From positions 1 through 64,000 of the forward strand of contig CACBDC010000001.1 of NCBI GenBank assembly GCA_902537845.1: DNA of 64,000 nucleotides, given 5' to 3'. Below, piece by piece: positions 1 to 64,000 of the stretch. Position numbers and translations under genes: made by a program. The DNA is from an uncultured Pelagibacteraceae bacterium. GTDB lineage: Bacteria > Pseudomonadota > Alphaproteobacteria > Pelagibacterales > Pelagibacteraceae. The notes beneath the pieces are model-generated. The model searched no databases and had not been told where the DNA came from. It saw only the letters and a list, made by a program, of their open reading frames with translations. Positions within the stretch are counted from its first letter, which is position 1; each line of letters starts with the position of its first letter.

Positions 1-2
1 TA

Positions 3-194
3 ACAGATATCCTTTACGTTACTTATGGCGCTGGACATGCTTTCGGCATTAATCTTGATAAATGTTTTAATGAGGTTCAAAATTCAAATATGAGCAAATT
101 AGGATTGGATGGAAGACCAATTTTTAATGAAAAAGGTAAAGTCATGAAAGGGCCTAACTATTTTAAACCTAATTTGAGTAAGTTTGTTGCATGA
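3..194 (+). CDS. C-terminal part of a MazG/PRA-PH-like nucleotide pyrophosphohydrolase (truncated by window start)
   Basis: Frame 3 reads TDILYVTYGAGHAFGINLDKCFNEVQNSNMSKLG...GPNYFKPNLSKFVA* to a stop at 194; resembles phosphoribosyl-ATP-pyrophosphohydrolase-like proteins. Confidence 0.6.
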   Translation, partial: TDILYVTYGAGHAFGINLDKCFNEVQNSNMSKLGLDGRPIFNEKGKVMKGPNYFKPNLSKFVA

Positions 195-270
195 TAAAAG
201 ACAACTATTATTGGATATTACTGGGTATTGCTGTAGGTATATTATTGTATTTAGGAGATAAATATATTTT

Positions 271-1017
271 CTAAAGTTTCGTGCCTTTAAAAATTTGGTT
301 AAATTTATCATCCTCAAGAAAATAATATTCAGTTGAAATATCGAAGTTATTGAATAAATTTTTATAGAACTCTTCAGTTCTAAAACTCCATTCATCTTCA
401 ACTTCTTTATTTGAAATGGCTTCTACCACAAAAATTTTACCTCCAGGTTTTACCTTTTTCTCTAATATTTGAAAAATATTCGAGGCTTTATTTTTTTTAA
501 ATCCACCAAAAACTGCAAACACAAATAATAAATCAAAATAATTTTCATATGTTTTATTATCTTTAAGATCATTAAAACTTAGAAATGTTTTATTCTTTGA
601 ATTCTGAAAATTTTTAAGAAAAAATTCATTATTTTCAACACCTATATAGTTACAATTAAATTTTTTAATGAAAAAATCAGAAAACCTTCCATACCCGCAT
701 CCAAAGTCTAACACGTTACTTCCTAACTCTATATTTCCATTTAAACATTTTAATAATATTTTTTCGTGTATATCGGTTATTTTTTTTTGCTCAGATAATG
801 AGATTTGATTGCCAAAAACAGATGAATTTCCCATTTTTGCAGATCTTTCATCCCAATTAGTTTCTTTAAAATATTTTTTTATTTCCCATATAATTCTTGG
901 AAATATTTTAAATGGATTTAAGATATATTTAACTAATTTTTTGCTAATTTTATTTTCTTCTTTTTTTTTTAAATCTGATAAAGACGTTTTAAAATTATCT
1001 AAAAGTATTTTTTTCAT
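271..1017 (-). CDS. class I SAM-dependent methyltransferase
   Basis: 248 aa ORF; VLDFGCGYGRFSDFF motif I and later YFDLLFVFAVFGGF. Confidence 0.75.
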   Translation of the reverse strand: MKKILLDNFKTSLSDLKKKEENKISKKLVKYILNPFKIFPRIIWEIKKYFKETNWDERSAKMGNSSVFGNQISLSEQKKITDIHEKILLKCLNGNIELGSNVLDFGCGYGRFSDFFIKKFNCNYIGVENNEFFLKNFQNSKNKTFLSFNDLKDNKTYENYFDLLFVFAVFGGFKKNKASNIFQILEKKVKPGGKIFVVEAISNKEVEDEWSFRTEEFYKNLFNNFDISTEYYFLEDDKFNQIFKGTKL

Positions 1018-1027
1018 ATTCTGTTTA

Positions 1028-1103
1028 GGGACGTTCAGTTACCTGGTGCCGTGAACCTTTTAACATTATTCCTTATTATACGCCATTTGCAATTTTATTT
1101 ACA
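1028..1103 (-). repeat. Degenerate tmRNA 3'-end fragment / att-like repeat A
   Basis: gggacgttcagttacctggtgcc...ccatttgcaatt; aligns with the tmRNA 3' region at 15461-15550 and closely with the copy at 5185-5252. Confidence 0.7.
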
Positions 1104-1155
1104 AAAAGATAAACTAACGTTACTTCATTTTTATCTATAAAATTAATAAAATTGT

Positions 1156-2184
1156 ATGAAAAAAATTGCAATAACTGGTGGTTCGGGTTTTTTCGGAGAG
1201 TATCTTATTAATTTCATGCTCTCAAAAAATATTGAGTGTTTATCTATTGATATTAATTCTCCTGACAAAAAAAATAATAAATTCTCATTTGAAAAAATAA
1301 ACATATGCGATCAAGAAAAACTATCAAATAGCCTGAATGATATTGACGCGATATTTCATTGTGTCGCGAACGTCCCTCTTGCAAAAAATAAAAAACTTTT
1401 TAAACATACAAATATTTTAGGAACAAAATCTATACTGGATGCAAGTTTAAGAAAAAAAATAAAAAAAGTAATAATACTCTCTTCAAGTGCAGTTTATGGA
1501 ATTCCAAAAAAAAATCCTGTAAATGAACAAAGTGAGACAATCCCTAAGGAAGATTACGGAAAAAGTAAACTTGAAGCTGAACAAGTATGTTATGATCCAA
1601 AGTATAAAGACTTAGATATTACAATAATTCGTCCCAGAACGATTATGGGACACGGACGTTTGGGTATATTTGAAATTTTATTTGACTGGGTAAGCAAAGG
1701 ATACAATGTTCCAGTTTTAAATAATGGAAAAAATATCTATCAGTTTATTCACGCAAAAGATTTGGCTAAAGCTTGTTTCATTTCCTCAAAATTAGAGGGT
1801 ATAAACTTGATTAATTGTGGTACAGAAAAATATTCAAGCATGTATGAGACTTTAAGTAATTTATGTAAATACGCAAACACAGGATCAAAAATTAAATCTT
1901 TACCTTTGGGGTTGATAGAGCCAATCATGAATGTATCTTCTTTTTTAAAGCTTTCACCTCTTGCTCCTTATCATTCATTAATGTATGGCAGATCGCTTTA
2001 TTTCGATAATAAAAAAATTAACGCTTTAGGATGGACATCAGAGTATTCCAACGATCAGATGTTTAGAGAAAGCTATGACTGGTATTTGGCTAATAAAGAT
2101 AATATAGGTTTACAAAATCAAAAAAGTGCTCATAAAAACAAAGTTCAGCAAAAAATTTTAAAACTTCTAAGATATTTATTATAA
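1156..2184 (+). CDS. NAD-dependent epimerase/dehydratase (extended SDR)
   Basis: ITGGSGFFGEYL Rossmann motif, SSSAVYG...YGKSKLEAE active-site pattern. Confidence 0.85.
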   Translation: MKKIAITGGSGFFGEYLINFMLSKNIECLSIDINSPDKKNNKFSFEKINICDQEKLSNSLNDIDAIFHCVANVPLAKNKKLFKHTNILGTKSILDASLRKKIKKVIILSSSAVYGIPKKNPVNEQSETIPKEDYGKSKLEAEQVCYDPKYKDLDITIIRPRTIMGHGRLGIFEILFDWVSKGYNVPVLNNGKNIYQFIHAKDLAKACFISSKLEGINLINCGTEKYSSMYETLSNLCKYANTGSKIKSLPLGLIEPIMNVSSFLKLSPLAPYHSLMYGRSLYFDNKKINALGWTSEYSNDQMFRESYDWYLANKDNIGLQNQKSAHKNKVQQKILKLLRYLL

Positions 2185-2186
2185 AA

Positions 2187-3962
2187 ATGAAAACAGTAAT
2201 TCAAAATCTTGTTTTTTTTATAAACGACATTACAGATATAATAGTTAAAAAAGAGGGAATAAAAGATTTTAGTCGATCAAACAGAAGACAACTTTTAGCT
2301 CATTTTCTAAAGAGCCAGCAATTAATTAAATTTTTTTTTCTTGTTCATTTATTTTTTCTTAATATTTTCTCATTTTTAATAGGTTTAAAATCACTCAAAA
2401 GCCTCTCTTTGTCAAAAAGAGAAAAGTTATATAAAATATTTGAAAAGAGAAATTTAGTAAGATTTAAAAAAATTACAGAATTAATTACTGCTCTTGTTTT
2501 TTTAATAAAATACAATAATGAAAAATTAATAAATCAAAAGAAAAGCTCCTCTTTCCAAAACAAAAAATATTATGATAATATTGTGATAGGCTCTGGCCCG
2601 AGTGGAGCTGTTACAGTCAATAATTTGCTGAAAAATAAGTTTCAAACTTTATTAATCGAGCAAGGGTATAAAACATCAATTCCAAAAACTAAACATCCTG
2701 CAACAGAATTTTATCATAAGTGGAAATATTCAGGATTATCAGGAGCTGTAGGAAAATATGATTTACAATTTGCATCAGCTGAGTGTTATGGAGGAGGAAG
2801 CGAAATTAATAGTGGTCTATATCATGAAATTGACGAACTATTCATAAAAAAATTAATAAATAAAAATGATATTAAAAATTTAATTAAATCTAATGATGAA
2901 TGGAAGTCAATTACTTCATCAGATAATTTTGAAGCTCTGAGTCAGAGGGATAAAAATTTGACTAATTATTTTACAGACGGCTCCAAAGTTTTGGGCTGGA
3001 AATACGAGAGTATTAAAAAATTTTTTAAAACCAATGGCAGCGCTTTAAAACAATCAATGACGTCTACTCTTTTGAAAGAAGCTGAGAGATCTGGTTTAGA
3101 ATTGTTATTGGGTCATAAGGTAAAAAAAATTTTGAGAGATAAAGATAAATGGAAAATAACCTTTTCTAAAAGCCCAATGGAGATATCGTGTAAAAACCTT
3201 TTTTTGTGTTGTGGCACCCCATACACTTTGAACTTATTAAAAAAAAGCGGAATAATGTCCTGGACATATAATGATAATTTTCATTTTCATCCAATGATTA
3301 AAATTGTTGCAAAATTTCCACTAAAGGTAAATCACAATATAAATAAAAATGTTATCTCAGCACAAATTACTCAATTTTATCCAAACTATCTTTTTGGGAA
3401 TGCCGCAAGTGATATTCAATTTTTAAAGATTAGTGCAATAGGCAATAAACTATTTAGCAAAGATGTCGATAAAAATTCTGAACACATGGCTATTTTACAT
3501 GCAACTTTCACTAATGGAAAATGTAATTTTATTAAAATCCCATTTATAGATGAGCCAATAATCACTTTTAAAATTAATAAAGAAGAGGCTCAAACAGTGA
3601 AAGAAGGTTTACTTAATTTAATTAAATTTGCTTTCAAATCAGGTGCTGAATATGTTTACATTTTAGACGATTCAAAAACAAAATTAGAGAGTTTTGATGA
3701 AGAAAAAATTAAAAATATTTTGAAAAAAATTAAGTTAAGTTTTTCAGCAGTTCACTTGCTTGGTGGAATAAATTTTGGTGAAAAAAAAGAAAATTTATTT
3801 GACTCATTTGGAGAGTGTAAAATTAATAAATTTAAAAACCTATTCGTAAATGACTCATCGCTTATCTCAGAAAATTTACTTAAAAATCCGCAAGGAGCAA
3901 TCATGAGTTTAGCTCAAAGAAATATTGATCATTTTATAAGGGAACAAAAGAATGATAAGTGA
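2187..3962 (+). CDS. GMC-type FAD-dependent oxidoreductase
   Basis: YDNIVIGSGPSGAVTVNNLL FAD-binding motif; C-terminal FVNDSSLI..NPQGAIMSLAQRN. Confidence 0.75.
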   Translation: MKTVIQNLVFFINDITDIIVKKEGIKDFSRSNRRQLLAHFLKSQQLIKFFFLVHLFFLNIFSFLIGLKSLKSLSLSKREKLYKIFEKRNLVRFKKITELITALVFLIKYNNEKLINQKKSSSFQNKKYYDNIVIGSGPSGAVTVNNLLKNKFQTLLIEQGYKTSIPKTKHPATEFYHKWKYSGLSGAVGKYDLQFASAECYGGGSEINSGLYHEIDELFIKKLINKNDIKNLIKSNDEWKSITSSDNFEALSQRDKNLTNYFTDGSKVLGWKYESIKKFFKTNGSALKQSMTSTLLKEAERSGLELLLGHKVKKILRDKDKWKITFSKSPMEISCKNLFLCCGTPYTLNLLKKSGIMSWTYNDNFHFHPMIKIVAKFPLKVNHNINKNVISAQITQFYPNYLFGNAASDIQFLKISAIGNKLFSKDVDKNSEHMAILHATFTNGKCNFIKIPFIDEPIITFKINKEEAQTVKEGLLNLIKFAFKSGAEYVYILDDSKTKLESFDEEKIKNILKKIKLSFSAVHLLGGINFGEKKENLFDSFGECKINKFKNLFVNDSSLISENLLKNPQGAIMSLAQRNIDHFIREQKNDK

Positions 3963-4827
3963 ATTAAAATATCTAAGATTTAGTCATATCTTTAAAAATT
4001 TTTTAATTCTAGCACCAATTTTGGGATCACAAGGTTTAGAAAGTGAGTTTAATTATTTCTTATTTATAAATGGATTAATTTCTTTTTCTCTTCTTACACT
4101 AAGTTGTTATTTAATAAATGATTATACTGATAAAAAAACTGATAAAAAAAATGTTTTAAAAAAGAAAAAATATTTAGCTTTGAGTAAAAAAAAGGTTTTT
4201 TTAATTCTTAGTTTATTAATATTTTTATTTATTATCCACGGATTATATTTTTCAATTCTAAACAATATATTTCTCTTTTGTTATTTTTTAAATTTTATTC
4301 TTTATAATTTCTACCTTAAAAAATTTAAGATTATTGACTTATTGATGCTGAATAATTTTTATATGATAAGAATTTTGTATGGAGCTAAGTTATTTGTTAT
4401 CGATATAACATTTGGTTTTTTGATATTCTTTTATTTTTTATTCCTAGGTTTATCAACTGCTAAACGTTTAATACAAGTTTCTTCAAATAAACTCAAAAAA
4501 AATAATGTTATTTCTCCTTATTACATTGGAGATAAAATAATCTTAAAAAAAAATATTTTGTTTTCTTTTTTTACCACTCTTATAATCCTAGTTCTTTTTA
4601 TTTTAAATATTCGAAATATTATTTCTCTTGAAGATAAAATTTTTTTACCTTCATTCTTAAATTTTACGGAAACATTAATTTTGTTTAGCTTCTATGCCAT
4701 ATGGATAATGCGTTGTTATTATTTAATTAGTAAAAATAGAATTAAAATAGATATTTATAAATATTACATTGAAGACAAATTTAGTTATCTTTTATTATTA
4801 ATATTTCTTTTAATTTTTTTTTCATAA
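3952..4827 (+). CDS. UbiA-family prenyltransferase (decaprenyl-phosphate phosphoribosyltransferase-like)
   Basis: multi-TM protein with CYLINDYTDKKTDKKN (NDxxDxxxD-type) motif. Confidence 0.7.
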   Translation: MISELKYLRFSHIFKNFLILAPILGSQGLESEFNYFLFINGLISFSLLTLSCYLINDYTDKKTDKKNVLKKKKYLALSKKKVFLILSLLIFLFIIHGLYFSILNNIFLFCYFLNFILYNFYLKKFKIIDLLMLNNFYMIRILYGAKLFVIDITFGFLIFFYFLFLGLSTAKRLIQVSSNKLKKNNVISPYYIGDKIILKKNILFSFFTTLIILVLFILNIRNIISLEDKIFLPSFLNFTETLILFSFYAIWIMRCYYLISKNRIKIDIYKYYIEDKFSYLLLLIFLLIFFS

Positions 4828-4830
4828 TTC

Positions 4831-5172
4831 GTGAGTAAAATTAATTCTATTTTTGTTTATGGGACACTGCAAATCGGGAAACAACATGAGAATATTTTGA
4901 GAGAATTAGGGGGAAATTGGCAAAAAGGATATGTATACGGTAAGTTGACTAATGTAAGTGCTGGTCCTGATTATGGTTACCCTTGCCTTAAATTAGATAA
5001 AAAAGGTGTAAAGATATACGGCATGGTTTTTGACTCAAAAAATTTAGAGAAAAAAATTGAAGAAATCGATAAGTTTGAAGGAAAAAATTACAAGAGAGTA
5101 GTTACAGAAATATATTTGGAAAATGGTTCAAAAATTCAAGCCTATTTGTATGAACTAAAGAAAAAAAATTGA
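4831..5172 (+). CDS. gamma-glutamylcyclotransferase-like (AIG2/GGCT) protein, GTG start
   Basis: IFVYGTLQIGKQHENIL motif; DKFEGKNYKRVVTEI. Confidence 0.8.
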   Translation: MSKINSIFVYGTLQIGKQHENILRELGGNWQKGYVYGKLTNVSAGPDYGYPCLKLDKKGVKIYGMVFDSKNLEKKIEEIDKFEGKNYKRVVTEIYLENGSKIQAYLYELKKKN

Positions 5173-5184
5173 AAAGATTAGAAA

Positions 5185-5252
5185 GGGGCGTTCTGTTGCC
5201 AGATACCCGGACTTTGTAACATTATTCCTTATTATCTACCATTTGCAATTGT
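5185..5252 (-). repeat. tmRNA 3'-end fragment / att-like repeat B
   Basis: ggggcgttctgttgccagatacccggactttgtaac...ccatttgcaatt; core nearly identical to the tmRNA 3' end. Confidence 0.8.
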
Positions 5253-5320
5253 TTAAAATCTAAAATTTTGATGAAAATTTCGGCAGAGGATCGGTAAGAT
5301 TTATGCTAGTTTCTTGGACT

Positions 5321-6418
5321 ATGAAAAAACTTTTAGGAATTGTAGTGTTAGGTTTGTTACTTACAAACTGTACTGTTAAATATAATGTGGTCGGTAAGTA
5401 CGAGGAATTTAACGAAGTATTCATCGGCACTGTTAATAGTGATTTAATGACAGGTACTGCAGTTATAGAAGTCGAGACTGTTCCTTCAAAAATGAAATGT
5501 AATGGTAATTCTAGAATTACATTTATACCTGCCTCAAATTATTTTATTCCAGGATACTGCGCAGGTCAGAAAGGAGTGGCCACTCTAATGTGTTCGTTAA
5601 CAGGGAGAGTTGAAGGAACATTTACAGCAACTTCTTGCACCAAAGGTTATGGAACTGGTTATGATAAAAAGGGTAGGATGTTTGCTTTCACATTCGGACA
5701 TAAAGAAGAAGAAGCAAAAGTTGAAATTGCAAAATTAATGGAGCAATCAAAAAGTAAACCAAAACTTCCAATTTACGAGCCAGAGAAAGTTAGAAAGAAA
5801 AAAGGTTACAGCACAGGAACTGGTTTTTTTATTTCAAATGATGGTCATATGATTACAAATTATCACGTTATAAGAAATGCTAAATCTGTGAAGGTTTCAA
5901 TTGAAGGCAAAGAAATAGATGCAAAAGTAATCTCTCAAGATAAAGCAAATGATATAGCGATAATTAAAGTTGATACTCCAGTTAAAAATTCAATACCAAT
6001 AATTAAATCAAATAAAACTGATGTTGGAGAAGAGGTATTTACTTTAGGATATCCATTAGTGGACGTGCAAGGAAAAGAACTTAAAGCTACTTTTGGTCGA
6101 GTTAATGCAATGTCAGGTTTACAAGATGATATTAGACTAATGCAAGTTGATGTTCCAATCCAACCAGGTAATTCTGGTGGTCCACTTATAAATGCTAAAG
6201 GGGAAGTTATTGGAATCGTTACTGCAACTTTAGACTCTATAGTTACATTGTATAAAAAAGGTGTCCTACCTCAAAACGTTAACTTTGCAGTTAAATCTGA
6301 TTACGCTTTTCCAATTATTAGCAATATTACCTCTGAAGGAAAATCAGGTAGCAAAAAAGATTTCTCCGAGTGGGTTAAAAAATATAGAGATAGCGTAAAA
6401 ATGGTTATTGCTAGATAA
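5321..6418 (+). CDS. trypsin-like (S1C/HtrA-type) serine protease lipoprotein
   Basis: MKKLLGIVVLGLLLTNC lipobox; GTGFFISNDGHMITNYHVI, NDIAIIKVD, QPGNSGGPL triad. ORF-track start is 5303; 5321 fits the signal peptide better. Confidence 0.85.
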   Translation: MKKLLGIVVLGLLLTNCTVKYNVVGKYEEFNEVFIGTVNSDLMTGTAVIEVETVPSKMKCNGNSRITFIPASNYFIPGYCAGQKGVATLMCSLTGRVEGTFTATSCTKGYGTGYDKKGRMFAFTFGHKEEEAKVEIAKLMEQSKSKPKLPIYEPEKVRKKKGYSTGTGFFISNDGHMITNYHVIRNAKSVKVSIEGKEIDAKVISQDKANDIAIIKVDTPVKNSIPIIKSNKTDVGEEVFTLGYPLVDVQGKELKATFGRVNAMSGLQDDIRLMQVDVPIQPGNSGGPLINAKGEVIGIVTATLDSIVTLYKKGVLPQNVNFAVKSDYAFPIISNITSEGKSGSKKDFSEWVKKYRDSVKMVIAR

Positions 6419-6431
6419 ATCTTAAAATTGA

Positions 6432-6794
6432 GTGTACGAATTATTTGCAAATCTTACTTTAATTGTACATTTAATTTTTATTTTATTTGTTATTTTTGGT
6501 GGATTGCTTTTTTTTATTTTTTCAAAAATCATCTATATTCACCTCCCAGCATTATTATGGGGAATTTATATAGAACTAACTAATGCTGTTTGTCCACTAA
6601 CTTATCTCGAAAATTGGTTTTTATATAAAGGAGAGTTAACAACCTATTCTAATGATTTTATTAATAACTATTTTTTTCCAATAATCTATCCTGAGGGCTT
6701 AACTAATGAAATTCAAATATATCTTGGTATATTGCTTATAGTTATTAATATTTTAATTTACGGATTTATTTTTAAAAATTTTAAGAAAAAATAA
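6432..6794 (+). CDS. DUF2784-like membrane protein
   Basis: hydrophobic 120 aa with CPLTYLENWF motif; GTG start. Confidence 0.65.
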   Translation: MYELFANLTLIVHLIFILFVIFGGLLFFIFSKIIYIHLPALLWGIYIELTNAVCPLTYLENWFLYKGELTTYSNDFINNYFFPIIYPEGLTNEIQIYLGILLIVINILIYGFIFKNFKKK

Positions 6795-6815
6795 GGAGCG
6801 TTCTGTTGCCAGGTG
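6795..6815 (-). repeat. tmRNA 3'-end att-like repeat C
   Basis: ggagcgttctgttgccaggtg. Confidence 0.85.
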
Positions 6816-6839
6816 AATTATTTTTAAGTATATTTAATT

Positions 6840-7037
6840 ATGTTTTTTGGATGGCTTAAAGGTATATTAGCTAATTTCTTAATTTGGCTGGGATTAACAT
6901 GCATTGTTTATGGAATGTATTTATTTGGCGATGAAAGAAATGGAACAGTTTCACTAATAATTGGAGTTATTGCTGGTACTGCTGGCTCATATTTTAGATA
7001 CGTTTCGAAACAAACTGTTAGAACTACAAAAAAATAA
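6840..7037 (+). CDS. small two-TM hypothetical membrane protein
   Basis: 65 aa ORF MFFGWLKGILANFLIWLG... Confidence 0.6.
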   Translation: MFFGWLKGILANFLIWLGLTCIVYGMYLFGDERNGTVSLIIGVIAGTAGSYFRYVSKQTVRTTKK

Positions 7038-7043
7038 ATTTTA

Positions 7044-7063
7044 GGGGCGTTCTGTTGCCCGGC
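7044..7063 (-). repeat. tmRNA 3'-end att-like repeat D
   Basis: ggggcgttctgttgcccggc. Confidence 0.8.
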
Positions 7064-7203
7064 AATAGATTAGAAATCGGCATATTTGCTCACTAATCAA
7101 AACTACTTCGTTGTAAACTTCGTTGAATGATATCTTTATTTTACCCAAAGTTTGCCTTTTGACTTCGTTGAAAAACTCTAAAAATTTAACTAGATTTATT
7201 CTA

Positions 7204-7578
7204 GTGAAAAAATTTTATATCATATTTATTTTATTTTTGTATTCAGAAATACTAGATGCAAAAACAACAAACTTAAGTTGCAAAGTTGATGGAAAAACTT
7301 ATTCAATAATTGTAGATGATGAAAACAAGAAAGTTACTTGGTTAGATAAAATAGTTGAAGCAAAGTTTTCTGCAACGACTGTAAATTTTATTGTTCATAA
7401 TGAGGAACACAAACCAGGGTCGGGTGTTTATGTAGTTATAAGTTATTCAATCAGCAGAGAAAATCTTGGAATTGTTCAAACAGTAAGTATGATTACGCCA
7501 ATATTAGATAGCAATGAAACTCTAGATAAAAAAACTGGAATTTGCGAAATTGGAAAAAAAATAGAGACCAAGTTTTAA
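7204..7578 (+). CDS. small exported hypothetical protein
   Basis: signal-like VKKFYIIFILFLYSEILDAK from GTG 7204 (ORF-track start 7123 is less likely). Confidence 0.55.
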   Translation: MKKFYIIFILFLYSEILDAKTTNLSCKVDGKTYSIIVDDENKKVTWLDKIVEAKFSATTVNFIVHNEEHKPGSGVYVVISYSISRENLGIVQTVSMITPILDSNETLDKKTGICEIGKKIETKF

Positions 7579-7580
7579 AG

Positions 7581-7633
7581 TGGCGTTCTGTTGCCAGGTG
7601 CCCTTAACCTTGTTTATTAAATCAGTTTAATAA
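7581..7633 (-). repeat. tmRNA 3'-end att-like repeat E
   Basis: tggcgttctgttgccaggtgcccttaacc followed by an AT-rich hairpin (ttattaaa..tttaataa) at the position of the tmRNA post-tag hairpin. Confidence 0.8.
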
Positions 7634-7875
7634 CCACAATTAATACGTCTACTTGTTTTACCATATAATGGAATAGCTAATTGACAATTTTGTTCAACTA
7701 TTCTTTTAACTAAAGTACTAGTCACCATAGTTAAACGAAGTTCATTTCTTACATCCTCAACATCATCTTTGGTAGCCCAATGATTTCCAGCCAAAACATT
7801 ATTTGGTGTCCATATTTTAATGTTTAAAGAAACTAAACAGATTGCAATAATTGTTAAAATTATTTTTAAGTACAT
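7627..7875 (-). CDS. small exported/membrane hypothetical protein
   Basis: 82 aa, N-terminal hydrophobic segment MYLKIILTIIAICLVSLNIKI. Confidence 0.5.
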   Translation of the reverse strand: MYLKIILTIIAICLVSLNIKIWTPNNVLAGNHWATKDDVEDVRNELRLTMVTSTLVKRIVEQNCQLAIPLYGKTSRRINCGY

Positions 7876-7890
7876 TTGCTCCTTTCATTA

Positions 7891-7911
7891 GGGGCGTTCT
7901 GTTGTCCGTCC
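7891..7911 (-). repeat. tmRNA 3'-end att-like repeat F (distal end of integrase element)
   Basis: ggggcgttctgttgtccgtcc. Confidence 0.75.
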
Positions 7912-7948
7912 CAATTCAACTTATAACAGAATATAACACTTTTTGAAT

Positions 7949-7971
7949 AGGTACATAGTAAGGTACATAGT
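7949..7971 (+). repeat. Putative integrase arm-type sites, left end (2 x AGGTACATAGT)
   Basis: AGGTACATAGTAAGGTACATAGT; same 11-mer occurs at the right end. Confidence 0.7.
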
Positions 7972-7978
7972 CTTTTGG

Positions 7979-9208
7979 TCATTTCTTTGTAATCACTTTT
8001 AAATTTTTAGTAGATTTCTTTCTTTCAGGAAATACTTGATTGTGAATTTCTAATAAATGGTCATCTGACAATACTGAATAATGTTGGTTAATCATTTGAG
8101 GACTATTATTAGAGTGAAGTGCCAGAACATTAGTATCTACACCTTTCTTTCTTCTACCAGTAATAAATGAGTGTCTATAAACATAGATTGGTCTTTTTCT
8201 GCCGTCTTCTAACTCATACAAACCTAATTCATTAGATAATCTTACAAAGTTCTTTCTTATTCTTTCAAATAACTTTTCTCTATTTTCTACTTTAGGAAAA
8301 AACAAGTAATCAAGTTCATTACAATTTTGGTGTCTGTTTATAATTCTAGGATAAACATCATCTCGCCACCAATCTGCTAATGTAAATGTATGTTCTTGTT
8401 TTTTAGTTTGTAATAATCTCATTTTAATTACAGGTTTATCGCTGTGTGGGTCGTTTATAAAACCAATATGATTTCTTCTTACTCTTAAAAGTTCTAAACC
8501 AGGTCTAGCGCCACTACTACTATCACAAGTAGATAAGTAGTCTGCTGTTTCGTCATAAAAATTATCTTCAGTAATTCGCCATTCATCTTTAAATCTATTT
8601 CTAATTTGTTTTCTTTCTTTAGGTTGATAACCAACTCTCTTAATACCTTTGCCTGTTAATCTAGGAAATTCTGGTACTTGGTCAAATGGTACTTTGTTAT
8701 TCTTTAATGCTTTATTCATTTGATTACTTAAAATGATTTTATAATTTCTTTGTGTCGCTACTGCTTTGCCTTGTTCATTTAAGTTGTAAAATATTTCTGT
8801 AATAGCGTCATCAACTTCAGATGGATTTGTATAATCAATTCTTTCTAAAATAGTTTTCATCTCATTATTGAATTGACCTTGTTCTTTTTTATTTCTTTGA
8901 GGATTTACAAGTTCTCTACTTTTGAAATAAGGTAATGCTATATCTTTGTAATAACTTCTCTCAACTTTTTTGATTTTATTTTTATTCTTCTCAATTTCTG
9001 ATTTGAAATCAAAATTCTTAAATACTTTAATCGCTTCTTTTTCTGCTTGTCTTTCTTCAGAAACTTTTAGTGATTGAGTATGACAACCATTGTTGTTGTA
9101 TCCTTTACAAACCCAAAATCTTACATAGTAAAATTTACTTTTCTTTTCGTACTTGTAAATTTTCGCTGGTATTCTTTTGAGTTGTTTTTGTTTTTCTATC
9201 TTCGGCAT
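7979..9208 (-). CDS. tyrosine recombinase / phage-type integrase
   Basis: C-terminal RHSFITGRRKKGVDTNVLALHSNNSPQMINQHYSVL (HxxR...Y catalytic pattern); position beside att. Confidence 0.85.
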   Translation of the reverse strand: MPKIEKQKQLKRIPAKIYKYEKKSKFYYVRFWVCKGYNNNGCHTQSLKVSEERQAEKEAIKVFKNFDFKSEIEKNKNKIKKVERSYYKDIALPYFKSRELVNPQRNKKEQGQFNNEMKTILERIDYTNPSEVDDAITEIFYNLNEQGKAVATQRNYKIILSNQMNKALKNNKVPFDQVPEFPRLTGKGIKRVGYQPKERKQIRNRFKDEWRITEDNFYDETADYLSTCDSSSGARPGLELLRVRRNHIGFINDPHSDKPVIKMRLLQTKKQEHTFTLADWWRDDVYPRIINRHQNCNELDYLFFPKVENREKLFERIRKNFVRLSNELGLYELEDGRKRPIYVYRHSFITGRRKKGVDTNVLALHSNNSPQMINQHYSVLSDDHLLEIHNQVFPERKKSTKNLKVITKK

Positions 9209-9244
9209 TCTATTATTTCTTTTTCAAATTATGGTAGATGGATA

Positions 9245-9523
9245 TTAAACATAATCAATCTTAATACCTTGTTTGAGTAGGAATCTTTCTAAACTATTCA
9301 TCTGTTTGTCTTCAGTTTTTCTGATTTTATCAATTCTTCTCTGCCACCAATTGATTGTTGATTTAATCTTTCTCAATCGTGCTGTTGTCTTTTTACCTTT
9401 TTTGATTTTCTTTATTTCTTTTCTAACAATTGGAATCATACAATTTTTAAGTTCTGATAAAGTTCGTTCTTTTTCTGTTAGATAACTTTCTTTTTTTTGT
9501 ACAACTAATCTCATTGGTCTCAT
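9245..9523 (-). CDS. hypothetical basic protein
   Basis: 92 aa ORF in the operon-like minus-strand cluster of the element. Confidence 0.5.
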   Translation of the reverse strand: MRPMRLVVQKKESYLTEKERTLSELKNCMIPIVRKEIKKIKKGKKTTARLRKIKSTINWWQRRIDKIRKTEDKQMNSLERFLLKQGIKIDYV

Positions 9524-9574
9524 AATTTAGTCTGCCTTTCTTTTGTTTGTTTCATAGTGTAAGTCTTCATAGAT

Positions 9575-9904
9575 TTAATTGATTGAACCACTAAACTTTT
9601 CTTTCTCTCTAAAAAGTTGTTGTAAGTATTCATTCTGAAACATACGAGATAGTTTCTGAATTGTTTGTTTCATCATTGGTCTTCTATCGTCAATTGTTTC
9701 GTCATCATCTTCACTATCATTGTCATAATAGTCAGATAAAAAACCGATAGCGTTCATAAGAATTATCGGTGTTTCTTCCCATTCACCTTTTCTTAAGTCA
9801 ATTGTGTTTTCACATTCTGATAATGTACGACCTGTTTCTTCTTCAACAATGTCTTGTATATGTTCAGCGCCAAACCAATTTTTATATTCGTATTCTTTAC
9901 TCAT
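9575..9904 (-). CDS. hypothetical acidic protein
   Basis: 109 aa, stop overlaps/abuts neighbouring ORF (9904). Confidence 0.55.
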   Translation of the reverse strand: MSKEYEYKNWFGAEHIQDIVEEETGRTLSECENTIDLRKGEWEETPIILMNAIGFLSDYYDNDSEDDDETIDDRRPMMKQTIQKLSRMFQNEYLQQLFREKEKFSGSIN

Positions 9905-10812
9905 TACTTACCTCCTGAAATTAGATTTGAATTTACAACTGAAAGATTGTCTTTACTGAAGTCTTCTCTCATAAATGTACTTGAAAGATGTTTAACAACA
10001 ATTTGTTTCGCTCTTTCTATTAAGTCTTCTTTAGTTTCATCTAGTTCTGATGTTAAAGAAAGTTCAATATCTTTAGAAAGATTGAAGTTGATGTGAATAT
10101 CCTCAAGTTTTGAATATTCTTTTTCTTTTTCAGAGAATGCTTCAGTAATCTTAAATTCATCATCAATTTTATCAAAACTCATATAACTCACAAATTTATT
10201 AGTTTGAGTTTCGTCTAAACCAGCGTGAAAATTTAAGAGAGTTTCTTTAACTCTTTGTGGATTTCCCCAATTGTATGTTTGTTTTTCATTTTCAATATGA
10301 AAACTTTTATCAACAATAATAACATCTTGTATTATTTCTGTAGCGTAAGTTAAGAAAATATTAACTATTTCGCTTTCTGGATTGTTGTTAAGTTCTTGTA
10401 GTTTAAAAAACACATCTATTTGTTTCTTAAATTGAATTGGATTATTAGTTTCAGAACTTATTGGTAATAATGAATATTCAAATTTATCTTTCCAAATTGT
10501 ATCTTTAACAAGTCCAACACAATCTTTCGCCACACCTTCAAATGAATAACTATCATCTGTATTATCTCGTTTCCAACCTCTTAAATTAAAGTTGTTAATT
10601 CTGTGTGTGATTAAACAACTAACTCTATCGTTGTGTTTAGAGTATCTTGGTAATGGATTTTGGATATATTTTTCTAATTGTAAATTACATTCAATAACTT
10701 TCTTATTGAGTTTGAAGTAATCGCCAGAGATATTAAATCTTGTGAAAAATATTAAATCACAATTATGTACTTTATCATCTCTTTTTCTTTTCATTAACTT
10801 TTCAATTTTCAT
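9904..10812 (-). CDS. hypothetical protein (302 aa)
   Basis: long ORF in element operon; no family recognised. Confidence 0.6.
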   Translation of the reverse strand: MKIEKLMKRKRDDKVHNCDLIFFTRFNISGDYFKLNKKVIECNLQLEKYIQNPLPRYSKHNDRVSCLITHRINNFNLRGWKRDNTDDSYSFEGVAKDCVGLVKDTIWKDKFEYSLLPISSETNNPIQFKKQIDVFFKLQELNNNPESEIVNIFLTYATEIIQDVIIVDKSFHIENEKQTYNWGNPQRVKETLLNFHAGLDETQTNKFVSYMSFDKIDDEFKITEAFSEKEKEYSKLEDIHINFNLSKDIELSLTSELDETKEDLIERAKQIVVKHLSSTFMREDFSKDNLSVVNSNLISGGK

Positions 10813-10900
10813 AGTTATTTTTCCTTTCTGTGTTTAATTAACTATGAGTACATACTATCAGAAACAAACTTGAAAATACCTGACACAGATAAGGTGACCT

Positions 10901-10910
10901 CTTATTTGTC
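10901..10910 (-). promoter_or_regulatory. GACAAATAAG candidate operator copy
   Basis: cttatttgtc (+ strand); same word as at 11643-11652. Confidence 0.35.
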
Positions 10911-10924
10911 CTATCTAATTTTAG

Positions 10925-11608
10925 TTATGAAGTGTATTGACCAGGAAAAATACCTTTAGAAACATTTTCTAGTATTCTTTTAGCGTGAAGATTATATCTT
11001 AATATAATTCTTTGAATTACATAGTAGTCCATTGTTTTTCTATCTAAAAATTTGACCGTTCTTTCATCTTTCATCAATGCTCTGCTTTTGTGAGTTTTCA
11101 TAATCTTCAATCTTTTCTCTCTTAACAATTTAGCGACCTCTAATAATCGTTTATTTTGTTTTCTTAATTTAAATGTTTCTAGGTAAATCTGTAATTCTAA
11201 AGGTCTTAATCGTTCATTTGTTTTAGTAGATGTTTTTGTTTGTAAAATATCTCTTATTTTCTCAATAGCGTATTCAGTAGGTGTATCATTAGGTATTTCT
11301 ATAAAGGTTGAAGTGTTTGATTGTCTTGCTGTTCTTACTTCTTTTACTTGTTCAATCTCTTTTTCAAATAAACTACTTCCGATTTTAGACCACCATTGAT
11401 TAAATTTGTATTTTGATACTAGATTGAGTTTCCAATGAGTGTATTTTGACTTATCTACTTTAAAATCGTTAGGAAATTCCAAACAAGTCTTCAAATAATC
11501 ATAATGTAATCTGTATTTCTGAATACGACTTTCAATAAGTTTGTCGTTTTTAATTCTTTTGAAAATATCAGTTCTCGCCATAACAATTATAGAGAAACCT
11601 ACTCTCAA
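10925..11608 (-). CDS. hypothetical protein, possibly regulatory or replication-related
   Basis: 227 aa; KFNQWWSKIGSSLFE segment; likely start may be internal (MARTDIF...). Confidence 0.55.
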   Translation of the reverse strand: MRVGFSIIVMARTDIFKRIKNDKLIESRIQKYRLHYDYLKTCLEFPNDFKVDKSKYTHWKLNLVSKYKFNQWWSKIGSSLFEKEIEQVKEVRTARQSNTSTFIEIPNDTPTEYAIEKIRDILQTKTSTKTNERLRPLELQIYLETFKLRKQNKRLLEVAKLLREKRLKIMKTHKSRALMKDERTVKFLDRKTMDYYVIQRIILRYNLHAKRILENVSKGIFPGQYTS

Positions 11609-11609
11609 A

Positions 11610-11747
11610 ATGACAAATAATCAACAATCCTATGTGTGATATGACAAATAAGAATGGTTTTTATTTGTGAAATGGTTGATTACCGTCGGTTTCCTGTTAG
11701 CGTATTCTAATCAAGTTCTCGGTTAGAACAAAACGAAAGGAGTTAAA
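11610..11747. promoter_or_regulatory. Divergent control region with repeated ATGACAAATAA and inverted TAATCAAC/GTTGATTA
   Basis: ATGACAAATAA at 11610-11620 and 11641-11651; TAATCAAC 11618-11625 vs GTTGATTA 11675-11682; lies between divergent ORFs. Confidence 0.5.
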
Positions 11748-12488
11748 ATGACCGTTTATTTCTATGGAAGAAATAGTGATAGTGAGAGTTTTGAAAAAGG
11801 AAGTTCAATAGAAACTCAATTATCAAAGTGTAAATCATACGCCAACATCAAAGATTTAAAGATTGATGTTGAAATAACAGAACAAGTATCTGGAACGACA
11901 AATTTTGAGAGGCGTGAGAAAGGTAGTGAGTTGTTAAGTCTTTTAAAAAAAGGTGACCATATAATTTGTTCTCATTTAGATAGATTTAGTAGAAACACAT
12001 TAAACTTACTAACTCTTGTTGAAAAATTTAAAAAACAAAAAGTTAGTCTTCACTTTGTAGATATTGGAAGTGAGGTGACAGGTACAGATGCTATGGGTAG
12101 TGTGTTCTTTAAACTTCTATCTGTATTCGCTGAATTTTACGCCAAACAAGTTAGTGAAAAATCAAAAGCGACTAAACAGCGTATGATTAAAGAAAACAAA
12201 TACACTGGAGGATTTAGACCTAAATTTGGTTATGATGTAGATGACAATGGTTATCTAGTTCCTTGTGAGAAAGAACAATCAATTATTAGATTGATGAAGA
12301 TTTTAAGGAAGAAAGGTAAGTCATATAAAAAGATTTCTGAAGTAGTGACCAAATCTACTCGTAAGAAATTTCCTCAATCTTGGGTTTTCAATATTCTTAA
12401 AAGAGAGAATACGATTCCACCAAATGATAGTGTGTTAATTCACAACATTTGTAATACAGAACTTCAACCAAATATGTGTGATGTTTAA
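11748..12488 (+). CDS. serine recombinase (resolvase/invertase family)
   Basis: YFYGRNSDSESFEKGSSIETQLSKC, DHIICSHLDRFSRNTLNLL, GSVFFKLLSVFAEFYAKQVSEKSKA. Confidence 0.9.
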   Translation: MTVYFYGRNSDSESFEKGSSIETQLSKCKSYANIKDLKIDVEITEQVSGTTNFERREKGSELLSLLKKGDHIICSHLDRFSRNTLNLLTLVEKFKKQKVSLHFVDIGSEVTGTDAMGSVFFKLLSVFAEFYAKQVSEKSKATKQRMIKENKYTGGFRPKFGYDVDDNGYLVPCEKEQSIIRLMKILRKKGKSYKKISEVVTKSTRKKFPQSWVFNILKRENTIPPNDSVLIHNICNTELQPNMCDV

Positions 12489-12726
12489 GTTAATTAAAAT
12501 TACATTTATTGTTTTCTGTATTCTTACAACAACGGTAGCGTTTGGAAAATCTTCTCAATACTTTGAGAATACACTCGTACATATGTTTTCTTCCGAGTGT
12601 AATAAAAAGTGTAGAGAAGAAATCATCAAATCTGAAACTGACTTCGCTGTAATTTTATTATTAAAAGTAGTCAGTCAAAATCTTCAACAACAATTACTGA
12701 AGTTAGAAAGACAAGTTTATGATTAG
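12478..12726 (+). CDS. small exported hypothetical protein
   Basis: hydrophobic N-terminus; overlaps recombinase stop. Confidence 0.5.
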   Translation: MMFKLIKITFIVFCILTTTVAFGKSSQYFENTLVHMFSSECNKKCREEIIKSETDFAVILLLKVVSQNLQQQLLKLERQVYD

Positions 12727-12961
12727 AAAAATTGTATTCTTTATTCTTTTTACTACTTCAGTAATCGCCAATGAAGACCATTGTACTTACAGAACAGAAC
12801 AAGTTAAAGAAAATGGAAAAATAGTTAAAGTTATTGAGTACAAAACTTGTACTGAAACTGAAAATCTAAACAAACAAAATTTTCTTAAAACTTTCCTTAC
12901 TTCACCTGAATACGAAAATTCAGTCATCTTTGTAGTAATGGCGATTTTAGAAAACATTTAG
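12719..12961 (+). CDS. small exported Cys-containing hypothetical protein
   Basis: MIRKIVFFILFTTSVIANEDHC signal-like; overlaps the previous ORF. Confidence 0.5.
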   Translation: MIRKIVFFILFTTSVIANEDHCTYRTEQVKENGKIVKVIEYKTCTETENLNKQNFLKTFLTSPEYENSVIFVVMAILENI

Positions 12962-12974
12962 AAAGGAGGTAAAA

Positions 12975-13421
12975 ATGAAATCAATATTAGTTTTATTAGT
13001 TGGTGTAATGTTAGTTGGTTGTTCTCAAACTAATTACGCCAAAAAGAAAACTACAATCTCAAATATGAGTGAGTTTTTAAAGGTAAATGAAAGTGTTTGT
13101 TCTCAATTTAAATCTACTTCTAAAAAGATTTATGGTTGTGGAACAGCGACTTCAAAGGATTTTGAACTATCTAAATCAAAAAGTTTGTTAAATGCCAAAA
13201 TCCTCGTAAGTGATAGTTTATCTAATTCTTTAATTAAATCTGAAAATCAAAAAATTAAAGAAGATACAAAGAATGGTATTGTTAGAGAATATACATCTAA
13301 CGAAACTAATCAAATATTTGAAACTAATCTAAACAATTACAGAATTGTCTATGATAAGACTTTTGTCCATTCTGGAAAGTATCGTAGTTATGTTGTGATT
13401 GAATATATTTTAGAAAGTTAA
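12975..13421 (+). CDS. hypothetical lipoprotein
   Basis: MKSILVLLVGVMLVGC lipobox; AGGAGG RBS just upstream. Confidence 0.7.
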   Translation: MKSILVLLVGVMLVGCSQTNYAKKKTTISNMSEFLKVNESVCSQFKSTSKKIYGCGTATSKDFELSKSKSLLNAKILVSDSLSNSLIKSENQKIKEDTKNGIVREYTSNETNQIFETNLNNYRIVYDKTFVHSGKYRSYVVIEYILES

Positions 13422-13427
13422 AGAAGT

Positions 13428-13456
13428 AGAGTGGTGGCGAAAGCGACCACCACTCT
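13428..13456. terminator. Hairpin terminator, possibly bidirectional
   Basis: agagtggtggcgaaagcgaccaccactct inverted repeat directly after the lipoprotein stop. Confidence 0.65.
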
Positions 13457-13490
13457 TAATAACAAAATACTTAAAACATATTACTATTTA

Positions 13491-13664
13491 TCAAATACCG
13501 AGTTGTCGTTTAATAGAGTGTTCAATAACTGCCGACATTATCCAACCTTTTCTATTACACAAATCTTTAAATTGTTTTGATAAACTTTTATTGATTAAAT
13601 AATTTACTCTTACTTTTTCCACTTCTTCTTTTTTTATTTTTTCTGATTGTACTGACCAATTCAT
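13491..13664 (-). CDS. 57 aa ribbon-helix-helix-like DNA-binding protein (not in ORF track)
   Basis: MNWSVQSEKIKKEEVEKVRVNYLINKSLSKQFKDLCNRKGWIMSAVIEHSIKRQLGI*. Confidence 0.55.
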   Translation of the reverse strand: MNWSVQSEKIKKEEVEKVRVNYLINKSLSKQFKDLCNRKGWIMSAVIEHSIKRQLGI

Positions 13665-13725
13665 ATGGAGATTTCCTTTTCGTTTAAATGTTTTTATCTG
13701 AACCTAATATGTTGTCAGTATCTTG

Positions 13726-14112
13726 TTATTCTTTTACTTCGTACTTCAGTTTAATTTCATTAACTAAATCTGAAATAAACTTTCCAGTTTCTCTGATAGT
13801 ATAACTATCGCCATCTCTACCAGAAATCTTTTTAATAAAATCACTCGTAATATCTGTAAATTTGTAAAGACGATTTGCCTGTAGTAAATCCTCTAACTCA
13901 CTTCTCGCTTGTTCCACATTGTAGTGATTTTGTTGTTCTTTAAATTGTTTTGATTTCGCTATCGCTCTTATGTCATATAAACCACCAACATTGTGTTTAG
14001 ACATTTGTTCAATTTTCATATTATATTCTTTTTCTCTTTGTCGTTTCGCTTCAGCGTTCTCAATACCTTTTCTTCTCATCTGTTCTGCCGACATTCTTAT
14101 TAAATCTGTCAT
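13726..14112 (-). CDS. hypothetical protein
   Basis: 128 aa ORF in element. Confidence 0.5.
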   Translation of the reverse strand: MTDLIRMSAEQMRRKGIENAEAKRQREKEYNMKIEQMSKHNVGGLYDIRAIAKSKQFKEQQNHYNVEQARSELEDLLQANRLYKFTDITSDFIKKISGRDGDSYTIRETGKFISDLVNEIKLKYEVKE

Positions 14113-14121
14113 TGTTTTTCC

Positions 14122-14235
14122 TTATAGTGTTTCAACAATCAATTCTAAAATTTGAATAATCTGAAGTTGTCTTTTTTCAGATGACTTTTCTCTTTTAACT
14201 TGTTGTAGTAATTGTTTTATTTTTTGTGAGTTCAT
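14122..14235 (-). CDS. 37 aa small ORF
   Basis: MNSQKIKQLLQQVKREKSSEKRQLQIIQILELIVETL*; fits the gap in the minus-strand cluster. Confidence 0.35.
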   Translation of the reverse strand: MNSQKIKQLLQQVKREKSSEKRQLQIIQILELIVETL

Positions 14236-14243
14236 ACTTATAT

Positions 14244-14378
14244 TTATTCCTTTTCGTCTTTATCTTTTAATCTGTCTTCAAATTCTTCTTGTGTTTCATC
14301 ATCTAATTTATTGTTCCACGCCTTTACAATTTCTTGTGCTAGTTCTTTATTAGTTTTTATTTTCTCATCATTCGTCAT
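14244..14378 (-). CDS. 44 aa small acidic ORF
   Basis: MTNDEKIKTNKELAQEIVKAWNNKLDDETQEEFEDRLKDKDEKE*; overlaps the stop of 14368-14586. Confidence 0.4.
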   Translation of the reverse strand: MTNDEKIKTNKELAQEIVKAWNNKLDDETQEEFEDRLKDKDEKE

Positions 14379-14586
14379 CAAATAACCTCGCTCTGTTTCT
14401 GTCCTCATTTATGTGTGTCATAACTGATTGATTGTGTCCTGTTTGTTCAATAAATTTCATAACTCGTTTTGTTAATCTTTTCGCTCTTAAATTCTGACTA
14501 TGATTTGAGTTAGTATTTTTTATAACCCATTCACTTAATCTTAAAACTTCCGCCAGATAGAAGTCGCTCATTCTCATCGCCCCCAT
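14368..14586 (-). CDS. hypothetical protein
   Basis: 72 aa ORF in element. Confidence 0.45.
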   Translation of the reverse strand: MGAMRMSDFYLAEVLRLSEWVIKNTNSNHSQNLRAKRLTKRVMKFIEQTGHNQSVMTHINEDRNRARLFDDE

Positions 14587-15377
14587 TTTTCTCTCCTCAT
14601 CTTAAGTAGTTTGACTTCGTCAAACGAAACTTCGTTTCGTACCTATTGTTGAAACTCATTAGAAATATATTCTGACGAGATGTTTTTAGATGTACTTCAC
14701 CTATCCGAAATAGGTGAAATATTACACATCTGACGCTGACGCCTTTGAGTGTCTTTAATCTGAAAACTTACTCTCGTAAGATTACTCGGGTTGTCCGAAT
14801 TTAAGTTTTACATCAACTTCATACAACGGTACTTGTATTAGTAGAAACTGATTAAATAATCTCTACTTTACTCTTTCAGTTTTATTTTATTAAAGTGAGA
14901 CCTTAACTGCTTATCTCACTATCATTATAAAAAAATTTGATTGTCGTACCAATCTCAATTTGAATTACGAAACCACAACTTTTACATTGTTTCGTATAGT
15001 CGTTATTGTCCTATAAAACTTGATATGTAAATTTTGTTGAACCGATATATTGTTCTCTTTAATCAACTCAACATATGTCATTTTTAACTATTTCTAAAAA
15101 TGTACTTATCTTTAAATATTTATAAGTATTAAGTTTTTGACTTACGAAAAAAATATGACGATTAGCGTAAAACTTCTATCTGTCATATCTAATCTTCATT
15201 TCTTCACATAACTTCACATATATTCTAATTGTTCATTAGTCATAGATGTGTGTATTTTTAAGTAGTTAGTCTTTTGAGTACATTTACTCACAAAATTTTT
15301 TAGACCTCTCCAGCGTCTTCTAAATCAGTTATTTTAAATTAAAGAGATTACTTAAAATGTTCTAAATTTTTTAGTCT

Positions 15378-15411
15378 AGGTACATAGTCAGGTACATAGT
15401 CGGTACATAGT
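15378..15411 (+). repeat. Putative integrase arm-type sites, right end (3 x GGTACATAGT)
   Basis: AGGTACATAGTCAGGTACATAGTCGGTACATAGT; matches left-end repeats at 7949-7971. Confidence 0.7.
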
Positions 15412-15432
15412 AAAATATTTTTTGAAAAGTGA

Positions 15433-15457
15433 AGTGGTACAACGAATTGTACCACTC
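15433..15457 (-). terminator. Intrinsic terminator of tmRNA (element-supplied)
   Basis: agtggtacaa-cgaa-ttgtaccact perfect 10-bp stem; minus-strand loop UUCG, followed by an AT-rich tract. Confidence 0.65.
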
Positions 15458-15459
15458 CT

Positions 15460-15715
15460 AGAGCGTTCTGTTGCCAGGTGCCCCGGACCCCGTTACTTAA
15501 TTAACAAAGTTAATTAAGCTGCAAGTGCAAATTTTTGATTTGCAATTATAAATTAGCCCGTTACGTCGGAACCATCTCGTACGAAAGAATAGCCTTTAGA
15601 CATCCGTCGATCCTGATTCACCCCCATAAGTTGTAAATGGTGGAGGTGGTGGGTACTGCCCCCACGTCCGTAATGTTTATTACGAAATTCGTTTATCGTC
15701 ATAGTTGGAAAACCA
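15460..15715 (-). ncRNA. ssrA: tmRNA, circularly permuted two-piece (alphaproteobacterial type)
   Basis: Minus strand: GGACGUGGGGGCAGUACCCACCACCUCCACCA acceptor 3' piece, 12-nt spacer (15626-15637), then GGGGGUGAAUCAGGAUCGACGG 5' piece; acceptor strands pair GGGGGUG/CACCUCC; tag ANQKFALAA-stop at 15514-15543. Outer ends approximate. Confidence 0.9.
15461..15481 (-). repeat. att-like repeat G (resident tmRNA 3' end)
   Basis: gagcgttctgttgccaggtgc, continuous with the intact tmRNA. Confidence 0.85.
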
Positions 15716-15765
15716 ACACTATTAATATAAAACTCTTTTACAGAGATTCAATAAATTATTTCAAA

Positions 15766-16713
15766 ATGAAACTTACACCAGAACAAAAGCAAGAAATTGC
15801 AGATCAACAATCTCAAAAAAACAATACAAAAAGAGTTACTTCAGCGGAATTAGAAAAAATTCTTTATGAGGCCTTACCAGTTTTAGATCATGGTTTTGTC
15901 AGAGTAGTTGATTATATGGGGGATGATAGTTCTATAGTTCAGTCAGCTAGAGTTTCTTACGGTAAAGGAACAAAAAAAGTTTCAACTGACGAAGGTTTAA
16001 TAAAGTATTTAATGAGACACTGGCATTCAACACCATTTGAAATGTGTGAAATTAAATATCATGTTAAGCTTCCAATATTCATAGCTCGTCAATGGATTAG
16101 ACATAGAACAGCAAACGTTAATGAGTACTCAGCAAGATATTCTATTTTAGATAAAGAGTTTTATATTCCGACTAAAGATCAGTTATCAGCACAATCAACT
16201 TCTAATAGACAAGGAAGAGGTGATTTGATTACAGGAGAACAAGCCGATGAAGTTCTAAAAATTCTAAAAGATGATGCTACACGAACTTACGATAACTATG
16301 AAAAAATGCTTAATGAAAGATATGATGGATCAACAATACATGAAGGAAAAACTGGTTTAGCAAGAGAGCTTGCCAGAATGAATTTAACTTTAAACTCGTA
16401 TACGCAGTGGTACTGGAAAACAGATTTATTAAATTTATTAAACTTCTTATTTTTAAGAGCAGATAGCCATGCCCAATATGAAATAAGAGTTTACGCTGAA
16501 ACAATGTTAGATACTGTTAAAAAATGGGTGCCAATAACTCACGCAGCTTTCTTAGATTATAGAGTAGGCGCAGTGCACATTTCAGCAAAAGGCAAAAAAG
16601 TAATTCAGCAAATGGTTAAAGGAGAAGAGGTAACTTATGAAAGTTCAGGTTTATCTAAACGAGAATGGAATGAACTAATGACCTCATTTAACTTTAATGA
16701 AAAGATTGTTTAA
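15766..16713 (+). CDS. thyX: FAD-dependent thymidylate synthase
   Basis: [15 protein letters not shown] (RHRxxSxNExSxRY-type) motif; internal start at 15766 chosen because the upstream part of the ORF is antisense tmRNA. Confidence 0.95.
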
Positions 16714-17488
16714 TTTTTTCAGCTATGTTTTTAAACAATTTTGAAACTTCATGATCGGGATTAGAATGCGTTAAAGGCTCACCTTTATCAGCTGAAGATC
16801 TTAGATCTTGATGAATAGGTAAGCTACCTAAGAATTCTTTATTAAATTCTTTTGCAGTTTTTTCTACTCTACTTTCACCAAAAATTTTATATTCTTTACC
16901 ATCATCTCCTCTGAAGTAGCTCATATTATCTATAAGTCCTAAAATTTTAACTCCAGTTTTATCAAACATTTGAATTCCTCTTTTTACATCTAACAAAGCT
17001 AAATCTTGTGGAGTTGATACAATCACTGCTCCATCGACTTTAACTTGTTGTGCAAAAGTTAATTGTGTGTCACCTGTACCTGGTGGCATATCAACTATAA
17101 TTATGTCTCTGTCTTTCCATAAAACATTCTGAGTCATTGTTTTAATTGCACTAATAACCATAGGCCCTCGCCAAATCATTGGAGTTTGTTCATCAACTAA
17201 AAAACCCATAGACATACATTGCGCCTGATATTTTTCTAAAGGTATCATTGCTTTACCATCTTCACTTTTCGGTTTTTCATTTAAGTTAATTAATTTTGGA
17301 AGTGACGGACCATAAACGTCAGCATCAAGTATTCCAATTTTAAGTCCTAAATTTTGAAGAGCGAAAGCGAGATTAACTGCAACAGTAGATTTTCCTACAC
17401 CACCTTTAGCGCTAGAAACTAAGATAACAGACTTTGTTCCATTAATTGGAGTTTTAACAAATTGTTTTGGAGGCGGTTTTTGGCTCAT
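16694..17488 (-). CDS. mrp: Mrp/NBP35 Fe-S carrier ATPase
   Basis: [30 protein letters not shown]. Confidence 0.92.
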
Positions 17489-17571
17489 CTTTTTATAATA
17501 TTAATCAATTTAGACATAATAACGCTCTTACATAACTTGTTTTTGAAGCAAAAGTCACTATATAAAGTGTC

Positions 17572-18687
17572 ATGAGTTTCAAAGACAAGATATTAAAAAA
17601 CCAATCTCCTTGGGGGTCACCTCCTCCAGGCGGTGGCGGACGTATGCCAGGTGGAAATGGCTCAGGTTCAAGACAAGATCCACCAAATCTTGACGATATA
17701 ATTAAAAATTTTCAAAAAACAATAAACAAATTTTCTGGAGGAAAATCTGGCGGGTCGCGCCCAATATTAATTGGTCTATTAATTTTAGCTTTATTATATG
17801 TTGCAAGCGGTCTTTACAGAGTCTTACCAGATGAACAAGGAGTAGTTTTAAGATTTGGTAAATATGTACATACTACTCAGCCAGGATTGCATTATCATTT
17901 TCCAACACCTTTTGAGAGAGTCCTTACTCCTAAGGTTACAAAAGTAAATCGAGTTGATGTCGGTTTCAGACCAGCGAGCGACACAGGAAGATCTTCTGGA
18001 GTTGGAAATGTTCCAGAAGAAAGTTTGATGTTAACTGGAGATGAAAATATAGTCGATATAAACTATTCGGTATTCTGGGTGATTAAAGATGCACAAAAAT
18101 TTTTATTTAATATCCAAAGTCCAGTGGAAACAGTAAAAGCTGCCTCAGAAACAGCTATGAGAGAAGTTATAGCTAAAAATAGAATTCAAAGTATTTTAAC
18201 TGAAGGAAGATCCGGAATAGAAATTGAAGTTCAAGAAATTACTCAACAAATTTTAGATGAGTATGGTTCAGGAATACAAGTGACCCAAGTTCAAACTCAA
18301 CAAGCCGATCCACCAGAACAAGTCATAGATGCTTTTAGAGATGTACAAGCAGCAAGAGCAGATAGAGAAAGATCTAAAAACGAAGCTGAAGCATATGCTA
18401 ATGATGTAATTCCGAGAGCACGAGGGGAAGCAGAACAAGTTTTACAACAAGCAGAAGCTTATAAAAAAGAAGTAGTTGCAAAAGCTGAGGGTGAGGCGAG
18501 CAGGTTTTTAGCAATTTATAATGAATATAAAGATGCAAAACAAGTAACGCAGGAAAGAATGTATCTTGAAACTATGGAAAAAGTTTTAGCGGATATAGAT
18601 AAAGTAATTATAGATAAAGAATCAGGTTCAGGTGTTGTTCCTTATTTACCGCTTCCAGAACTAAAAAAATCAGGAGGTAATAATTAA
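17572..18687 (+). CDS. hflK: FtsH protease modulator HflK
   Basis: Gly-rich N-terminus plus band-7 domain, followed by hflC. Confidence 0.93.
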   Translation: MSFKDKILKNQSPWGSPPPGGGGRMPGGNGSGSRQDPPNLDDIIKNFQKTINKFSGGKSGGSRPILIGLLILALLYVASGLYRVLPDEQGVVLRFGKYVHTTQPGLHYHFPTPFERVLTPKVTKVNRVDVGFRPASDTGRSSGVGNVPEESLMLTGDENIVDINYSVFWVIKDAQKFLFNIQSPVETVKAASETAMREVIAKNRIQSILTEGRSGIEIEVQEITQQILDEYGSGIQVTQVQTQQADPPEQVIDAFRDVQAARADRERSKNEAEAYANDVIPRARGEAEQVLQQAEAYKKEVVAKAEGEASRFLAIYNEYKDAKQVTQERMYLETMEKVLADIDKVIIDKESGSGVVPYLPLPELKKSGGNN

Positions 18688-19562
18688 TGAAAGGAGTTAA
18701 ATTTATAGTTCCAACAATTATTATTATTGCAGTTACTGCTTTCCAATCTTTGTTTATCGTACAAGAAATAAGTCAAGCTATTGTTCTTCAGTTTGGTGAT
18801 CCAAAGAAAATCGTAACTAAAGCAGGGCTAAACTTTAAATTACCATTTATTCAAAACGTAGTTTACTTAGATAAAAGAATTTTAAATTTAGATAATGATC
18901 CTGAGGAAGTAATTGCAGCCGATCAAAAAAGATTAATAGTTGACGCATTCGCGAGATTTAAAATAGTTGATCCTCTAAAGTTTTATATTTCAGTAGGCAA
19001 TGAAAGGGTTGCAAGATCAAGATTATCTACGATTATAAATTCAAGAATAAGAGGTGTTTTAGGTACACAAGAACTAGCAACTTTATTGTCAACAGATAGA
19101 GCTAGACAAATGCAAATCATTCAGTCTCAAGTAAATGAGGAGGCAAAGAATTTTGGAATTACTATTGTTGATGTAAGAATTAAGAGAGCAGATTTGCCTC
19201 CAGCTAACAGTGAAGCAATCTATAAAAGGATGCAAACTGAGAGGGAGAGGGAAGCTAAAGAATTTAGAGCTCAAGGTGCTGAGATTGCGCAAAAAATACG
19301 ATCCACAGCAGATAAAGATGTAACTGTAATTTTAGCGCAGGCAAATAAAAAATCAGAAATCATGAAAGGTGAAGGTGATGGAGAAAGAAACAAAATATTT
19401 GCAAATGCTTTTGGAAGAGATCCTCAGTTCTTTGCTTTCTATAGAGCTATGCAAGCATATGAAAAAGCATTAATTGGAGGAGAAACATCGCTTGTATTAT
19501 CGCCCGATAGTGAATTTTTTAAATTCTTTGGTAAATCCGTAAAACCTGCTCTTAAAAAATAA
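18687..19562 (+). CDS. hflC: FtsH protease modulator HflC
   Basis: band-7 domain; VDVRIKRADLPPANSEAIYKRMQTERER. Confidence 0.93.
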   Translation: MKGVKFIVPTIIIIAVTAFQSLFIVQEISQAIVLQFGDPKKIVTKAGLNFKLPFIQNVVYLDKRILNLDNDPEEVIAADQKRLIVDAFARFKIVDPLKFYISVGNERVARSRLSTIINSRIRGVLGTQELATLLSTDRARQMQIIQSQVNEEAKNFGITIVDVRIKRADLPPANSEAIYKRMQTEREREAKEFRAQGAEIAQKIRSTADKDVTVILAQANKKSEIMKGEGDGERNKIFANAFGRDPQFFAFYRAMQAYEKALIGGETSLVLSPDSEFFKFFGKSVKPALKK

Positions 19563-19577
19563 ATACAAATTATCATT

Positions 19578-19763
19578 GTGAAAGAGTTTGTAATTGCAAT
19601 AGGCTTAATACTTTTTCTAGAAGGTCTGCTTTTAGCCATTTTCCCGTCAAGAATTAAAAGTATGATAGAATTTATTAAGAACACACCTGAAAGTAAATTA
19701 AGATCACTGGGTACAGTTTTTTTAATTATAGGGTTTATAATAATTTGGTATATTAAAAGTTAG
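19578..19763 (+). CDS. DUF2065 membrane protein
   Basis: 61 aa, 2 TM; typical position after hflC. Confidence 0.75.
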   Translation: MKEFVIAIGLILFLEGLLLAIFPSRIKSMIEFIKNTPESKLRSLGTVFLIIGFIIIWYIKS

Positions 19764-21167
19764 ATGAATTCTTTAAAAAAAATATTATTTTTATTAGTTA
19801 TTCTAAATTTTTCTTTGGCTAATGCTAAGCCTGTTCCCGAGTCTTTTGCTGACTTAGCAGAAAAGTTAATGCCCTCTGTAGTAAATATTTCTACAACGCA
19901 AACAGTAAAAACAACAACAAATCAGTTCCCTTTTCAATTTCCTCCAGGATCGCCATTTGGAGAAATGTTTAAAGATTTTGAAAGGCCAACAGAAAGAAAA
20001 GCTGCATCTCTTGGTTCTGGCTTTGTAATAGATGAAGACGGAATTGTTATTACTAATAATCACGTTGTTGCTAATGCAGAGGATATCCTGGTTAGAGTCG
20101 GTGAAAAAGAATATGAAGCAAAAGTTATTGGAGCTGATCCATATATGGATATTGCAGTAATTAAAATGAAAACAAAAGATAAGTTTAAACCAGTGCTTTT
20201 TGGTGACTCTAGTAAAGCGAGAGTAGGTGATTGGGTTGTTGCGATTGGAAACCCTTTTGGTTTGGGCGGCACTGTAACATCAGGAATTATTTCCGCTAGA
20301 AATAGACAGATTGGATTAACACGATATGAAGATTTTATTCAAACAGACGCATCAATTAACCAAGGAAACTCAGGCGGACCTTTATTTAATTTAAAAGGTG
20401 AAGTGATCGGAATTAATACTGCGATAATAGCTCCAGGACAGTCAGGTTCGATTGGTATTGGTTTTGCTATTCCAGCTAATGCTGCTTCAAATGTCATTGA
20501 TCAGTTAATTAAGTTTGGAGAAACAAAAAGGGGTTGGTTGGGTGTTAGAATACAAGAGGTAAGCAAAGAGATTGCTGAAGTTGAGAAATTAAAAAAACCT
20601 GAAGGTGCATTAGTTGCAAGTGTTGGTAAAAATAGCCCTGCTGATAAAGCAGGAATTAAAGCAGGAGATATTATTTTAGAATTTGATGGCAAAAGAATTA
20701 GCACAATGAAAAAACTTCCAAATGTTGTAGCTAGTACTGAAGTGGGCAAAAGTGTTGAACTTAAAATTTGGAGAAATAAAAAGTTAATTTCTAAAAGATT
20801 AATTCTTGGTAGGCTTGAAACCTCTGAAGAATTTAAGGAAACGAAACCTCAAAAAGTAAAAAAAGATATTGATATTGAGAGTTTAAAAATAGCAGTAAGA
20901 GAAATTACAAATGAAGATATTTCTTCAAGAAATTTAAATAAAAAAACTACAGGAGTTATAATTACTGATATTTCAAATCGTAGCCCTTTGTATAATTTAT
21001 TAAGTGTTAATGACATTATTATCGAAGTTCAAAAAACTTCTGTAAAAAATTCTTCCGATCTTAAAAGAAAGGTTGAAGACATCTTTAAGAAAGGTGAGAA
21101 AACATTATTATTAACAATAATTAACAAAGAAAATCGAAGACGTTATTTAGGTGTTAAAATAAATTAG
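19764..21167 (+). CDS. degP: Do/DegP-like periplasmic serine protease
   Basis: trypsin triad (ITNNHVV, DIAVIKMK, NQGNSGGPL) plus two PDZ-like regions. Confidence 0.9.
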   Translation: MNSLKKILFLLVILNFSLANAKPVPESFADLAEKLMPSVVNISTTQTVKTTTNQFPFQFPPGSPFGEMFKDFERPTERKAASLGSGFVIDEDGIVITNNHVVANAEDILVRVGEKEYEAKVIGADPYMDIAVIKMKTKDKFKPVLFGDSSKARVGDWVVAIGNPFGLGGTVTSGIISARNRQIGLTRYEDFIQTDASINQGNSGGPLFNLKGEVIGINTAIIAPGQSGSIGIGFAIPANAASNVIDQLIKFGETKRGWLGVRIQEVSKEIAEVEKLKKPEGALVASVGKNSPADKAGIKAGDIILEFDGKRISTMKKLPNVVASTEVGKSVELKIWRNKKLISKRLILGRLETSEEFKETKPQKVKKDIDIESLKIAVREITNEDISSRNLNKKTTGVIITDISNRSPLYNLLSVNDIIIEVQKTSVKNSSDLKRKVEDIFKKGEKTLLLTIINKENRRRYLGVKIN

Positions 21168-21168
21168 T

Positions 21169-22086
21169 TTGTCAAAAAAAATTATTCTCTTAGCCGGACC
21201 CACAGCCTCAGGAAAATCAAAACTAGCTTTACATTTAGCAAAAAAAATTAATGGAGAAGTAATTAATGCAGATAGTATGCAGATTTATAAAGAGTTTAAA
21301 ATCTTATCCTCAAGACCTTCTATAAGTGACATTCAAAAAATCAAACATCATTTGTACGGTATAATTTCTGTAAAGAAATACTTCTCAGCTGGGAATTGGC
21401 TAAAAGAAGTAAAAAAAAAAATTAATCTTTGTTTGAAGAAGAAAAAAATCCCTATTGTTGTTGGTGGCACTGGTCTATATTTTAATACAATTACTAAAGG
21501 AATAAGTAAAATTCCAGATATTGATCTCAAAACAAGAAATAAAGTTAGAGCTTTATATAGAAAACTTGGTTCAAAAAATTTTTTTGAAAAACTTTTAGTT
21601 CTTGATCCTAAAGTAAAAAATAAAATTTTACCAACAGACTCTCAAAGATTACAAAGAGCCTATGAAGTTAAAATTAAAACAAAGAAGTCATTATTTGATT
21701 GGATAGTTGAAACTAAATCTGATTTCTTAGATTTTAATGTTAAAAAAATTTATATAAATATATCTAGAGAGGAGCTCCTTTTAAAAATTTCAAAAAGAAC
21801 TCAGTCCATGTTTAAAAAAAATTGCATAGCAGAGGTAAAAAAATTTAATTCTCTTAAGATTAAAAAAAGCTTATCCGCTAATAAACTCATTGGTGTTCAA
21901 GAAATCAATCAATATATGAAAGGCACAATTACATTAGAACAATGTATAGAACTAATTAACATTAAAACAAGGCAGTACGCTAAAAGACAAAATACTTGGG
22001 CTAGGGGGCATATGAAGAATTGGAACAAGATTTATTCGAAAAATTTCTCCATTCTTCTAAAAAAAACATTAAAAGTGGCGAGCTAA
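21169..22086 (+). CDS. miaA: tRNA dimethylallyltransferase
   Basis: LLAGPTASGKSKLA; INADSMQIYKEF; TTG start. Confidence 0.93.
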   Translation: MSKKIILLAGPTASGKSKLALHLAKKINGEVINADSMQIYKEFKILSSRPSISDIQKIKHHLYGIISVKKYFSAGNWLKEVKKKINLCLKKKKIPIVVGGTGLYFNTITKGISKIPDIDLKTRNKVRALYRKLGSKNFFEKLLVLDPKVKNKILPTDSQRLQRAYEVKIKTKKSLFDWIVETKSDFLDFNVKKIYINISREELLLKISKRTQSMFKKNCIAEVKKFNSLKIKKSLSANKLIGVQEINQYMKGTITLEQCIELINIKTRQYAKRQNTWARGHMKNWNKIYSKNFSILLKKTLKVAS

Positions 22087-22123
22087 AACTTGACGCAATC
22101 CATTTCTAGGCTAGATTGTATGA

Positions 22124-23889
22124 ATGCCAAAATTATTAAGTGGAGCAGAAATTGTTTTTAAAGCGCTAGAGGATCAAAAAGTAGAATATATTTTTGGTTA
22201 TCCTGGAGGCGCAGTATTACCAATTTACGATGAATTAAAAAATCATAAATCAATCAAACATATTTTAGCAAGACACGAACAAGGCGCAGGTCACTCAGCT
22301 GAAGGATATGCAAGATCAAGCGGTAAGCCTGGAGTTTTATTAGTTACATCTGGGCCAGGAGCAACTAATGCTGTAACAGCACTTACAGATGCTTACATGG
22401 ACTCAGTTCCTCTTGTTTGTATCTCAGGACAAGTGCCAACACACCTAATTGGAACTGATGCATTTCAAGAGTGCGACACTACAGGTATAACTAGACCGTG
22501 TACAAAACATAATTGGTTAGTGAAAGACGTAAATGATCTTTCAAGAGTTTTACATTTGGCATTCGAAGTAGCAACGACAGGAAGACCTGGACCAGTTTTA
22601 GTAGATATTCCAAAAGATATACAATTTAAAAAAGGTAAGTATAAATTTTTTAAGAATACACTTAAAAAGAAACTAAATGGAAAAGCTGCACGTAAAATAC
22701 CTAACACAGAATTAGATAAATTTATTGATCTGATAAAAAAATCATCGAAGCCTATATTTTACACAGGCGGAGGAGTAATAAACTCAGGACCAGAAGCAAG
22801 CAAATATTTAAGGGAATTAGTTTCGCTAACAGGTTTTCCAATTACTTCAACTTTGCAAGGATTAGGAGCTTATCCTGGAGATGATCCACAATTTTTAGGT
22901 ATGCTTGGAATGCACGGAACTTATGAAGCAAATAATGCGATGCATGATTGTGACTTAATGATAAATATTGGCGCAAGGTTTGACGATAGGATTACTGGTA
23001 AGGTTGATGAATTTTCACCAAGGTCAAAAAAAATTCATGTTGATATTGATCCATCATCTATTGGAAAAAATATAAAAGTAGATTTAGCTATTGTTAGTGA
23101 TGTAACAGAACTTTTAAAATCATTAATAAAAAGGTTTAAGGAAAAAAATAAAAACTTTGTAAATTCTAATAAACAAAAAACATCAAAATGGTGGGAACAA
23201 ATTGAAAAATGGAGAGAAAAAAAGTCATTGAACTTTATTAATAGTGATAAGATTATAAAACCTCAACACGCAGTACAAAGATTATATGAGTTAACAAAAA
23301 CTCAAGATACTTTTATCACTACTGAAGTTGGTCAACATCAAATGTGGGCGGCTCAACATTACAAATTTAATAAACCCAATAGATGGATGACGTCTGGAGG
23401 TCTTGGTACAATGGGTTATGGACTCCCGGCAGCTATCGGTGTTCAAATAGCAAATCCTGGAAAATTAGTTGTTGATATTGCTGGTGAGGCATCTGTCCTA
23501 ATGACAATGCAAGAAATGTCTACTGCGGTTCAATACAGATTACCAATAAAAATATTTATTTTAAATAATGAGTACATGGGCATGGTTAGACAATGGCAAG
23601 AGCTTCTACATGAAAAAAATTATTCTGAAAGTTATACAGCGGCGTTACCGGACTTTGTAAAACTAGCAGAGTCTTACGGTTGCGTTGGTATCAGAGCAAA
23701 AACACCTGATGAACTTGATGAAAAAATAAAAGAAATGATAAATATTGATAAACCAGTAATATTTGATTGTGTAGTAGACAAAGCAGAAAACTGTTTTCCA
23801 ATGATACCTTCAGGTAAGCCACACAATCAAATGTTATTAGGTCCCGAAGAAGAAGAAGAAATTTCCGATGAAGGGAAAATTTTAGTTTA

Positions 23890-23890
<1 letters not shown>
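22124..23890 (+). CDS. ilvB: acetolactate synthase large subunit
   Basis: ThDP enzyme: EYIFGYPGGAVLPIYDEL; followed by ilvH, ilvC. Confidence 0.95.
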
Positions 23891-25459
<1,569 letters not shown>

Positions 25460-25561
25460 CCCATTCTGAGTCTAAATAACAGAGTTAAACTACATAATTA
25501 TTTGCAAATTCTAGCTTTGATTGTAATATAAGTTGCTATAAATTTTTATAATTATTTAGCT

Positions 25562-28166
<2,605 letters not shown>

Positions 28167-28184
28167 TTTATTTTTAATGAATAA

Positions 28185-29030
28185 ATGTCAGTTAGTAGAG
28201 ATGATTTTGGTATAGCTTTTCGTTCAGCCCTTTTACAAAGAGGTGCAACGCAAAAATTTTCAATTTTTTCACTCATAATTGTCGCAATAATAATTTTCTT
28301 TCTAGATATTTATGGTTTCACCGCAGTTAAAACAGCGAGAAGTTTTATTAACGATGTTGTCTACAGAGTAACTTATCTAGCTTCAGCACCAACAAGATTG
28401 TTCCCAGGAATAAACCAAGGTGTTGCTAGCCATTTCAATTTAAAAAAAGAAAATGAAGAATTAAGAAAAGTAATTGAGCGTTATAAATCGCTTGATCTTA
28501 ATTTAGAATATATATCTAATGAAAATAAAAATTTAAAAAAGGTTTTAAATACTGAAAATGTTGAGAGCGTTTCGAATATAGTTCTAGCTAAAGTTTTAGT
28601 AGATCGTAATAGTCCATTTTTAAAATCAATAATCATTAATAAAGGAAGCAAAGAAGGCATTATAAAAGGTATGCCAGTTACTCAAAATAAATATTTAATT
28701 GGGAGAATAGTTGAGACAAATTATTTATCATCAAGAGTATTATTACTTAATGATTTGAATAGTAGAATTCCAGTTACTTTTGACGAAAAAGGCACCCAAG
28801 CGATATTGACTGGAGGCGGAACACGTAAACCAACACTATCATATTTACCGGAAAATTATCAGTTTGTTGAAGATGTTACGGTTTTTGCTTCAGGAAAAGA
28901 TGGAATTTTTAGTGCAGGTACACCAATTGGAAAAACAAAAGATAATGGGGAAGTCGAGCTATTCGTTGATCCAAATCAATTGTCTTTTGTAACAGTAAAT
29001 CTAATTAAACCAACTAAGGAAGTTTTTTAA
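28185..29030 (+). CDS. mreC: rod shape-determining protein MreC
   Basis: MreC-like; position after mreB. Confidence 0.92.
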   Translation: MSVSRDDFGIAFRSALLQRGATQKFSIFSLIIVAIIIFFLDIYGFTAVKTARSFINDVVYRVTYLASAPTRLFPGINQGVASHFNLKKENEELRKVIERYKSLDLNLEYISNENKNLKKVLNTENVESVSNIVLAKVLVDRNSPFLKSIIINKGSKEGIIKGMPVTQNKYLIGRIVETNYLSSRVLLLNDLNSRIPVTFDEKGTQAILTGGGTRKPTLSYLPENYQFVEDVTVFASGKDGIFSAGTPIGKTKDNGEVELFVDPNQLSFVTVNLIKPTKEVF

Positions 29031-29542
29031 TGGCAAAAGGAAATATCATAAAAAAATTTTTTGCATCTGGCCCATTAATCTTATTGTATTACTTATCAAT
29101 AAGTGAACTTGATACAAATCTTGAAAAATTATTTGAAGTTTTTTCTTTAAATTTACAAATTATTATTATTTATTTTTGGATTATTAAACGTCCAAATCTA
29201 ATGGGAACAGGACATATCTTTTTTGCAGGACTTATAAATGATGTAGTCATGGGGTTTCCCTTAGGTATAAGCTCACTATCTTATTTAATTGTTTGTTTTG
29301 TTGGCAATTATGTAAGGAACAAAAGTGTTAATACGACGATAGCATCTGACTGGTTTACTTTCTTAATTGCTTTATTGTTTGCTAATTTACTTTTCTTTTC
29401 ACTATTAAATAATTTCTCCGATGTCGCCATTTCTTACTCAAAAATTGGTTACAACACTTTCTTTACTTTGTTTTTGTTTCCAGTTTTTTGGTTTTTATTT
29501 CATCTTTATCAATTAAGTTTTATAGGTTCTCAAGATGCTTAG
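29030..29542 (+). CDS. mreD: rod shape-determining protein MreD
   Basis: multi-TM; synteny mreBCD. Confidence 0.85.
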   Translation: MAKGNIIKKFFASGPLILLYYLSISELDTNLEKLFEVFSLNLQIIIIYFWIIKRPNLMGTGHIFFAGLINDVVMGFPLGISSLSYLIVCFVGNYVRNKSVNTTIASDWFTFLIALLFANLLFFSLLNNFSDVAISYSKIGYNTFFTLFLFPVFWFLFHLYQLSFIGSQDA

Positions 29543-31469
29543 CCCAGGCTCAGGTAATACTGTTATAAAATCAAAGCTTATAGGCAGAAGAATGTTTTTA
29601 ATTACAGCTGCAAAAGCTGTGGTAATGGTTGGTCTAGTAGGTAGACTTATATCTCTCCAAATCAATCAATCTACAAAATACAAGTCTTTATCTGATAAAA
29701 ATAGATTTAGAGAATGGAAATTGGCTCCTGAAAGAGGAATTATAAAAGATTTTTTCAACACAGAAATTGCATCAAACGAGCCACTTTATCAAGTTCATTT
29801 AGTTCCAGAAAATGCGAAAGATATTGATAATTTATTTGTAAGACTAAAAGCAATCTTAAATATCACAGATAAAAAAGTATCTTATTTAAAAAGAGTTATA
29901 AAAAAACAAAAACCTTGGGAACCAGTAATAGTTTCTGAAAATTTAGATTGGTCTGATTTTTCAAGAATTAATTTATTTTTGCATGAACTTGAGGGCGTAG
30001 AACCCATAGTATCTGTTGCAAGAACTTATCCTGATAATTCTTCAGCTCATATTTTAGGCTATGTATCTCAAATTAGTGCTAAAGATTTGAAAACAAAAGA
30101 ATATCTTCAAGATCTAGCCGTGCCAGGTATGGCCATTGGAAAAACAGGTCTAGAGAGAAAATTAGATGAGAAGATAATTGGTAAACGTGGTTATCAGCGT
30201 TATGAAGTAAATGCTTATGGTAAAAGAATTAGAGAAATTAAAATTGACCAAGGTCAGGCAGGTAAAAGTTTTAAAACTACATTAGATTATGAAGTACAAA
30301 AATTCACTAATGAACTTTTAAAAGACAAAGCAGCGGCAGTATGTGTGATGGATGTCTACAATGGAGATATAGTATCTTTAGTTTCGTCTCCAACATTTGA
30401 ACCTAATGCATTTGTTCATGGTCTAGATAAAATTTATTGGAATAGTTTAATTAAAAATGAAAAGAAACCTTTAGCTAACAAAGCTTTGTCAGGATTATAT
30501 CCCCCTGGGTCTACAATTAAAACTTTGGTGGCTTTGAGCGCTTTAGAAAATAAAATTATAAGGCCTTTAGACACTTTTAGATGTAAAGGAAAGATAGAAC
30601 TCTACGGCGAAAAGTTTCACTGTTGGGAGAAAGATGGACATGGAATTGTAAATCTAAGAAAGGGCATTCAAAGATCCTGTGACGTTTATTTTTATGAAGT
30701 CGCGAGAAAACTCGGTGTTGATCGTTTATCAGAAACTGCAAAAAGATTCGGTTTAGGTAAGAAAGTTTTAGATGACTTTATTGAAGAAAGGTCAGGAGTA
30801 GTTCCAAATACCAAGTGGAAGAAAAAATTTATTGGACAAAACTGGTATTTAGGTGAAACTCTTCACTCAGGTATTGGCCAAGGATATTTTCAAAGCACAC
30901 CTTTACAATTATGTTTAATGACAGCTCAAATAGCTAATGGAGGTTTTGAAATTAAACCAAGAATAATATTTGATGAGAAAAATGACAATCTTAGAAAATA
31001 TTTGAAATATAAAAACGAAAATCCAAATGAACCTCTTCCAACTGAATTATTATTATCAAATTTTAATTTAAAACCTTTATTTAAAAACCAAGAACACATA
31101 AACTTGATAAAAGACGCCATGTTCTCCTCATCTAATGAACCTGGGGGGACTTCATATAGACACAGATTAGAAAATCCAAAATTTACTTTTGCAGGAAAAA
31201 CTGGATCATCTCAGATTAAAAGATTTACAGAGGCACAGCGAGAAGCTGAGGTTAAACAAGAAAGTTTACCATACAAAGACAGAGATCATGCATTGTTCGT
31301 GGCATTTGCACCCTATAAAGACCCTCAATATGCAATTAGTGTTTTAGTCGAGCATGGCGGCTCTGGCGGTAAAGCCGCAGCACCTATAGCAAAAAAAGTA
31401 ATCAAAAAAGTTCTTGAAAGACACGAATTAAGAAGAAAAGTAAATAATTTAATTGGAGAGTCAGTTTAA
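29535..31469 (+). CDS. mrdA: penicillin-binding protein 2
   Basis: YPPGSTIKTL (SxxK), SCDVYFYE, KTGSSQ. Confidence 0.95.
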   Translation: MLSPGSGNTVIKSKLIGRRMFLITAAKAVVMVGLVGRLISLQINQSTKYKSLSDKNRFREWKLAPERGIIKDFFNTEIASNEPLYQVHLVPENAKDIDNLFVRLKAILNITDKKVSYLKRVIKKQKPWEPVIVSENLDWSDFSRINLFLHELEGVEPIVSVARTYPDNSSAHILGYVSQISAKDLKTKEYLQDLAVPGMAIGKTGLERKLDEKIIGKRGYQRYEVNAYGKRIREIKIDQGQAGKSFKTTLDYEVQKFTNELLKDKAAAVCVMDVYNGDIVSLVSSPTFEPNAFVHGLDKIYWNSLIKNEKKPLANKALSGLYPPGSTIKTLVALSALENKIIRPLDTFRCKGKIELYGEKFHCWEKDGHGIVNLRKGIQRSCDVYFYEVARKLGVDRLSETAKRFGLGKKVLDDFIEERSGVVPNTKWKKKFIGQNWYLGETLHSGIGQGYFQSTPLQLCLMTAQIANGGFEIKPRIIFDEKNDNLRKYLKYKNENPNEPLPTELLLSNFNLKPLFKNQEHINLIKDAMFSSSNEPGGTSYRHRLENPKFTFAGKTGSSQIKRFTEAQREAEVKQESLPYKDRDHALFVAFAPYKDPQYAISVLVEHGGSGGKAAAPIAKKVIKKVLERHELRRKVNNLIGESV

Positions 31470-32593
31470 TGTTAAAACCAAGATCAATTCAATCTTCATT
31501 GAATTTTAGAGATAAAATTTTATCAATTGATTACATTCTTGTATTTTCAATTTTAATTTTAGGAATAGTTAGTATGTTTGCTATGTATTCTACTGATGGC
31601 GGAGAATTTAAGTATCATACGAACAGTCATATTTTACGTTTTTTTGTATTTTTTGGAATGTTTTTTGTTGTATCTTTTATTAAGATAAGATTATGGCACG
31701 ATACAAGTTATTTAATTTATATTGGAATATTTATTTTACTCCTTGGAGTTAAATATTTTGGTTTAACGTCATCTGGATCTAAAAGATGGTTGGATCTCTA
31801 TTTTATGAATTTACAACCCTCTGAATTAATGAAAATTGGTTTAATCTTATTTCTTGCAAAATATTATCATCGAATTTCAATAGAGAGCATAAATAGTTTT
31901 AGATATTTAATTTTACCAATCACTGTTCTTATCGGACCTGTAATTTTAGTTGCAACTCAACCAGATCTAGGAACATCTATATTAATTGCAGCAGGAGGAA
32001 TAGTTGTAGCTTGGTTAGCTGGGGTTAGAGCAAAATTTTTTATTTATTCCGGAGTTGCTTTAATCGCTTTACTTCCAGTGGCAGTTTCATTTTTAAAACC
32101 CTATCAAAAATCAAGAATATTAACTTTTCTTAACCCGGAGAGAGATCCATTAGGTGCAGGATATCAAATAATACAGTCTAAAATTGCTATTGGTTCAGGA
32201 GGGTTATTTGGAAAAGGATTTCTTAATGGCTCTCAAAGTTACCTCGACTATTTACCAGAGAAACATACTGATTTCATATTCACCCTTTTTTCAGAAGAAT
32301 TTGGTTTCTTCGGATCATTATTTATCCTCCTTTTATATGCTGTAATAATTTCAAGAATTATTAAGATAGGAAACATCACTCGAAGTAATTTTGGCAAGCT
32401 ATATTGTTATAGTTTTGCCACAGCTTTCTTTACATATGTAGTAGTTAACATGATGATGGTCCTAGGATTATTGCCTATTGTTGGGTCTCCATTACCAATT
32501 ATGTCATATGGAGGCTCCTCAATGATGGCAATCATGTTTGGACTAGGAATTGTAATGTCTTGTAAGATTTATAAAGATGTTCCAGTAAATTAA
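31469..32593 (+). CDS. rodA: SEDS peptidoglycan polymerase RodA
   Basis: FxxQPDLGTS; PLPIMSYGGSSMMA. Confidence 0.95.
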   Translation: MLKPRSIQSSLNFRDKILSIDYILVFSILILGIVSMFAMYSTDGGEFKYHTNSHILRFFVFFGMFFVVSFIKIRLWHDTSYLIYIGIFILLLGVKYFGLTSSGSKRWLDLYFMNLQPSELMKIGLILFLAKYYHRISIESINSFRYLILPITVLIGPVILVATQPDLGTSILIAAGGIVVAWLAGVRAKFFIYSGVALIALLPVAVSFLKPYQKSRILTFLNPERDPLGAGYQIIQSKIAIGSGGLFGKGFLNGSQSYLDYLPEKHTDFIFTLFSEEFGFFGSLFILLLYAVIISRIIKIGNITRSNFGKLYCYSFATAFFTYVVVNMMMVLGLLPIVGSPLPIMSYGGSSMMAIMFGLGIVMSCKIYKDVPVN

Positions 32594-32662
32594 ATTCAAC
32601 CTAAAATGATCAAAAAAAACTTAAATATTGGCTTGTATAATTATTAAATAAGTGATTAGTTT

Positions 32663-33127
32663 ATGAAAAATTATATGTTTGGTGATAAAAAAATAAAGAT
32701 TAAAGACTCGGAAAGATCGCTTATAAGTGAAACTGTAAGCATCGAGGGGACAATCAATAGTTCAGGAGCTATCGATGTGGCTGGATTAGTTAAAGGTCCA
32801 GTTTACTCGAAAGAGCTTATCGTAAGAGATACTGGTTCTATAACTGGAACAATCGAAGCTGACGATGTAGAGATACATGGTCATTTAGATGGAAAAGTTT
32901 CTGCTCAAAACATAGTTATAGGTGCTACCGGCACAGTCAAAGGAGATATTGAGTTCGGCAACAATCTCCGAACTGAAAATGGCGCGGATATTGATGGTTA
33001 TATTAAGAAAACAAATAGTTCAAAATCTAAATTAACAGGAGACTTCTTATTCAAGAAAAAAGACAAAAAAGAAGCACCTGAAAATGAAGAAAGACCAGAC
33101 GTAGTTAACAAAGAAGCAATCGCCTAA
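32663..33127 (+). CDS. bactofilin (polymer-forming cytoskeletal protein)
   Basis: SLISETVSIEGTINSSGAIDVAGLVKGPV beta-helix repeats. Confidence 0.88.
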   Translation: MKNYMFGDKKIKIKDSERSLISETVSIEGTINSSGAIDVAGLVKGPVYSKELIVRDTGSITGTIEADDVEIHGHLDGKVSAQNIVIGATGTVKGDIEFGNNLRTENGADIDGYIKKTNSSKSKLTGDFLFKKKDKKEAPENEERPDVVNKEAIA

Positions 33128-33173
33128 TCTACCGCACTACTATTTTTCATTACATTGCAATATAATTTTCATA

Positions 33174-34433
33174 ATGGAAAATTATAAATGTAAATCAGTT
33201 GGCATTGTAGGATCGGGAATTCAAGGGGTTTGCTCAGGACTACAACTAATTAAAAAAGGAATACCTGTAACAATTTTCGACAGACACGATCCTCTATCAA
33301 GTGAATTTAAAGCTGCCTCTTATGGAAACGCTGGTCATTTCTCACCTTATGCAGTTTTACAATTTAATCGTCCAGACGTTTTATATGATGTACCTAAAAT
33401 GTTAATTAGTTCTTACGGACCACTTGCTCTTAAATGGAATTACATTCCGAAAATGTTTAATTGGTTTATACATTATTTTAGAAATTGTAACTATAACTCG
33501 ATGATGCATACTGCTAAAAATATGCATCAAATTTTAAGTTTATCGAATGATGCCTATGAAGAAATCTTTCAAGAGATTGATACTACAGGGCTAGTTGAAA
33601 AAAAAGGCATTATCTATATTTGGACAAAAAAAAATTTAAAAAGTAGAAATTTAGAAATAAAAGTTCGTAAAGAGCTTGGCATCGAGCAAAAACTTTTAAC
33701 TCAAAGAGAAGTTTTAGATTTAGAACCTAATTTAAAACCAGTATTTGATGCTGGAGTAATCTATGAAAGTGCAATGCATGCAAGAGATCCTCATGGAATT
33801 CTTAAAAAAATATTTAAACTATTTTTAGAGCGTGGAGGTAAGTTTATTCAAACTAACATTAAAAATTTAGAACAAATAAATTATAACGAAACAGTCATAA
33901 GATCAGAAAATGAGGAATATAAATTTGAAAAAACTGTAGTAGCTTCAGGGGCTTTTTCAAAATTATTAACTGATCAGTTAGGTGAAAATATTCCACTGGA
34001 TACCGAAAGAGGGTATCATGTCCACTTTAAAGAAAAAGATCATTTAATTAGTCGTCCGGTAATCTTTTTAGATAGAGGCTTTGGGATGACTCCTATGAAC
34101 CAAGGATTGAGAGCCGTTGGAACAGTTGAATTAGGTGGTCTCAAAAACCCTCCATCTAAAAAAAGAATTGATTATATTATTCAATGCGCTAAAGAACTTT
34201 TACCCGACCTAGGTAATCACGATGATGAATGGCTAGGTTTTAGACCTACACTTCCTGATTTTCTACCAATTCTAGGTCCATCATTAAAAAATAAAAATAT
34301 TATCTATGCTTTTGGCCACCAGCATTTAGGCTGGACTTTGGGAGCAATAACAGGCAAGATTATTTCAAAAATAGTTGCTGGGGAAAAAACAAATCTTGAT
34401 TTAACTCCATACAGCTCAAAAAGATTTAATTAG
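33174..34433 (+). CDS. FAD-dependent D-amino-acid dehydrogenase-like oxidoreductase
   Basis: VGIVGSGIQGVCSGLQL; DAO fold. Confidence 0.82.
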   Translation: MENYKCKSVGIVGSGIQGVCSGLQLIKKGIPVTIFDRHDPLSSEFKAASYGNAGHFSPYAVLQFNRPDVLYDVPKMLISSYGPLALKWNYIPKMFNWFIHYFRNCNYNSMMHTAKNMHQILSLSNDAYEEIFQEIDTTGLVEKKGIIYIWTKKNLKSRNLEIKVRKELGIEQKLLTQREVLDLEPNLKPVFDAGVIYESAMHARDPHGILKKIFKLFLERGGKFIQTNIKNLEQINYNETVIRSENEEYKFEKTVVASGAFSKLLTDQLGENIPLDTERGYHVHFKEKDHLISRPVIFLDRGFGMTPMNQGLRAVGTVELGGLKNPPSKKRIDYIIQCAKELLPDLGNHDDEWLGFRPTLPDFLPILGPSLKNKNIIYAFGHQHLGWTLGAITGKIISKIVAGEKTNLDLTPYSSKRFN

Positions 34434-34440
34434 GAATTTC

Positions 34441-35331
34441 TTGTCAAAAAATTATTTAGCTTATTTTTTTTTAATTTTAGCAGCTTTATTTTGGTCAGGA
34501 AATTTTATTATTGGGAAATTTGCAACTTTATTTGAAGTTCCACCACTCACTCTCAATTTTTTAAGATGGGTTATGGTATGGTTTATATTGATACCATTTA
34601 CAATTAAAGAAATTCTAGCGAAGAGAAACTATATAAAAGAAAACTTTTTAGTAATAAGTTTTATGGGCATATTAACAATTAGCACTTTTAATTCGGTTGT
34701 TTATTTCGCTTTGAACTTTACACAAGTGATAAACGCAGTTTTAATGTTAGCTGCAATCCCTCCAATGATAATAATTTTTTCGTCAATTATGAATATTGAA
34801 AAAACAAATATATTTCAAATATCTGGATTAATTTTATCAATATTTGGTGTTGGAACAATTATTTCAAATGCAGACATTCAAAAAATAATTTCTTTAAGTT
34901 TTAATAAAGGTGATATTTGGATGTTAGTTTGCGTTTTAAGCTGGTCATTATATTCAACGTTACTTAAAAAAAGTAAGCTTAAATTATCTCAATTTTCTTT
35001 AATTCAATTAATGGTTACTGTGGGATTAGTTTTTTTGTTTCCTCAATTCCTATACGAACAATCAATTGGGTTAGATGTAAAAATAAACAAAGCTTTTGTA
35101 TTCATTTTAACTTACGTAGTTATCTTTCCCGCGATCGCGGCGTATTATTGTTGGCAGAAAGCTATTGAACTCATAGGACCCAATAGATCATCCATGTTTA
35201 TTCAGCTGATGCCACTTTTCAGTGCACTAATGGCAATAATAATTTTTGAGGAAAAATTTCAATTATTTCATTTTATTGGAGCAACTTTTATAATTTCTGG
35301 TATTTATTTATCAAACAGAAAAATCCAATGA
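34441..35331 (+). CDS. EamA/DMT family transporter
   Basis: 10-TM pattern; FWSGNFIIGKFA. Confidence 0.85.
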   Translation: MSKNYLAYFFLILAALFWSGNFIIGKFATLFEVPPLTLNFLRWVMVWFILIPFTIKEILAKRNYIKENFLVISFMGILTISTFNSVVYFALNFTQVINAVLMLAAIPPMIIIFSSIMNIEKTNIFQISGLILSIFGVGTIISNADIQKIISLSFNKGDIWMLVCVLSWSLYSTLLKKSKLKLSQFSLIQLMVTVGLVFLFPQFLYEQSIGLDVKINKAFVFILTYVVIFPAIAAYYCWQKAIELIGPNRSSMFIQLMPLFSALMAIIIFEEKFQLFHFIGATFIISGIYLSNRKIQ

Positions 35332-36278
35332 TTAAAGTTGCTGTTATAGATGATTATCAAAATGCTTTTCAACAAATTGTTGAGATAGAAAAATATAAAA
35401 ATAAATTTGATTTTAAAGTTTTTAATCAACCTTTTACAGATGAAAAAGAAGCTAAAGTTGAATTAGAAAATTTTGAGGCCTTATTTATTATGAGAGAAAG
35501 AACTCCAATTAGCAAAGATCTGATAGAAAGTTTACCTAATTTAAAATACATTATGACCTCGGGAATGCGAAACAATGCTATTGATTTAGTTACAGCTAAG
35601 AAAAAAAATATAATTGTTTGTGGAACAGAAATTAATTCCAATCCTGCTGCAGAAATAACTTGGGCTTTAATTCTTGGGCTTTATAGAAATATGAAACAAG
35701 AAATCGATAATATGTTTCAAGGTTATTGGCAAACTACTATCGGTTTAGAGTTAAAAGGGAAGATGTTAGGTTTAATTGGCCTTGGAAAAATTGGAACACA
35801 AGTGGCTAACGTTGCAAAAGCTTTTGGCATGGAAGTTTGCGCATGGAGTGAAAATTTAAACTTATCCCATGCAAATGAAATAGGTGTTTTACCAATGAGT
35901 AAAGAAGATTTACTTAAAAATTCAGATATAATTTCGATCCATATAGTTTTAGGTGAAAGATATAAAAATCTGATAACAAAAAAAGAGTTAGGTATGATGA
36001 AAAAAACTGCTTTTCTAATTAATACCTCAAGGGGGCCAATAATTAATGAAAATGATTTAATTGAAGCTCTTAAAGATGAAGTTATAGCTGGGGCGGGCCT
36101 AGATGTTTTCCAAAAAGAACCTTTGCCTCAAGATCATAAATTAAGATTTCTTTCTAACGCTCTATTATTGCCACACATAGGATATGTCACTGCAGAAAAT
36201 TACACTAAATTCTATTTACAAATGATTGAAAACCTCGAGGGATGCCTAAAAAATAAACCCTTAAGGCAAATTTCATAA
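35328..36278 (+). CDS. D-isomer-specific 2-hydroxyacid dehydrogenase
   Basis: LGLIGLGKIGTQVANVAKAFG; INTSRGPIIN. Confidence 0.88.
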   Translation: MIKVAVIDDYQNAFQQIVEIEKYKNKFDFKVFNQPFTDEKEAKVELENFEALFIMRERTPISKDLIESLPNLKYIMTSGMRNNAIDLVTAKKKNIIVCGTEINSNPAAEITWALILGLYRNMKQEIDNMFQGYWQTTIGLELKGKMLGLIGLGKIGTQVANVAKAFGMEVCAWSENLNLSHANEIGVLPMSKEDLLKNSDIISIHIVLGERYKNLITKKELGMMKKTAFLINTSRGPIINENDLIEALKDEVIAGAGLDVFQKEPLPQDHKLRFLSNALLLPHIGYVTAENYTKFYLQMIENLEGCLKNKPLRQIS

Positions 36279-36388
36279 ATATACTCTTCAATTACAGGTT
36301 GTGTTTGATAAACTCATTTTGAGTGATTCGATTCGTTTAATTAAAAACAAATCTATGCTTAAACATAGATAAGTTAAGGAAAGGGAGT

Positions 36389-36790
36389 ATGAAAAAAATA
36401 TTTAGTTCTTTGGCAGTGCTATTTTTATTAAGTGGTTGTGCTGAGTCTCTTGCTCTGTTAGGTCCCGCCTCAACTTCTGTTACAGGGGGAAATATAGCAC
36501 ATTCGACTGTTTCTTCAGCTATGAGTTATGGAGTTAAAAAACAAACAGGCAAAAGCCCTATGGAACATGCAATGGCGTACGCAGAGGAAAAAAACCCCAA
36601 TAAAAAGAAAGAGCCTTGCCTATCCTTCCTTGAAAAAACTAATTTAGAAATTTGTACGATTATTAAAAAACAATTAAGTATAACAAAATCTAAAATACTA
36701 AAAATATCTAGGGACAAATCTATAAAAGACCTTACTTCGTCAATACAACCTAATATAGATAAAAAATTTAAAATTAAGCACCTAGATTAA
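36389..36790 (+). CDS. small lipoprotein (paralog 1)
   Basis: lipobox LLSGC; AMSYGVKKQTGKSPMEHAMAYAEEKNP. Confidence 0.75.
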   Translation: MKKIFSSLAVLFLLSGCAESLALLGPASTSVTGGNIAHSTVSSAMSYGVKKQTGKSPMEHAMAYAEEKNPNKKKEPCLSFLEKTNLEICTIIKKQLSITKSKILKISRDKSIKDLTSSIQPNIDKKFKIKHLD

Positions 36791-36922
36791 TTCATCAGAA
36801 AAGAAAACCTCAGGTAGAAATTTTAATTGACGACTATCTCAAGTTGTTCTCAATAAAAATTTGTAAAAAATATAATAAACTTTTTTTTACAACTGAATCA
36901 GATATACAAAACCAAATTATTT

Positions 36923-37333
36923 ATGAAAAAAACATTTTTTTTATTTTCGCTTATTTTATTGCTTAATGGATGCGCGGAGTCGGTCGCGTTGTTTGGCACA
37001 AGCACATCAAATGGAAGAATTATTCAATCTTCTTTAAATTCAGCCATAAGCTATGGGGTAAAAAAACAAACAGGCAAAACTCCTTTGGAACACGCCATTG
37101 CATATGCAGAGAAAAAAAATCCTGAGAAAACTAAAGAGACCTGTGTTTCTTTTATTGAAAGAACCAGATCTGAATTTTGTACAATTGTGAAAAAACAAAT
37201 TTCATCAACTAAAACGGCATTGTTAGATAAGAGAACTGAAATAACGCAAAAATTTCCTAAAATTAAAAAAGAGAAGGAAATATCATTAATTGAAAAGATA
37301 GCAAAAAAATCAATGATTTATAACAGAAGGTAA
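36923..37333 (+). CDS. small lipoprotein (paralog 2)
   Basis: lipobox LLNGC; AISYGVKKQTGKTPLEHAIAYAEKKNP. Confidence 0.75.
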   Translation: MKKTFFLFSLILLLNGCAESVALFGTSTSNGRIIQSSLNSAISYGVKKQTGKTPLEHAIAYAEKKNPEKTKETCVSFIERTRSEFCTIVKKQISSTKTALLDKRTEITQKFPKIKKEKEISLIEKIAKKSMIYNRR

Positions 37334-37678
37334 TCCTACGTTTTTCCAACCAGGATCTTGATCATTTCCACTGAAACCATCAGAAATATTTAAAGTATTA
37401 TAACCTTCATTCGTTAAAAGGTTAGCCGCTATTATTGATCTACCCCCAGCAGCACACATTATAAGAACTGGATTTTTTTTATTAATATTTTGTTTTACTT
37501 TTTCTACAAAACTTGGGTCTTGTGAGATCGTGATAAAGAAGGATTTAATACCAAGATCTTTTGTATCGGGCTTACCAATCGTATTCCATTCATCCTCTGT
37601 TCTTACATCTAATAAAACAGAGCTTGGATTATCTTCTATAAATTTTTTTATATCTGATGATTTAATTTGTTTGATCAT
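37310..37678 (-). CDS. rhodanese-like sulfurtransferase
   Basis: LLDVRTEDEW; LIMCAAGGRSIIAA. Confidence 0.85.
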   Translation of the reverse strand: MIKQIKSSDIKKFIEDNPSSVLLDVRTEDEWNTIGKPDTKDLGIKSFFITISQDPSFVEKVKQNINKKNPVLIMCAAGGRSIIAANLLTNEGYNTLNISDGFSGNDQDPGWKNVGLPSVINH

Positions 37679-37721
37679 TGAATGGTCCCAATATAAATAA
37701 TTGGGACCACTAAATCAATTA

Positions 37722-39014
37722 TTAAGCAGCTAAAGCTTGCTTAATATCTGCAATGATATCATCTGGATGTTCGATACCAATTGACAGTCTTACATAACCT
37801 GGTGTTACTCCTGCTGCTGCTAATGCTGCATCGTCTAACTGACTATGCGTTGTAGTAGCTGGGTGAATTGCTAAACTTCTAGCATCACCAATATTAGCAA
37901 CGTGATATAACATTTTTAAGTTATCGATAAATTTAGCACCAGCTTCTTTTGTGCCTAAATCCATTCCAACTAAAGAACCATATCCACCTTGCATATATTT
38001 TTTAGCTCTTTCTTTAATCTCACCTTGGTGATTAGTAGGGTAGATTACATTTTTAACTTTCTTTTGTGTTTCTAAGAAAGACACAACTTTTTCTGCATTA
38101 CTGCAATGTTGTTTCATTCTAAGAGCAACTGTTTCCAAACCTTGAATAATTTGGAAAGCATTAAATGGACTTAAAGGAGCACCCAAGTCTCTCAATAAAA
38201 CCACTCTTGCTCTGATTACAAAAGGAATGTTAGCACCTGTTAATTGAGGAACTGCATCTGCCCAAATGGCACCACCATAACTTTGATCAGGCTCGTTTAT
38301 TAATGGTTGTCTTTTTCTGTCTTTAATCCAGTCAAAGTTTCCACCATCAACAATTATTCCACCAATTGAAGTCCCGTGACCACCAATATACTTCGTCAAA
38401 GAGTGCATTACGATTGCGGCACCATGAGCCAAAGGTTTACAAATTACTGGTGAGGCTGTGTTATCGATAATTAAAGGAATACCTTTTTTTCTACCGATAT
38501 CTGAAACTTCCTTAATTGGGAACACACGAAGATAAGGATTTGGACAAGACTCACCGTAGTAAGCTCTTGTTTTATCATCAGTAACTTTTTCAAAGTTTTT
38601 AGGATCAGCAGGATCTGCAAATCTTACTTCAATACCTTGTTGTCTTAAAGTATTTTTGAATAAGTTTACTGTACCTCCGTACAAGTCAGTTGAAGCTACT
38701 ATATTATCTCCAGCCTGTGCCAAGTTTTGAATGCACATTGCTGATGCTGCTTGGCCTGATCCAACTGCAAGTGCTGCTACACCGCCTTCTAGTGCTGCTA
38801 CTCTTTTCTCAAGCACATCACATGTTGGGTTCATTATTCTTGTGTAAATATTACCGAACTCTTTTAAACCAAATAAATTTGCAGCGGTTTCTGCATTTTT
38901 AAATTGGTAAGAAGTTGTTTGGTAAATTGGAACTGCTACCGCTGTAGTAGCCGAGTCACTTCTGTAATCGCTACCATGCAAGCCGATAGTTTCCGGATGT
39001 TTAAAATCAGCCAT
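37722..39014 (-). CDS. metY: O-acetylhomoserine sulfhydrylase
   Basis: Cys/Met PLP enzyme; AIVMHSLTKYIGGHGTSIGGIIVDGG; preceded by SAM riboswitches. Confidence 0.93.
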   Translation of the reverse strand: MADFKHPETIGLHGSDYRSDSATTAVAVPIYQTTSYQFKNAETAANLFGLKEFGNIYTRIMNPTCDVLEKRVAALEGGVAALAVGSGQAASAMCIQNLAQAGDNIVASTDLYGGTVNLFKNTLRQQGIEVRFADPADPKNFEKVTDDKTRAYYGESCPNPYLRVFPIKEVSDIGRKKGIPLIIDNTASPVICKPLAHGAAIVMHSLTKYIGGHGTSIGGIIVDGGNFDWIKDRKRQPLINEPDQSYGGAIWADAVPQLTGANIPFVIRARVVLLRDLGAPLSPFNAFQIIQGLETVALRMKQHCSNAEKVVSFLETQKKVKNVIYPTNHQGEIKERAKKYMQGGYGSLVGMDLGTKEAGAKFIDNLKMLYHVANIGDARSLAIHPATTTHSQLDDAALAAAGVTPGYVRLSIGIEHPDDIIADIKQALAA

Positions 39015-39054
39015 TGATTTTCCCCCTTACTGTTTCTCTTGTCGTTTCGTTCAT
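39007..39054 (-). CDS. metY leader sORF2 (15 aa), overlaps metY start
   Basis: MNETTRETVRGKING*; start overlaps sORF1 stop (ATGA). Confidence 0.3.
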   Translation of the reverse strand: MNETTRETVRGKING

Positions 39055-39104
39055 TTTTTCTCCGTCTTTCTGGAGAAGAATGAACGAGGTTTAATTCTGT
39101 TCAT
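39051..39104 (-). CDS. metY leader sORF1 (17 aa) directly behind the SAM-V-embedded Shine-Dalgarno
   Basis: AAAAAGGAGAAG-ATG; MNRIKPRSFFSRKTEKK*. Confidence 0.4.
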   Translation of the reverse strand: MNRIKPRSFFSRKTEKK

Positions 39105-39106
39105 CT

Positions 39107-39170
39107 TCTCCTTTTTAGTACTTCGGCGTATGCCAGGTGTACAATATGGTTCAAATACCCGGTTTAATTT
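39107..39170 (-). promoter_or_regulatory. SAM-V riboswitch
   Basis: AAUUAAACCGGGUAUUUGAACCAUAUUGUACACCUGGCAUACGCCGAAGUACUAAAAAGGAG; recognised by sequence and tandem context with SAM-II. Confidence 0.75.
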
Positions 39171-39180
39171 CAGATTGTTC

Positions 39181-39210
39181 CAAAAAAAAACCACCGGCTA
39201 AAGCGGTGGT
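39181..39210 (-). terminator. Rho-independent terminator of the SAM-II expression platform
   Basis: ACCACCGCTTTAGCCGGTGGTTTTTTTTTT on minus strand. Confidence 0.85.
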
Positions 39211-39221
39211 CGTTTGACTTG

Positions 39222-39275
39222 AACGCTTTAGCTGGATTTGTATAGCGCCCGCAAGTTGTCTTAACTCAGCGCTTT
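39222..39275 (-). promoter_or_regulatory. SAM-II riboswitch
   Basis: AAAGCGCUGAGUUAAGACAACUUGCGGGCGCUAUACAAAUCCAGCUAAAGCG matches the SAM-II pattern (GCGCUGAuUUAA...GCUAAA). Confidence 0.8.
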
Positions 39276-39312
39276 AAAATTTATATCAATTATTTCGGTA
39301 ATTTGTCAATGC

Positions 39313-39708
39313 TTAATTTTTTAGGGTTTTAAGCTCTAATATATTACCGTGAGGATCTTTAACAAAAAAAGTTTCTTGCTGTTCTTTTTTGCCCTCAAAT
39401 CTTGTGTAAGGTGGGTCTAAATATTGAACGTTATTTTTTTCAAGATTTTCTTTTATTTTATCAAAAACGTGAGGTTCTAGATGAACTCCAAAATGAGGAA
39501 CTGGAACTTTACCCATATCAACATCGTGCCTCTCGTTTGGTAATTTCATATCGGTTTTATGAAGAGTTAATTCATTTCCCCAGAAATCAACGTCTATCCA
39601 CTTTCCTTCTTCACCATTACCTAACTTGCAACCTAAAATATCTGTATAAAATTTTGTGGCGGTGTTCAAATCCCCTGCAGGAATTGCTAAATGAAATGCA
39701 TTACTCAT
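39313..39708 (-). CDS. VOC/glyoxalase family protein
   Basis: AIPAGDLNTATKFYTDILGC; FVKDPHGNILELK. Confidence 0.85.
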   Translation of the reverse strand: MSNAFHLAIPAGDLNTATKFYTDILGCKLGNGEEGKWIDVDFWGNELTLHKTDMKLPNERHDVDMGKVPVPHFGVHLEPHVFDKIKENLEKNNVQYLDPPYTRFEGKKEQQETFFVKDPHGNILELKTLKN

Positions 39709-39762
39709 GATCTTGATATATATAATACTTTTAATTATTCAAGTAGTCATTATATATAAACT

Positions 39763-40338
39763 ATGAACGAATACTTAGAATCAGTAAAAAAAAGAGACCC
39801 TGCGGCGAAATCGATATTAAGCATTATTCTTACTTACCCAGGTGTTAAAGCAGTTTTAATGCACAAAGTCTCAAATTTTTTTCACATAGCTGGTTTTCAT
39901 TTAATTGGTAGAATTATATCCCAAACTACAAGATTTTTTACAGGTATTGAAATTCACCCAGGCGCAAAAATCGGTAAAAATTTATTTATTGATCATGGTA
40001 TGGGAGTTGTTATTGGGGAAACCTCAGAGATCGGTAATAATGTAACCATCTACCATGCTGTGACTTTAGGTGGAAGTTCACCTAGTATAGATAGTGAAAG
40101 ACAACGTCATGAAAAAAGACATCCTACAGTGGGAAATGACGTTGTGATTGGTTCAGGAGCTCAAATAATTGGGCCTATAAAAATTGGCAACAACGCAAGA
40201 ATTGCTGCTAATGCAGTTGTTGTGAAAGATGTTCCAGAAAATGCAACGATGGTTGGTATCCCAGCTAAAGCAGTCAAATTAGAAAATAAAGGTAGCTTCA
40301 GACCTTACGGCGTTGATGATAAAGTAAAAGATGAGTAA
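39763..40338 (+). CDS. cysE: serine O-acetyltransferase
   Basis: hexapeptide repeats; [30 protein letters not shown]. Confidence 0.92.
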
Positions 40339-40708
40339 AGATTGGGATCCAAAATTAACTCCTGAACAAAATTATGTTTTAAAACAAGAGGGAACAGAGT
40401 CCCCAGGTAGCAGTCCTTTAAATCAAGAAAAAAGAGAGGGCTCTTATCATTGTGTTGGTTGCGGTACAAAGCTGTTTGAATCTTCAACTAAATTTGAGAG
40501 CGGTTCTGGCTGGCCTTCCTTTTTTGAGTCTATCCCAGGTGTATTTGAAGAAAAAAAAGATATGCACATAGGTTACCCAAGAACTGAATATCATTGTAAA
40601 AAATGTGGAGGTCATCATGGCCATATTTTTGATGACGGCCCAAAACCAACGGGAAAACGATATTGCAACAATGGTGTATGTTTAGTCTTTAAACCAAAAA
40701 GCCAATAG
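40331..40708 (+). CDS. msrB: peptide-methionine (R)-S-oxide reductase
   Basis: [32 protein letters not shown]. Confidence 0.94.
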
Positions 40709-40823
40709 TTATACACAAACCAATTAAGTGTTTTAATACAACCAATCAAAAAATTATAATCTTACTTGCCATGTCCTCTAGACCAAGGCAACATAAGTTT
40801 GTTAGATTATCATTTCATCCACC

Positions 40824-41381
40824 ATGAAGAAGCAAATTATTTCCCTAATCACAATAATTTTCTCATTAATTTCATTTCACACACACGCATCAGAACAAAA
40901 TTGGAAACCAGCACAGGATGGAGACAAAATTATTTTAATAAGACATGCTTTAGCACCAGGAAGAGGTGATCCAAAAGGATTTAAAATTGACGATTGTAAA
41001 ACGCAGAGAAATCTTGACATGATTGGCATAAATCAGTCCAAAAAAATTGGCAAATTGTTTAAAGAAAACAAAATTAAAATTGATCAAGTTTTATCTAGTC
41101 AATGGTGTAGGTGCAAAGATACTGCTAAATACGCCTTTGGCAACTTTAAAGAATTTTCAGCATTAAACTCTACATTCAGTCCGCCTTACGATGAAAATGA
41201 AAAAAAACAAATCAAAGAACTTAAAAATTTTGTAAAAAACTGGCATGGAAGAGGAAAAAATTTGGTTTTAATTACTCATTACGTAGTTATTTTAGCTATG
41301 ACTGGAGAGACATCAAGTTCTGGTGAATTGATAATTACAGACAAAAATTTCAAAGTTTTATCGACTATTAATACTTTCTAA
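40824..41381 (+). CDS. periplasmic histidine phosphatase family protein
   Basis: signal peptide; IILIRHALAPG; ITHYVVI. Confidence 0.8.
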   Translation: MKKQIISLITIIFSLISFHTHASEQNWKPAQDGDKIILIRHALAPGRGDPKGFKIDDCKTQRNLDMIGINQSKKIGKLFKENKIKIDQVLSSQWCRCKDTAKYAFGNFKEFSALNSTFSPPYDENEKKQIKELKNFVKNWHGRGKNLVLITHYVVILAMTGETSSSGELIITDKNFKVLSTINTF

Positions 41382-41722
41382 AAAAATATTAAATATCCAA
41401 CAGCTACTAAAATTAAGTATTCAATGAATGTTTTTATCTTTAAGAGAGTGTTTTTATCCTGAAATTTATTATTGATAAATAAAGTTAGTCGAGCGAAAGC
41501 CAAGTGAACTAAGATAATACTAAGGGCTACTCCAAGTAGAGCATGATAAAAACTAAAATTTTTAAGACCATAATAGCAAGCAGCTATAAATGTGAACCAA
41601 GAAATATTTGTTACAAATAAAGTGATTAAAATACCCGATCCTTTTTTAAAAATACTTTGAGACTTAATGAAAGTATATGACCACAAAAGAGTGAATAAAA
41701 AACCTGCGTATTTAATTATCAT
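41378..41722 (-). CDS. small multi-TM hypothetical protein
   Basis: 114 aa hydrophobic ORF. Confidence 0.6.
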   Translation of the reverse strand: MIIKYAGFLFTLLWSYTFIKSQSIFKKGSGILITLFVTNISWFTFIAACYYGLKNFSFYHALLGVALSIILVHLAFARLTLFINNKFQDKNTLLKIKTFIEYLILVAVGYLIFF

Positions 41723-41772
41723 GAGCCAATATTGTAATTGCGGTAAAGTTCAAAGGCAAATATAAAGTTAAT

Positions 41773-42489
41773 ATGATCATTAAACTCGCGTTTGCATTTG
41801 GGGCTGGATTTATTAGTTTTCTTACACCTTGTGTACTTCCAATCATCCCGGGTTATATTTCTTATATTACTGGAAAAGATTTAGGAGAAATAGATAAAGA
41901 CAAATCAATAGTTTTTATGAAAACTGTTCTTTTTTCATTAGGTTTTTCATTTGTTTTTATAACACTTGGAGCTGCTGCTTCTGCAATAGGGAACGTACTT
42001 CTTTTCTTTTCAAATGAATTACGTATTGTTGCAGGACTAATAATTATTATTTTTTCTTTACAAATGTTAGGTTTTTTAAATTTTTCTTTTTTAAATACTG
42101 AAAAAAGAATTCAAACTGATTCAAGTTATAAAGATAATTATGCATTTCCTTTTATTGTTGGCGCTGCTTTTGCATTTGGCTGGACTCCTTGTATTGGCCC
42201 AGTTTTGGGATCTATAATTGCTTTATCTGCGACTGAAGCCACAATTAGTAAAGGAATATTATTATTATCATTTTATTCTTTAGGATTAGCTATCCCATTT
42301 ATATTGTCTGGATATTACATGAGTAGATTTTTAAATACTAAAAAAGGTTTTGGAAAATATTATGGAACCATTACAAAATCTGGCGGAGCTATTCTTTTAA
42401 TAACTGGTATCTTGATTACCACAAACTATATTCAAATCATAAGTTATTATATTTTGACGACCTTCCCAATTCTCGCTAAGCTTGGTTAA
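41773..42489 (+). CDS. ccdA: cytochrome c biogenesis protein CcdA
   Basis: FLTPCVLPIIPGYISYI; GWTPCIGPVLGSI. Confidence 0.92.
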   Translation: MIIKLAFAFGAGFISFLTPCVLPIIPGYISYITGKDLGEIDKDKSIVFMKTVLFSLGFSFVFITLGAAASAIGNVLLFFSNELRIVAGLIIIIFSLQMLGFLNFSFLNTEKRIQTDSSYKDNYAFPFIVGAAFAFGWTPCIGPVLGSIIALSATEATISKGILLLSFYSLGLAIPFILSGYYMSRFLNTKKGFGKYYGTITKSGGAILLITGILITTNYIQIISYYILTTFPILAKLG

Positions 42490-43391
42490 TGAATGAAATT
42501 ACAATTTTAGGAATTTTTGTTGCTGATATAAGTTTTTCTGGACCAAAAATTCCATCAATTGGTGAAACTATTTTAGGAAAAAAATATAATGTCGGTCCAG
42601 GTGGAAAAGGTTGTAATCAAGCCATAGCGATAGCAAGACTTGGGGGAAAAACAAATTTTATAAGTAAAATTGGTAAAGACGCTTACGGAGAGTTAGCTCT
42701 TAAAACTCTCGAAAAAAATAAAATTTCTACTGAAAATATAATTCAAGACGTCACTCAACAAACTGGTGTAGCTGGAATTTTAGTCGATCAAAATACTGGT
42801 AAAAATGCTATTAATGTAATTGTAGGTGCACCAAGTTCTTTAAAGATAAGTGAAATTGAAAATCAAATTAATTTAATAAAAAGATCAAAAATTTTTTTAA
42901 CTCAATTAGAGGTTCCAAAAGATGTTACCTTACATTGTTTGAAAACTGCTAGAGAAAATGGATGTATTACTATTTTAAATCCCGCACCAGCATCTGAAAT
43001 TTCAAAAAAGTTTTATGATTATATCGATTTTTTTACACCCAATGAGACTGAGGCCGAATTTTATACAGGTATAAAGATTACTAACGACCAAGAGGCAAAA
43101 CAGGCAGCACATAAACTGATAAATTTAGGAATTAAAAAAGTAATAATTACTCTTGGAGAAAAAGGTTTGTTTTATTCTGATGGAAATGAGGAAATTTATT
43201 TAAAAGCTAACGTCGTTAAAGCCATTGATACTACCGGAGCAGGAGATGCTTTTAATGGAGGTTTAGCTTTTAGTTTATCTAGAGAAAAACCGATTAAAGC
43301 ATGTTTAGAGTTAGCGAATAAAGTCGCTGGGATTTCTACAACAAAACTTGGGGCTGGAGATGCTATGCCGTTTTTAGACGATGTAAGTTAA
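42489..43391 (+). CDS. rbsK: ribokinase-family (PfkB) sugar kinase
   Basis: GPGGKGCNQAIAIARLGG; DTTGAGDAFNGG. Confidence 0.88.
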   Translation: MNEITILGIFVADISFSGPKIPSIGETILGKKYNVGPGGKGCNQAIAIARLGGKTNFISKIGKDAYGELALKTLEKNKISTENIIQDVTQQTGVAGILVDQNTGKNAINVIVGAPSSLKISEIENQINLIKRSKIFLTQLEVPKDVTLHCLKTARENGCITILNPAPASEISKKFYDYIDFFTPNETEAEFYTGIKITNDQEAKQAAHKLINLGIKKVIITLGEKGLFYSDGNEEIYLKANVVKAIDTTGAGDAFNGGLAFSLSREKPIKACLELANKVAGISTTKLGAGDAMPFLDDVS

Positions 43392-43642
43392 GTTAAAAGT
43401 TTATCTAATTCTCCACTTCGATTAGCTTCTTGAAGTTTATCATTGCCACCAACGTAATGATCACCAATAAAAATTTGAGGAATAGTTCTTGCTCCATTTG
43501 TTCTTTGTAACATTTCTTTGGCGTTTGCTGGGTCTGCCCAAATATCAATTTCCTCTATTTCAACATTTTTTGTTTTTAATAAAGCTTTTGCAGCCGCACA
43601 ATAAGGGCAAGGATCTCCAGTATACATTGTGACTTTTTTCAT
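43388..43642 (-). CDS. grxC: glutaredoxin 3
   Basis: CPYCAAAKALL; TIPQIFIGDHYVGGNDKL. Confidence 0.92.
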   Translation of the reverse strand: MKKVTMYTGDPCPYCAAAKALLKTKNVEIEEIDIWADPANAKEMLQRTNGARTIPQIFIGDHYVGGNDKLQEANRSGELDKLLT

Positions 43643-43644
43643 AA

Positions 43645-43941
43645 TTAATATATATCAGTTATTTTTATTTTTTCTCGCAGTTTTTTTCTTCCCAATTGAA
43701 ACTTTTTCCTATGTTTGATGCTTGTATTATGCACTCTTTTTCTCCACAAACGAAATGAGCCTGGTTTTAAATTTTTTCTCATTATCTTTATGACTTGAGA
43801 CTCATTTTTACCAGTTTTCTCCTTAATCTCTTCAAAAGTAATTCTATCTGCCCAAGCAGCCCAAATAATCCAATTATCATCTTTTTTTTTAGGCTCAGGG
43901 TTTTTGACTCTAGTTTGAGGGATAAAACTTTTTTTCTTCAT
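43645..43941 (-). CDS. TIGR03643/DUF2805-like small protein
   Basis: WAAWADRITFEEIKEKTGKNESQVIKIMRKNLKPGSFRLWRKRV. Confidence 0.75.
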   Translation of the reverse strand: MKKKSFIPQTRVKNPEPKKKDDNWIIWAAWADRITFEEIKEKTGKNESQVIKIMRKNLKPGSFRLWRKRVHNTSIKHRKKFQLGRKKLREKIKITDIY

Positions 43942-43954
43942 AAAATTATATATA

Positions 43955-44581
43955 GTGACTTATCAAATGTTTCCAACAGACTATATAATATTTTTACAAA
44001 TCATTTTATTTTTATTCATTTCTCCTGGTCCGCCTAGAGTGGTAATAGTTTCACACACTTTAAATTATGGATTGAATAGATCTGTTTGGACTGCTTTTGG
44101 AGACATATCTGCAAATATTATCCAAGCTATTTTGGTAGTTTTTTTAATTGGTTCTTTTTTAAGCGATAACCCTCAAGTTCTTTATTACTTAAAATGGGCA
44201 GGAATATTTTATATTGTTTATTTAGCCTATGATACTTTTACCTCTAAAATTAGAAGTATTAATTCTAAAGACCAAAATTTAAAATCACCACTCTCGTTTT
44301 ATAAAGACGGATTGTTAGTTGCTGGTTTAAGCCCAAAAGCAATTTTATTCTTTGGAACAATTTTTCCAACTTTTATTAATTTTGGCACAAATATCATTTC
44401 ACAGTTTTTAATACTATTAATTACGTATGTAATTCTAGATTTTTTTACTTTAATGATTTATGGATTAGCAGCTGAAAAAATTTCAGTCTGGTTAAGAAGT
44501 AAACCGAAGCTTTTAAATACAATTTCTGCGTGTGTTCTGTTAATTTTAGCAGTGTACATTGCTGCGACACAGAATTTTTAA
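43955..44581 (+). CDS. LysE/RhtB family amino-acid exporter
   Basis: ISPGPPRVVIVSHTLNYGLNRSVWTAFGD. Confidence 0.82.
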   Translation: MTYQMFPTDYIIFLQIILFLFISPGPPRVVIVSHTLNYGLNRSVWTAFGDISANIIQAILVVFLIGSFLSDNPQVLYYLKWAGIFYIVYLAYDTFTSKIRSINSKDQNLKSPLSFYKDGLLVAGLSPKAILFFGTIFPTFINFGTNIISQFLILLITYVILDFFTLMIYGLAAEKISVWLRSKPKLLNTISACVLLILAVYIAATQNF

Positions 44582-44634
44582 TCTATTCTTACTGTTGTCA
44601 AAAACTCTATTTATTGTTTTAATTATTTAATTTT

Positions 44635-44665
44635 AATTAATTAATTAACAACAAGAAGGGAAATA
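44635..44665 (+). promoter_or_regulatory. Shared leader motif copy 1 (AATTAATTAATTAAC..AGGGAAATA)
   Basis: aattaattaattaacaacaagaagggaaata immediately before livK-like ATG. Confidence 0.5.
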
Positions 44666-45907
44666 ATGAATAAAATAGCAAAACTATTTGTTACATTTAT
44701 TTCAGCTATAACTTTAGCATTAGTATCATTCTCATCTTCTTTCGCAAAAGTAGAGGGAGAATACATAGTGTTAGGTTCTGCAATATCTCTTACAGGTAAA
44801 TACTCTTCAAATGGTGTTCATACTCAAAACGGTTACAACATGGCTGTTGAGAGAATTAACAAAATGGGTGGAGTAGAAGTACAAGGTAAGAAATATAAGT
44901 TTGAGATCATTTACTATGATGATGAGTCAAACCCAAAAAGAGCCGCTCAGTTAGCTGAAAGACTAATTAAACAAGATGGCGTTCATTACATGCTTGGACC
45001 ATACAGTTCAGGTTTAACGAAAGCCATTGCACCAGTAACCGAGAAATATAAAATTCCTATGGTTGAAGCGAATGGTGCATCTAGATCTTTATTTACCAAA
45101 GGATACAAATATTTGTTCGCGGTGTTATCACCAGCTAACCAATACCTTGAAGTAGCTATTGATTTAGCGGTAGAAAAAAACGGTGGTAAAGGAGTAAAAA
45201 TTGCTCAAGCATTTGAACAAGATGCTTTCTCTCAGGACGTGAGACTTGGTATTTTAGATGCAGCAAAAAGAACTGGATCTGAGATCATCATCGATGACAA
45301 ACTACCAAAAGAACTTAACGATATGGCAGCTACATTAGCTAAAGTAAAAGCTACTAAGCCAGATGTGCTTGTTGTATCAGGTCACACAAAAGGTGCATTG
45401 ACTGCAATCAGACAAATTTCTGAAATGAAAGTTGATGTTCCTATGTTAGCGATGACACACTGTGATGCTGCAAAACTTTCTAAACAACACGGAAAGAAAT
45501 CAGAATTCGCATTGTGTGCTTCTCAGTGGCACAAAAATTTATCTTACAAAGATAAATTCTTTGGCTCTGGTAAGAAATACGCTAAAGACTTCCAAAAAGA
45601 ATTTGGATATGACCCGCCATATCAATCAGCAGAGTCTTCTGCAGCATTGTTGGTATTTAAAGATGCGTTCGAAAGAGCAAATTCTTTTGACAGAGATGCA
45701 GTTAGAGATGCGCTAGTTGATACAGAAATGCAAACTTTCTATGGAAACATTAAATTTGGACCTGGTGGCCAAAACGTTGCTAAGCCAATGATATTGTTCC
45801 AAGTAAGATGTAAAGGCGATGATTGTGAGAATAGAGTAGTAGCTCCTACAAAATGGGCTTCTGATAAGTTCTATCATCCAATCCCGAAATGGTCTGAAAG
45901 AAGCTAA
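44666..45907 (+). CDS. livK: branched-chain amino-acid-type ABC transporter substrate-binding protein
   Basis: signal peptide; LGSAISLTGKYSSNG. Confidence 0.9.
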   Translation: MNKIAKLFVTFISAITLALVSFSSSFAKVEGEYIVLGSAISLTGKYSSNGVHTQNGYNMAVERINKMGGVEVQGKKYKFEIIYYDDESNPKRAAQLAERLIKQDGVHYMLGPYSSGLTKAIAPVTEKYKIPMVEANGASRSLFTKGYKYLFAVLSPANQYLEVAIDLAVEKNGGKGVKIAQAFEQDAFSQDVRLGILDAAKRTGSEIIIDDKLPKELNDMAATLAKVKATKPDVLVVSGHTKGALTAIRQISEMKVDVPMLAMTHCDAAKLSKQHGKKSEFALCASQWHKNLSYKDKFFGSGKKYAKDFQKEFGYDPPYQSAESSAALLVFKDAFERANSFDRDAVRDALVDTEMQTFYGNIKFGPGGQNVAKPMILFQVRCKGDDCENRVVAPTKWASDKFYHPIPKWSERS

Positions 45908-45924
45908 TAACTTCTGAATAATTT

Positions 45925-45955
45925 GAAAAGCCCCTAGTTTTCTAGGGGCTTTTCT
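45925..45955 (+). terminator. Terminator/attenuator between livK and livH
   Basis: aaaagcccctagttttctaggggcttttctttt. Confidence 0.85.
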
Positions 45956-45975
45956 TTTATAAGTTTTAAAATTTT

Positions 45976-46869
45976 ATGGACTTTCTTATTTTTAAAGCTC
46001 CAATGTTAATGGTCCAGGCCTCACTGGACGGAATACTTTTAGGGATTTTATTTGCACTAATTGCTTATGGTATGGCTCTTCAATGGGGAGTAATGAATAT
46101 CATCAATATTGCACAAGGAGATTTAGTAATTCTTGGAGGATATATTGCATACACTATGTATCTTGCTGGAATTCATCCAGCATGGGGTGTTATTGTTTCT
46201 CCAATAATAATGTATTTTGTTGGTTGGGCACTTTATAAGCTAGTAATTAATAAGGTTGTTGATCGAGATTTATTTATTTCAATTTTAGCTACTTTTGGTA
46301 TCGCTATTGTATTTCAACAATTAATGAATTTTATTTTTGGAGCGGATGTAGTTGTGGCTCAGTCGGAGTATGGCACAACAATGTTATTTGATAATTCAGT
46401 GACTTTACCTAACTCAAAAATATTCTCCGCTTTTATAAGTGTTTTATATGCAATCGGTTTAGTTATTTATATGAAAAAATCTAAACTGGGACGAGCTATA
46501 AGAGCAACAGCTCAAAACGCAAGAGCAGCAAAAATTCTTGGTGTAGATACAGAAAAAGTTTATGCCGCAACATTTGGTATAAACGCTGCGTTATGTGGAA
46601 TTGCGGGAGCTTTAATTTCAATCACTCTTACACTCCATCCTTATGTAGGACTTCCTTATACAGTTAGATCTTTCATGATAGTAATCGTAGCAGGCCTTGG
46701 TAATTTACCTGCAGTAGCAGTCTCAGGAATGGGACTAGGACTATTTGAAGAATTTGCGGATTATATTTTAGGAACAGAATTTAGAATTGGCGCAGTATTT
46801 ATGCTGTTAGTTCTTATCTTAGTTTACAGAAGATTTAAGCTTTCAAAGAAAAGAGAATATTTAAAATAA
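45976..46869 (+). CDS. livH: branched-chain amino-acid ABC permease LivH
   Basis: GVMNIINIAQGDLVILGGYIAY. Confidence 0.92.
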   Translation: MDFLIFKAPMLMVQASLDGILLGILFALIAYGMALQWGVMNIINIAQGDLVILGGYIAYTMYLAGIHPAWGVIVSPIIMYFVGWALYKLVINKVVDRDLFISILATFGIAIVFQQLMNFIFGADVVVAQSEYGTTMLFDNSVTLPNSKIFSAFISVLYAIGLVIYMKKSKLGRAIRATAQNARAAKILGVDTEKVYAATFGINAALCGIAGALISITLTLHPYVGLPYTVRSFMIVIVAGLGNLPAVAVSGMGLGLFEEFADYILGTEFRIGAVFMLLVLILVYRRFKLSKKREYLK

Positions 46870-47934
46870 ATGAATAAATTAAAACAAAAAGATTTAATTT
46901 TATATTCTGGCCTAATTATTTTAGGTTTAGCAGCGCCATATTTATTTTCAGCGTTCAAAGTTCAGCTTACATATCTTTGTGTCTTAATCGTTCTAGCAAT
47001 GACTTGGAATTTACAAGGTGGAGAAATGGGCTACAATACGTTTGGAAACATTCTTTTCTATGGTCTCGGAATGTATTTAACAGCCTCTGTGCAAGTGGGT
47101 ATGTTTTTCCCATTAGCTGAATGGACAGAAAGTGGAGGAGAAAAAACATTCGTGCACACTACTTCACAATATTTCCAAGGAATAGGCGTCGGATTATTAG
47201 TTTCAGCTATTATACCAGCAATTGTTGCTGGTGCTATAGGTTATGCTATTTTAGGCTTAAGAGGTCATTACTTCGCTATTTGTACCTTAGGACTTGGAAT
47301 TGCAGCAGGTGAAATTGCTGGAGGAATAGAAATTATAGGAGCTGGTCAAGGCTTCACTACACCACCTTTTCCTGCAGAAATAGTTGATACTGAGGCTAGA
47401 GGAAAGTTTTTTTACTTTTTAAGTTTTGCATTATTAATTGGTACATTTGTTTTTGTAAAATACATTTACGGCTCCAGATTCAAATTAATTTTAAACGCGA
47501 TAAGGGATAATGAAGATAAAGCAGAGGCAATGGGCATCCAAACGATGAAGTATAAAATTACTGGTTGGATGTGTTCAGCATTTTTCTGCGGTCTTGCTGG
47601 CGGAATTATGGGAGGACTAATTGGATATATCGATTCTACTGACGTTGCTTTTGATGGAAGAGAAATGGGAGTATTCATGGTGCTTATGGCAATACTTGGT
47701 GGAAAAGGAACTTTATGGGGACCAGTTATTGGAGCAACTTTATTCCATTTCTTTAAAGAGGGTCTTTGGACTTTAATTTTAGGTTGGCAATATGTTGCGC
47801 TTGGAGTTCTAATTGTAGTTATCGTAATTTATTTCCCAGAAGGACTAATGGGTTGGTTGAGAGAAAAATATCCTGAAAGATTCGGTGAAGTTATAGACGA
47901 AAAAGATCGTAAGGCACAGGTGGAGTTAAAATGA
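46870..47934 (+). CDS. livM: branched-chain amino-acid ABC permease LivM
   Basis: LivM-like, operon context. Confidence 0.92.
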   Translation: MNKLKQKDLILYSGLIILGLAAPYLFSAFKVQLTYLCVLIVLAMTWNLQGGEMGYNTFGNILFYGLGMYLTASVQVGMFFPLAEWTESGGEKTFVHTTSQYFQGIGVGLLVSAIIPAIVAGAIGYAILGLRGHYFAICTLGLGIAAGEIAGGIEIIGAGQGFTTPPFPAEIVDTEARGKFFYFLSFALLIGTFVFVKYIYGSRFKLILNAIRDNEDKAEAMGIQTMKYKITGWMCSAFFCGLAGGIMGGLIGYIDSTDVAFDGREMGVFMVLMAILGGKGTLWGPVIGATLFHFFKEGLWTLILGWQYVALGVLIVVIVIYFPEGLMGWLREKYPERFGEVIDEKDRKAQVELK

Positions 47935-48665
47935 GTATTTTAGAGGTAAAAAATGTTAGTAAATCTTTTGGAGGAGTGCAAGCTAATGTAGATATTTCCG
48001 TATCTGTAGAACAAGGATCAATAGTTGGTTTAATTGGACCAAATGGATCTGGTAAAACAACTTTATTTAACTCAATAGTAGGAACTCATCCTATCGACAA
48101 TGGCTCAATTGTTTTTGATAACACAGAAGTTTCTGAAATGCCTGTTCCCGCAGTAGCTAAACTAGGTTTATTAAGAACATTTCAACAGACAAAAATATAT
48201 ACAAAATTAAACTGTGTTGAAAACATGTTAATCAGTCATAAAGCCAGTGACTCTGGTTTTATTTTTGCAAAAATACCTAATGAACTTACTGAAAAAGCAG
48301 AAAATCTTTTGAACTTTGTTGGTTTATATCAAAAAAGAAATTTGAGAGCAGGAGATCTTTCATTTGGGCAGCAAAAACTATTAGAGTTAGCAATGGCTTT
48401 AATGAATGAACCAAAAATGCTTTTGTTAGATGAGCCCACAGCTGGAATTAATCCAACTTTAATAAATGGAATTATAGATAGATTAATTAAAATAAACAAA
48501 GAATATGGAATAACTTTATTAGTTATTGAGCATAATATGAAAGTCATTATGAGCTTGGCACAAAAAATTTTCTGTTTAGCTCACGGCAAAATGTTAGCTG
48601 AAGGATCACCTGATCAAATCAAAAATGATAAGCGAGTTGTTGATGCTTATTTGGGAGCGCAGTAA
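47931..48665 (+). CDS. livG: ABC transporter ATPase LivG
   Basis: GPNGSGKTTL; LSFGQQKLLELAMALM. Confidence 0.93.
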   Translation: MSILEVKNVSKSFGGVQANVDISVSVEQGSIVGLIGPNGSGKTTLFNSIVGTHPIDNGSIVFDNTEVSEMPVPAVAKLGLLRTFQQTKIYTKLNCVENMLISHKASDSGFIFAKIPNELTEKAENLLNFVGLYQKRNLRAGDLSFGQQKLLELAMALMNEPKMLLLDEPTAGINPTLINGIIDRLIKINKEYGITLLVIEHNMKVIMSLAQKIFCLAHGKMLAEGSPDQIKNDKRVVDAYLGAQ

Positions 48666-49450
48666 TGGCAAATCAATATGATGTTTTAGGTAAAGCACCT
48701 GGTTTAGAAGAGCTAAACAAACTATCTCCTAGCGATGTTCACCTTACTATTAGGGGCTTAAATGCTGGTTATGGTAAAATGGAAATTTTACACAACTTTG
48801 ATTTGACCGTAAGTAAAGGTCAGTCACTATGTCTAATTGGACCTAACGGAGCAGGGAAATCTACAATACTTCATTCTATTTATGGTTTTACAAATATTTT
48901 TGATGGAAAAATTGAGTTAGAAGGTGATGAAATAACCAAACTAACTCCAGCAGATAAATTAAGTAAAGTTGGTATTGCCTATATTTTGCAAGACAATTCA
49001 GTATTTCCAGATATGACTGTTGAGGAAAATCTTTTAATGGGTGGATATATAAAAGATAAACAAGACGAGGCCTATGAAGAAGCAGAAAGAATATTTCAAA
49101 AATATGAAAGATTAAGAAATAGAAGAAACCAACCTGCTAAAGTTTTATCAGGCGGTGAAAGAAGGCTTTTAGAAATTTCAAGAGCACTAGTAATGAAACC
49201 ATCGGTATTGTTAGTAGATGAACCATCAATTGGTTTAGAACCTAAATACATCAGTATGGTATTTGAAATTTTAGAGGACCTCCAAAAAGCAGAAAAGAAA
49301 ACAATTATTCTTGTAGAACAAAATGCTAAAAAAGGTTTAGAGTTTGCAGACATCGGCTATGTTTTAGTATCAGGTCAAACTGCAATAGCTGGAAAAGGTA
49401 ATGATCTACTCAAAAATCCAGACGTAGGAAGATTATTTCTTGGTGGTTAA
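48665..49450 (+). CDS. livF: ABC transporter ATPase LivF
   Basis: GPNGAGKST; LSGGERRLLEISRAL. Confidence 0.93.
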   Translation: MANQYDVLGKAPGLEELNKLSPSDVHLTIRGLNAGYGKMEILHNFDLTVSKGQSLCLIGPNGAGKSTILHSIYGFTNIFDGKIELEGDEITKLTPADKLSKVGIAYILQDNSVFPDMTVEENLLMGGYIKDKQDEAYEEAERIFQKYERLRNRRNQPAKVLSGGERRLLEISRALVMKPSVLLVDEPSIGLEPKYISMVFEILEDLQKAEKKTIILVEQNAKKGLEFADIGYVLVSGQTAIAGKGNDLLKNPDVGRLFLGG

Positions 49451-50154
49451 TGATAAACCCCCAAATATTTTTGCAAGGACTTAAATCATTAAAAGGTTCC
49501 AAAAGTCCTGCCATTCCATTAGGAGCATGTTTTATTGCATTAGGAGCTTTATTAAAAGATGCTGGCTTTAATTTACAACAAAGTGCTGCCTCAAGTTTGT
49601 TTACTTACGCATTACCCGGACAATTAGTAATGGCAGAATCTTTACTGTTAGGCGCCTCAATAGTAAATATATTTATTGCTGTATGGTTGGTAAATTTTAG
49701 ACTTTATCCAATGACCGTATCATTATTTCCTTTACTAGATCATAAAGCTCAACCAAAATGGAAATATTATTTATCCTGTCATTTCTTAGCTGTAAGTTCT
49801 TGGTTGATCGCAAAAGATGGTTACAGAAAAATTAATAAAAAACATCGAATTGATTTTTGGATTGGAATAGGTATTGGAACTTGGTCTACAGCTATTTTAA
49901 TGACAATAATTGGTTATTTATCAGCAGATTATTTAAACAAAGATATGTTGATCGGCTTAGCGATTGTTAACCCAGTTTATTTTTTTTGTATGATGTTAGG
50001 CGCAATGAAAAATATTAATGTGTCAATCGCTGTAATAGGAGGAAGCATTTTTGGTCCTACAATTTATTTAATTTCAACCGAGTGGGCTCTTTTGTTTGCT
50101 GGTCTAATAGCAGGAACTATTGCTTTTCTATTTGGAGGTAAAAATGGCAAGTAG
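49450..50154 (+). CDS. azlC: AzlC family branched-chain amino-acid exporter subunit
   Basis: IPLGACFIALGALLKDAGFNLQQSAASSLFTYALPGQLV; AzlD downstream. Confidence 0.85.
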   Translation: MINPQIFLQGLKSLKGSKSPAIPLGACFIALGALLKDAGFNLQQSAASSLFTYALPGQLVMAESLLLGASIVNIFIAVWLVNFRLYPMTVSLFPLLDHKAQPKWKYYLSCHFLAVSSWLIAKDGYRKINKKHRIDFWIGIGIGTWSTAILMTIIGYLSADYLNKDMLIGLAIVNPVYFFCMMLGAMKNINVSIAVIGGSIFGPTIYLISTEWALLFAGLIAGTIAFLFGGKNGK

Positions 50155-50470
50155 TCAGGTAATAATACTAGCAATTATCGCAACATCTTTGGCTACATTT
50201 ATATCCAGATTTATGGGTGCGCTTACTTCAGAAAAAGTTAGTGTGAAATCAAAGCTGTTTGAATGGTTTAATTGTGTGGCCTATTCGACCCTCGCAGCTT
50301 TATTAGGCAGGATGATTATTTTTCCAGCAGGTGTCCTTGCTGAAAGTGCATTAATCATAAGATTAATTGTTTTAGTAATATGTATTTTAGTATTTGTTTT
50401 AAGTAAGAAAAATTTAGTTATACCAACAATTTTATCAGCAATACTTTTAAGTTTTTTTAATTCATTATAA
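50144..50470 (+). CDS. azlD: AzlD family transporter subunit
   Basis: small 3-4 TM protein after azlC; start set to 50144 (MASSQVI...). Confidence 0.8.
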   Translation: MASSQVIILAIIATSLATFISRFMGALTSEKVSVKSKLFEWFNCVAYSTLAALLGRMIIFPAGVLAESALIIRLIVLVICILVFVLSKKNLVIPTILSAILLSFFNSL

Positions 50471-50554
50471 AAATTAATTATGATAAAATTACTTATGGAA
50501 CCAATATTTGCAGTCTTTATAATTTTGTGGATTGCCGGCCAATTATAGGGCCTT

Positions 50555-51451
50555 ATGAGTTATAAAATTGAAAATCATAATAAATCGAAAAGAGTTCGTG
50601 TAATAAAGTTTCAAGAATCAGATCTAGATAGATTGATATTTCCCTTTAAGAAACACACAATATTATCTTTAGAATATAAACCTTTCTCAAGATTTAGCTT
50701 AGCTAAAAGTTTAGACGAGGTATTTGAAAATAAACTTAGCCAAACTCTAATTAAAATTCTTAATGACAGAGCGACTGGTACTGTAATCGTTGAACCAGAA
50801 ATAAGTAATAAAAAATTCGATAAAGATTTTTTACTCAAATTATCAACTGGACTTGCTTATTTAGTGGGTAATCCAAACTTCGATTCGATGACTGATAAAT
50901 ATTACGCTAGATTTTTTGTTAAACACCAAGACACTAGCGACTCTTATTTGAGAAAAGCTTATACAAACTTAGATCTTCATACTGATGGGACTTATGTAAA
51001 AGAGAAAACAGATTGGTTAATTATGACAAAAATGGAAGAGCAAAATGTGAGTGGAGGAGAGAGTGTAATATTACATTTAGATGACTGGGAACATTTAGAT
51101 GAACTAAGTAATGATCCGATAGGACAACAAAATTTTATTTGGGGTTCTCCCAAAAGTAAAAATGTTGATTATAAAGTTGAGCATCCTGTATTTTCGAAAG
51201 ATAATGAAGGAAAGCCTACTATTTCATACATAGATCAATTTCCAGAACCCAAAAATATGGAGCAAGGTTTATTTTTACAGAAATTATCTGATGCATTAGA
51301 GGAAAGTAAAAATAAAGTTATCTTCCCTCTACCTGTCGGCTCTACAATTTTCTCCAATAACTATTTTTGGTTACATGGGAGAAAAGCATTCAATGAACAT
51401 ACTGGGTTGTCTAGAGAATTATTAAGAATTAGAGGAACTTTTTTCAATTAA
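50555..51451 (+). CDS. CsiD/GlaH-like 2-oxoglutarate-dependent glutarate hydroxylase
   Basis: LDLHTDGTYVKEKTDWLIMTKMEEQNVSGGESVILHLDDWEHLDEL (HxD motif). Confidence 0.82.
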   Translation: MSYKIENHNKSKRVRVIKFQESDLDRLIFPFKKHTILSLEYKPFSRFSLAKSLDEVFENKLSQTLIKILNDRATGTVIVEPEISNKKFDKDFLLKLSTGLAYLVGNPNFDSMTDKYYARFFVKHQDTSDSYLRKAYTNLDLHTDGTYVKEKTDWLIMTKMEEQNVSGGESVILHLDDWEHLDELSNDPIGQQNFIWGSPKSKNVDYKVEHPVFSKDNEGKPTISYIDQFPEPKNMEQGLFLQKLSDALEESKNKVIFPLPVGSTIFSNNYFWLHGRKAFNEHTGLSRELLRIRGTFFN

Positions 51452-51512
51452 ATTAGAATTATTTTTAATTAGAGCTGTTGACTCTAATCAGTCATTCATT
51501 TTTAATACGCAC

Positions 51513-51540
51513 AATTAATTAATTAACAGAGGGAAATAAT
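51513..51540 (+). promoter_or_regulatory. Shared leader motif copy 2
   Basis: aattaattaattaacagagggaaataat directly before tctC-like ATG. Confidence 0.5.
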
Positions 51541-52521
51541 ATGTTTAATAATTTGAAAAAATTAATTAGCTTAGTTTTCGCAACTGTTCTTTTAACTTCA
51601 ATCTCATCAACTAGCTTTGCAATCGATAAGTTACATTTCATTATTGGTGGTGGAGCAGGAGGTGGTTGGGATGGAACTGCTAGAGGAACTGGTGAAGCTT
51701 TAACTAAAGCTGGTTTTTTAAAAAGCGCTTCTTACGAAAATATGTCAGGTGGTGGCGGAGGAAAAGCTCTATCTTACATAATCAATTCGAAGCCTGAGGG
51801 AACTATTCTAGTTCAATCAACACCTCTAGTATTGAGATCAATCACTAGACACAAAGGCTACGTCAAAGGATCTGGCGTATTATCTTACAAAGATGTTAAG
51901 CCAATCGCAGGTGTAATAGGTGACTACGGTGCAATCGCAGTTGCTAAAAATTCACCATATAAAAACTTTAAAGATGTAGTTGATGCTTACAAAAAAAATC
52001 CTAAGTCAGTTAAAATGGCCGGTGGTTCTGTAAGAGGAAGCATGGACCATTTAATTGGCGCGCTTGCATTTCAAGAGGCTGGTGCAAATCCAAACGATGT
52101 AGTGTACATACCTTACGATGCCGGTGGTAAAGCTTTGGCTGGACTTCTATCAGGAGAAACTCAAATTCTTTCAACTGGTTTGGGAGAAGTAATGGGTGCT
52201 AGAGACCAAGTAAGAATTATTGGTATTACAGCTCCTGAAAGAGTAGGTGATGCTCCTGAAGTGCCAACTCTAAAAGAACAAGGATATGATGTTCAGTTTG
52301 TTAACTGGAGAGGTTTCTTTGCTCCTAAAAGCATGCCAAGTTCAGATGTAAAGAAGATCGAAAAAATGTTAGGCGATGTTCAGAAAACACCTGAATGGGA
52401 AACAGTAAGAAAAAGAAACGCATGGGTAAATATTTATAACCCGGGACGTAAGTTTGACAGTTTTTTAAAAGGTCAAACAAAAGAGATGACAAAGTTAATG
52501 AAAAAACTAGGCGTTATCTAG
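51541..52521 (+). CDS. tctC: tripartite tricarboxylate transporter substrate-binding protein TctC
   Basis: IIGGGAGGGWDGTARGTGEAL. Confidence 0.87.
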   Translation: MFNNLKKLISLVFATVLLTSISSTSFAIDKLHFIIGGGAGGGWDGTARGTGEALTKAGFLKSASYENMSGGGGGKALSYIINSKPEGTILVQSTPLVLRSITRHKGYVKGSGVLSYKDVKPIAGVIGDYGAIAVAKNSPYKNFKDVVDAYKKNPKSVKMAGGSVRGSMDHLIGALAFQEAGANPNDVVYIPYDAGGKALAGLLSGETQILSTGLGEVMGARDQVRIIGITAPERVGDAPEVPTLKEQGYDVQFVNWRGFFAPKSMPSSDVKKIEKMLGDVQKTPEWETVRKRNAWVNIYNPGRKFDSFLKGQTKEMTKLMKKLGVI

Positions 52522-52544
52522 TTTATTAACTTAGAGGAAGAGCA

Positions 52545-53015
52545 GTGAAAATAAATTCAGTAAAAATTATTTCGCTGCTCTTCTTTGTTTTATCAGCATT
52601 TTATTTATATACTGCTCATCAAATACAAGTTTTCGCCTTTGATGAAAATGCTCCATTTAATGCTAAAACCTTTCCAATTTATTTAGGTTATGCAGGAATG
52701 TTTTTTTCTGGTTTAAAAATTGTTTTACCAGACCAAAAACCAATTGAAGTTGATCCAAAATATTTAGAATTTAGAAAGACAATTTTATTGGTACTAACTA
52801 TGATTGTTTACGGAGCTACGATACTAAAAGTTGGCTTCTTTTTATCGACCTCACTTTTTTTGGTCTTTTCATATTATTTTTTGGGAGAAAGAAGATGGAA
52901 GTACATAATAATTTTTTCTTTCCCGTTTGTTGCAATTTTTATGTATCTCTTACACGGAATATTGGCTGTTTATCTTAGAGATCCATTATTAAAATACATA
53001 GGAATAATGGGATGA
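52545..53015 (+). CDS. tctB: TctB small permease
   Basis: 4-TM protein between tctC and tctA. Confidence 0.82.
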   Translation: MKINSVKIISLLFFVLSAFYLYTAHQIQVFAFDENAPFNAKTFPIYLGYAGMFFSGLKIVLPDQKPIEVDPKYLEFRKTILLVLTMIVYGATILKVGFFLSTSLFLVFSYYFLGERRWKYIIIFSFPFVAIFMYLLHGILAVYLRDPLLKYIGIMG

Positions 53016-54526
53016 TAGAAGGAATATTAATTGGTTTAAAAACTGCTTTATCTTTTCAAAACTTAATGATGGTTATGATTGGATGTTTTGCAGGAACTAT
53101 TATTGGAATGCTTCCTGGATTAGGCCCAATGACTGCAATTGCATTAATGATACCCATCACTTACGGCTTTGACCCTGCAACAGGTCTTATTTTAATGGCT
53201 GGTGTTTATTACGGAGCTGTATTTGGTGGCTCAACTTCCTCAATTTTAATTAATGCCCCTGGTGTTCCTGGAACAGTAGCAACTTCATTTGATGGTTATC
53301 CGATGGCTCAACAAGGAAAAGCGGGTAAAGCATTAGCTATTGCAGCTTACAGTTCTTTTGCAGGGGGAACAATCTCAGCAATTTTTTTATTAATTGCAGC
53401 ACCGAGTTTATCTAAAGTTAGCTTATCGTTTCGATCACCAGATTATTTTGGATTAATGATTTTAGGTTTAACCGCTGTAGCTGCTTTTTCTTCTAAGGGA
53501 AATTTTTTAAAAGCAATGATGATGTGCGTGTTAGGATTGATGTTAGCATCAGTCGGACAAGATACTTTATCTGATATTCCAAGATTTACATTTAATACAA
53601 TGAACTTATCAGATGGTATAAGTTTTGTTTTAGTTGTTATGGCAACATTTGCTATGAGTGAGGCATTAACAATCATAATAAAAGGAAATGATCCATCTAA
53701 AGCTGCAAAACAAATTTCATTAACAGATTTAGGGTCTATTAAAGTTAACAAAGAGGAGACAAAACAGATGGCTGCAACTATTCCTCGCTCCTCGATATTA
53801 GGATTTATTGTTGGTGTGTTACCTGGAGCAGGAGCAACTATTGCTTCATTCTTAGCTTATGGAATGGAAAGAAATTTTGTAAAAAGTGAAGAAAAAGAAA
53901 AATTTGGTAAAGGAAGTGTTCAAGGTTTATCTGCACCAGAAACTGCAAATAATGCTGCATGCTCAGGATCATTCGTTCCGCTACTAACGCTGGGAATCCC
54001 TGGAAGCGGAACTACAGCAGTTATGTTAGGAGCTTTATTAGGTTTTGGAATTCAGCCAGGACCAAGATTATATGAAACTAATCCAGATATTTTTTGGTCT
54101 GTAATTATGTCCATGTACATTGGAATGGTTGTTCTTTTAATTCTTAATCTTCCTTTAATTCCTTACATAGCGAGAATACTTGCTGTACCAAGAACTTTCC
54201 TAATACCAATGATTTTATTTTTTTCAGTAACTGGAATTTACTTAATGTCATTTAATAATTTTGATATTTTTTTAATGATAGGTATTGCAGTTATAGCCAC
54301 AATTTTAAGATTGTATGATTTTCCAATGCCACCACTTATACTAGCTTTTGTGTTAGGCGGTTTAATGGAAGAAAATTTAAGAAGATCACTCCTGATTAGT
54401 GACGGTTCTTGGTCTTTTCTATGGGACAGACCTTTGACAGTATGTATTATGATGACTATTTTTCTAATAGTTTGCTGGCAAATCTATAATAGTCTCAAGT
54501 CTATAAAAAAGACAGAAATATTGTAA
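53012..54526 (+). CDS. tctA: TctA large permease
   Basis: GMLPGLGPMTAIALMIPITYG; GGSTSSILINAPG. Confidence 0.92.
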   Translation: MIEGILIGLKTALSFQNLMMVMIGCFAGTIIGMLPGLGPMTAIALMIPITYGFDPATGLILMAGVYYGAVFGGSTSSILINAPGVPGTVATSFDGYPMAQQGKAGKALAIAAYSSFAGGTISAIFLLIAAPSLSKVSLSFRSPDYFGLMILGLTAVAAFSSKGNFLKAMMMCVLGLMLASVGQDTLSDIPRFTFNTMNLSDGISFVLVVMATFAMSEALTIIIKGNDPSKAAKQISLTDLGSIKVNKEETKQMAATIPRSSILGFIVGVLPGAGATIASFLAYGMERNFVKSEEKEKFGKGSVQGLSAPETANNAACSGSFVPLLTLGIPGSGTTAVMLGALLGFGIQPGPRLYETNPDIFWSVIMSMYIGMVVLLILNLPLIPYIARILAVPRTFLIPMILFFSVTGIYLMSFNNFDIFLMIGIAVIATILRLYDFPMPPLILAFVLGGLMEENLRRSLLISDGSWSFLWDRPLTVCIMMTIFLIVCWQIYNSLKSIKKTEIL

Positions 54527-54640
54527 AAATATCACTCTAAATGTCACTAAAATAGGGAAATTCACTGTTAAGATAAGACAATTTTGGGATTGACCTCAAG
54601 AACTTTTATGTTAATTTTCTAGCATAAATTTTAAAAAACT

Positions 54641-55306
54641 ATGAATTTTATGAAAAAAACAGTTTTAGTGTTGATGATATCTATGCTTACTTTTGTAGGC
54701 AAAGCTTATGCAGAAATGACTTATGGAGTATCTGCAGCATTAACTAAAATTGAGGCGAGTGGTACAGAGACAGAAGGTGGAGAAAAAACAAATGCAAGTG
54801 CGCAAAACACTGTTATAGTTCCATCTTTGTTTGCTGAATACTCTTATTCGGACACTGTATCAATTGGATTAGACTTCATACCATTAAAAGCTGATGTAAG
54901 TAGCAAAACTAAGTCTAGAACAGATATTGAAACTTCTGTTTCTGGAACTGCAACAGCAACAACTACTTCAAGAACAAACAAAGCTCAAGCTGAACTAAGA
55001 AATCATTTAACTGCCTACGGTAATTTTATGGTAGGAGACGCTCTTTTTATTAAAGCTGGAGTTGCTTTTGTAGAATTAAATGCCCAAGAGTCACTTGGAA
55101 CAGGTTCTAAATATGGAAGCGAAGATATTTTTGGTGGAGTTATTGGTTTAGGTTTAAAACAAGGTAATGGTCGATTAGAATTAGTTTACACTGACTATGA
55201 AGATATTGCATTAACATCTTCTGTAGCAAGAAGTGGCGTATCAACTAATAACAAAATCGATGCAGATCTTGATACAATCCATCTAAAATACTCTTACTCT
55301 TTTTAG
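54641..55306 (+). CDS. outer-membrane beta-barrel protein
   Basis: signal peptide plus alternating beta pattern ending in YSYSF. Confidence 0.7.
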   Translation: MNFMKKTVLVLMISMLTFVGKAYAEMTYGVSAALTKIEASGTETEGGEKTNASAQNTVIVPSLFAEYSYSDTVSIGLDFIPLKADVSSKTKSRTDIETSVSGTATATTTSRTNKAQAELRNHLTAYGNFMVGDALFIKAGVAFVELNAQESLGTGSKYGSEDIFGGVIGLGLKQGNGRLELVYTDYEDIALTSSVARSGVSTNNKIDADLDTIHLKYSYSF

Positions 55307-55333
55307 TTTAGTATAAGAAAATTTAAAAAAATT

Positions 55334-55367
55334 AACCCGCTCAAGATTTTGAGTGGGTTTTTTTTTA
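55334..55367. terminator. Intrinsic terminator
   Basis: aacccgctcaagattttgagtgggtttttttttat. Confidence 0.85.
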
Positions 55368-55751
55368 TAATCTAACGTATTTTTTTTCTCTGTCTACTGA
55401 CCATTCTTTTGTTCCATTAGCAACTATAAATAAAAAACCACCAGCTAATCCTAGATTTTTTAGAAACGCAATTGTTTGCATCTGGTCTATAAAGTCGTAA
55501 TGAAATACAAATGCGGTGACGATACAAAAGATAGCAAGAAGGCCTGCTGATATCCGAGCATAATAACCAATGATAACAAATAAAGGTAAAATTATCTCAA
55601 AGGCAATCGTTGGATATAATAAAAAACCAGGCACACCAAATCCCTCCATCCAACTCATTGTTCCATCTATACTAAAGATTTTGTTATATGCTGAAAGCAA
55701 AAATAGTGCAGAGATAAGAAGTCTACCTAGAAAGTCAATTAAGTTTGCCAT
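55365..55751 (-). CDS. DoxX family membrane protein
   Basis: LLISALFLLSAYNKIF; 4 TM. Confidence 0.85.
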   Translation of the reverse strand: MANLIDFLGRLLISALFLLSAYNKIFSIDGTMSWMEGFGVPGFLLYPTIAFEIILPLFVIIGYYARISAGLLAIFCIVTAFVFHYDFIDQMQTIAFLKNLGLAGGFLFIVANGTKEWSVDREKKYVRL

Positions 55752-55802
55752 ATGAATTTGTACTTAATTGAAACTAATGAGTCAAAAATTGAAGAGTTTA
55801 AA

Positions 55803-56882
55803 TTAGGCTTTTTTAGAAATAATCTTTAATATTATCGGCACAGTAAATAAAATCATTAATAACCTTATAATGTGATGAAAAGAAACGAATTCTGGGTCTA
55901 GGTCGAAGAAAATAGCGATGACAGCAACTTCATAAATTCCTCCAGGACAATATGATAATAATAAAGTAAAAAAATTTTTATCAATTACTAAACCAGCGGC
56001 TACTGCAGCAATTACACCTAAAATCACCAATAAGAAGGTCGCTACAAAACTGTGCAAAGCATTTCTACCTATCTCAGCAAATGTTTTTTCAGCAAATCTA
56101 CACCCCACAGAGGAACCTAAAATTAACAAACAGTAATCTATAATGTCAGGAGATATTTGATAACTTGCAAACTCAGTGATTTGCAATAAACCGCTTGCTA
56201 CTAAAGTTCCTGCCAAAAGAGCAGCAGGAATTTTTATCTTTTCAAAGAACAAAATTAAAATTACTGATGAAATAATTAAAATCATTAAGTGATATAAATT
56301 CTGATTTACAATCATTTCCTCAGAAATATTAACGCTATCTGCATCGTAAAAAGTATTCACGATAAATGGAAAAACTGTAATTATAATAATTAATCTTATT
56401 AAATGAGATGTAGCTACTTGGCTTAAATCTGTTTTTGCATCTTCAGCCAATATCATTAGTGGGCCTAATGCACCTGGTGCCGCTGAAAAAATAGAAGTTT
56501 TTTTCTCATATTTAGAAAACTTTTCTAAATATTTTGAAACGATTAGAACACTTAAAATTATATAAATTAACATAATTAAAGAGGTCCAGATCCAATCTTG
56601 CATTTGACTAAATAAATCTTTGTCTATGTAGTTACCAATATAAAGACCAAGAATTATTAATATTGAGGATAATATCAACCTTGGCATTTTGGTTTTAAGA
56701 CCCATTAATGAAGCTAAAGAAGTTATAAGCATTGGCCCCAAGAACCAGGCTAAAGGAATATTAAAATATTCAGCTATTATAGCACTTGGTATGGATATTA
56801 TGATGACAGATATAAACGGTATTGAAAATATCTGTTTAAAATTTTCTTTATTAAAAGGAATAGCTTGGTTATTCTGCATCAT
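55803..56882 (-). CDS. AbrB family membrane protein
   Basis: PLAWFLGPMLITSLASL; CPGGIYEVAVIAIFFDLDPEFVSFHHIIRLL. Confidence 0.85.
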   Translation of the reverse strand: MMQNNQAIPFNKENFKQIFSIPFISVIIISIPSAIIAEYFNIPLAWFLGPMLITSLASLMGLKTKMPRLILSSILIILGLYIGNYIDKDLFSQMQDWIWTSLIMLIYIILSVLIVSKYLEKFSKYEKKTSIFSAAPGALGPLMILAEDAKTDLSQVATSHLIRLIIIITVFPFIVNTFYDADSVNISEEMIVNQNLYHLMILIISSVILILFFEKIKIPAALLAGTLVASGLLQITEFASYQISPDIIDYCLLILGSSVGCRFAEKTFAEIGRNALHSFVATFLLVILGVIAAVAAGLVIDKNFFTLLLSYCPGGIYEVAVIAIFFDLDPEFVSFHHIIRLLMILFTVPIILKIISKKA

Positions 56883-56884
56883 TC

Positions 56885-57649
56885 ATGATTTTAGGATTTA
56901 TAGGAACTGGTAAAATTTCATCATCAATTATTTTTGGTATTTTTAAATCAAAGCTAAAAATTAAGAGAATTTATATATCTTCAAGAAATAGAAACATAGC
57001 TAAAAAACTATCAAAAAGTTATGGAAAAATAAAAGTATTGAATAATAATCAAGAAATTATAGATAAATCCTCAGTAGTATTATTGGGTGTTACACCTAAT
57101 GTTGGCAAAAAAATATTGCCTAAATTAAAATTTTCAAAAAATAAAAAAATAATAAGTCTTATTTCGACTATCAATTTGAATAAACTTAAAAAAATTACAA
57201 AGAATAGAAATATTGCAAGAGCTATACCTTTACCTCCAATCGAAATAAAAAAAGGACCAATTATTGTTTGTCCACCAAGTAAATTTGCTAAGAATATTTT
57301 TAAACATTTAGGGCAAGTTTTAGAAGTAAGAAATGAAAAACTTAGTTATAAGTTTTGGTCTACTGCCTCTTTAATGGCAACATACTATGAGATACTTAAT
57401 ACGAGTTCTAAATGGTTAAGTAAAAAAGGAATTAACAAAAAAATTGCTGATACTTACGTAGCTGAATTATTTTTAGCTTTAAGTCAAGACGCTTTAAATA
57501 AATCACCTCAAGGATTTAAAAAACTCGTAGCGGACTCACAGACCCCAAAAGGCCTAAATATGCAGTTTCTTAATGAATTGAAAAAAGGAAAATTCTTCAC
57601 TAAGTTCACCAAAGCTCTTGAAAATGTAAATAGAAGAGTAAGCAATTAA
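56885..57649 (+). CDS. proC: pyrroline-5-carboxylate reductase-like
   Basis: LGFIGTGKISSSIIFG; C-terminal domain proC-like. Confidence 0.78.
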   Translation: MILGFIGTGKISSSIIFGIFKSKLKIKRIYISSRNRNIAKKLSKSYGKIKVLNNNQEIIDKSSVVLLGVTPNVGKKILPKLKFSKNKKIISLISTINLNKLKKITKNRNIARAIPLPPIEIKKGPIIVCPPSKFAKNIFKHLGQVLEVRNEKLSYKFWSTASLMATYYEILNTSSKWLSKKGINKKIADTYVAELFLALSQDALNKSPQGFKKLVADSQTPKGLNMQFLNELKKGKFFTKFTKALENVNRRVSN

Positions 57650-57652
57650 ATC

Positions 57653-58564
57653 ATGGAATATTTTATACAACAATTAGTTAACGGGATTACTTTAGGTTCG
57701 ATTTATGGACTAATCGCGATTGGTTACACTATGGTTTATGGAATAATTGGAATGATTAACTTTGCTCATGGAGATATTTTTATGATTGGAGCTTTTGTTG
57801 CTTTAATATCATTTATTATCTTCGGTCTAACCGGGGTTGCATTACCAATTATTTTACTTTTAGTTTTACTAATAGCTATGCTTTTCACGGCTTGCTATGG
57901 ATGGACAGTTGAAAAATTAGCTTACAAACCGTTAAGGGGTTCGTTTAGATTAGCTCCGCTTATATCTGCTTTAGGTATGTCGATTGTATTACAAAACTAT
58001 GTACAAGTTTCTCAAGGTGCAAGAGTAAAACCAATGCAGCCATTATTTTCGGGAGGATTAGAGTTTTTTAAGAATTCAGAATTTATTGTTACAGTTAGTT
58101 ATCTCCAAATTTTTATTGTTGTATTAACGATTATTTTAATGGGAATTTTTACATATTTAATCACAAAAACTGATTTAGGTAGAGCACAAAGAGCCTGCGA
58201 ACAAGATAGAACAATGACTGCTTTACTTGGAATTAATGTTGATAGAACAATTTCAATAACATTTATAATTGGATCTTCTTTAGCTTCAGTAGCAGGAATG
58301 ATGTTTGTACTTTATTATGGTGTTATTGATTTTTACATAGGATTTTTAGCTGGCATAAAAGCTTTTACTGCAGCAGTATTAGGCGGAATAGGATCGTTAC
58401 CTGGAGCAATGTTAGGTGGTTTGTTAATCGGACTTATAGAAACCTTCTGGGCTGGATATGTTTCACTTGAATATAAAGATGTTGCAGCTTTTAGTGTTTT
58501 AATTATAGTTTTAATTTTCTTTCCAACTGGATTTCTTGGAAAGCCTGACATCGAGAAAGTTTAA
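57653..58564 (+). CDS. livH: branched-chain amino-acid ABC permease LivH (second system)
   Basis: NGITLGSIYGLIAIGYTMVYGIIGMINFAHGD. Confidence 0.94.
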   Translation: MEYFIQQLVNGITLGSIYGLIAIGYTMVYGIIGMINFAHGDIFMIGAFVALISFIIFGLTGVALPIILLLVLLIAMLFTACYGWTVEKLAYKPLRGSFRLAPLISALGMSIVLQNYVQVSQGARVKPMQPLFSGGLEFFKNSEFIVTVSYLQIFIVVLTIILMGIFTYLITKTDLGRAQRACEQDRTMTALLGINVDRTISITFIIGSSLASVAGMMFVLYYGVIDFYIGFLAGIKAFTAAVLGGIGSLPGAMLGGLLIGLIETFWAGYVSLEYKDVAAFSVLIIVLIFFPTGFLGKPDIEKV

Positions 58565-59832
58565 TGGAAAAGAAAGATATCATTCAGTCATTTAAAGATA
58601 GTTTATTTACAGGCTTAATTGCTTTAGCTCTGTTTGGTCCAATAGTAGGTTTAAGAACTGTATCAAAAGGTGAAGGGCTATTCATAACTCCACAATGGGG
58701 AGTAGTTTTTTTACTTGTTGGATTATGCATTTTAGGAAGATTTTTAATTAATATTAACTCTGCAAGAAGAACAGAATTTAAAATTTTTTCAACACTGTCA
58801 TCTAAGTTTTCTAGTGTTACCGAGGATAAAGCTAAACATTTTGCAATTACTGGTATTTTGTTTGCAGTAGTATTTCCATTTCTACCCTTTACTGACAGAT
58901 ACTTTATGGATGTAGCAATAATGATTTTAACTTATATCATGTTAGGATGGGGTTTAAACATTGTAGTTGGTTTAGCTGGTCTTCTTGATTTAGGTTATGT
59001 AGCTTTTTATGCAGTCGGTGCTTATTCTTACGCACTGATTGCTACAACTTTCGGTTGGTCTTTTTGGATTTGTTTACCTTTAGCTGGAGTGTTTGCAGCT
59101 TTTTTTGGAATTTTACTTGGCTTTCCTGTTTTAAGATTAAGAGGAGATTATCTTGCGATTGTTACTTTGGGGTTTGGAGAAATTATAAGAATTATCTTGA
59201 TCAATTGGTATGAAGTAACAAATGGTCCTGACGGTATCACTGGAATACCGCGACCATCTTTTTTTGGATTACCTTTTAAAAGATCTCCAGATGAGGGGGA
59301 AACAAGTTTTCATTTATTTTTCAATCTTGAATACTCAACAATGCATCGAATAATATTTTTATACTATTTAATTTTAGTATTAGCCTTAATAACTAATTAC
59401 TTTACGCTGAAGATAAGAAAACTTCCTGTTGGTAGAGCATGGGAAGCTTTAAGAGAAGATGAGATCGCTTGTAAATCTTTGGGCGTTAATCCCACGAATA
59501 CAAAACTAACTGCTTTTGCAATTGGAGCTATGTTTGGTGGTTTCGCTGGTTCATTTTTTGCGACGCGACAGGCATTTATAAGTCCAGAAAGTTTCACATT
59601 TATTGAATCTGCAATTATTGTTGCAATTGTTGTGTTAGGCGGCATGGGATCACAAACTGGAGTTGTCCTTGCATCAATTTTCTTAATTGGAATAACAGAA
59701 ATGTTTAGAGATTTAGAGCAATATAGAATGATCGCTTTTGGTGGAGCGATGGTTTTAATTATGGTGTTTAAACCAAAGGGAATATTAGCAAATAGAAAGC
59801 CAACTATTCTTATGCACGGAGATAAGAAATGA
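58564..59832 (+). CDS. livM: branched-chain amino-acid ABC permease LivM (second system)
   Basis: LNIVVGLAGLLDLGYVAFYAVGAYSYAL. Confidence 0.94.
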   Translation: MEKKDIIQSFKDSLFTGLIALALFGPIVGLRTVSKGEGLFITPQWGVVFLLVGLCILGRFLININSARRTEFKIFSTLSSKFSSVTEDKAKHFAITGILFAVVFPFLPFTDRYFMDVAIMILTYIMLGWGLNIVVGLAGLLDLGYVAFYAVGAYSYALIATTFGWSFWICLPLAGVFAAFFGILLGFPVLRLRGDYLAIVTLGFGEIIRIILINWYEVTNGPDGITGIPRPSFFGLPFKRSPDEGETSFHLFFNLEYSTMHRIIFLYYLILVLALITNYFTLKIRKLPVGRAWEALREDEIACKSLGVNPTNTKLTAFAIGAMFGGFAGSFFATRQAFISPESFTFIESAIIVAIVVLGGMGSQTGVVLASIFLIGITEMFRDLEQYRMIAFGGAMVLIMVFKPKGILANRKPTILMHGDKK

Positions 59833-60620
59833 GCAATTTATTATCAGTAGAAAATTTAACAATGAAGTTCGGAGGATTGACAGCAATAGATGATTTAAGT
59901 TTTGATGCAAAAAATAATCAAATTACTTCCATTATTGGACCTAATGGCGCTGGAAAGACTACAGTATTTAATTGCTTAACAGGATTTTATAAACCTACTA
60001 ATGGTCAAATGTTTTTACACAAAGAGGATAGCAAAATTTCACTGAGAAAATACACAGATTTTAAAATAGCTTATGTTGCTAAAGTGGCCAGAACTTTTCA
60101 AAATATTAGACTGTTTCCAGCAATGTCCGTTCTTGAAAATTTATTAGTTGCTCAACACAATGAATTAATGGTTGCTTCGGGTTATTCTTTATTTGGTTTA
60201 CTTAATCTTAAAACATATAGAGATAAAGAACAGCTAGCAGTTGATAAAGCAAAATACTGGTTAGATATTATTGGCTTAACTCATAGAGCAGATGATAATG
60301 CAGGTGATCTACCTTATGGAGATCAAAGAAAATTAGAAATTGTTCGTGCGATGTGTATTGAACCAAGGTTATTGTGTCTAGATGAACCAGCAGCAGGATT
60401 AAATCCAAAAGAGTCAGCTGAACTAAATAAACTTTTAAAATTTATTAAAACAGAAAAACAAACAGGAATTTTATTAATTGAACATGATATGAGTGTGGTA
60501 ATGGGAATTTCCGACCATGTTGTTGTTTTAAATTATGGTAAAAAAATTTTTGAAGGAACTGCCGATCAAACTAAAAATAGCAAAGAGGTTATTGAAGCCT
60601 ACCTAGGAGTAGATGAATAA
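59829..60620 (+). CDS. livG: ABC ATPase LivG (second system)
   Basis: GPNGAGKTTVFNCLTGFYKPTNG. Confidence 0.94.
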   Translation: MSNLLSVENLTMKFGGLTAIDDLSFDAKNNQITSIIGPNGAGKTTVFNCLTGFYKPTNGQMFLHKEDSKISLRKYTDFKIAYVAKVARTFQNIRLFPAMSVLENLLVAQHNELMVASGYSLFGLLNLKTYRDKEQLAVDKAKYWLDIIGLTHRADDNAGDLPYGDQRKLEIVRAMCIEPRLLCLDEPAAGLNPKESAELNKLLKFIKTEKQTGILLIEHDMSVVMGISDHVVVLNYGKKIFEGTADQTKNSKEVIEAYLGVDE

Positions 60621-61339
60621 TGCTTAAAATTTCCAATGTTGAAACTTTTTACGGCAAGATACAAGCTTTGAGAGGAGTTGATCTTGATGTGAATGATGGT
60701 GAAATTGTTTCTTTGATTGGCTCTAACGGAGCAGGTAAATCAACTTTACTTATGACTATTAGCGGGGTGAATAAAGCTAAAAGAGGAAATATAGTTTTTA
60801 ACGGTGAGAATATTGCGAACAGACAACCCCATAAAATTGTTGATATGGGTATTTGCCAAGTTCCTGAAGGAAGAAGAATATTTTCAAGATTAACTGTAGA
60901 AGAAAATTTAAGATTAGGTGCTCATGCCAATGAAAAAGGGAAGTATTTTGAAAATGACATTAAGGAAGTTTATGATTTATTTCCTGTATTAAGTGATAGA
61001 AAAACTCAAAGAGGCGGAACACTTTCTGGAGGAGAACAACAAATGTTGGCGATAGGAAGAGCGTTAATGAGCAAACCCAAAGTACTTTTATTAGATGAAC
61101 CCTCGTTAGGAATAGCTCCAAAACTAGTAAATCAAATATTTGTTTCAATAAAAAATATTAACAAAGAAAAAAACGTTACTATTTTTTTAGTTGAGCAAAA
61201 TGCTAAAAAGGCTTTAGAGCTTGCCGATAGAGCGTATGTTTTAGTAAACGGGAAGGTGACCATAAAGGGTTCTGGTCAAGAGTTACTCAAAAATAAAGAC
61301 ATACAAGCCGCTTATCTCGAAGGTGGGGCAAAAAATTAA
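60620..61339 (+). CDS. livF: ABC ATPase LivF (second system)
   Basis: GSNGAGKSTLLMTI; LSGGEQQMLAIGRALM. Confidence 0.94.
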   Translation: MLKISNVETFYGKIQALRGVDLDVNDGEIVSLIGSNGAGKSTLLMTISGVNKAKRGNIVFNGENIANRQPHKIVDMGICQVPEGRRIFSRLTVEENLRLGAHANEKGKYFENDIKEVYDLFPVLSDRKTQRGGTLSGGEQQMLAIGRALMSKPKVLLLDEPSLGIAPKLVNQIFVSIKNINKEKNVTIFLVEQNAKKALELADRAYVLVNGKVTIKGSGQELLKNKDIQAAYLEGGAKN

Positions 61340-61386
61340 CTTTTTTTCATATTTACAAGATTGTAATTAAGGTGTTCAATATCAAT

Positions 61387-61417
61387 AATTAATTAATTAA
61401 CAACAAAGGGAAATAAT
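61387..61417 (+). promoter_or_regulatory. Shared leader motif copy 3
   Basis: aattaattaattaacaacaaagggaaataat directly before livK ATG. Confidence 0.5.
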
Positions 61418-62521
61418 ATGTTAAGAACGTTCAATAAACTTCTTTCATTAATTGCCGGAACATTAATGCTTGCAACAGTATCAGCTAAAGCTGACGTTGT
61501 TGTTGCTTCTGCTGGACCTATGTCAGGTCAGTACGCTTCATTTGGTGCTCAGTTAAAAGCTGGTGCTGAAATGTGGTTAAAGCACGTTAATAAAAAAGGT
61601 GGAATTAATGGTGAGAAAGTTAAATTAGAAATCGGAGACGATGCTTGCGATCCTAAACAAGCTGTTGCTGTAGCCAACAAATTTGCTGGTCAAGGTGTAG
61701 CTTATGTTGCAGGTCACTTCTGCTCTGGTTCTTCAATTCCAGCTTCTGCGGTTTATAATGAAGAGGGAATTATCCAAGTTTCACCAGCTTCAACAAATCC
61801 AGCGTTAACTGACAAAGGTGGTAAATATACTTTTAGAGTTTGTGGTCGAGATGATCAGCAAGGCGAAGTTGCTGGTAAATTCTTAGCTGAAAACTATAAA
61901 GGTAAAAAAGTAGCTATCCTTCATGATAAAACTGCTTACGGAAAAGGTTTAGCAGATGCGACTAGAAAAAATATGAAGAAAGCTGGCCTTAAAGACGCTA
62001 TGTACGAAGCTTATACAGCAGGTGAGAAAGACTATTCTGCTTTAGTTTCAAAATTAAAAGCTAACAACATTGATGCAGTATATCTTGGTGGTTACCACAC
62101 AGAAGGTGGTTTGATCGTAAGACAAATGAGAGATCAAGGTATGAAAACTAAATTAATCAGCGGTGACGCATTAGTTACAGCTGAGTATTGGGATATTACA
62201 GGAAATGCAGGTGAAGGCACGTTAATGACTTTCTCTCCAGATCCAAGAAATAACCCTGCTGCTGCAAGTGTTGTAAAAGAATTTAAAGCTGCTGGTATTG
62301 AGCCAGAAGGTTATGTTCTTTATTCGTACGCTGCGTTACAAGTATTCGAACAAGCTGCTAATCAAGCAGGAACAAACGATCCTGCTAAAGTTCTTAAAGT
62401 AATGAGAAAAGGTAAGTTTGATACTGTAATCGGTTCACTAAGCTTTGACAGAAAAGGTGACGTGAGCTTGCCAGGTTATGTATTTTATGAGTGGAGCAAA
62501 GGTAAATACAAAGAGCTGTAA
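61418..62521 (+). CDS. livK: branched-chain amino-acid ABC substrate-binding protein (second system)
   Basis: SAGPMSGQYASFGAQLKAGAEMWLKHVN. Confidence 0.93.
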   Translation: MLRTFNKLLSLIAGTLMLATVSAKADVVVASAGPMSGQYASFGAQLKAGAEMWLKHVNKKGGINGEKVKLEIGDDACDPKQAVAVANKFAGQGVAYVAGHFCSGSSIPASAVYNEEGIIQVSPASTNPALTDKGGKYTFRVCGRDDQQGEVAGKFLAENYKGKKVAILHDKTAYGKGLADATRKNMKKAGLKDAMYEAYTAGEKDYSALVSKLKANNIDAVYLGGYHTEGGLIVRQMRDQGMKTKLISGDALVTAEYWDITGNAGEGTLMTFSPDPRNNPAAASVVKEFKAAGIEPEGYVLYSYAALQVFEQAANQAGTNDPAKVLKVMRKGKFDTVIGSLSFDRKGDVSLPGYVFYEWSKGKYKEL

Positions 62522-62543
62522 ACCAATTGCTTAACTAATTTTA

Positions 62544-62568
62544 AAGGGGGCTTAGGCCCCCTTTTTTA
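62544..62568 (+). terminator. Intrinsic terminator after livK
   Basis: aagggggcttaggccccctttttta. Confidence 0.9.
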
Positions 62569-62585
62569 TTTATAGAAAGGAATTT

Positions 62586-62921
62586 ATGGAAATAACTTAT
62601 GATGATTTTAAGAAAGTGCAGATTAAAGTTGGCACTGTCTTAGAAGTAAAAGTAAATGAGAAAGCAAGAAAACCTTCATTAGTAGTTAAGGTAGATTTCG
62701 GAAAAGAGATAGGCATTAAACAATCTTCAGCGCAAATTACTCACTATTACACTCCTGAAAATTTAGTAGGTAAACAAGTTATTGGGGTTTGTAATTTTCC
62801 GGCAAAAAATATAGCTGGCGTTGTATCAGAAGTCTTAGTGCTTGGCGCAATTGAAAAGGACGGAAAAGTTGTCCTAGTGCACCCATCTCAGAAAACTGAT
62901 AATGGTCTAGATATTGCTTAA
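62586..62921 (+). CDS. csaA: CsaA-like tRNA-binding domain protein
   Basis: DFKKVQIKVGTVLEVKVNEKARKPSLVVKVDFG. Confidence 0.87.
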   Translation: MEITYDDFKKVQIKVGTVLEVKVNEKARKPSLVVKVDFGKEIGIKQSSAQITHYYTPENLVGKQVIGVCNFPAKNIAGVVSEVLVLGAIEKDGKVVLVHPSQKTDNGLDIA

Positions 62922-63358
62922 TGAGTTCTGAGACATTTAATTGGAGTTGTAAACACACTTGGTCTAGAAGTGCAAAGAATACATTTTGGTGTTTACTTGG
63001 ATGTTCTATAGGTGATTTTGGAACTATTTTATTTTTTCAACTAACTAAAATTCCCTTTCCTGTTTTAGCAATTATGGTTTTAGCTATTATCAACGGGATA
63101 ATTACAAGTATAATTTTAGAAACAATTATCTTATTAAGACAAAATTTTTCTTTAAAAATCGCTTTTAAAACAGCTGTTGGAATGAGTTTAATCTCAATGG
63201 TAAGCATGGAAATTGCTATGAATGCCACTGATTATTTTTTAACAGGTGGAGCTATTTTAACTTGGTGGGTTGTGCCAATAATGTTAGCTGTTGGTTTTGT
63301 TACGCCTTGGCCATATAATTATTGGAGACTGAAGAAATTTAACGAAGCTTGCCACTAA
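62921..63358 (+). CDS. DUF4396-like membrane protein
   Basis: multi-TM 145 aa. Confidence 0.6.
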   Translation: MSSETFNWSCKHTWSRSAKNTFWCLLGCSIGDFGTILFFQLTKIPFPVLAIMVLAIINGIITSIILETIILLRQNFSLKIAFKTAVGMSLISMVSMEIAMNATDYFLTGGAILTWWVVPIMLAVGFVTPWPYNYWRLKKFNEACH

Positions 63359-63885
63359 GTAATTTTTTTTAAGATTTTATCCTTAAAAATAAAATGATGA
63401 ACAATTACTGCAAGTATATGCAGACTTACAAGTGCTAATAATAAGTAATTAGCATAAATATGAACTTCATAATAAGTATCGGCTAAAACAAAATTATCTT
63501 TTTTAAATCCATATTTAAAAAATATAAAATTAAGTGTTTCTCCCATATAAAGTTTCTTAAGAATGCCAGAAATAGTTATAGTAAAAATACTTAAATAAAG
63601 TAAAAAATGGTTAGTTTTTCCAATAAAGACTTGCCCTTTGAAAAAACTTCTTGTTTCAGATGGACTTGCATTAAAAAATTTCCAAATAAGTCTAAACAAA
63701 GTTATATAGAAAATAGTTATGCCGATTAGGATATGTATATTTTCAAGCTCAATTCTTTCATCAGAAAATTCAAGTCCTACTAAATAAAAACCAAAAGGAA
63801 CTTGCACTAAAAGGACAATAAATGTAATCCAGTGGAACAATTTGGCCAATAGGCCGTACTGACTTTTGCTGTTAAAAAATTTCAT
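63355..63885 (-). CDS. cytochrome b561
   Basis: LAKLFHWITFIVLLVQVPFGFYL; His ligands HW, HIL, HIYANY, HILAVIVHH. Confidence 0.87.
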   Translation of the reverse strand: MKFFNSKSQYGLLAKLFHWITFIVLLVQVPFGFYLVGLEFSDERIELENIHILIGITIFYITLFRLIWKFFNASPSETRSFFKGQVFIGKTNHFLLYLSIFTITISGILKKLYMGETLNFIFFKYGFKKDNFVLADTYYEVHIYANYLLLALVSLHILAVIVHHFIFKDKILKKIT

Positions 63886-63903
63886 TATAAATTTTAATTA
63901 ATT

Positions 63904-64000
63904 ATGTCGTACAAAAGAAAAATATTCAAACTAACTTTTTTTACAGTATTATTATTCTCTGTTTTTTATATCTTTAATTTTGTCACAGATAAAAAAGATG
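63904..64000 (+). CDS. N-terminus of exported protein, truncated by window end
   Basis: MSYKRKIFKLTFFTVLLFSVFYIFNFVTDKKD... Confidence 0.45.
   Translation, partial: MSYKRKIFKLTFFTVLLFSVFYIFNFVTDKKD

Follow-up and report, generated by a model that had tools for sequence, protein, structure and literature searches.

Which kind of DNA occupies the 7.6 kb next to the tmRNA gene of this SAR11-type ocean bacterium, and how did it come to be there? In the 64,000-nucleotide window, the whole stretch of DNA that we analysed, two copies of GCGTTCTGTTGYC (at 7894 and 15463) flank this segment. The right copy is the 3' end of the tmRNA gene, which is the attachment site (ARAGORN places the gene at 15423-15733). 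The boundaries are:

15457-15755, minus strand: tmRNA gene (ssrA), permuted alphaproteobacterial type (Rfam RF01849, 219 bits, E 3e-62)
15457-15485, plus strand: tmRNA-side attachment site (repeat G), core GCGTTCTGTTGCC at 15463-15475
7888-7916, plus strand: distal attachment site (repeat F), core GCGTTCTGTTGTC at 7894-7906

F and G belong to a family of seven repeat copies in the same orientation (1025, 5182, 6792, 7041, 7577, 7888 and 15457). When up to two mismatches are allowed, the 13-mer core has seven matches in the window compared to 0.73 expected, and a scan of the whole 901-kb assembly found exact copies only within the array that these repeats form. The sequence-only reading had taken F and G for the bounds of an element and for recombination junctions, and related genomes bear this out. 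The site between ppdK and tmRNA is empty in G035, holds a cassette of 754 bp in G140 and an element of 9413 bp in G363, and both insertions, compared to the empty site, have their boundaries exactly at the core. What occupies the 7.6 kb is a genuine integrating element within the tmRNA gene, and it resembles IMEs in having its own tyrosine integrase, attachment sites of the target gene as bounds and an empty site in a relative.

The integrase lies at the distal end, and short repeats are found inside both ends:

7979-9208, minus strand: tyrosine integrase, 409 aa (family alignment A1 with invariant R/YxxR/Y)
7950-7971, plus strand: two exact copies of the arm-type repeat GGTACATAGT (7950, 7962)
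15379-15411, plus strand: three exact copies of GGTACATAGT (15379, 15391, 15402)

Taken alone, the 409-aa protein has no family match in Pfam, PHROGs or NCBIfam, nor does it find a match in genome contigs, viral contigs or phages as a lone query, and its single-sequence AlphaFold model has a pLDDT of 39. The family alignment retains R235 (RPGxE), YxxR345 and Y377, and three homologues match PF00589 and PF13102 (E ~1e-3), which upholds the earlier assignment as a tyrosine recombinase. The window contains five exact copies of GGTACATAGT, all inside the element ends and at most ~85 bp from the two cores, so that they look like arm sites of the integrase. Their presence at both ends agrees with the suggestion that the tyrosine enzyme fits the tmRNA attachment sites.

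The second recombinase is of a different chemistry:

11748-12488, plus strand: resolvase-type serine recombinase, 246 aa (PF00239 6e-29; invariant S10 in alignment A2)

It matches the gamma-delta and Tn3 resolvases in the PDB, in line with its first description as a serine recombinase. Looking for the gene set elsewhere, as had been proposed, we found both recombinases and the same gene set in four elements from other genera (G059, G208, G045 and G363), and the one in G363 adjoins tmRNA. The serine recombinase occurs in 4 of 197 genomes, all of which also carry an integrase of the same family (one very divergent). The pairing of two recombinases, singled out before as notable, is thus conserved across the element family. 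Every intact relative retains the serine recombinase, whose most likely role is to resolve multimers or to regulate the element once excised. We also considered, and rejected, a capture of cargo at the 3' end of the serine recombinase; one such duplication is present in L069 and none in L068, L070 or the window. As a point against the explanation that we give below, several other members of the integrase family (L068, L069 and L070) are located away from tmRNA, and no tmRNA was found in these fetched regions.

The remaining features of the element are:

9245-9523, minus strand: basic ORF, 92 aa, no family match
9575-9904, minus strand: acidic ORF, 109 aa, no family match
9904-10812, minus strand: ORF of 302 aa, no family, 18-20% identity to the ORFs at the same position in L068 and L069
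10925-11608, minus strand: basic protein of 227 aa, divergent from the serine recombinase, present in all five elements (alignment A3; L147 copy)
12478-13421, plus strand: three small exported/lipoprotein ORFs (82, 80 and 148 aa), trio kept in G363
13491-13664, minus strand: RHH/Arc-like ORF, 57 aa (weak match to phrog_582, Arc-like, 0.0061)
13726-14112, minus strand: protein of 128 aa, 73% identity to a G363 element protein (alignment A6)
14368-14586, minus strand: ORF of 72 aa, G363 homologue (34% over 61 aa, 3e-13)
14590-15378, no strand: stretch with no conserved ORF

The exported trio has identities of 31%, 39% and 33% to L147 (tblastn), and the 148-aa ORF has a lipoprotein-like start, MKSILVLLVGVMLVGC. 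For the RHH-like protein, the Arc-like matches behind the name are weak even at best. The equivalent of the stretch at 14590-15378 contains an ORF of 240-268 aa and a Rep-like ORF of 157 aa in the G363 and G059 elements. No relaxase family matched in the window element; the Rep-like ORF (with a weak Rep_1 match) is found in relatives only. Scans with Pfam, PHROGs and NCBIfam detected no capsid, portal, terminase or tail family among the scanned element ORFs, confirming the reported lack of visible virion genes, and the same databases gave no structural or packaging genes that would indicate a prophage.

The small size, the integrase and the lack of virion genes are what one would expect of a phage satellite or tycheposon that excises when a phage infects, uses a Rep-like protein and a phage clamp for its replication, and relies on a helper phage for packaging. 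The G363 relative adds to this a gp45-type sliding clamp (PF09116 3e-7, phrog_223 1.5e-41) and a weak Rep_1 match (0.0026). Against this explanation, no such clamp turned up in the element of the window, and packaging, capsid-remodelling, AlpA and primase genes were not found in the Pfam, PHROGs and NCBIfam scans. Furthermore, neither the integrase, the Rep-like protein nor the 128-aa protein has a relative in 2.9 million viral contigs, and neither the integrase nor the Rep-like protein has one in INPHARED; the absence of relatives from IMG/VR and INPHARED is weak evidence on carriage in virus particles. We thus consider a satellite unlikely, and this part of the sequence-only reading was not sustained. 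Tycheposons are Prochlorococcus elements with a tyrosine recombinase that reside at tRNA 3' ends and carry cargo together with replication helicase/primase genes. The element studied here sits at tmRNA, a helicase or primase was not found in it and the hallmark genes were not seen, so that the label tycheposon-like was not supported either. It shares with tycheposons and PICMI the marine setting, the small size, the integrase and the lack of virion genes; unlike in PICMI, alpA, primase and the fis site were not found (PMC10803314).

The repeats to the left of the element are part of a family-wide cassette array, and the units between them are cassettes of the same system:

7577-7888, plus strand: cassette of 311 bp, one minus-strand ORF (82 aa)
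7041-7577, plus strand: cassette of 536 bp, single ORF of 151 aa; left end with ACTTCGTTG arm repeats and homology to the end of the G363 element
6792-7041, plus strand: cassette of 249 bp, one ORF (65 aa)
5182-6792, plus strand: unit of 1610 bp with a trypsin-like lipoprotein (371 aa; PF13365 1e-28) and a DUF2784-like ORF
1025-5182, plus strand: distal unit of 4157 bp, with the most degenerate attachment-site copy at its boundary

That these units belong to the same system was missed in the earlier description, and it is the larger finding. Across the family, the array is anchored at tmRNA and comprises 161 units in 67 regions, with a median of 857 bp (mostly 0.2-2 kb) and mostly a single ORF per unit. 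The cargo includes restriction-modification, superoxide dismutase and secreted proteins. Exact cores occur 195 times in one orientation and never in the opposite one, independently of the strand of the ORF. Paired short repeats are identical at both ends of a cassette and differ between cassettes: the arm words match across both ends in 37 of 124 units, compared to 4.1 (maximum 9) when ends are permuted. This strict arm test is passed by only ~30% of the units, and compact minus-strand cassettes lack arms. Some ends connect cassettes to elements. The G363 element has another arm repeat, AACTTCGTTGA, at both ends, and its left end is found on ~10 cassettes. The right flank of repeat F, CGTCCCAA, is common to the ends in G363 and G041. 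In the latter genome, which belongs to another genus, a cassette of 1251 bp has the left end of the window element (102 of 109 bp identical, including the last integrase codons) and GGTACATAGT at its right end, with different cargo inside. The widespread array of tiny cassettes at this site thus has in the element a rare relative that carries an integrase.

Could such an array result from ordinary decay and accretion, in which full islands at tmRNA decayed in place to CIME-like remnants, and cassettes were dispersed by nothing but homologous recombination of the region? Integrase loss with tandem accretion is known for ICEs, IMEs and CIMEs, where int-less elements that bear attachment sites are stacked at one gene by site-specific integration (PMC5704250). 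The core is more decayed the farther it lies from tmRNA (2 of 5000 permutations), which also fits the integrase-driven array described below, and G294 has a truncated integrase at the tmRNA site. The G041 cassette, bounded by attachment sites and retaining the end and last codons described above, appears CIME-like. However, single cassettes are 94-99% identical between species, whereas the tmRNA-side flanks are 78-83% identical, and they are found at different ranks and with different neighbours in different species; exchange at the ~28 bp cores is therefore needed. In addition, many cassettes with unrelated cargo have the same compact ends, and, unlike CIMEs, the int-less SAR11 units are miniature, compact, common to several species and matched in their arm repeats at both ends. 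Decay in place is thus improbable. That the repeats are instead a signal for termination or processing, copied behind genes in the neighbourhood of tmRNA, is hardly credible: the site does form an imperfect palindrome (AAGGGGC...GCCCCTT) and frequently lies close behind a stop codon, but its orientation is fixed relative to tmRNA, exact copies in this assembly are limited to the array, and empty and occupied sites with boundaries exactly at the site contradict it.

We conclude, with a probability of about 0.78, that the 7.6-kb stretch is an integrative element specific for the tmRNA 3' end, and that it belongs to an integrase-driven array in which most small units would be non-autonomous. Judged from the sequences, the tyrosine integrase would bind the GGTACATAGT arm sites inside both ends and recombine at the GCGTTCTGTTG core, with the predicted attP junction of the circle joining P-left, GAGCGTTCTGTTG, to TCCGTCCCAATTC. 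An incoming element would restore the tmRNA end and displace the old end outward, so that rounds of tandem insertion would build the array. The small units would mostly be non-autonomous relatives that combine the attachment core with arm repeats, often those of another integrase, and carry one or few cargo genes instead of int; they would therefore need to be moved in trans. On our best reading, the integrase inserts its own element as well as non-autonomous mini-elements at tmRNA, and enzymes of its class probably act in trans, with transfer between cells.

The window integrase was rejected as the mover of all cassettes. Its ends (CGTCCCAA, GGTACATAGT) differ from those of most cassettes (AGGTGCCC and other repeats), and therefore other integrases must be involved. 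As members of the integrase family turned up in just 10 of 397 genomes (in several as a fragment) while arrays are common, most cassettes are without a cognate integrase in hand. In most genomes of the genus, PF00589 proteins are only Xer-sized. XerC/D was considered as the engine and set aside; the core presumably is not dif-like.

Tandem units at tmRNA are known from Dehalococcoides, where ssrA islands lie downstream of the gene, have 19-20-bp copies of its 3' end as their bounds, occur with or without an integration module and hold a large share of the strain-specific genes (McMurdie 2009, 2011; PMC2764846, PMC3146451). The SAR11 system is similar in its tandem units bounded by ssrA 3'-end repeats and in the two recombinases of the module. 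In Dehalococcoides these are a large CcrB-like serine integrase, DsiB (~540 aa), and a second serine recombinase, DsiA, and the islands are kilobases long, whereas SAR11 has a tyrosine integrase at the end with predicted arm sites, a resolvase-type enzyme of 246 aa and mostly single-gene units of 0.2-2 kb. In the streamlined genomes of Methylophilaceae (PMC10872708; repeats of 20 bp) and Actinomarinales (PMC7771536), tRNA-gene repeats mark small cassettes in additive flexible islands. The SAR11 site is instead tmRNA, and sequence comparison points to a cognate integrase, arm sites and matched cassette ends. As in mobile integrons, mostly single-gene cassettes share one fixed site and one orientation and are reordered between strains. 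In contrast to integrons, no IntI was found, the linear ~28 bp core with arm repeats is no attC, and the integrase is of the A1 family only; SAR11 hypervariable regions had previously been checked for attC, and none was found (PMC2217521).

Beyond this locus, we lean towards a clade-wide, integron-like gene capture at tmRNA in SAR11, in which mini-elements with their own arm 'address' would be shuffled between species by diversified tyrosine integrases that use one common tmRNA core and are themselves carried by rare elements with two recombinases, such as the one studied here. The gain and loss of accessory genes in SAR11 becomes directly testable, as integrases, arm sites, empty sites and cargo can be identified, and the short sequence of the site can serve as a marker with which to locate the mobile gene pool in any SAR11 genome. 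Arm sites that are matched and yet diverge form a natural data set on the evolution of integrase specificity. SAR11 bacteria, which are regarded as streamlined, belong to the most abundant bacteria of the ocean; if our reading holds, they would have a previously overlooked route for swapping genes.

We found the repeats that the sequence-only reading had placed around the 7.6-kb element to be real: the 13-mer core GCGTTCTGTTGYC occurs at both boundaries, and the right-hand copy is the 3' end of the tmRNA gene, which is of the permuted alphaproteobacterial type. Six exact copies of the core are present in the 901-kb assembly, in a single orientation and confined to this array. The following features of the window, whose left edge is the contig end, are considered here:

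7041-7577, 536-bp cassette with the left end of the G363 element
7577-7888, compact cassette
7894, core, left boundary of the element
10901 (minus strand) and 11643 (plus strand), motif GACAAATAAG ahead of both divergent transcription units
15463, core, right boundary and 3' end of the tmRNA gene, which is on the minus strand
39105-39169 (minus strand), SAM-V riboswitch (RF01826, 70.7 bits)

The earlier gene calls were likewise borne out. The integrase is 409 aa long, the serine recombinase matches PF00239 (6e-29), and the element also contains small exported ORFs and one ORF with a weak Arc-like match. The sequence-only reading had recognised no virion genes, and scans of the element ORFs against Pfam, PHROGs and NCBIfam detected no virion family. 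No library model matched the integrase by itself. Together with homologues in other genomes it forms one family of 28-36% identity, whose alignment retains the arginine of RPGxE, the YxxR box and the final tyrosine; three members match PF00589 and a SAM-like domain at about 1e-3 and in the expected order. Close inside the element ends lie direct repeats of GGTACATAGT, with two copies at the left end, three at the right and no further copy in the 64 kb; this is the layout of integrase arm-type sites. The window element is thus att-bounded and carries its own tyrosine integrase and arm sites.

Comparison of the tmRNA site across different species, compared as found, shows that insertion in relatives is exact at the core. 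The site is empty in G035, where the tmRNA core follows ppdK after 15 bp with nothing between, and the same place holds a 754-bp unit between two cores in G140 and a 9,413-bp element between two cores in G363.

Profile searches across 397 genomes of the bacterial family detected further members of the integrase family in 10, in several cases as fragments only. Named relatives include a Lake Baikal Pelagibacteraceae genome and the single cells SCGC AAA028-C07 and AAA028-D10, which we take to be of freshwater origin. Four family elements (G059, G208, G045 and G363) are intact across the shared genes. Each of them encodes the tyrosine integrase and a resolvase-type serine recombinase of 225-246 aa, which is adjoined by a divergently oriented gene for a basic protein of 227-318 aa; G363, G059 and G208 also share small exported ORFs, located downstream of the serine recombinase. 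A separate search for the serine recombinase found it in 4 of 197 genomes; every one of these also has an integrase of this family, which in G149 is very divergent. The pairing of the two recombinases, previously flagged as notable, is therefore a conserved trait. In G149 (L150, 8953-11180), this more divergent integrase adjoins tRNA-Leu(CAA), and a serine recombinase of the same type lies on the far side of that tRNA gene. In region L069, a 51-nt stretch from the 3' end of the serine recombinase gene (3984-4034) recurs 1.9 kb downstream (5871-5921, 96%), with small exported ORFs between the copies. Three units in L069 are preceded by GACAACTAAG, which is similar to GACAAATAAG; motifs of this type look like an operator common to the element family.

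The 9.4-kb G363 element, also located at the tmRNA, shares with the window element a 128-aa protein of 73% identity. Among its other products are a gp45-type sliding clamp (phrog_223, 1.5e-41) and a Rep-like protein of 157 aa, which has an 82% identical counterpart in G059. Neither protein was detected in the window element, and no conserved ORF occupies its final 0.8 kb; the window copy may therefore be reduced.

The core was found in 232 of 297 genomes of the bacterial family, and the reversed control pattern had no match in any genome listed. Within the genus, about 71 of 151 genomes carry two or more exact copies. From about 80 fetched regions, 67 hold at least one unit, and these contain 161 units (median 857 bp, mostly with one ORF). 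The genomes compared are incomplete and species-level. All 195 exact cores share one orientation, with 0 in the opposite. Furthermore, core mismatches increase away from the tmRNA (slope reached in 2 of 5000 within-locus permutations), a trend that insertion of new units beside the tmRNA would produce.

In many cassettes, a short repeat pair lies about 75-110 bases in from one end, and the same repeat recurs close to the opposite end. These repeats vary by cassette (ATTACGAGT, ATCCCGTAC, GCCGACTC, ATTCCGAA, TGCGTC and others). Under strict criteria, such a word was shared by the two ends of 37 of the 124 units, compared to a mean of 4.1 (maximum 9) with permuted ends and 0.2 in shuffled sequence. 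Such matched yet varying ends are the trace that independent integrase specificities would leave.

Units without an integrase retain the same ends as integrase-bearing elements. For instance, the left end of a 1,251-bp cassette in G041, from another genus, agrees with that of the window element in 102 of 109 positions and takes in the last int codons; GGTACATAGT repeats occur at the right end of this cassette, whereas its cargo differs. About ten cassettes, among them the 536-bp one in the window, instead share their left end with the G363 element and carry its ACTTCGTTG repeats. Window-type ends occur in 29 of 387 genomes searched, mostly as short or partial matches, and no integrase of this family was detected in most of the 29. 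In the most extreme case, a unit of 149 bp in G230, only the core and arms are present. In four genomes (G360, G123, G387 and G158; regions L154, L155, L156 and L157), window-type ends follow the stop codon of a different conserved gene; the core there is degenerate (GGCAGTTCTGTTG), and no tmRNA lies nearby. We interpret this place as a second recurrent integration site.

Thirteen unit families recur across genomes at differing ranks and with differing neighbours. Several units are 94-99% identical compared to 78-83% for the tmRNA-side chromosomal flank (a 272-bp unit, 99.3% versus 78.1%; a 350-bp unit, 94-96% versus about 83%). This recurrence and these identities indicate that cassettes move between genomes. 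Their cargo includes Type I and Type III restriction-modification, a PD-(D/E)XK nuclease, iron/manganese superoxide dismutase, DUF2784, DUF805, a gamma-glutamyl cyclotransferase-like protein, a trypsin-like lipoprotein and many secreted proteins. In many plus-strand cassettes, unrelated proteins sit behind the same leader DNA at their 5' ends, and the signal-peptide starts are frequently almost identical (MKKLLAIVVLGLLWSGNA-like). Behind such a shared leader, secreted domains appear to be exchanged. In a second, compact class of cassettes, the single ORF reads in the same direction as the tmRNA (26 of 40 minus-strand single-ORF units, compared to 8 of 50 on the plus strand). Compact cassettes (e.g. 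in L101, L048 and L082, and window 7577-7888) are armless and nearly filled by the ORF. They are possibly expressed via read-through from the tmRNA, as in integrons.

Of described systems, the closest is that of the Dehalococcoides ssrA islands, which are likewise tandem with ssrA-end repeats; however, these are much larger than the SAR11 units, and a CcrB-like serine recombinase drives them (PMC3146451). CIMEs that lack int are already known to accrete (PMC5704250), other streamlined marine bacteria have been reported to carry tRNA-repeat cassettes (PMC10872708, PMC7771536), and attC was absent from SAR11 variable regions when these were checked earlier (PMC2217521). The open literature searched contained no account of the SAR11 tmRNA array.

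We propose that the integrase would recombine its own element and matching mini-elements in trans, that the serine recombinase would act as a resolvase or regulator of a circular form, and that units would be transferred between cells. Movement of the compact armless cassettes is not explained by this mechanism. Because the ends of the window element differ from most cassette ends, most cassettes must depend on other integrases, the majority of them unseen. The IMG/VR viral contigs L042, L044 and L046, the last taken from a 38.6-kb phage contig, carry a tmRNA (tag ANDDMVFALAA) containing the exact att core AGCGTTCTGTTGCCAGG. A phage-borne tmRNA could act as an integration site and in this way become a vehicle for cassettes.
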